Notes under the pieces: model-generated | What the model saw: only the letters and a program-made list of their open reading frames with translations | Databases searched by the model: none | Told to the model about the DNA's origin: nothing | Translations under genes and position numbers: made by a program | Assembly (NCBI GenBank): GCA_023259635.1 | Contig: JALRGX010000138.1 | Location: forward strand, 1-35,234 | DNA: 35,234 bases | Reading direction: 5' to 3' | DNA from: Methylotenera sp. | GTDB taxonomy: Bacteria; Pseudomonadota; Gammaproteobacteria; Burkholderiales; Methylophilaceae | In this document: positions 1 to 35,234 of the stretch, one piece after another | How positions within the stretch are numbered: the first letter of the stretch is position 1 | Layout of the letters: every line of letters starts with the position of its first letter

Positions 1-432
1 CTGGTATTGCCCGAACATGGGCACATTCCGCTCCGGCCAGTGCAACTGGTAAATATCGACGTAGTCAGTCTGTAAACGCTTGAGCGAATCCTCAATCGCA
101 GCACGGATATTGGTCCGATCTAATGAGGGTGGCCCTCCACGTATCCAGTGCATACCGCGACGCGGGCCTGCTATTTTGGTGCCAAGAATAATCTTGTCGC
201 GCGGCTGCTTCTTAAGCCAGCTACCGACCATGGTTTCAGTACGCGTATAGGTTTCAGCTTTTGGCGGCACCGGATACATCTCGGCGGTGTCAATAAAGTT
301 GATACCTTGTGCCACAGCATAATCCAACTGCTCATGCGCCTCCGCCTCCGTATTCTGGTCACCATAAGTCATGGTACCCAAACAGATTTTAGAAACGGTT
401 AGATCAGTGTTACCAAGTTGGGTATATTCCAT
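1..432 (-). CDS. tas: Aldo/keto reductase, Tas-like (partial, runs off window start)
   Basis: Minus-strand translation from ATG at 432: MEYTQLGNTDLTVSKICLGTMTYGDQNTEAEAHEQLDYAVAQGINFIDTAEMYPVPP...; AKR N-terminal pattern. ATG overlaps the stop of the upstream minus-strand ORF. Confidence 0.88.
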   Translation of the reverse strand, partial: MEYTQLGNTDLTVSKICLGTMTYGDQNTEAEAHEQLDYAVAQGINFIDTAEMYPVPPKAETYTRTETMVGSWLKKQPRDKIILGTKIAGPRRGMHWIRGGPPSLDRTNIRAAIEDSLKRLQTDYVDIYQLHWPERNVPMFGQYQ

Positions 433-1013
433 TAATGTAAAACCTTATCCTTATCTAATACGCCATCAGCTAGCTCTTCCGTATTTATCTGTGGCTGCGG
501 CATTACTTTTGCACCAATATTCCAGCCGGACTCCCTCACCGAAAGCTGCAGCATATTGCACAATGCCAGAACAAGCGCTGGTGTCAGATTCATATGCACC
601 ACAATACCTTCCAGACATGTGACATCCAGATGCCTAATGTTGTCTCCGGAAAGTTGCAGTTTTGTCGCCAACAATGCGCCTTCATTACGCATGCCTTTTC
701 GAGGCTGGTATTTGGTAGCAAAATCCATTTTTTTTAGCACTTCTGTAGCTTGCGCCTCCTGCTTGAATTGCTCTACCGCATTCGCGGGCAATGCATCAGG
801 TTGAATAGAGTCAGCTGTAGGCAAATAGGTTTCACCATTTAGCAGCTGCCACAACTGCTTCGTAATGCGACAAGTTAACCATAACACCAGCTCGGTATCG
901 TCACTCAGGCCAACTCGCAGCAGCAGGCGATCCTGCTCGAGGTTATACGAGAGATTCAACTGCTGGATGCCGGCTTCGGGTTTTGGTGCTTCAGATGGTG
1001 TTTGATCGGTCAA
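432..1013 (-). CDS. Hypothetical protein, 193 aa
   Basis: Intact ORF on the same strand as, and overlapping by a few bases, the aldo/keto reductase; no family recognised. Confidence 0.7.
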   Translation of the reverse strand: MTDQTPSEAPKPEAGIQQLNLSYNLEQDRLLLRVGLSDDTELVLWLTCRITKQLWQLLNGETYLPTADSIQPDALPANAVEQFKQEAQATEVLKKMDFATKYQPRKGMRNEGALLATKLQLSGDNIRHLDVTCLEGIVVHMNLTPALVLALCNMLQLSVRESGWNIGAKVMPQPQINTEELADGVLDKDKVLH

Positions 1014-1045
1014 AACAGAATTTCCATATTTTTTTGTAATTAGCC

Positions 1046-1076
1046 CTTGAAAAACTAAAGTTCGGGCACAACATTA
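1046..1076 (+). promoter_or_regulatory. Possible heat-shock (sigma32-like) promoter for groES
   Basis: CTTGAAA at 1046-1052 matches the sigma32 -35; about 15 nt downstream a weaker ACAACATTA -10-like sequence. Confidence 0.4.
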
Positions 1077-1100
1077 GCAATCGAAGTGTGTGAGTGCTAA
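1074..1100 (+). promoter_or_regulatory. CIRCE operator (HrcA binding site)
   Basis: TTAGCAATC-N9-GAGTGCTAA; one mismatch from TTAGCACTC-N9-GAGTGCTAA, exact N9 spacing, just upstream of groES. Confidence 0.9.
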
Positions 1101-1154
1101 AATCACGCATCACAAACTAACACCAATTTTAAGCATAACTCAAGGAGAAATCTA

Positions 1155-1442
1155 ATGAAAATTCGTCCATTACATGACCGCGTGGTTGTAAAACGCTCAG
1201 AAGAAGAACGTACAACCGCATCTGGCATTGTAATTCCAGATTCTGCTACTGAAAAACCTGACCAAGGTGTTGTTATCGCTGTTGGTAACGGCAAAAAAGA
1301 TGACAGCGGCAAAGCTATCGCTCTGGACGTAAAAGTTGGCGACAAAGTGCTGTTCTCTAAATATGGCCATCAAACCGTTAAAGTTGACGGTGAAGAAGTA
1401 TTGGTCATGCGTGAAGACGACATCATGGCGATCGTTGAGTAA
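1155..1442 (+). CDS. groES: Co-chaperonin GroES
   Basis: [40 protein letters not shown]...; 95 aa, canonical. Confidence 0.98.
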
Positions 1443-1444
1443 TT

Positions 1445-1565
1445 TGGCGGTCTACGGTAGCGCGCTACTGCGTTGCTTGAAGCCGTTTAAGCTCGCCGTA
1501 CTTTTTGTACTGTCTTCGCTTAATACGTTTCTCGCGCCTTGTATCGCATCTACCTCGCCACACCA
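1445..1565. repeat. Imperfect palindromic intergenic element between groES and groEL
   Basis: Imperfect arms (TTGGCGGT...TTTAAGC / GCTTAATACG...CTCGCCA) around a central GCCGTACTTTTTGTACTGTCTTCG; shares layout and core words with 3250-3345. Confidence 0.55.
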
Positions 1566-1600
1566 AACATTTAGATATAAAGAATTTTTAGGAGATTTAA

Positions 1601-3241
<1,641 letters not shown>

Positions 3242-3249
3242 TTTTGCAT

Positions 3250-3345
3250 TTAAGCAGTTCAGTGATACTGCGTTGTGCAAGCCTTGCCATACTAGTTGTA
3301 TTATCTTCGGCTTGCACGCCTAGTCTCACTTTCCTGCTTCACGCA
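3250..3345. repeat. Imperfect palindromic intergenic element downstream of groEL
   Basis: AAGCAGTTCAGTGATACTGCGTTGTGCAAGCC pairs with GGCTTGCACGCCTAGTCTCACTTTCCTGCTT; core CATACTAGTTGTATTATCTTCGG resembles the 1445-1565 core. Confidence 0.6.
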
Positions 3346-3367
3346 AAATGTGTTACTTTGCATATGG

Positions 3368-3397
3368 AAAAAGCCTCGTAATTTGCGAGGCTTTTTT
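3368..3397 (+). terminator. Rho-independent terminator
   Basis: AAAAAGCCTCG-taattt-GCGAGGCTTTTTT hairpin with T tract after groEL. Confidence 0.85.
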
Positions 3398-3440
3398 GTT
3401 TGTAGTTATTGATATTACTTTTAAAAGTTAGGAAAAAAGA

Positions 3441-3635
3441 ATGAAAATGATAAAAGTTTCATCATCTGCAATATCTGCAATTGGTTATGACTCCTCCACT
3501 TCTACAATGAGAATTGTCTTTATCGAAAGTGGTCCCTACGATTATCACAGCGTTCCTGAGCATATATTTACTGCGTTTCTTCAGTCTAACTCAAAAGGTG
3601 CTTATTACAACGACCACATACGCGACCACTATTAA
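3441..3635 (+). CDS. KTSC domain-containing small protein
   Basis: MKMIKVSSSAISAIGYDSSTSTMRIVFIESGPYDYHSVPEHIFTAFLQSNSKGAYYNDHIRDHY: KTSC-like pattern. Confidence 0.8.
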   Translation: MKMIKVSSSAISAIGYDSSTSTMRIVFIESGPYDYHSVPEHIFTAFLQSNSKGAYYNDHIRDHY

Positions 3636-3669
3636 CCAGCAGCCTTAACTATTCAAAAAGGTAGTAATC

Positions 3670-5412
3670 ATGAAAATAAAAAAAATTACCGTAGATGGAT
3701 TTAGATGTCTTTTAGATTTTGAAGTTACTTTTGAAGATGATTTGACTGTAATTGTTGGCGAAAATGATGCAGGGAAATCATCTTTAGTTGAGTGCCTAAA
3801 AGTGGTTACCCAAGGCCGTGAAGTTGAGATAGATGACTTCAATCATAACCTTGATGTAATTAGCATTAGCATTAATACGGACGAGTTTAAATTTTCGAAG
3901 CAATACAAAAAAAATGAAACTGTAATAACAGAGGGTGATTTAACTGCCTCGCCTACGGTTGAGTACATTAACAGCATTAGGAGTTGGTTAAATAACGCTA
4001 ATCTAGATTTAGAAGATGCTGACGAACAAGGAAAAATCAAACAGACAGCAAAAATATTCGGAATTCCAGTTAGAGCCAATTCGAATATAGCAAACCTAAA
4101 AACTTCAATTTTAGAAATGCTTGATGATGATAATGTAGTAATAACTGGAGCAACATTTCCTTCGTTTAATAATATTCAATTAGATGGCCGACACTTCGAG
4201 AATGTTTCCGGCTTTTTCAAAGAAGTGTTCTTAAAAGGGAAACAAAGCGAAATATGGGATGAAGAAATAAATGATGAAAGAACCATTGAAGAGTTTGTTA
4301 AAGACAAAATAAACAGTTACTCAACTCATATAGAGCAAAGTATTGTAGACACCGGCATACTCAGGAGAATGCAGCTTTTTTTAAAAGACCTAACCGAAGT
4401 TAAAATTGAGCCAGTCTTCCAAAAGAAAGATTTAAATATTGATGCCAAAGTAAAGTTCATTGAAAACGGTCAAGAAGTATCGATTGATAAAAAAGGTGAT
4501 GGTACCAAAAGAAGGATTACCATGGCTCTTCTAGAGTACAAAAAAGAACAAGCGTTATTAGATCATGACACGTCTACTATCTACCTGTTAGATGAACCAG
4601 ATACTCATCTTCATGTTAAAGCTCAAATCGAATTCTTAAATACCGTAAAGGATTTTGCAAGGACTGGGAGTCAAGTGATATTGACAACGCACTCTCCATT
4701 TATAATAAACTCAGTCCAACCTAAAAAGTTAAGGCTTTTAGAAAATTTAGATAATCACAGTAGAATCAAATATATAAAAAGTGATGTAGAGGCGGCAGAT
4801 AGGATTCTTAGATCAATAGGTGTTGAGAATACATACTTGTTCTTTGCTAGGCACATAATTATTGTGGAAGGCGAGACGGAAGAGCAGTTTCTACCATCCC
4901 ATTTCATTAAGTCATTTGATGAAACGATTTCTTCTTCTCTTATCAAAATAATTAACTGTAAGGGGATTACAAATATCCCTGGTTTTGCCAAAGCTATGTT
5001 AGAAATACACAATCCAGAAAATATACACTTACTATACGACAATGATGCATCTCCAGAATTAACAGAATTAATTAACGAACTTGGTGTTCCTGATGAAAGG
5101 AAATACATAATCGGCACCAAAGAATTTGAAGATGCATTTTCAGACGAAGCTCTGCATTTAGCTTGGTGTAACTATCTTACCGATGCAGGAAAAGAAATTC
5201 CTAACACTTGGTCTATAGAAGCAATAAAAACTATACGCACTGAATGTGCGAATACTGACAAGAAGTTCTCAAAAGAAATTAGAAGCCTTAACCAAGGCGG
5301 TAAGAAAATGAGTAAGCCAATTCTTGGAAATGCTATTGGGCAACATCTAGATAGTGAGCACATCCCCCCTAGACTACTTGAACTGGTGCAAGCAGTGATG
5401 CAGTCAGCATAG
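3670..5412 (+). CDS. OLD family ATP-dependent endonuclease (AAA ATPase + TOPRIM)
   Basis: Walker A VGENDAGKSS, Walker B IYLLDEPDTHLH, TOPRIM-like IIIVEGETEEQFLP and LLYDNDAS; 580 aa. Confidence 0.87.
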   Translation: MKIKKITVDGFRCLLDFEVTFEDDLTVIVGENDAGKSSLVECLKVVTQGREVEIDDFNHNLDVISISINTDEFKFSKQYKKNETVITEGDLTASPTVEYINSIRSWLNNANLDLEDADEQGKIKQTAKIFGIPVRANSNIANLKTSILEMLDDDNVVITGATFPSFNNIQLDGRHFENVSGFFKEVFLKGKQSEIWDEEINDERTIEEFVKDKINSYSTHIEQSIVDTGILRRMQLFLKDLTEVKIEPVFQKKDLNIDAKVKFIENGQEVSIDKKGDGTKRRITMALLEYKKEQALLDHDTSTIYLLDEPDTHLHVKAQIEFLNTVKDFARTGSQVILTTHSPFIINSVQPKKLRLLENLDNHSRIKYIKSDVEAADRILRSIGVENTYLFFARHIIIVEGETEEQFLPSHFIKSFDETISSSLIKIINCKGITNIPGFAKAMLEIHNPENIHLLYDNDASPELTELINELGVPDERKYIIGTKEFEDAFSDEALHLAWCNYLTDAGKEIPNTWSIEAIKTIRTECANTDKKFSKEIRSLNQGGKKMSKPILGNAIGQHLDSEHIPPRLLELVQAVMQSA

Positions 5413-5416
5413 CCAT

Positions 5417-5445
5417 GTAGGGTGGGTCACTTGATGACCCACGCG
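5417..5445 (+). repeat. REP sequence
   Basis: GTAGGGTGGGTCACTTGATGACCCACGCG: GTAG head plus hairpin GTGGGTCAcTTGATGACCCAC. Confidence 0.8.
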
Positions 5446-5470
5446 TTGCAATAGTATAGCTTATCACTTC

Positions 5471-5496
5471 CGCGTGGGGTTAAAACCCCACCCTAC
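5471..5496 (-). repeat. REP sequence (inverted relative to 5417-5445)
   Basis: CGCGTGGGGTTAAAACCCCACCCTAC; reverse complement begins GTAGGGTGGGG. Confidence 0.8.
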
Positions 5497-5560
5497 AAGA
5501 GCCATCAACCCAAGATTACCACCATTTTGGATATATAAAGCCTAAAGCTAGCCAACTCAG

Positions 5561-5588
5561 GTAGGGTGGGCAACTGGTTGCCCACGCG
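5561..5588 (+). repeat. REP sequence upstream of the RAYT gene
   Basis: GTAGGGTGGGCAACTGGTTGCCCACGCG. Confidence 0.85.
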
Positions 5589-5612
5589 TAAAATATCCCG
5601 CACAATCTAACG

Positions 5613-6161
5613 ATGTCACATTATCGTCGCGCCAACACCGCTGGAGCTACTTACTTCTTTACTGTCGTCACTTACCGTAGGCGTCAGTTCCTGTGCGATG
5701 AAGATGTGCGTGATGCGTTAAAACTAGCAATTAATAAAGTACGCGAAAAGCATCCTTTTACAATAGATGCTTGGGTTTTATTACCTGACCACATTCACAC
5801 CATTTGGACATTGCCACCTAACGATTCCAACTTTGCACTCCGTTGGCAACTGATTAAACGCTATGTCACCCAATGTTGCGGCACTCGCTTACACAACCCG
5901 CAATGGATGAATACATCCAAAGCAAAACATCGAGAATCCACATTATGGCAACGCCGTTATTGGGAGCATCAAATTAGAGATGAGTTGGATTATGCAAAAC
6001 ACATGGATTATTTGCATTACAATCCAGTGAAACATCAATTGGTAAAACAAGTCAAAGATTGGCCGTACTCCACATTTCACCGCTACGTTAAACAAGACGT
6101 TTATGATGAAAATTTGGCAGTAGAAGTATTATTAGAACCAAGTGATTTTGGCGATAAGTAA
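5613..6161 (+). CDS. REP-associated tyrosine transposase (RAYT, IS200/IS605-like Y1 domain)
   Basis: MSHYRRANTAGATYFFTVVTYRRRQFLCDEDVRDALKLAINKVREKHPFTIDAWVLLPDHIHTIWTLP...; HIH-type motif; flanked by inverted REPs. Confidence 0.93.
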   Translation: MSHYRRANTAGATYFFTVVTYRRRQFLCDEDVRDALKLAINKVREKHPFTIDAWVLLPDHIHTIWTLPPNDSNFALRWQLIKRYVTQCCGTRLHNPQWMNTSKAKHRESTLWQRRYWEHQIRDELDYAKHMDYLHYNPVKHQLVKQVKDWPYSTFHRYVKQDVYDENLAVEVLLEPSDFGDK

Positions 6162-6185
6162 ATGGAAATTTTAGGTATAAAGCAA

Positions 6186-6213
6186 CGCGTGGGCAACCAA
6201 TTGCCCACCCTAC
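6186..6213 (-). repeat. REP sequence downstream of the RAYT gene (inverted)
   Basis: CGCGTGGGCAACCAATTGCCCACCCTAC; near-exact reverse complement of the REP at 5561-5588. Confidence 0.85.
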
Positions 6214-6364
6214 TCATTCCCATTGTTTATCGTCAGGATGAAAGTAAACCAACCCACCACCAGCGGGTTTTGTTTTATCCATCATTCTCCGTCATAATTA
6301 CAAGTTATGCCGCGCGCATCACTCACATTCTGAACGTAATCCCTTTAAACTACGAAAGAAAACA

Positions 6365-6991
6365 ATGACAATTGCATTAGACACCTTAACCCAACGCTTA
6401 AGTTATATTGTTGGTGAAAACATGGCACATCAGCTTAAAAATGATGGGCTGGACTTGGATACAGAAATAGTTGCACTTGCCATTAACGATGTCATGGCAG
6501 GCAATCCATCACGTTTATCTGATGCGGAAAAAAGAAGTACGGTTGAACAATTTCAAAAAAAGAGCCAGGAAAAACAAATGGCCGCACATGCTGAGCAGTC
6601 TGCAAAAAACAAGGCAGAAGGTGCAGCATACTTGGCAGAAAACAGCAAAAAGGAGGGTGTTATCACCACAGATAGCGGCCTGCAATATAAATTACTGGTA
6701 GCCGGCAGCGGTGCAACACCTAGCAAAAGTGGCCGGGTAAAAGTACATTACCAAGGCACACTGATTGATGGCACGGTGTTTGATAGCTCTTATGACCGCG
6801 GCGAGCCTATCGTTTTCCCGGTGACGGGTGTGATTGCGGGTTGGGTTGAAGGTTTGCAGTTAATGCAGGTGGGCAGTAAAGTTGAATTGGCTATCCCATC
6901 GCAATTGGCTTATGGCGCACATGGCAGTGGCCCAGCCATTGGCCCGGATGCAACATTGATCTTTGAAGTTGAGTTATTAGGCATCGAGTAA
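6365..6991 (+). CDS. fklB: FKBP-type peptidyl-prolyl cis-trans isomerase (FklB/Mip-like)
   Basis: VKVHYQGTLIDGTVFDSSYDRGEPIVFPVTGVIAGWVEGLQLM...IFEVELLGIE. Confidence 0.9.
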   Translation: MTIALDTLTQRLSYIVGENMAHQLKNDGLDLDTEIVALAINDVMAGNPSRLSDAEKRSTVEQFQKKSQEKQMAAHAEQSAKNKAEGAAYLAENSKKEGVITTDSGLQYKLLVAGSGATPSKSGRVKVHYQGTLIDGTVFDSSYDRGEPIVFPVTGVIAGWVEGLQLMQVGSKVELAIPSQLAYGAHGSGPAIGPDATLIFEVELLGIE

Positions 6992-7070
6992 GCCTAGTAC
7001 TTACAAAGGGGGCAACCAAGCCCCCTTACCTTGTACATTTACACCAAATCCTGGACACTCTCTCAGCCCC

Positions 7071-7832
7071 ATGCAACTACATTACCAAACACTAGGTCAA
7101 GGTCAGCCGCTCATTTTGCTTCACGGTTTATTTGGCTCTGGCGATAACTGGGGCACGGTTGCCAAACATCTTTCGCAACACTACCAAGTGATAAGTGTGG
7201 ATTTACGCAACCATGGTAGATCACCCCATAGTGCATCTCAAAACTACAGCAATATGGCAGATGACCTGCTTGAGTTGTGCGACGCGCTCAGCTTGGAACG
7301 CATTCATTTACTAGGGCATTCGTTAGGCGGGAAAGTGGCGATGCAGTTTGCTACAGACCATCCGGATCGACTCGAGAAATTAATTGTGGCAGACATGGCA
7401 ATGCGGGCTTATGCCGATGCACACACCCATTTGATCGATGCGATGATGGGCATTGACCTTACCACACTGCAAAGCCGCCATGAGGTGGACAAAGCATTGA
7501 ACAACATCATCCCCCAAGCCATGGTGCGCCAATTTCTGCTCATGAATTTAGTCAAGTCAGACAGCAACCTGGCATGGCGCATCAACCTGCCCGCACTAAA
7601 AACCAATTACCCCAGCCTGCAACAAGCCGTGTGTGAAAATGCACACTATGAAAAACCTTGCCTGTTTATCCGTGGCGAACATAGTGATTATGTACAGGAT
7701 GTAGATACTGAACATATCAAAACCAATTTTACAAATGCTCAATTTGCCAGTTTACCAACAGGTCACTGGGTACACGCAGAACAGCCGCAAGCATTTATAG
7801 AAATGGTAGGCAATTTTCTTGTTGAAAGTTAG
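7071..7832 (+). CDS. Alpha/beta hydrolase (YbfF-like esterase)
   Basis: LILLHGLFGSGDNWGTVAKHLSQHYQVISVDLRNHGRSPHS...LLGHSLGGKVAMQFA. Confidence 0.9.
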   Translation: MQLHYQTLGQGQPLILLHGLFGSGDNWGTVAKHLSQHYQVISVDLRNHGRSPHSASQNYSNMADDLLELCDALSLERIHLLGHSLGGKVAMQFATDHPDRLEKLIVADMAMRAYADAHTHLIDAMMGIDLTTLQSRHEVDKALNNIIPQAMVRQFLLMNLVKSDSNLAWRINLPALKTNYPSLQQAVCENAHYEKPCLFIRGEHSDYVQDVDTEHIKTNFTNAQFASLPTGHWVHAEQPQAFIEMVGNFLVES

Positions 7833-7870
7833 CCCATCCAATAAAAAGCCATCACCACAACTATGATATT

Positions 7871-7914
7871 ACGAATGTAAAAAAGCCTCGCAAATACGGG
7901 GCTTTTTCTTTTCC
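7871..7914 (+). terminator. Rho-independent terminator
   Basis: AAAAAAGCCTCGCAAATACGGGGCTTTTTCTTTT. Confidence 0.75.
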
Positions 7915-7975
7915 GCGATGCTGAAGCAATATACCAATATGGCTCGATAGCTAAAAAGTGACCGATAATAAATAT

Positions 7976-8008
7976 TTACAAAATACTTACAAACTATTTA
8001 CATTGTTT
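7976..8008 (+). promoter_or_regulatory. Direct repeats with 11-bp period, candidate regulator binding array
   Basis: TTACAAAATAC / TTACAAACTAT / TTACATTGTTT begin at 7976, 7987 and 7998; the third overlaps the putative -35. Confidence 0.5.
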
Positions 8009-8026
8009 GAAATTTACGTTTATACT
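7997..8026 (+). promoter_or_regulatory. Putative sigma70-type promoter
   Basis: TTTACA (7997-8002), 18-nt spacer, TATACT (8021-8026). Confidence 0.6.
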
Positions 8027-8032
8027 AGCGCT

Positions 8033-8200
8033 CAACCTCACACCGCTACAAAAATAGCGGGCAAAAAAAGACCCCGATTAAGGGGAAGAAATCGGGGTCA
8101 GCAACGCCTCATCGTCTAAGGCTTCCGCTCAGGGAGGAAAGGAGCGGAAAGGTAATTTACATTACCTGACAATCTGACCAACCTGGTTCAGAATTGGTTC
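8033..8200 (+). ncRNA. Candidate structured RNA (sRNA or long 5' leader of the helicase gene); strand not certain
   Basis: No ATG ORF; hairpins CCGCTA-6-TAGCGG (8043-8060), GACCCCGATT-10-AATCGGGGTC (8070-8099), TTCCGCTC-11-GAGCGGAA (8123-8149), GGTAAT-4-ATTACC (8151-8166), downstream of a promoter-like sequence. Confidence 0.45.
8063..8099 (-). terminator. Rho-independent terminator in minus orientation
   Basis: On the minus strand: GACCCCGATT-TCTTCCCCTT-AATCGGGGTC followed immediately by TTTTTTT. Confidence 0.6.
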
Positions 8201-8343
8201 TAAAAATTTACAAATTATTACATTATTTATCCTCCCTAAAATAAACCCCATCTCTGGTTAGTGATTCTGATACCTTAGAATTCATCTCATCCATATGAAC
8301 AACAGCAAAATTAGACTTGGTGAGTCATGCTAGAATATTGGTT

Positions 8344-10590
8344 ATGAACAGCCAAGTGCAACAAAACCAAGTGCAACAAACTCAATCACAGGATCCGCTA
8401 CTCGCAGGGCTCAATAATAAACAGCTGGAAGCAGTCACCCTGCCACAGCAATCGGCATTAATCCTGGCTGGGGCCGGTAGTGGAAAAACTCGCGTACTAA
8501 CCGCACGCATCGCCTGGCTGATTCAAACCGGACAAGTTTCCCCCAGTGGTCTGCTCGCAGTCACCTTTACCAATAAAGCCGCAAAAGAGATGCTCACCCG
8601 CATTACGGCATCCCTGCCGATCAATACACGTGGCATGTGGGTTGGCACCTTTCACGGCTTATGTAACCGTTTACTTCGTGCGCACCACCGCGAGGCCGGT
8701 CTGCCGGTAAGTTTCCAGATTCTGGATACTGCCGACCAGCTATCCGCGATCAAACGCCTGATGAAACAGATGAATGTGGATGATGAAAAATTCCCGCCCA
8801 AACAGGTGCAGGGTTATATCAACAGTTGCAAGGAGGAAGGGCTGCGTGCACATTCAGTAGATGCTTATGATGCACACTCACAAAGACTGCGCGAGATTTT
8901 TGAAGAATATGACAAACAATGTCAGCGCGAAGGTGTTGCCGACTTTGCTGAATTGCTGCTGCGCTGCTACGAACTGCTGGAACGTGACACCAATATCCGC
9001 CAGCACTACCAGAACCGATTCAAATATATATTAGTGGATGAGTTTCAAGATACCAACCGTCTGCAATACCTTTGGCTGAAACTGCTGGCCGGCCAAAGTA
9101 AGGATGGTGGGCATAACTGCATGTTTGCAGTGGGTGATGACGACCAGTCCATCTACGGTTTCCGTGGTGCCCGTGTAGGCAATATGCGCGATTTCGAGAG
9201 TGATTTTCACATCCAGCACGTAGTCAAACTGGAAGAAAACTACCGTTCCCACAGCAATATCCTGAACGCCGCCAATGCGATTATTTCGCATAACAAAAAC
9301 CGCCTGGGCAAGAACCTGTGGACATCCGCCGGTGCCGGTGAGCCGATACGCGTTTATCAGGCTTATAACGATAATGACGAAGCGCAGTTTATCGTCGATG
9401 AAATCAAGATGCTGCATGCAGAAGGCATGGCGCTGGGTGATATTGCCCTGCTCTATCGTTCGAATGCACAATCGCGCGTGCTGGAACATGCACTATTTTC
9501 GGCCAATCTGCCCTACAGGGTTTACGGTGGCCTGCGCTTTTTTGAACGTGCAGAAATCAAACATGCGCTCGCTTACATGCGTTTAATTGCCAACGCCAAT
9601 GATGACACCGCCCTGTTACGTGTGATTAATTTCCCTGCACGCGGTATCGGTGCGCGTAGCCTGGAACAGTTACAGGAATCTGCACGCGCTGAGAACTGCA
9701 GCTTGTGGCAGGCAGCGATTAATAAAGTGGGTAATGGTAAAGCCGGGACTAAAGGCCTTGATGGCTTTGTGGCCCTGATCCGGCAAATGGTCGACGAAGC
9801 CTATGGCATTACATTGGCTGAATTGACAGAACTTGCCACAACCTTATCTGGCTTGAAATCACATTACCAGAACGAAAAAGAAGGTGAAGACCGCATTGCC
9901 AACCTGGAAGAACTGGTGACTGCTGCGGTAGCCTTTACCAATCAGGATTTTGGCAACCACAACAATGTAGATGGCGAAACCGAACAGGATTTACTGACAC
10001 AGTTTCTGAGCCATGCCAGCCTCGAAGCCGGTGAGCATCAGGCCGACGTCGGACGCGAAGCGCTGCAACTTATGACTGTGCATGCTTCTAAAGGCCTGGA
10101 ATTCAAGGCTGTGTTCATCAGCGGCCTGGAAGAAGGCCTGTTCCCGCACGAGCAAAGCACTTATGAAGCGAACGGCCTGGAAGAAGAGCGCCGCCTGATG
10201 TATGTTGCAGTCACACGTGCCAGACAGCGCCTGTATATCAGTCATGCACAAAGCCGCATGCTGCATGGCCAGGTACGCTACGGCATCCCGTCACGCTTCC
10301 TGGATGAGATTCCCGATGAACTGCTCAAGCACCTGAATAGCAAACCAGTAACAAAATCCGGCAGCAATTACGATTACAACCAACTGCCGGCAGTGATGGG
10401 CAAACAAAGCCGCGAACAGAAAAACGCCATGCCCTGGAAAATCGGCCAACAGGTAGCGCATAACAAATTCGGCAACGGCGTTGTAGTGAGTTACGAAGGC
10501 AATGCCAATGATATGCGAGTGCAGGTGAATTTCGGTCGCGAAGGTTTAAAATGGCTGGCGCTAGAGTTTGTCAAACTGACGCCTATTTGA
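8344..10590 (+). CDS. uvrD: UvrD/Rep family ATP-dependent DNA helicase
   Basis: LNNKQLEAVTLPQQSALILAGAGSGKTRVLTARIAWL...VDEFQDTN...GDDDQSIYGFRGA...LMTVHASKGLEF; ATG at 8344 preferred over the 8317 ORF start. Confidence 0.93.
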   Translation: MNSQVQQNQVQQTQSQDPLLAGLNNKQLEAVTLPQQSALILAGAGSGKTRVLTARIAWLIQTGQVSPSGLLAVTFTNKAAKEMLTRITASLPINTRGMWVGTFHGLCNRLLRAHHREAGLPVSFQILDTADQLSAIKRLMKQMNVDDEKFPPKQVQGYINSCKEEGLRAHSVDAYDAHSQRLREIFEEYDKQCQREGVADFAELLLRCYELLERDTNIRQHYQNRFKYILVDEFQDTNRLQYLWLKLLAGQSKDGGHNCMFAVGDDDQSIYGFRGARVGNMRDFESDFHIQHVVKLEENYRSHSNILNAANAIISHNKNRLGKNLWTSAGAGEPIRVYQAYNDNDEAQFIVDEIKMLHAEGMALGDIALLYRSNAQSRVLEHALFSANLPYRVYGGLRFFERAEIKHALAYMRLIANANDDTALLRVINFPARGIGARSLEQLQESARAENCSLWQAAINKVGNGKAGTKGLDGFVALIRQMVDEAYGITLAELTELATTLSGLKSHYQNEKEGEDRIANLEELVTAAVAFTNQDFGNHNNVDGETEQDLLTQFLSHASLEAGEHQADVGREALQLMTVHASKGLEFKAVFISGLEEGLFPHEQSTYEANGLEEERRLMYVAVTRARQRLYISHAQSRMLHGQVRYGIPSRFLDEIPDELLKHLNSKPVTKSGSNYDYNQLPAVMGKQSREQKNAMPWKIGQQVAHNKFGNGVVVSYEGNANDMRVQVNFGREGLKWLALEFVKLTPI

Positions 10591-10669
10591 TTTTTAGTTT
10601 TTTCTTCCAGCACAGATAAACGTGGATAAACACAGAAGATTACATACTCAGTTGGTTTTAAGTCCCCTG

Positions 10670-10790
10670 CTGCCACGCCTGTCTTGAGCAGATTGAATGG
10701 GGGATTTCGGCAATCGGCTATTTGACTGCTGAAAGCAGGAGTTTCCGATTGCCGCCCATTCAAACAAGCAAGGCAGGTAAATAGTGGCAG
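10670..10790. repeat. Large imperfect palindrome
   Basis: Outer CTGCCAC...GAATGGG / CCCATTC...GTGGCAG; inner GGCAATCGG (10709-10717) / CCGATTGCC (10745-10753); apex CTGCtgaaaGCAG. Confidence 0.65.
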
Positions 10791-11012
10791 GCGGCAGCTT
10801 TTCACAACCTCTCTTAGTGCGTTAGCACTTAGCGAGGTTGGGGATACCCCTTGCGGGTATTCTTTGACATCTTTCTTTTGGCCCCAAGGTCACTGCAAAG
10901 CAGCGGGCACTTGGCGGACATACCCTTTACGGGCATGGCTAAACAAAAGAAAAGTGTTCGCCAGTCGGGCGAAACCGACAAAGTAAAATCTATTAAAAAT
11001 TCAGTTAGTAAA

Positions 11013-11765
11013 TTAAAGATCAGGGGATGTCGGAACAGTCGACTCAATGCTAAACACATCAGCATAGCTACTGTATAAACTGGTCATCATCACAGGCACA
11101 ACTATAATCAAACCCAAACCAAACGGAATAATCGCGATAATCAGCAGCAGCATAAAAACAAGGCCATAAAGCAAAAATGGCAGCATATTTTTCAGGCATG
11201 CGGAAAAACTCAATTTCATGGCATCTACAGCCCTTAAATTATGCAAACCTGCCAATACCGGCGCAAACCAGTATGCCATCAAAACCGGCATCATCAACAT
11301 CAATGCGATCAGCATGGGCATCAACATGCCATCAGCCTGCTCAGCGCTTAAATCCTTCCCGGCCAGCAACAGCTCTATGGTTTCTTTATCCAGCGCCATT
11401 ACCACAATTACAGCAACAAACAGCAGGCTCACCATATAAATGCCGCCTAAAGTAATCAGCTGTGACGTATTGTGCTTAAACCCCTCGAACAGATGATTAA
11501 TTTCCAAGTCCTGTCCTTTGATCAAGGCCTGGCATCCCCACATCATGCCCGCTGCAAACACTGGAGCTAATAACGTACTCAACACTGAACCAATCACCGG
11601 CAACATTGAAACTGGAATCATGATTGCCAGGTAAATCACGAGCAGAATAATCCACATAGCAGGGTTGGCTTTAAATAAATTAAAGCCTTTCAAAATCCAG
11701 GTCCAGGCATTGCCAATCGGCACCTGCTTAATGGTTAGCATTTTAATTTCCAGGTTTTCTGCCAT
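11013..11765 (-). CDS. BPSS1780-like multi-pass membrane protein
   Basis: TIKQVPIGNAWTWILKGFNLFKANPAMWIILLVIYLAIMIPVSMLPVIGSVLSTLLAPVFAAGMMWGC... Confidence 0.75.
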   Translation of the reverse strand: MAENLEIKMLTIKQVPIGNAWTWILKGFNLFKANPAMWIILLVIYLAIMIPVSMLPVIGSVLSTLLAPVFAAGMMWGCQALIKGQDLEINHLFEGFKHNTSQLITLGGIYMVSLLFVAVIVVMALDKETIELLLAGKDLSAEQADGMLMPMLIALMLMMPVLMAYWFAPVLAGLHNLRAVDAMKLSFSACLKNMLPFLLYGLVFMLLLIIAIIPFGLGLIIVVPVMMTSLYSSYADVFSIESTVPTSPDL

Positions 11766-11805
11766 GATATCTGTCTTTCATTATCAGCCGACTTTGACGC
11801 CAGTA

Positions 11806-12747
11806 TCAGCGCTGTTTTATGCGTAGTTTCAATATATTTTTAAAATGATCAGGATCTTTTGCATGTATTAATTCACCATCTTGCGGGTAAATCTTGTCAT
11901 ACAGGCGCGACAGCCAGAACCGCAGCGCTGCAATACGCAGCATGCTATTCCATGCTGCCTGCTCCGCCTCGGTTAACGGTCGGATAACCTGATAAGCATC
12001 CAGCATCGCTTTTACTCTTGCATCATCCAATGAGCCGTCAGCCTGTACGCACCAGTCATTCACCGCAACAGCCAGATCATATGCCAGCAAATCATTGCAG
12101 GCATAGTAGAAATCAATGAGGCCACCGATTTTATCGCCATCAAATAACACATTGTCACGGAACAAATCCGCATGAATGATGCCTTTAGGCAAGTTTGATG
12201 TATTCAAACCGGATTGAAATACCAAAGTGTCTTTTAACAACTGCTGATCATCCGGCGCCATGTACGGCATGACCTGTTCAGCAGTTTTTATGCGCCAATC
12301 AGCGTCTCGCGGATTACGATGCGGCTTGCCTGTCACCCGCTCAATAAATGACTGGCCTGCAATATGCATTTTTGCCAGCACCGCACCAACTTCTGCACAT
12401 TGTTTGACGTTAGGCACCTCAATATCACGTCCGCTCAAACAGCTTATCAGCACCGCTGGCTTGCCATTCAGCATGTGCAAGCTAACGCCGGCCTTATTTG
12501 CAATGGGCTGTGGACACGGCACCCCATGTGCCGAGAGATGGCTCATGAGATCAATAAAGTACGGCAGCTCATCCATTGCATTGTGCTCAAACAAAGTGAG
12601 CACATACTTATCCTGCGTGGTAGTAACGAAATAGTTGGTATTGGTAATGCCTGAAGAAATACCTTTCAGTTCAACAACTTCGCCAATCGTATAACCTTGA
12701 AGCCAGGCTTGTAATTCCTGAATACTAACTGAGGTAAAAACAGACAT
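11806..12747 (-). CDS. thrB: Homoserine kinase (ThrB type II, APH-like)
   Basis: LKGISSGITNTNYFVTTTQDKYVLTLFEH...GIIHADLFRDNVLFDGDKIGGLIDFYYACNDLLAYDLAVAVNDWC. Confidence 0.93.
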   Translation of the reverse strand: MSVFTSVSIQELQAWLQGYTIGEVVELKGISSGITNTNYFVTTTQDKYVLTLFEHNAMDELPYFIDLMSHLSAHGVPCPQPIANKAGVSLHMLNGKPAVLISCLSGRDIEVPNVKQCAEVGAVLAKMHIAGQSFIERVTGKPHRNPRDADWRIKTAEQVMPYMAPDDQQLLKDTLVFQSGLNTSNLPKGIIHADLFRDNVLFDGDKIGGLIDFYYACNDLLAYDLAVAVNDWCVQADGSLDDARVKAMLDAYQVIRPLTEAEQAAWNSMLRIAALRFWLSRLYDKIYPQDGELIHAKDPDHFKNILKLRIKQR

Positions 12748-12818
12748 AAATTTAATATTTAACTAATAATTTAAGATAACTGGGAATTTAAAAAGTAAAA
12801 GTCAACCGCTATTAAATA

Positions 12819-12846
12819 ATTAAAGAGGGCAACAGCCCTCTTTAAT
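12819..12846. terminator. Bidirectional-looking intrinsic terminator
   Basis: ATTAAAGAGGGC-aaca-GCCCTCTTTAAT perfect hairpin downstream of the DUF2782 gene. Confidence 0.75.
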
Positions 12847-12873
12847 TTAGCCTGACAATTTAACACATGGTTT

Positions 12874-13224
12874 CTAAAACCTGAAAATCGTCCATTTAGG
12901 AATCACTAAAGGGGGATTGGGGCCATCATTGGTCCAGCCACCATCCTGATCTTCTTTATGCAGATAATAAGGCACTCCATTAGCCGGTGTAACTTTCAGC
13001 ATATAAAGCTGGCCATTGAGACGGTATTCTTCAACCGTTTCCCCATCGTCTTTTTTAATAATGGTAACTTCAGGCTCGTCCGGGTCCGCCTCTGAACCAA
13101 GCGTCGGTGGCGGTATATCCTCGAGCGGTTGCAAATCTGCAGGCGCCTCTTTTCCGTGAACAATAAAAGGCATCAGCACCAGTCCGATTAATAATGCACC
13201 TAACGCTTTATGATTTTTAAACAT
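12874..13224 (-). CDS. DUF2782 domain-containing exported protein
   Basis: Signal-like N-terminus, then EVTIIKKDDGETVEEYRLNGQLYMLKVTPANGVPYYLHKEDQDGGW. Confidence 0.8.
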   Translation of the reverse strand: MFKNHKALGALLIGLVLMPFIVHGKEAPADLQPLEDIPPPTLGSEADPDEPEVTIIKKDDGETVEEYRLNGQLYMLKVTPANGVPYYLHKEDQDGGWTNDGPNPPLVIPKWTIFRF

Positions 13225-13284
13225 ACGCTGAACACCTATCCTTAAGGGTGATTTATTATGTGAGCGCTTTTATAAATGCAGAAT

Positions 13285-13385
13285 TTGGGATGCAGTGCAA
13301 GACGCACGGAACGCAGGAGCCGAGGTAGTATGCAATATACAGCAAGGTTCCGAGTACAGCGCAACGCAGCAATGCTGTCCAAAGT
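13285..13385. repeat. Possible third copy of the groESL-associated intergenic repeat (inverted, diverged)
   Basis: Reverse complement has CTGCGTTGC...CTTGCTGTATATTGCATACTACCTCGGCTCC...CGTCTTGCACTGC, similar in layout to the core at 1445-1565. Confidence 0.4.
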
Positions 13386-13448
13386 ATGTTTTTATAGAAG
13401 TGCCCTATCGAATATTCTATCAAATATAACGCAATATAACGCTTTTCT

Positions 13449-14186
13449 TTACAAATAAAGCTGGATGCGTTCTTCTTCTACAGACAGCTTGAAGCCTCTA
13501 GTTTCATAATGCTTGAATATCGCTGCCACAATCATTTCCGGCTCGTCAATAATCTGGATCAGGTCCAGATCCTCCGTTGAAATCATGGCCTCGTTGATCA
13601 ACGTAGTCTTAACCCAGTCAATCAAGCCGCGCCAGAACGGTTCACACACCAGGATAATCGGCATTTTTAATGTTTTTCCGGTTTGCACCAGCGTAATGCA
13701 TTCCATCAGTTCATCCAGCGTACCAAAGCCTCCGGGCAACACCACATAGGCGCTGGCGTTTTTCACGAACATGACCTTGCGCATAAAAAAGTGCTTAAAG
13801 TTCTGGCTGACATCCTGATAGGGGTTGCTGGTTTGCTCATGCGGCAGCTCAATATTCAGGCCCACACTCGGTGAATAGCCGGCAAAGGCACCTTTATTGG
13901 CAGCTTCCATGATACCCGGACCGCCACCAGAGATTACGCTAAACCCGGCATCAGACAGCATACGCGCAATTTTTTCGGTGAGTTCATAATATGGGGTGCC
14001 GGGCTTGATGCGCGCCCCGCCAAAGATAGAAACTGCCGGCGTAATTTCTTTCAAGCGCTCCGTGGCGCTTACAAATTCCGCCATAATCTCGAAAGCTTGC
14101 CATGAAGCATGGCCGCTCTGCTGAATATCTCTCGCATCAGACAGGCTGCTTTTAGGAATTTTCTTATCAACTGACATAGTGACCAA
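13449..14186 (-). CDS. LOG family (TIGR00730) Rossmann-fold protein
   Basis: VISGGGPGIMEAANKGAF...LPGGFGTLDELMECITLVQTGK (PGGxGTxxE motif). Confidence 0.92.
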   Translation of the reverse strand: MVTMSVDKKIPKSSLSDARDIQQSGHASWQAFEIMAEFVSATERLKEITPAVSIFGGARIKPGTPYYELTEKIARMLSDAGFSVISGGGPGIMEAANKGAFAGYSPSVGLNIELPHEQTSNPYQDVSQNFKHFFMRKVMFVKNASAYVVLPGGFGTLDELMECITLVQTGKTLKMPIILVCEPFWRGLIDWVKTTLINEAMISTEDLDLIQIIDEPEMIVAAIFKHYETRGFKLSVEEERIQLYL

Positions 14187-14350
14187 CCTTCATAGGATTT
14201 TTACAAAACCTCCATCTATTACGCCCAGATGTTTTATTATGTTAGCAATTAAAAAACTGTTGGCAACAACAAATTGCAACTATTTGCCGGTACGCATTTG
14301 CCAAAACCGGGACACGCTGAAATTCCAGCCTGTCATCTACGCTCTAAAAT

Positions 14351-17140
14351 TTGGATTTTTACATGAAAACATTGTTATTAGTGGATGGCTCATCGTACCT
14401 TTACCGCGCCTTTCACGCCATGCCCGATTTAAGAAACCACCTGAATGAACCAACCGGGGCTATTCAGGGTGTACTTAACATGTTGCGCCGCTTGCATAAG
14501 GATTACCCCGCAGACTACAGTGCCTGCGTTTTTGATGCCAAAGGCAAAACCTTCCGCGATGACATTTACCCTGAATACAAGGCAAACCGCGCCTCGATGC
14601 CGGATGACCTGCGCAGCCAGGTAGCCCCTTTGCATGAGGCCATCAAAGCAATGGGCTGGCCGCTGATTGTTGAAGAGGGTGTAGAGGCTGATGATGTAAT
14701 CGGCGCACTGGCAAAACAGGCGGAACGCGAAGGCATGCGTGTGATTATTTCCACGGGCGACAAAGATATTTCGCAGCTGGTCAATGAGCACATTACCATC
14801 GTCAACACCATGCCCAATGCTTTCAGGAAAGGCGATGAAAAACTCGACGTTGCCGGCGTAGAAGAAAAATTCGGCATCCCGCCGAGCCTGATTGTTGATT
14901 ACCTGATTCTGATTGGCGACACCTCTGACAACGTACCCGGCGTAGAAAAAGTTGGCCCCAAAACCGCTGTCAAATGGCTTAAACAATACGGCTCTCTGGA
15001 CAATATCATTGCCAACGCCGACAAAATCACCGGCGTTGTCGGTGAAAACCTGCGTAAAGCCCTACCTTGGCTCCCCACTGCACGTGAACTGATTACAATT
15101 CGCTGCGATGTTGGTATTCAGGAGAACCTGAGCGATCTCGCACCACAATTACCCGATAAAGCTAAACTGGCAGAGCTGTTCGACCACTTCGACTTCAAAT
15201 CCTGGAAGCGCGAGCTGGAAAACATGCCTGATGACAAGCCAGGCTCGACAACAGCTACTGCATCCAAACCACCAGCAACCACTGACATGTTCAGCGCTGG
15301 CAAGCTTGGTGCCAATACCTATGTTGCCAGCAACTCTCGCAATTACGAAACCATTCTCAGCCCTGCGCAGCTGGATATCTGGCTGAATAAAATCAGCACC
15401 GCAGAACTGGTATGTTTTGATACTGAAACCACCTCGCTGGACCCGATGCGGGCAAAACTGGTAGGCATGTCATTCAGCGCAGAGGCTGGCAGCGCGGCAT
15501 ATTTACCACTCATGCATGACTATTTTGATGCCCCGCAACAACTTGATTTCGATGAAACGCTCGCCAGAATCAAACCCGTGCTGGAAAATCCTGCCATCAA
15601 GAAAGTGGGCCAGAATCTCAAATATGACCAGCACGTACTGGCGAATCATGGCATTGCATTAAATGGCATCGCCCACGACACGCTACTGCAATCCTATGTG
15701 TTTGAATCACATAAATCACACGGCATGGATGCCCTCAGCGAGCGCCACTTGGGCATTAAAACTATCACTTTCGAGGAAGTTGCCGGCAAAGGTGCAAAAC
15801 AGGTAAGCTTCAACCAAGTCACGGTAGAAGCCGCGGCGGAATATGCAGCTGAAGATGCCGACATCACTTTGCAGCTGCATCAGGCCATGTACCCGCAGAT
15901 CGAAGCCGATGCCAAGCTGAACTATATTTACAGCCAGATTGAAATGCCGGTATCGGACATTTTATTTACCATTGAGCGCAATGGCGTGCTCATAGATTCT
16001 GCCATGCTCAATACGCAAAGCAATGAAATCGGCATGAAGCTGGTCGCACTGGAAAACCAGGCCTATGAACTGGCCGGGCAGCCATTTAATTTAAGTTCCC
16101 CCAAGCAACTGCAGGAAATTCTGTTTGGCAAGCTCGGTATCAAGCCGCTCAAAAAAACACCAAGCGGTACACCTTCTACAGACGAAGATGTACTGCAGGA
16201 GCTGGCACTGGACTACCCGCTGCCTAAAGTATTACTGGAATACCGCGGCTTGGCAAAACTCAAGTCCACCTACACCGACAAACTGCCACGCATGATCAAC
16301 CCGGCCACCGGGCGTGTGCATACCAGCTACAATCAGGCAGTTGCCATCACTGGCCGTCTTGCCAGTTCTGACCCCAACCTGCAGAACATCCCGGTACGTT
16401 CGACAGAGGGGCGCCGTATCCGTGAGGCATTTATTGCCCCCAAAGGCAGCGTGATTGTTTCAGCCGACTACTCACAGATCGAGCTGCGCATCATGGCTCA
16501 CCTTTCACAGGACAAAGGCATGCTCGATGCGTTTGCCAACAACGAAGACATTCACCGCGCCACTGCCGCCGAAATTTTTGGCGTAGAGCGTGAGAATGTA
16601 GACAACGAGCAGCGCCGCTATGCCAAGGTCATCAACTTTGGGCTTATATACGGCATGAGTGCTTTCGGCCTCGCACAGAACCTCAATATTGAACGCAGTG
16701 CTGCACAAAGCTATATTGAACGCTACTTTGCACGTTACCCCGGCGTACGTGAATACATGAACAACACGCGCGAAATCGCCAAGCAAAAAGGCTACGTTGA
16801 AACCTATTTTGGCCGCAGGTTGTGGGTGCCGGAAATCAACAGTGCCAATGGCATGCGCCGCGCCGGTGCAGAGCGCGCTGCGATTAATGCCCCGATGCAG
16901 GGCACGGCCGCAGACTTGATCAAACTCGCGATGATTGCCGTAAATAAATGGCTTAAGGATGAAAAACTGCAAAGCAAGCTGGTCATGCAAGTACACGATG
17001 AGCTGGTGCTGGAAGTACCTGAAAGCGAGCTGGATCGGGTAAAAACAATGCTGCCTAAACTAATGCAAGACGTAGCAAAGCTCGATGTACCGCTACTGGC
17101 GGAAGTCGGTATTGGCAGCAATTGGGAAGCAGCGCATTAA
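14351..17140 (+). CDS. polA: DNA polymerase I
   Basis: N-terminal MKTLLLVDGSSYLYRAFHAMPDLRN (start likely 14363); SADYSQIELRIMAHLS; VMQVHDELVLEVPESE. Confidence 0.97.
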   Translation: MDFYMKTLLLVDGSSYLYRAFHAMPDLRNHLNEPTGAIQGVLNMLRRLHKDYPADYSACVFDAKGKTFRDDIYPEYKANRASMPDDLRSQVAPLHEAIKAMGWPLIVEEGVEADDVIGALAKQAEREGMRVIISTGDKDISQLVNEHITIVNTMPNAFRKGDEKLDVAGVEEKFGIPPSLIVDYLILIGDTSDNVPGVEKVGPKTAVKWLKQYGSLDNIIANADKITGVVGENLRKALPWLPTARELITIRCDVGIQENLSDLAPQLPDKAKLAELFDHFDFKSWKRELENMPDDKPGSTTATASKPPATTDMFSAGKLGANTYVASNSRNYETILSPAQLDIWLNKISTAELVCFDTETTSLDPMRAKLVGMSFSAEAGSAAYLPLMHDYFDAPQQLDFDETLARIKPVLENPAIKKVGQNLKYDQHVLANHGIALNGIAHDTLLQSYVFESHKSHGMDALSERHLGIKTITFEEVAGKGAKQVSFNQVTVEAAAEYAAEDADITLQLHQAMYPQIEADAKLNYIYSQIEMPVSDILFTIERNGVLIDSAMLNTQSNEIGMKLVALENQAYELAGQPFNLSSPKQLQEILFGKLGIKPLKKTPSGTPSTDEDVLQELALDYPLPKVLLEYRGLAKLKSTYTDKLPRMINPATGRVHTSYNQAVAITGRLASSDPNLQNIPVRSTEGRRIREAFIAPKGSVIVSADYSQIELRIMAHLSQDKGMLDAFANNEDIHRATAAEIFGVERENVDNEQRRYAKVINFGLIYGMSAFGLAQNLNIERSAAQSYIERYFARYPGVREYMNNTREIAKQKGYVETYFGRRLWVPEINSANGMRRAGAERAAINAPMQGTAADLIKLAMIAVNKWLKDEKLQSKLVMQVHDELVLEVPESELDRVKTMLPKLMQDVAKLDVPLLAEVGIGSNWEAAH

Positions 17141-17296
17141 TATAAAGCAAGGCATTGTATCTTCATTTTTTACAAAAGAAGCAGAGCAAACACAATTAAG
17201 AATTAGAAACAGAATGACTCAACGATTCAGCTGAGTGACTTGAACCTTACTCGAAATAACTGGCTCAATGAATTATAACTTTGCTAAACTACGCCC

Positions 17297-17587
17297 ATGA
17301 AAAAACAACAAGCCATTCAGACGCTTAAGGAAAGTAAAGCACTACTTAGCCAACGCTTCGGCGTCAGTCGACTGGCTTTATTTGGCTCAACTGCACGTGA
17401 CACTGCAACAGAAACCAGTGATATTGATATCTTGGTAGGATTTGATGGCCCTGCAACTTCCAGCCGCTATTTTGGCGTGCAATTTTATCTTGAAGACCTC
17501 TTTGGTCGCCCGGTAGACCTGGTGACAGAAAAGGCTATAAGGCAGGAGCTTCGTCCTTACATTGAGCGCGAGGCAATTAATGTCTGA
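17297..17587 (+). CDS. mntA: MNT-type nucleotidyltransferase antitoxin (MntA-like)
   Basis: LFGSTARDTATETSDIDILVGF: GSx10DxD nucleotidyltransferase motif. Confidence 0.88.
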   Translation: MKKQQAIQTLKESKALLSQRFGVSRLALFGSTARDTATETSDIDILVGFDGPATSSRYFGVQFYLEDLFGRPVDLVTEKAIRQELRPYIEREAINV

Positions 17588-17921
17588 AACTCAATCAAGG
17601 GAATGGCGTTTTTATATCAACGACATGATCAGCTTTGCCGGAAATATAATTAATTATACAGATGGCTTTGATCAACAGCGCTTTGAAAATAGCGGCATTA
17701 CTTACGATGCCACAGTGCGCAACATCGAACTTATCGGCGAGGCTGCAACACATATTCCTCAAGAAATTCGGGAGCAATATACTAGAATTCCATGGCGCAT
17801 GATCATTGCCACGCGTAACCAGCTCATTCACGGCTACCTTGGTATTGATAATGACACCCTTTGGAGCATTATCCAAACGGATATACCTGAACTACATTCC
17901 CAGCTACAACAAATCAAATAA
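17580..17921 (+). CDS. hepT: HEPN/DUF86 toxin (HepT-like)
   Basis: ATG at 17580 overlaps the mntA stop (ATGTCTGA); RNQLIHGY matches the RX4HXY HEPN motif. Confidence 0.88.
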   Translation: MSETQSREWRFYINDMISFAGNIINYTDGFDQQRFENSGITYDATVRNIELIGEAATHIPQEIREQYTRIPWRMIIATRNQLIHGYLGIDNDTLWSIIQTDIPELHSQLQQIK

Positions 17922-17926
17922 TCTCC

Positions 17927-18667
17927 ATGCAGCAATTCGGCATTTACATCATAGGCGACGAAATTCTCTCCGGCAAACGGCAGGATGCACACCTGAGCTT
18001 TGTGATCCAGGCGCTGAAATCACGCGGCTTGCAATTAAGCTGGGCGCACTATCTGGGCGATATTCCGGAACAAATTACGAGCCTGCTGCAAGCCAGCATG
18101 CAGCGCGGTGATATTGTATTCAGCTTTGGCGGTATTGGCGCCACACCGGATGACTACACACGCCAATGTGCAGCTGTTGCTGCTGGAGTGCCAATGGCGC
18201 GCCACCCAGGAGCCGTTGCTGAAATTGAAGCGCAATTTGGTGAAGGCGCTTACCCTAAACGGGTATTGATGGCGGACATCCCGTCCTGTGCAGAGCTCAT
18301 TCCCAATCCTGTTAACCGGGTTGCCGGCTTTTCTATCAATGCGCATCACTTTGTACCAGGGTTCCCGCAGATGGCACACCCAATGGTCGAATGGGTGCTG
18401 GATACACATTACAACCAACTGTTTCACCAACAGGATTATGTGGAAATTTCCATTCTGGTCATGGACGCCGGTGAAAGTAAGCTGATTGATTTAATGAACC
18501 ATATTATTGCCAAATATCCGCAACTCAAGCTATTCAGCCTGCCAAGGTTGGATAGCCGTCTTACAACGGAAATCGGCGTAAAAGGTGAGACCGCACTTGC
18601 AAACACAGCACTGGAAGAAATCAAGCTGGCGGTCACTGCGCTTAATTTCCCGTGGGCGGAGCTCTGA
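17927..18667 (+). CDS. Molybdopterin-binding (MoCF/CinA N-terminal-like) domain protein
   Basis: [47 protein letters not shown]...[16 protein letters not shown]. Confidence 0.88.
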
Positions 18668-18668
18668 A

Positions 18669-18953
18669 ATGAAGTGCAGGGATTATTGCGGTGCCTGCTG
18701 TATCGCCCCCTCCATCAATAGCCCCATCCCCGGCATGCCTGATGGCAAGCCTGCCGGGGTACGCTGTATTCAACTTGATGCTGATAATCGATGTATGATT
18801 TTTGGCAAACCGGATAGGCCTGTCTTTTGCGGCGGCCTGCAGCCTAGCTTGGAAATGTGCGGCGACGAAAAATCAGGAAACCCGCGTGAACATGCAATTA
18901 CCTGGCTCACCAACCTAGAGCGCCTCACTGCGCCGGCTCTCCCCCAGCAGTAG
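18669..18953 (+). CDS. YkgJ family cysteine cluster protein
   Basis: [63 protein letters not shown] at 18669 used instead of ORF start 18585. Confidence 0.85.
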
Positions 18954-20189
18954 TACTGCAAAGAAGCTAACTGCAGCAGCGATTGAAACGTAAGCACCCA
19001 CCCAGGCCAGACCGCCTGCCGTTACCAGTAATTGTGAAATATAGGGCGCCAGGGAAGCACCCAAAATGCCGCCTAACTGATAAGCCAACCCGGCGCCGGT
19101 ATAACGCACCGCAACAGGAAACTGTTCCGGCAAATATGCGCCCATAGGTGCAAACGTTGCCCCCATTAAAAACAGTGCTAAAGATAAAAACAAGGTCACC
19201 TGAACTACAGAGCCACTCATCAGCAACGGGGCCAGGACAAAACCAGCAAGTATTGCCAAAGCCCCGCTCATTAACAGCACAGGTTTACGTCCCCAATGGT
19301 CACTCAGCTTTGCAGAGATAGGCGTAGCGATCGTCATGAACAAAATCGCCACGCATAGCATTCCCAGAAAATCTGCCCGTGCAATACCAAGCATGGTCGT
19401 GCCATAGCTCAGGCAAAACACCGTTGCAGTGTAAAACAGGTTATAACACACCACCATTGCCAGCGCGCCCAGCAATACCGGGCGCAAATGTGTTTTCAGC
19501 AAAGGCTTTATCGGTACTTCATGCGTCTTGTTTTCGGCCAATGCCGCTGTAAAGGCTGGCGTTTCGGCCAGCTTGAAACGCACATACAAACCAACCGCCA
19601 CCAGCAAGGCACTGATAATGAATGGAAGCCGCCAGCCCCAAGCCTTGAACTCTGCATCCGTCAGCCATATAGATAAAGCCAGGTAACTTAAAGTTGCCAA
19701 CAAAAAACCAACCGATGGGCCTAGCTGCGGAAACATGCCAAACCACGCACGCTTGTCTTCCGGGGCATGCTCTGTTGCCAACAGTGCTGCACCACCCCAC
19801 TCGCCGCCCAAGCCCAAGCCCTGACCAAAGCGTAATATACACAATGCTATAGGTGCCCAGATTCCCAGTACACCATACCCCGGCAGCATACCGATTAGCA
19901 ATGTAGAAATACCCATTAGCAGCAAGGATGCCGCCAATGTGGCCTTGCGACCGACTTTATCACCAAAATGGCCAAAAATAATCGCGCCAACTGGCCTGGC
20001 AATAAACGCAATACCAAATGTTAAAAAAGCGTTCAGGGACTGTGTGGCAGGATCGCTGGCGGGGAAAAATACCTGGCCTATGACTAAAGCAGCAGCCATG
20101 GCGTAAATGTAGAAATCGTAAAATTCAATGGCAGTACCAATAAAACTGGCAAAGGCGATGTGGCGGGTCGAAGGTTTGTGCATATTCAA
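18915..20189 (-). CDS. MFS transporter, metabolite:H+ symporter type
   Basis: [31 protein letters not shown]...[21 protein letters not shown]; 424 aa with many TM segments. Confidence 0.9.
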
Positions 20190-20304
20190 TCATTTGATAA
20201 GTAAGTCATGTTGAATTGTAATGCTTAAATAATAAATTTTTGGTTTTCTCCAAATGCAATTGCGTATAAAATAGGCAGCTTTCGCATAAAAGAAATTTCA
20301 GCTA

Positions 20305-21348
20305 GTGCAAATCGGTAATCACATCTTAAAAAACAACTTGGTAGTCGCACCCATGGCGGGCGTGACCGACAGGCCTTTCCGTCAACTTTGCAAAAAGATG
20401 GGTGCAGGATTGGCGGTATCAGAGATGGTAACCTCGAATTCTTTGCTCTACGGCAGCGAAAAAACAAAACGCCGCGCTAACCATGCAGGTGAAGTTAACC
20501 CGATTTCCGTGCAGATTGCCGGGGCAGACCCGAAAATGATGGCAGAAGCTGCCAAGCATAATGTGGATAACGGTGCACAGATTATCGACATTAACATGGG
20601 TTGCCCGGCGAAGAAAATCTGTAACGTCATGGCAGGCTCTGCCCTGTTGAAAGATGAGCCACTGGTAGCACAGATTCTGAAAGCAGTTATCAGCGCTGTA
20701 GATGTGCCGGTCACACTAAAAATCCGCACCGGCTGGGATAAGCAAAACCGTAACGCAATCACCATTGCCAAGATGGCTGAAGACATCGGCATCCAGGCGC
20801 TCGCCATGCATGGCCGCACACGCGCCTGTGCCTATATGGGTGAAGCTGAATATGACACGATTGCCGCGGTTAAACAGGAAATTAAAATCCCGCTAATTGC
20901 CAACGGCGATATCACGACACCGGAAAAAGCCAAATTCGTACTGGATTACACCGGCGCCGATGCTGTCATGATTGGCCGCGCAGCACAAGGCCGCCCATGG
21001 ATATTCCGCGAAATTGAGCATTACCTTGCCACTGGCACCCATTTACTGGCACCTACTGTAGATGAAATTCATGCAGTGATGCTGGAGCATCTGCATGACT
21101 TGTATGATTTTTATGGTGACCTGACCGGCATGCGCATGGCGCGCAAACATATCTCCTGGTACACCAAGGGCTTGGCCGGATCAGCGCAGTTCCGGCACAC
21201 CATGAACACATTGCAAACCATTGAGTTGCAATTACAGGCCATTAACGACTTTTTTGCCGAACTTAAAGCCAGGAACGATCGTTTGGTATATATCGAGAAT
21301 GATGCAGAAGGCGCTGACAGTAATGCGTCTGAAGCACTGGCAGCCTAG
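20305..21348 (+). CDS. dusB: tRNA-dihydrouridine synthase B
   Basis: VVAPMAGVTDRPFRQLCKKMGAGLAVSEMV...IDINMGCPAKKICN; GTG start; followed by fis. Confidence 0.95.
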   Translation: MQIGNHILKNNLVVAPMAGVTDRPFRQLCKKMGAGLAVSEMVTSNSLLYGSEKTKRRANHAGEVNPISVQIAGADPKMMAEAAKHNVDNGAQIIDINMGCPAKKICNVMAGSALLKDEPLVAQILKAVISAVDVPVTLKIRTGWDKQNRNAITIAKMAEDIGIQALAMHGRTRACAYMGEAEYDTIAAVKQEIKIPLIANGDITTPEKAKFVLDYTGADAVMIGRAAQGRPWIFREIEHYLATGTHLLAPTVDEIHAVMLEHLHDLYDFYGDLTGMRMARKHISWYTKGLAGSAQFRHTMNTLQTIELQLQAINDFFAELKARNDRLVYIENDAEGADSNASEALAA

Positions 21349-21357
21349 GTTAATACT

Positions 21358-21594
21358 ATGACAGCAGATTGTAAATTAGGCCAAGCCGTCAAAGAATCAC
21401 TGGATGACTACTTCACCCATCTGGATGGTGAGCCGCCCCATGCCGTTTACGATATGGTGCTAGGCTGCGTAGAAAAACCTTTATTAAATTACATCATGCA
21501 AAAAGTCGGCGGTAATCAAAGCAAGGCTGCCGAAATTCTGGACATCAATCGCAACACTTTGCGCAAAAAACTTCAGCAATACAACATTGATTAA
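21358..21594 (+). CDS. fis: Fis family DNA-binding protein
   Basis: C-terminal KVGGNQSKAAEILDINRNTLRKKLQQYNID helix-turn-helix; dusB-fis order. Confidence 0.95.
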   Translation: MTADCKLGQAVKESLDDYFTHLDGEPPHAVYDMVLGCVEKPLLNYIMQKVGGNQSKAAEILDINRNTLRKKLQQYNID

Positions 21595-21631
21595 CCAATT
21601 TCTTAATTTTCATTTCTTTTAGAGTTTTCAC

Positions 21632-23218
21632 ATGTCAACTATTAAACGTGCGCTCATCAGCGTTTCTGATAAAACCGGTATTATTGACTTTGCAAAGAGC
21701 CTGAATGCGCTTGGCGTTGAAATTTTATCTACCGGCGGTACCGCTAAATTATTCCGTGATAACAATATTCCCGTGATCGAAGTAAGCGATTACACTGGTT
21801 TTCCGGAAATGCTGGATGGCCGCGTGAAAACACTCCACCCTAAAGTACATGGCGGTATTTTAGGCCGTCGTGATTTACCTGAACATGTTGCTGCGATGCA
21901 GGCACAGGGCATTCCAAACATTGACATGGTTGTTGTCAACCTATATCCATTCGAGGCTACCGTTGCCAACCCGGACTGCACTCTGGAAGATGCGATTGAG
22001 AACATCGACATTGGTGGCCCGGCCATGGTGCGTTCCGCTGCCAAAAACTGGAAAGACGTCGCTGTGCTGACTGATGCCAACCAATACGCAGAAGTGCTGC
22101 GCGAGATGCAAAGCACCGGCGGGGCAACATCACAGGCCACAAAATTTGCACTGTCTGTAGCCGCGTTTAACCGTATCAGCAACTATGACGGCGCAATCAG
22201 CGATTACCTCTCAAGCTTCAATAATGACGGTACACGTAACCCTTACCCGGCACAAGTCAACAGCCGCTTTGTGAAATTGCAAGACTTGCGCTACGGTGAG
22301 AATCCACACCAGAGCGCAGCATTTTACCGCGACATGACCCCTGCACCTGGCTCACTGGTCACAGCACAGCAGTTACAGGGCAAAGAGCTCAGCTACAACA
22401 ACATCGCCGATGCAGATGCTGCATGGGAAGCCGTAAAGAGTTTTAATACCACCGCCTGTGTGATAGTTAAACATGCAAATCCATGTGGCGTAGCAGTTGG
22501 TAAAGATGCGCTTGAAGCTTACAGCAAAGCATTCCAAACCGATCCAACCTCAGCTTTCGGCGGCATCATTGCTTTCAATACCATTATGGATAAAGCTGCC
22601 GCCGAGGCCGTAAGCAAACAATTCGTAGAGGTGCTGATCGCACCTGATTACACAGAAGAAGCATTGGCGATATTCACTGCTAAAGCCAATGTGCGTGTAC
22701 TGAAAATTGCACTGCCGCAGGGTGGCAATACACCTTGGGAGCAAGGCCGCAACGCACAGGATATCAAACGTGTAGGCTCAGGCATCTTGATCCAGACCGC
22801 CGACAACCATGAAATCAGCGTTGCAGACCTGAAAGTGGTTACCAAGAAACAGCCAACACCGCAGCAGATGGAAGACATGCTGTTCGCATGGCGTGTTGCA
22901 AAATATGTAAAATCCAACGCGATTGTGTTCTGTGGCAACGGCATGACACTGGGCGTAGGCGCAGGCCAGATGAGCCGTGTAGACAGCACCCGCATTGCAG
23001 CCATCAAGGCACAGAATGCAGGCCTCACACTCAAAAATTCAGTAGTGGCTTCTGACGCATTCTTCCCGTTCCGCGACGGTATCGACGTATTGGCAGAAGC
23101 CGGTGCCGCCTGTGTAATTCATCCGGGCGGCAGCATGCGCGATGAAGAAGTGATTGCTGCAGCCGATGAACATGGTTTGGTGATGGTGCTGACCGGTATT
23201 CGTCATTTCAGACATTAA
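21632..23218 (+). CDS. purH: Bifunctional AICAR transformylase/IMP cyclohydrolase
   Basis: [38 protein letters not shown]...[14 protein letters not shown]...[12 protein letters not shown]. Confidence 0.98.
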
Positions 23219-23232
23219 CTTTGATAGTTTTT

Positions 23233-23351
23233 GTCATTCCCGCGAAGGCGGGAGTCTAGGCAAGCTTCAAGCGAAAATTGAAAGTTTGTAAAAATGAATA
23301 AATCAAGCTATGCACTTACATGAACTGGATTCCCGCCTTCGCGGGAATGAC
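23233..23351. repeat. Palindromic element (GTCATTCCCGCGAAGGCGGGA family)
   Basis: GTCATTCCCGCGAAGGCGGGAGTC...GGATTCCCGCCTTCGCGGGAATGAC. Confidence 0.85.
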
Positions 23352-23401
23352 GGAATTAAAAGAGTCTCGCTTGTCGATAAAGTTTTTTTAAGGTTGATAA
23401 C

Positions 23402-24673
23402 ATGAAAATATTGGTGATTGGTGGCGGTGGCCGTGAACATGCCCTGGCCTGGAAAGTTGCACAAAACAAAGCGGTAAGCCGCGTTTATGTCGCCCCCGGC
23501 AATGCAGGTACCGCAATTGATCCGGACATGATGAATGTACCCATTACATCAGTGCCTGACCTGGTTAAATTCGTGCAGGATGATGGTGATATCTACCTCA
23601 CGATCGTAGGCCCTGAAGCACCATTATCCCAAGGTGTGGTTGATGCTTTCCGTGCAGCTGGCCTGAAGATTTTTGGACCGACTCAGGCAGCAGCACAACT
23701 GGAGTCTTCTAAAGACTATGCTAAAGCATTCATGATGCGTCACAATATCCCAACTGCCTCCTACGCTACGTTTACCGATGCAAAACTCGCTCATGATTAC
23801 GTGCAGCAGCAAGGCGCACCTATCGTGATCAAAGCCGATGGCTTGGCCGCGGGCAAAGGTGTTGTTGTAGCGATGAATGAAGACGAAGCGCACGCAGCAA
23901 TTGATGCCATGCTGGCAGATAACAAGCTGGGCAGTGCCGGCGCACGCGTCGTGATTGAAGAGTTCCTGCAAGGCGAAGAAGCCAGCTTCATTGTAATGGT
24001 GGATGGTAAAAATATATTGCCGCTAGCTACCAGCCAGGACCACAAACGCCTGCTGGACAAAGACCTTGGGCCCAACACCGGCGGTATGGGTGCATACTCA
24101 CCTGCACCGATCGTCACCCCGGCCATTCATGCCAAAGTCATGCGAGAAATCATCAAGCCTTCCGTTGAGGGTATGGCAAAAGATGGCATTCCCTACACCG
24201 GCTTTTTATATGCCGGCCTGATGATTACCCCGAATGGTGATGTCAAAACCCTGGAATTCAACTGCCGCATGGGTGACCCGGAAACTCAACCTATCATGCT
24301 GCGCCTGAAGAGCGACTTGGTTGCGCTAGCAGACCATGCCATTAACGGCACCTTGGACAAAGTTGAGGCAGAATGGGATAGACGCACTGCACTTGGCGTA
24401 GTCATGGCTTCAGCCAACTACCCGGACACCCCAAGACTAGGTGATGAAATTACAGGGCTACCGAAAAACCTGATGGATGCCCATGTGTTTCATGCCGGAA
24501 CGGTACTTAAAGACAACAAAGTTGTTACCAGCGGCGGCCGTGTGCTATGTGTTACAGCATTAGGTGAAACCGTAAAATTTGCCCAGCAGCAAGCCTATAA
24601 AATATTGGACGACATCAAGTTTGATGGGGCACAGTACCGTACTGATATCGGTTACCGCGCTATTAAAGGTTAA
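23402..24673 (+). CDS. purD: Phosphoribosylamine-glycine ligase
   Basis: MKILVIGGGGREHALAWKVAQN...VIKADGLAAGKGVVVA...FNCRMGDPETQ. Confidence 0.98.
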   Translation: MKILVIGGGGREHALAWKVAQNKAVSRVYVAPGNAGTAIDPDMMNVPITSVPDLVKFVQDDGDIYLTIVGPEAPLSQGVVDAFRAAGLKIFGPTQAAAQLESSKDYAKAFMMRHNIPTASYATFTDAKLAHDYVQQQGAPIVIKADGLAAGKGVVVAMNEDEAHAAIDAMLADNKLGSAGARVVIEEFLQGEEASFIVMVDGKNILPLATSQDHKRLLDKDLGPNTGGMGAYSPAPIVTPAIHAKVMREIIKPSVEGMAKDGIPYTGFLYAGLMITPNGDVKTLEFNCRMGDPETQPIMLRLKSDLVALADHAINGTLDKVEAEWDRRTALGVVMASANYPDTPRLGDEITGLPKNLMDAHVFHAGTVLKDNKVVTSGGRVLCVTALGETVKFAQQQAYKILDDIKFDGAQYRTDIGYRAIKG

Positions 24674-24701
24674 TCCTAGACAAAGGATTTTTATTCTTTT
24701 T

Positions 24702-24875
24702 GTCATTCCGGCGGAGGCCGGAATCCAGGCAAGGTTGTATTTAAAGTGTTAGTTTCAATAAAAAATAGTCACCGCAACTTAAATTATTAAAAATAGTAGA
24801 TTAACGTTTTGCTTACTTGTAAGATTTTATTTATTTATGATATTTGTCTGGATTCCGGCCTCCGCCAGAATGACA
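24702..24875. repeat. Palindromic element, same family as 23233-23351 with a different stem
   Basis: GTCATTCCGGCGGAGGCCGGAATCCAGGCAAGG...GTCTGGATTCCGGCCTCCGCCAGAATGAC. Confidence 0.85.
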
Positions 24876-24921
24876 GAGTAGGTATGCGGGCTGTTAATGT
24901 CACAATTTAATTAGAAAGAAA

Positions 24922-25842
24922 ATGTTAATGGACACGCAAGCCGTATTGGAATATCTACAAAACCTGCAAGCCAAAATCGTAGAAGCAATTGAGCTGGTGG
25001 ATGCTAAGAACTTCCTGCAGGATAGCTGGCAGCGTCCAGAAGGTGGCGGCGGCAATTCCTGCATGCTGGAAGACGGCAATGTATTTGAACGCGCCGGCAT
25101 TGGCTTCTCTCATGTATTAGGCACCAAACTGCCGCCTGCTGCCAGCGTAGCCCACCCGGAAGCAGCTGGCCGCCCCTGGGAGGCAATGGGTGTCTCGTTA
25201 GTATTCCACCCGCGCAATCCATATATCCCTACCGTGCATATGAATGTGCGCTTTTTCATTGCAAAAGCAACTACACCTGAAGAAAAAGATATCTGGTGGT
25301 TTGGTGGCGGCATGGACCTGACGCCATATTATGGATTTGAAGAAGATGCCGTGCATTTTCACCGCACTTGCAAAACCGCGCTCGATGCTTTCGGTGCAGA
25401 TTTCTACCCTAGATTCAAAAAAGAGTGTGATGAATATTTCTACCTGAAACACCGCAAGGAACCACGCGGTATTGGCGGCATATTCTATGATGACTTCAAT
25501 GAGCTAGGCTTTGAAAAATGCTTTGACTTCCATCGTGCCGTTGGTGATGCATTTCTGCAAGCTTATTTGCCTATCGTACAGCGTCGTAAAGACATGCCTT
25601 ATGGAGAACGTGAACGCGATTTTCAGGCTTACAGACGCGGCCGCTATGTAGAATTCAACCTGGTTTATGACCGCGGTACTATTTTTGGCCTACAATCCAA
25701 TGGCCGTACTGAGTCCATTTTGCTCTCCATGCCGCCAATAGTAAAATGGCGCTATGACTGGAAACCGGAAGCGAGCAGCCCTGAAGCAAAGCTTTATACC
25801 GACTTCCTGATTGAGAAGGACTGGCTATCGCTTAACCCTTAA
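24922..25842 (+). CDS. hemF: Oxygen-dependent coproporphyrinogen III oxidase
   Basis: [29 protein letters not shown]...[23 protein letters not shown]. Confidence 0.97.
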
Positions 25843-25868
25843 ACGCCCGCTGCAAAGTAACGTATATC

Positions 25869-27173
25869 ATGAAAAATTCAGACAAATCACACTCACTGGC
25901 ACTAGACCTGCTGGATTTCATTGATAACAGCCCCAGTCCCTGGCATGCGGTAAACAGTGTTGAACAGCGATTGCTCAACCAGGGCTTTGCCAAACTGGAA
26001 GAAACTCAAAGCTGGCAACTGGCTGCTGGAAAAAGTTACTTCGTAGTTCGCGGTGGTGCATCCATCATCGCCTTCACTATTGGCGAGCAAGCACTTACTG
26101 ACACTGGTTTCCTTATCGTCGGCGCACATACAGACTCCCCGGGACTGCGCCTTAAACCACAGGCTGCATTTAAAAGTGATGACTTAATACGCATCGGCGT
26201 TGAAGTCTATGGTGGTCCAATTTTGGCTACATTTACCGATCGCGACTTGAGTATCGCTGGTCGCGTTACCGTACGCTCAGCAAATGGCCACGAAACAAAA
26301 CTGCTCAAATTTGATAACGCACTGATGCGCCTGCCTAACCTTGCCATCCACATGAACCGCGAAGTGAATGACAAAGGCCTGGTGCTAAACAAGCAGACGG
26401 AATTACCGCTGCTTTTTGCCGAGTGCGCAGATGGTGCCGCAGCGGATAAACAGTTTTTGACTTATATCGCACAGTCACTCAATGTAGATGTTGCAGACAT
26501 ATTGACCTTCGATCTGAATGTATTCGATACGCAGAAAGGCACACTGTGGGGTGCAAATCAGGAATTTATCGCCGATAGCCAGCTGGATAACCTGGCCTCA
26601 TGCCATGCCGCTATCACTGCACTACTGGCCACAGAGAAGCCAAATGCAACCAGCATTTGCGCCCTGTTTGACCATGAAGAAGTCGGCAGCGAAAGTGCAT
26701 CCGGTGCCAGCGGCAGTTTTTTAGCCGACATCATCAATCGCATTGCTGGCAACTGCGGACTCAATGAAGAAGAGCGCCTGCGTGCACTGGCACAAAGTTT
26801 TTTTATCAGTGCAGATATGGCACATGCCTATCACCCTAACCATCCTGGGGCTTATGAGCCCAACCACCATGTCCTGGTGAACAAAGGTCCCGTGATTAAA
26901 ACCAATGCAAACCAACGTTACACGACCAACGCAGACACGGCGGCACGTTTCATCACACTGTGCGAACGTGCCGGCGTACCTTACCAGCAGTACGCGCATC
27001 GTACCGATCTTGGCTGCGGTAGCACCATCGGACCAATCATTGCATCAGGCCTGGGCATTGCCAGCGTTGATGTAGGCAATCCAATGTGGGCGATGCACAG
27101 CATCAGGGAAAGTGCCGGCGTACTTGACCATAGCTACATGATTGCCGCACTCGGTCAGCTGTTTAATAACTGA
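25869..27173 (+). CDS. apeB: M18 family aminopeptidase
   Basis: LLDFIDNSPSPWHAVNSVEQRL...GAHTDSPGLRLKPQ...LFDHEEVGSESASGASGSFL. Confidence 0.94.
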   Translation: MKNSDKSHSLALDLLDFIDNSPSPWHAVNSVEQRLLNQGFAKLEETQSWQLAAGKSYFVVRGGASIIAFTIGEQALTDTGFLIVGAHTDSPGLRLKPQAAFKSDDLIRIGVEVYGGPILATFTDRDLSIAGRVTVRSANGHETKLLKFDNALMRLPNLAIHMNREVNDKGLVLNKQTELPLLFAECADGAAADKQFLTYIAQSLNVDVADILTFDLNVFDTQKGTLWGANQEFIADSQLDNLASCHAAITALLATEKPNATSICALFDHEEVGSESASGASGSFLADIINRIAGNCGLNEEERLRALAQSFFISADMAHAYHPNHPGAYEPNHHVLVNKGPVIKTNANQRYTTNADTAARFITLCERAGVPYQQYAHRTDLGCGSTIGPIIASGLGIASVDVGNPMWAMHSIRESAGVLDHSYMIAALGQLFNN

Positions 27174-27241
27174 TCCCGAACACACAACAGCGCAAGTTGT
27201 GACTATAATCGGTAATAAATAACTTTAATTACTGGTGCCCT

Positions 27242-28585
27242 ATGCAAGCTTTAGAAACAATCATCGCAACTTTATCAGGCTGGGTCTGGGGTCCACCGAT
27301 GCTGGCCTTATTGTTAGGTACCGGCCTGTATCTCACGATTTTGCTGAAAGGGATGCAGTTCAGGGCACTGCCATTAGCTTTCAAACTCATTTTTCATAAA
27401 GACCTCCACCAGGAAGGTGATATTAGCCATTTTGCCGCGCTGATGACCGCACTGGCAGCCACCGTAGGCATCGGCAATATCGTAGGCGTTGCAACGGCCA
27501 TCAGCCTTGGCGGACCCGGTGCAGTATTCTGGATGTGGATGACCGGACTGGTAGGAATGGCTACCAAATATGCTGAGGCGGTACTTGCAGTGAAATACCG
27601 TGAAAAAGGTCCGCACGGCATGCGTGGCGGCCCAATGTACTACCTTGCGAGCGGTGCAGGATTACCTGGGCTGGCAACACTATTTGCCGCATTTACCGCA
27701 TGTGCGGCATTTGGCATTGGCAATATGACTCAGGCAAATGCAACTGCAAAAATATTTGAGACCACGTTCCACATCTCACCACTCATTACCGGCTGGGTGC
27801 TAATGATCCTTACTGGCTTGGTCATCATCGGCGGCATTCGCTCTATCGGTCGTTTCACCTCGTTACTGGTACCATTCATGATTGCAGGTTATGTCGCTTG
27901 CGCACTCATCGTGTTAGCGCTGAATGCAAATAAAATTCCACATGCATTCTCACTCATTTTTTATCATGCATTTAACCCTATCTCTGCAACGGGTGGCTTT
28001 ATAGGTGCAACGATTGCGGCAGCAATGCGCTATGGTATTGCTCGCGGCGTATTTTCAAATGAATCAGGACTGGGCTCGGCGCCAATCGCAGCAGCGGCAG
28101 CCAGAACCAATGACCCGGTAAAGCAGGCATTGGTGAGCATGACGCAAACCTTTATCGATACACTATTAGTCTGCACCATGACAGCACTAATCATTCTCAC
28201 CGCAACCTCGTGGACGCAAGGGGTCAGTGCAGGTGAGCTTACCAGTGCAAGTATGGCAGAGACATTAGGCGATACAGGTAAAATCATCGTCGCTATCGCC
28301 ACAGCTTCATTTGCCTATTCAACACTGATAGGCTGGAACTATTACGGCGAAAAAGCTGTTGAGTTCTTATTTGGATCACGTGCCATTGCAGCCTATCGCG
28401 TACTCTTTACCGCCGCCGTGATTGTGGGCGCAACTACCAGCCTTGAGTTTGTCTGGAATTTTTCAGACCTGGCAAATGGCCTGATGGCAATCCCGAACCT
28501 CATCGGCTTATTATTGCTAGCCAAGGTCGTAAAAGCTGAAACAGTGCGTTATTTTTCAGACATAAAAAATAACAAACAAACCTAG
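27242..28585 (+). CDS. AGCS family sodium:alanine symporter
   Basis: ALAATVGIGNIVGVATAISLGGPGAVFWMWMTGLVGMATKYAEAVLAVKYRE...GVFSNESGLGSAPIAAAAA. Confidence 0.95.
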   Translation: MQALETIIATLSGWVWGPPMLALLLGTGLYLTILLKGMQFRALPLAFKLIFHKDLHQEGDISHFAALMTALAATVGIGNIVGVATAISLGGPGAVFWMWMTGLVGMATKYAEAVLAVKYREKGPHGMRGGPMYYLASGAGLPGLATLFAAFTACAAFGIGNMTQANATAKIFETTFHISPLITGWVLMILTGLVIIGGIRSIGRFTSLLVPFMIAGYVACALIVLALNANKIPHAFSLIFYHAFNPISATGGFIGATIAAAMRYGIARGVFSNESGLGSAPIAAAAARTNDPVKQALVSMTQTFIDTLLVCTMTALIILTATSWTQGVSAGELTSASMAETLGDTGKIIVAIATASFAYSTLIGWNYYGEKAVEFLFGSRAIAAYRVLFTAAVIVGATTSLEFVWNFSDLANGLMAIPNLIGLLLLAKVVKAETVRYFSDIKNNKQT

Positions 28586-28620
28586 GATACTCTCAAAAAA
28601 TAACCCGCAGGAACAACGTC

Positions 28621-29973
28621 ATGATTCATCATCGCAGCGCCTGGCGCAACCGCTGGACATTCATGCTGGCAACCGCAGGTTCCGCCATTGGTTTAGGAAA
28701 TATCTGGAAGCTACCTTACATGATAGGGGTTAACGGAGGCAGCGCTTTTGTGCTGGTATTTATCGCATCCATACTATTTGTGGGCATTCCGCTGATGATG
28801 ACTGAAATTCTGCTTGGCCGGCGCGCACAAAGAAACCCCTTGAATGGCATGGAGTTTCTGGCAGCAGAAGCCAGGGTTTCCCCTAAGTGGAAGCTGCTAG
28901 GCGGCATGGGCATGTTAACGGGCCTGCTTATCTTAAGTTTTTATAGCGTGATTGGTGGCTGGGTTTTAAGCTTTATTTTTGATGCTGCAAGCGGCACCTT
29001 TACCGGCATAGAGGCTGCGCAATCCACCTCTAATTTCAAGAATCTTCTGGCCTCCCCCTTTACACTGCTGTTCTGGCACACGGTCTTTATGTACCTGACC
29101 ATGGGAGTCGTAGCTCGAGGTGTAAACTCAGGCTTGGAAAGAGCCAACAACATTCTGATTCCTGCTCTATTTGCCATCTTACTCATCCTGCTCGGCTACA
29201 GTATGTCTGAAGGGGATATGCGCTCTGCCTTCCACTTTATGTTTAGTTTCGACTTTTCCAAAATCACACCCGTCGCCGTATTGTCTGCGCTGGGCCATGC
29301 CTTCTTCTCCCTGAGCTTGGGTATGGGAGCCGTTATGGTCTATGGCTCCTATTTACAACGTAATGTATCCATTGCACGCACCACTATTTACATTGCACTG
29401 GCAGACACCATGCTTGGCTTATTGGTCGGCTTGGCAATTTATTCTCTCGTATTTGCCAACAACCTGGCCCCGGATGCAGGGCCTGGATTGATCTTCCAGA
29501 CTCTGCCTATCGCCTTTGGCCATATGCCGGCAGGCCGCTTGATAGCCACGCTATTTTTTATGCTGGTTGCATTTGCGGCTTGGTCATCAGCTATTTCACT
29601 GGTTGAACCAACGATTGCCTGGGTTGTTGAAAACACAAAAATATCCCGCAAAACTTCAACCAGCATACTAGGCTTTGCTGTCTGGCTACTCGGCGTTAGC
29701 GTTGTACTCTCATTTAATGAATGGCAGCACATTAAAGTCATATTCGGGCTCAATATTTTTGAGACACTGGATAAGCTCACTTCTACCATTCTGCTGCCGC
29801 TAGGCGGTCTGCTCATGGCAATTTTTGCCGGCTATTTTATGAAAAAATATCACGTACAAGAGGAGCTGAACCTAGAGGATCGTGGATTTAAATATTGGCG
29901 AATCGCTAATAACTACATTGCACCGGTTGCCATTAGCGCTGTATTTTTATATCTGTTCGGCTTGGTAAAATAA
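28621..29973 (+). CDS. NSS/SNF family sodium-dependent transporter
   Basis: WRNRWTFMLATAGSAIGLGNIWKLPYMIGVNGGSAFVLVF; about 12 TM segments. Confidence 0.94.
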   Translation: MIHHRSAWRNRWTFMLATAGSAIGLGNIWKLPYMIGVNGGSAFVLVFIASILFVGIPLMMTEILLGRRAQRNPLNGMEFLAAEARVSPKWKLLGGMGMLTGLLILSFYSVIGGWVLSFIFDAASGTFTGIEAAQSTSNFKNLLASPFTLLFWHTVFMYLTMGVVARGVNSGLERANNILIPALFAILLILLGYSMSEGDMRSAFHFMFSFDFSKITPVAVLSALGHAFFSLSLGMGAVMVYGSYLQRNVSIARTTIYIALADTMLGLLVGLAIYSLVFANNLAPDAGPGLIFQTLPIAFGHMPAGRLIATLFFMLVAFAAWSSAISLVEPTIAWVVENTKISRKTSTSILGFAVWLLGVSVVLSFNEWQHIKVIFGLNIFETLDKLTSTILLPLGGLLMAIFAGYFMKKYHVQEELNLEDRGFKYWRIANNYIAPVAISAVFLYLFGLVK

Positions 29974-29988
29974 ACTAAAAACCAAAAA

Positions 29989-30020
29989 GAAAAAGCCAGC
30001 TGAAAAGCTGGCTTTTTCTT
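29989..30020. terminator. Intrinsic terminator between convergent genes
   Basis: GAAAAAGCCAGC-tgaaaa-GCTGGCTTTTTC. Confidence 0.88.
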
Positions 30021-30034
30021 GCATCTAAGCTAGA

Positions 30035-30361
30035 TTACATCGACAGAATCCATGTAACAATAGTTTTAATATCGGCATCTTTAACCTGTGGGCTGTTTGC
30101 CGGCATAGGCATAGGACCCCAAACACCGCTACCACCTTTTTTAACTTTCTCTACCAATTTTGCCTCAGCAGTTTTGTCGCCTTTGTATTTAGCAGCAACA
30201 TCTTTATAAGCTGGGCCTAATACTTTTTTGTCTACACTGTGACAAGCCAAGCAACCACTTTTTTGTGCCAAAGCTTGAGCTGCAGCGGCATCTGCAGCGT
30301 TAACCTGTGCAGCAGCAAACATTGAACCAGCAACAGCGATTGTTAATAATAAAGCTTTCAT
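30035..30361 (-). CDS. Class I cytochrome c (c551/c552-like), exported
   Basis: Signal peptide; CLACH heme motif; GPMPMPAN distal Met region. Confidence 0.94.
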   Translation of the reverse strand: MKALLLTIAVAGSMFAAAQVNAADAAAAQALAQKSGCLACHSVDKKVLGPAYKDVAAKYKGDKTAEAKLVEKVKKGGSGVWGPMPMPANSPQVKDADIKTIVTWILSM

Positions 30362-30617
30362 GCTATCTCCTTGAATTAACGCTTAATAATAATTATTTAA
30401 TTTTACAACTAGCTAATAATACCCATTATTTAAATTTTAACAAGTGAGCTAAATCAAATAATCCCTACTAAAATTCAATCATTTTAAGTTAGACAGACTT
30501 AGCGATACTGTGGAATTTAATAAACATTTAACGCAGCAGATAATTCAACGTTGACAGCACCCTGAAATTATCTGAATCTAAATTAGGAAACTAGAATTCA
30601 TTTAGGAAAAATCAAAC

Positions 30618-31541
30618 CTAAAGCATCTCAACACGATACTCAACAGACATGGTATGCGTTCTGCCAGGGCTAATGACCACCGAGTTTTCCAATGCATTTG
30701 CTGTTTCCACGCATATCATCTGGCGCCATTCAGCCGGCGTGCCCATATCAACCATTTGCTGTGCTTTTTCTTCCCATGGATTCCAGATCACTGTTGACTG
30801 ACTGCCGGACTTTGAAATTCGAATCTGGCGATTTAGTCCGCTATCATGAATCATGCAGTCAGCATTGGTATTCAGGTAAACACGATCAAATTCACCATTA
30901 AACTGTATATCATTACCCTCCACGCGGCGCTCATAATTAAATACCTTATCCGCGTAAAGTGTGTCTTCCAGCCCCTCAATATGGATCGAAGCCACATCAC
31001 TGACCTGGAAATAGGTATGCAAAGCCTCACCCACCATAAATGGATGATCAGCCTTATTGGTAGTGGCAAGATCAACACGCAACGTCTCGCCTACTGTGAT
31101 AGCAACAGTCAGCAAATGCGGGTATGAAAGCTGCCGCTTTGACTCTTCCGGATCCAGCATTTGCAATACCAGACGTGTTGCACCGTCATGCAGTGTCTCG
31201 GCATCAATCAACTGCCACGGCATCACCCGTGCAAATCCGTGTGGGCACAACGTGCTATCGGTAGGATGCGCACCAAACCATGGCCAGCAAATAGGGATAC
31301 CGCCACGAATGGAACGGCCCGGCACATAACGTGCATTGCTTGATAGCCAAAGCACCGGATGCTGCTGTGATTTTGGCTGCCATGCCATGACATGGGCGCC
31401 TTGCAAAGCAACTTTTGCCGTTGCCAGCTCGTTATCGATTTCGATGTAATCCAGACCGCTTTCATCACGAATAAAGCGTATATGATGATGTTCAGCTTCA
31501 GCTACCGGGTTAATCTTTTTTACTGCACTAGTTTGCGTCAT
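30618..31541 (-). CDS. D-hexose-6-phosphate mutarotase (YeaD-like)
   Basis: RGGIPICWPWFGAHPTDSTLCPHGFARVMPWQL...VWNPWEEKAQQMVDMG. Confidence 0.93.
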   Translation of the reverse strand: MTQTSAVKKINPVAEAEHHHIRFIRDESGLDYIEIDNELATAKVALQGAHVMAWQPKSQQHPVLWLSSNARYVPGRSIRGGIPICWPWFGAHPTDSTLCPHGFARVMPWQLIDAETLHDGATRLVLQMLDPEESKRQLSYPHLLTVAITVGETLRVDLATTNKADHPFMVGEALHTYFQVSDVASIHIEGLEDTLYADKVFNYERRVEGNDIQFNGEFDRVYLNTNADCMIHDSGLNRQIRISKSGSQSTVIWNPWEEKAQQMVDMGTPAEWRQMICVETANALENSVVISPGRTHTMSVEYRVEML

Positions 31542-31652
31542 TTAAATTTACTCTGAATCTTATGGCCACTTCTATAAGTTATAAAAGCACCCTTACTTTT
31601 AATCAAATTGGCCGCCTAATAGCGGCCAATTCTTATAGATAATTATGAATCT

Positions 31653-33503
31653 TTATTTCTCGATCTGGGAAACATCACGTACTGCGCCACGCGCTGCACT
31701 GGTACTCATTGCCGCATAGGCTCGCAATGCCGGTGAAACTACACGAACACGGTTTACCGGTTTCCAGGCATCCTTGCCTTTGTCTTCCATTTTCAAACGA
31801 CGGTGCGACAATTCCTCATCGCTCACTGCCAAATGAATGGTGCGGTTAGGAATATCAATCTCGATCGTGTCGTTTTCCTCTACCAGACCAATCGCACCGC
31901 CTTCGGCAGCTTCCGGCGAAGCATGGCCGATACTCAGGCCAGAAGTACCACCGGAGAAACGGCCATCGGTGAGCAAGGCGCATACTTTACCCAAGCCTTT
32001 AGACTTGAGGTATGAAGTCGGGTACAGCATTTCCTGCATGCCAGGACCGCCGCGTGGGCCTTCATAACGGATCACCACAACATCACCCGCCACGATTTTA
32101 TCAGCCAGAATCGCTTCAACCGCAGAATCCTGGCTCTCAAAAATGCGTGCACGGCCGGTAAATTTCAGAATACTGTCATCCACACCCGCGGTTTTAACAA
32201 TACAGCCATCGAGCGCGATATTGCCGTAAAGCACTGCCAAGCCACCATCTTGTGAATAGGCATGTGCTTTATCACGAATGCAGCCTTCAGCGCGGTCATC
32301 ATCCAAATCAGGCCACAGCATGGATTGACTGAATGCAATCGTGGTAGAAATGCCACCCGGTGCAGCGCGGTAGAATTTCTTCACATCTTCATTATCGGTG
32401 ACTTTAATGTCCCATTGATCCAAAGCCTCACCCAAGGTTGCGCTATGTACGGTTGGCGTATCACGATGGATCACACCCGCACGGTCCAGCTCACCTAAAA
32501 TTGCCATTACACCGCCAGCACGGTGTACGTCTTCCATGTGGTATTTAGCTGTAGCAGGCGCTACTTTGCTCACACATGGCACTTTGCGCGAAATCTGGTC
32601 AATATCACTCATCGTGAAATCAACACCCGCCTCATGTGCGGCTGCCAGCAAATGTAACACAGTATTGGTTGAGCCGCCCATGGCCACATCCAGGCTCATC
32701 GCATTTTCAAACGCCTTTAAGTTGGCAATGCTGCGTGGCAGCACGCTGTAATCATCCTGCTCATAGTGACGTTTTGCCAGCTCCACAATCAAGCGGCCGG
32801 CTTTCAGGAATAATTCCTTACGTGCGGCATGCGTTGCCAGGGTAGAGCCATTACCCGGCAAACTAAGACCCAGCGCCTCAGTCAGGCAGTTCATTGAGTT
32901 GGCGGTAAACATACCGGAACATGAGCCACAGGTTGGGCAGGCAGAGCGCTCAATCGCATCTGTTTCCGCATCGCTCACCTTATCATCAGCTGCGGCAACC
33001 ATCGCATCCACCAGATCCAGCTTATGTGTATTGCCATTCCAATTCACCTTGCCTGCTTCCATCGGGCCGCCAGACACGAACACCACCGGAATATTCAAAC
33101 GCAATGCCGCCATTAACATACCCGGCGTGATTTTGTCGCAGTTTGAAATACATACCAGCGCATCTGCACAGTGCGCATTGACCATATACTCCACGCTATC
33201 TGCAATTAGATCCCGACTAGGCAGGCTATACAGCATACCGCTGTGGCCCATGGCAATACCGTCATCCACGGCAATGGTGTTAAACTCTTTTGCCACACCG
33301 CCCGCTTTTTCAATCTCGCGGGCTACCAGCTGACCCATATCTTTAAGATGAACATGCCCCGGCACGAACTGCGTAAACGAGTTGGCAACGGCGATGATAG
33401 GTTTACTGAAATCACCATCTTTCATGCCGGTAGCACGCCACAGAGCGCGTGCACCCGCCATATTGCGACCATGAGTAGTAGTATGTGAACGATAAACAGG
33501 CAT
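31653..33503 (-). CDS. ilvD: Dihydroxy-acid dehydratase
   Basis: [55 protein letters not shown]...[19 protein letters not shown]. Confidence 0.98.
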
Positions 33504-33604
33504 GATAAAAATCCGTAATTATTTGAAGAATAAATAAAAGTGTAATTTTAAACGAGCTAGCGAGAAGTAGCTAAAGAAAAATGCATAAGAATAAAAACAT
33601 CTCT

Positions 33605-33626
33605 TTGACGGAAAGTTTTCCGTCAA
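33605..33626. promoter_or_regulatory. 22-bp palindrome upstream of ilvD and next to the cassette boundary
   Basis: TTGACGGAAA-GT-TTTCCGTCAA, perfect 10-bp arms. Confidence 0.5.
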
Positions 33627-33645
33627 TTAGGATGCCTACTTTGCG

Positions 33646-34471
33646 TTAGGCCAATAAATAAGCAAATGGAAAAAGCAGACATCATTAAAGAAATAATTCG
33701 CACTGCTGAAGAAAACGGCGGGATTCCGTTGGGTCGAGATCGTTTTCATCAAATTACTTCTGTTAAATTATCAGATTGGTATGGTAAATATTGGGCCAAA
33801 TGGAATGATGCAATAATTGATGCAGGTTTCGAACCCAATCAAATGAATCAACCATTTGACAGTAAATATCTTCTAGAAAAATATTCAGATTTTATAAATG
33901 AATTAGGGAAAGTTCCGACTGCCCCAGAAGTCAGAATGAAAGCTCGTAACGATGAAAATTTCCCAAGCCACAATACATTCTCAAGATTTGGTTCTAAAAA
34001 AGAACTAGTCGGTCATTTAATTGTGTTTTGTAAGAAGCACAGCAAATACAATCATTTAGTGTCTTTGCTCGAAAGTGCTCCCCATGCCTCACCTTCCGAA
34101 GCTCAAGAAAATGATAAAAAAACTAACGATCAAACTGCATATGTATATCTAATGCAGTTTGGTAATGAATACAAAATTGGTAATTCATTGAATGTAGAAA
34201 GAAGGTTTAGGGAGCTTAAAACACAGATGCCATATGAAGGAAAAATCATACATACAATAGAAACAGGAGATCCTGAAGGTATCGAAGCCTATTGGCATGC
34301 GTTCTTTTCCGACAAGCGCCTTAAAGGTGAATGGTTCAACTTGTCTATATCTGATATTAAATATTTCAAAAAAAGGAAATTGATGTGACTAAATATTGGC
34401 CTAACAAGTGCTTCGAGTATTGCGCCTTCTGCGCAGCGACCTCGCTACCGCTCGGCCCCTCAAGCTAGCCG
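33646..34471 (+). mobile_element. Putative integron gene cassette 1
   Basis: Starts at G|TTAGGC (33645/33646), ends at G|TTAGGG (34471/34472); one ORF plus a 3' attC; cassette start TTAGGC complements its own R'' GCCTAAC. Confidence 0.72.
33666..34388 (+). CDS. GIY-YIG/T5orf172-like nuclease-family protein with N-terminal homing-endonuclease-associated-like repeats
   Basis: C-terminal YVYLMQFGNEYKIGNSLNVERRFRELKTQMPYEGKIIHTIETGDPEGIEAYWHAFFSDKRLKGEWFNLS; N-terminal repeated ...GKVPTAPEV...SRFGS-like segments. Confidence 0.75.
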   Translation: MEKADIIKEIIRTAEENGGIPLGRDRFHQITSVKLSDWYGKYWAKWNDAIIDAGFEPNQMNQPFDSKYLLEKYSDFINELGKVPTAPEVRMKARNDENFPSHNTFSRFGSKKELVGHLIVFCKKHSKYNHLVSLLESAPHASPSEAQENDKKTNDQTAYVYLMQFGNEYKIGNSLNVERRFRELKTQMPYEGKIIHTIETGDPEGIEAYWHAFFSDKRLKGEWFNLSISDIKYFKKRKLM

Positions 34472-34477
34472 TTAGGG
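34399..34477 (+). other. attC recombination site 1
   Basis: R'' GCCTAAC (34399-34405), L'' GCTTCGAG (34410-34417), L' CTCAAGC (34459-34465), R' GTTAGGG (34471-34477); L''/L' pair with one unpaired base. Confidence 0.78.
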
Positions 34478-34485
34478 TTCTTACA

Positions 34486-34617
34486 ATGGAAATAAAAACT
34501 CATCCGACACATGCTAGAAATACCAAAAATATTATGGTTGGGTTAGGCGCTACCGCTATTTCTGGTTGGGCAATTGCTATGGTAATTGGCAAAACGACCA
34601 AAACCCAGAAATTGTAA
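34486..34617 (+). CDS. Small membrane protein, 43 aa
   Basis: MEIKTHPTHARNTKNIMVGLGATAISGWAIAMVIGKTTKTQKL; first ATG after attC1 (longer ORF start at 34408 lies inside attC1). Confidence 0.4.
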   Translation: MEIKTHPTHARNTKNIMVGLGATAISGWAIAMVIGKTTKTQKL

Positions 34618-34826
34618 ATATCCTCGCCTTAATTGTCGTCATATCGGTGATTGGTATTCTTACTACGGCTTCATTACGGGCATTCTTAATACAATGCCCC
34701 TCCTGTGAAAAACTCCTAACCAAACAAGTTTCAGTTAACAAATCAAATGAAACTCGAAAGTTCTGCTGTGAAAGGTGTAACGTTATTTGGGACTCAAAGG
34801 TACAGTATGAATTTGGCAGTGATTAA
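34566..34826 (+). CDS. Small membrane protein with C-terminal zinc-ribbon-like CPSC...CCERC
   Basis: IVNILALIVVISVIGILTTASLRAFLIQCPSCEKLLTKQVSVNKSNETRKFCCERCNVIWDSKV; overlaps 34486-34617 in another frame. Confidence 0.5.
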   Translation: MGNCYGNWQNDQNPEIVNILALIVVISVIGILTTASLRAFLIQCPSCEKLLTKQVSVNKSNETRKFCCERCNVIWDSKVQYEFGSD

Positions 34827-34829
34827 ACA

Positions 34830-34887
34830 TCCTAACCTCTCATTCAAACGGGATGCCTAACGGCACCACTTAATTCAAATGTTGAAC
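34830..34887 (+). other. attC-like site 2 (degenerate)
   Basis: TCCTAACCTCTCATTCAAACGGGATGCCTAACGGCACCACTTAATTCAAATGTTGAAC; 58 bp, TGCC-TAAC-GGCA apex, GTTGAAC fits GTTRRRY, layout like short aadA-type attC sites. Confidence 0.55.
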
Positions 34888-34910
34888 GTAAACTAGATTG
34901 CACAATCACT

Positions 34911-35234
34911 TTGATATTAAATAACTCGCTCACTGAACTAACAACAAGTGCCACTGATTTAGCACTGGCCATTGAATGCGTTGTGATTACAACCTTACTA
35001 TTGCGTACAGCAACTACTGATCCATGGAGAAAAAAAGTCTGGTACTGGGTATTTACCCTTCTGGCAGTTTCATCTTTGCTCGGGGCTCTGGCGCATGGTT
35101 TAACAATGCCTGATTACATTAACGCAGCGCTATGGAAACCGCTCTACTTAAGCAATGGAATTTTGGTGGCGCTGTTCTTCATAGGCGCTGTGGCAGATCT
35201 GCGATTCCGCACCCTGGCACAGCGACTTACGTCA
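34911..35234 (+). CDS. Multi-pass membrane protein, partial (runs off window end; start uncertain, TTG proposed)
   Basis: Open frame ...NSLTELTTSATDLALAIECVVITTLLLRTATTDPWRKKVWYWVFTLLAVSSLLGALAHGLTMPDYINAALWKPLYLSNGILVALFFIGAVADLRFRTLAQRLTS. Confidence 0.65.
   Translation, partial: MILNNSLTELTTSATDLALAIECVVITTLLLRTATTDPWRKKVWYWVFTLLAVSSLLGALAHGLTMPDYINAALWKPLYLSNGILVALFFIGAVADLRFRTLAQRLTS

Follow-up and report, generated by a model that had tools for sequence, protein, structure and literature searches.

Integrase loss is common in integrons, judging from the 43% of intI homologues that are predicted to be inactive (PMC3108266) and from Xanthomonas, in which intI lies downstream of ilvD and has mostly been lost (PMC12444791). 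Arrays that keep attC sites and no integrase are described as CALINs (PMC12444791, PMC7923331), and a chromosomal integron is known in the methylotroph Methylobacillus flagellatus KT (PMC2426708). The window analysed here is the entire 35,234-bp contig C140 of a 2.2-Mb Methylotenera draft genome (159 contigs, 92% complete). It holds an ordinary fossil integron, an integrase-less CALIN-type array with attI and a predicted cassette promoter (Pc), of a kind already known. The locus is very probably what remains of a sedentary chromosomal integron between ilvD and lgt, from which intI was deleted in place while Pc, attI and the cassettes were left behind (Table 1). The literature library searched yielded no description of the locus, which reflects the reach of that search and does not prove that none exists.

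Table 1 Features of the integron remnant in the window and on the joined contig
Feature	Position	Strand	Basis or remark
ilvD (dihydroxy-acid dehydratase), left flank	31653..33503	-	Pfam ILVD_EDD_N and ILV_EDD_C
ilvD upstream region, ending at the left side of the putative deletion	33504..33583	.	side-by-side sequences
Putative junction left by intI loss	33584..33604	.	breakpoint placed to about 10-20 nt
Pc-like promoter: TTGACG (33605-33610), 17 nt, TAGGAT (33628-33633)	33605..33633	+	dyad TTGACG..CGTCAA
attI core GCCTACTTTGCGTTAGGC	33634..33651	+	crossover G33645|T33646
Gene cassette 1, 826 bp	33646..34471	+	junctions and attC1
Cassette 1 gene, 240-aa protein	33666..34388	+	Pfam
attC1, 7-bp R stem and extrahelical base	34399..34477	+	R1 22.8 bits, E 9e-4; folds
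Gene cassette 2, 410 bp	34472..34881	+	89% identical DNA in G171
Cassette 2 gene, zinc-ribbon-like end after two membrane helices	34486..34826	+	one-base deletion near 34590
attC2, Methylophilaceae type, decayed R' (GTTGAAC)	34830..34887	+	R1 39.2 bits, E 6e-8; poor fold
Third unit: DUF6962 membrane-protein gene, TTG start 34911	34882..35234	+	stop at C64:458 (joined contig)
Exact 134-base overlap with contig C64, which runs on to lgt	35101..35234	.	

Cassettes and attC sites between ilvD and lgt

Joining contig C64 to the end of the window closes the locus in the order ilvD, attI, cassette 1, cassette 2, DUF6962 gene and lgt, with about 2.14 kb from the ATG of ilvD to that of lgt. The two cassettes had been proposed in a sequence-only reading of this DNA, and all of its sequence claims check out. 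The G|TT junctions follow positions 33645, 34471 and 34881; cassette 1 starts TTAGGC, exactly complementary to its own R'' (GCCTAAC, at 34399), and cassette 2 starts TTAGGG, with one mismatch to its R'' (TCCTAAC, at 34830). Both proposed sites were also matched by a covariance model (R1) built from 24 attC sites, 22 of them taken from relatives' integrons located via IntI and the other 2 from plasmid R46; the window contributed none. The match to attC2 spans 34830-34886 and that to attC1 34399-34477, the E-values in Table 1 applying to the 35-kb window, and the third-best match in the window (14.5 bits) lies in unrelated sequence. Both sites exceed chance and both cassettes are genuine. The same reading overlooked the intact Pc-like promoter and attI at 33605-33651, the frameshift in cassette 2, the DUF6962 gene and the continuation on C64 to lgt.

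An extrahelical base is a hallmark of attC. The bottom strand of attC1 pairs 7 bp in R and 7 in L and leaves one extrahelical G in the L stem, with a total folding energy that is not unusual for its composition (z about -0.5). attC2 belongs to the common Methylophilaceae type and carries several changes, chiefly in R', which became GTTGAAC, so that the fold of a proper attC is lost. The fold features expected of an attC that would recombine as a folded bottom strand are found in attC1 only. attC1 still looks usable, and an IntI acting in trans could in principle move it. Scanning the remainder of the genome with R1 gave no further match; attC1 was missed in that scan too, so divergent sites may escape it. 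A gapped CTAAC..GTTAG pattern occurred at 3 places per strand of the genome, none convincing, versus 46-47 for its backwards control, and an Rfam scan returned nothing at the gathering threshold.

Cassette 1 encodes a protein with an N-terminal homing-endonuclease-associated repeat and a C-terminal GIY-YIG-like T5orf172/MUG113 domain (Pfam). Homologues with 41-42% identity occur in three other Burkholderiales genomes, in one of them between cassette-like junctions. A scan of genome contigs with this protein found no relative, and nothing useful came from searching plasmids with the complete region or with either cassette protein. Assignment of cassette 1 as a defence gene was rejected, the only PADLOC result being a weak candidate match in the GIY-YIG part.

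Cassette 2 is shared with G171, a member of a different genus, at the DNA identity given in Table 1, and the sequences upstream of the two copies differ. The match starts with the base that follows the G|TT junction and stops within attC, the breakpoints of a cassette that moves as a unit, which is demonstrated for cassette 2 alone. This junction-exact match is the strongest proof of mobility. Neither cassette gene is ordinary syntenic DNA in relatives; synteny of that kind would have counted against the sequence-only reading, as would a lack of attC model matches. In G171 the cassette 2 gene has an open reading frame; here one missing base shifts the frame, and both the gene and attC2 are decaying. 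No attC lies between the DUF6962 gene and lgt on the joined contig, so the third unit is a non-cassette gene (an independent insertion) or else a last cassette that has been truncated. The DUF6962 domain was found in 1 of 187 genomes of the family, namely this one.

A conserved Pc-like promoter and attI signature

Just 5' of cassette 1 lies TTGACG-N17-TAGGATGCCTACTTTGCGTTAGGC (33605-33651), an arrangement that many relatives carry between intI and the first cassette (G144, G145, G136, G116 and others). The attI of a complete integron is thereby present. The pattern occurs in about 50 copies in 39 of the 187 family genomes and is absent from the pattern controls, and its chance expectation in the window is none. 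Column conservation shows hexamers and a 17-nt spacing that are nearly fixed around a variable spacer, as expected of Pc, and the element is predicted to act as the cassette promoter. The signature TTGACG-N17-TAGGATGYCTACTT..CGTTRRR marks attI sites of the family even after intI loss, and tools seeking intI and attC alone would not use it.

The dyad within the promoter (33605-33626) was initially a candidate for a separate element and was dropped as such, having proved part of Pc/attI in relatives. Its inner pairs match above shuffled columns (positions 9-14 and 10-13, 0/1000 shuffles, counts that related sequences inflate). Here and in relatives, this pattern suggests that the promoter overlaps an operator or a site bound by a recombinase.

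The missing integrase

At least 11 relatives of the same genus have the order ilvD, intI, attI and cassettes, or have intI between ilvD and a contig end (G111, G144, G145, G136, G129, G148, G119, G122, G127, G152 and G128). A single contig of G111, and likewise of G144, carries the integron with ilvD on one side and lgt on the other; the lgt of G110 and of G115 is no more than about 9 kb away from intI, on the side of the array; and relatives' arrays end at lgt wherever the contig reaches that far. The region upstream of ilvD is conserved in side-by-side comparison with relatives that have the integron and with relatives that do not, and here only about 20 bp separate this conserved leader from Pc, with no intI fragment left. 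The sequence-only reading had allowed for either an integrase-less cluster or an integrase outside the window. The first option is supported: the place of intI in relatives, the gap between ilvD and attI, lies inside the window and is empty, the other flank reaches lgt on C64 without intI, and none was found in the rest of the assembly.

A search of the 92%-complete assembly with TIGR02249 gave no match above cut-off for intI, an element of the complete integron. The only match, at 73 bits versus a cut-off of 265 and without the IntI-specific stretch and model positions 193-232, was rejected as IntI and is XerC, located behind dapF in a dapF-DUF484-xerC cluster (names assigned by eye). The assembly is a fragmented draft, in which an IntI on a missing contig is possible and the junction at 33584-33604 is known from the assembly alone.

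The ilvD-intI region varies among relatives. In G145, an AbrB-like antitoxin and a Doc-like toxin (by eye) lie between ilvD and intI (L055:7297-7931), and the pair is absent from the window; similar-sized ilvD-intI gaps occur in G144, G148, G127 and G128. Small toxin-antitoxin-like genes (by eye) also separate intI from attI by about 1.5 kb in G127 (L061:11459-12728).

In-place loss of intI is the simplest account of an attI kept where relatives keep intI. A single deletion would have taken intI and its promoter, ending some 10-20 bp before the cassette promoter and leaving Pc, attI, two cassettes and the third gene. Without IntI, the array on its own would be unable to take up or excise cassettes, and its genes would be read from Pc as a short fixed operon. 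Its last sites are drifting, attC2 having lost its R' match and the cassette 2 gene its reading frame. In an ilvD tree of 22 genomes, this genome groups with G116 and G134 (support 99/97). The nearest relatives by ilvD (G134, G116 and G118) have no integron at this locus, G116 carrying one elsewhere, so the direction of change, which we infer to be loss, rests on the wider genus. The tree needs five changes of integron presence at the locus; gains and losses therefore recur.

Pc/attI sites without a neighbouring intI are found elsewhere in the family. The 30 Pc/attI loci examined include, in addition to the window, about 12 that lack intI over a distance of about 1.5 kb, and 4 with only intI fragments or a broken gene. 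Copies without intI include G110:C1:1263142, G115:C1:1956093, G145:C21:749, G148:C18:40490 and C29:2933, and three each in G072 and G168; in most, attC sites follow and the leader found upstream of attI is kept. In G117:C10 (L069:3283-3429), only some 50 residues from the start of intI are left next to an intact Pc/attI and attC array, an intermediate stage of the same intI loss. Genomes with such sites often carry intI elsewhere. That a single integrase acts in trans on many of the family's intI-less sites with cassettes, making them a dispersed set of expression sites and not dead relics, is conceivable though unlikely.

Alternatively, intI may never have been lost here: a block of Pc/attI and cassettes lacking it would have come from another integron and settled between ilvD and lgt. 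Such a transfer would agree with the intI-less copies at other family loci and with the empty locus in the nearest relatives, but many members of the genus carry a complete integron exactly here and in-place loss needs fewer events, and we consider the transfer quite improbable. The chance that a mixed population produced the missing intI as an assembly artefact is very slim. The genome is a draft, and C140 and C64 part inside the DUF6962 gene with their exact overlap, like a branch of an assembly graph; this branch, however, is 1.5 kb away from the intI junction, no contig of the assembly contains intI, and inspection by eye showed no sequence shared at the junction that could account for a false join. 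The decay of cassette 2, an independent sign, is in keeping with a silent array. Chance GTTRRRY and RYYYAAC matches between ordinary genes, a reading that could draw on the moderate score of attC1 taken alone and on its unexceptional overall folding energy, have next to no probability given the model E-values, the extrahelical base and the conserved attI, and are already contradicted by the junction-exact cassette in G171. If intI was lost in place, the locus is a well-resolved case of a small chromosomal integron becoming a fixed gene block, in which intI disappears, the promoter and attI persist, and decay sets in at the distal cassettes.

Comparison with known systems

The locus resembles a CALIN (PMC12444791, PMC7923331) in having two attC-bounded cassettes in one orientation and no integrase. 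The covariance model finds the minimum of two attC sites, one of them decayed, and no integron integrase lies nearby. Unlike a CALIN, which is defined by attC sites alone, it keeps attI and the predicted Pc; the earlier description as an integrase-less cluster stands as to intI and falls short as to these two elements. The likeness to M. flagellatus KT (PMC2426708) is that of a chromosomal integron in a related methylotroph. As far as the ilvD integrons of Xanthomonas are described by Gillings 2005, cited via PMC12444791, they share with this locus a position beside ilvD, repeated loss or truncation of the integrase and small frozen arrays. Xanthomonas belongs to another class of bacteria, and its intI is described there as downstream of ilvD, whereas the integron here occupies the ilvD-lgt interval, 5' of ilvD, apparently opposite to the side occupied in Xanthomonas.
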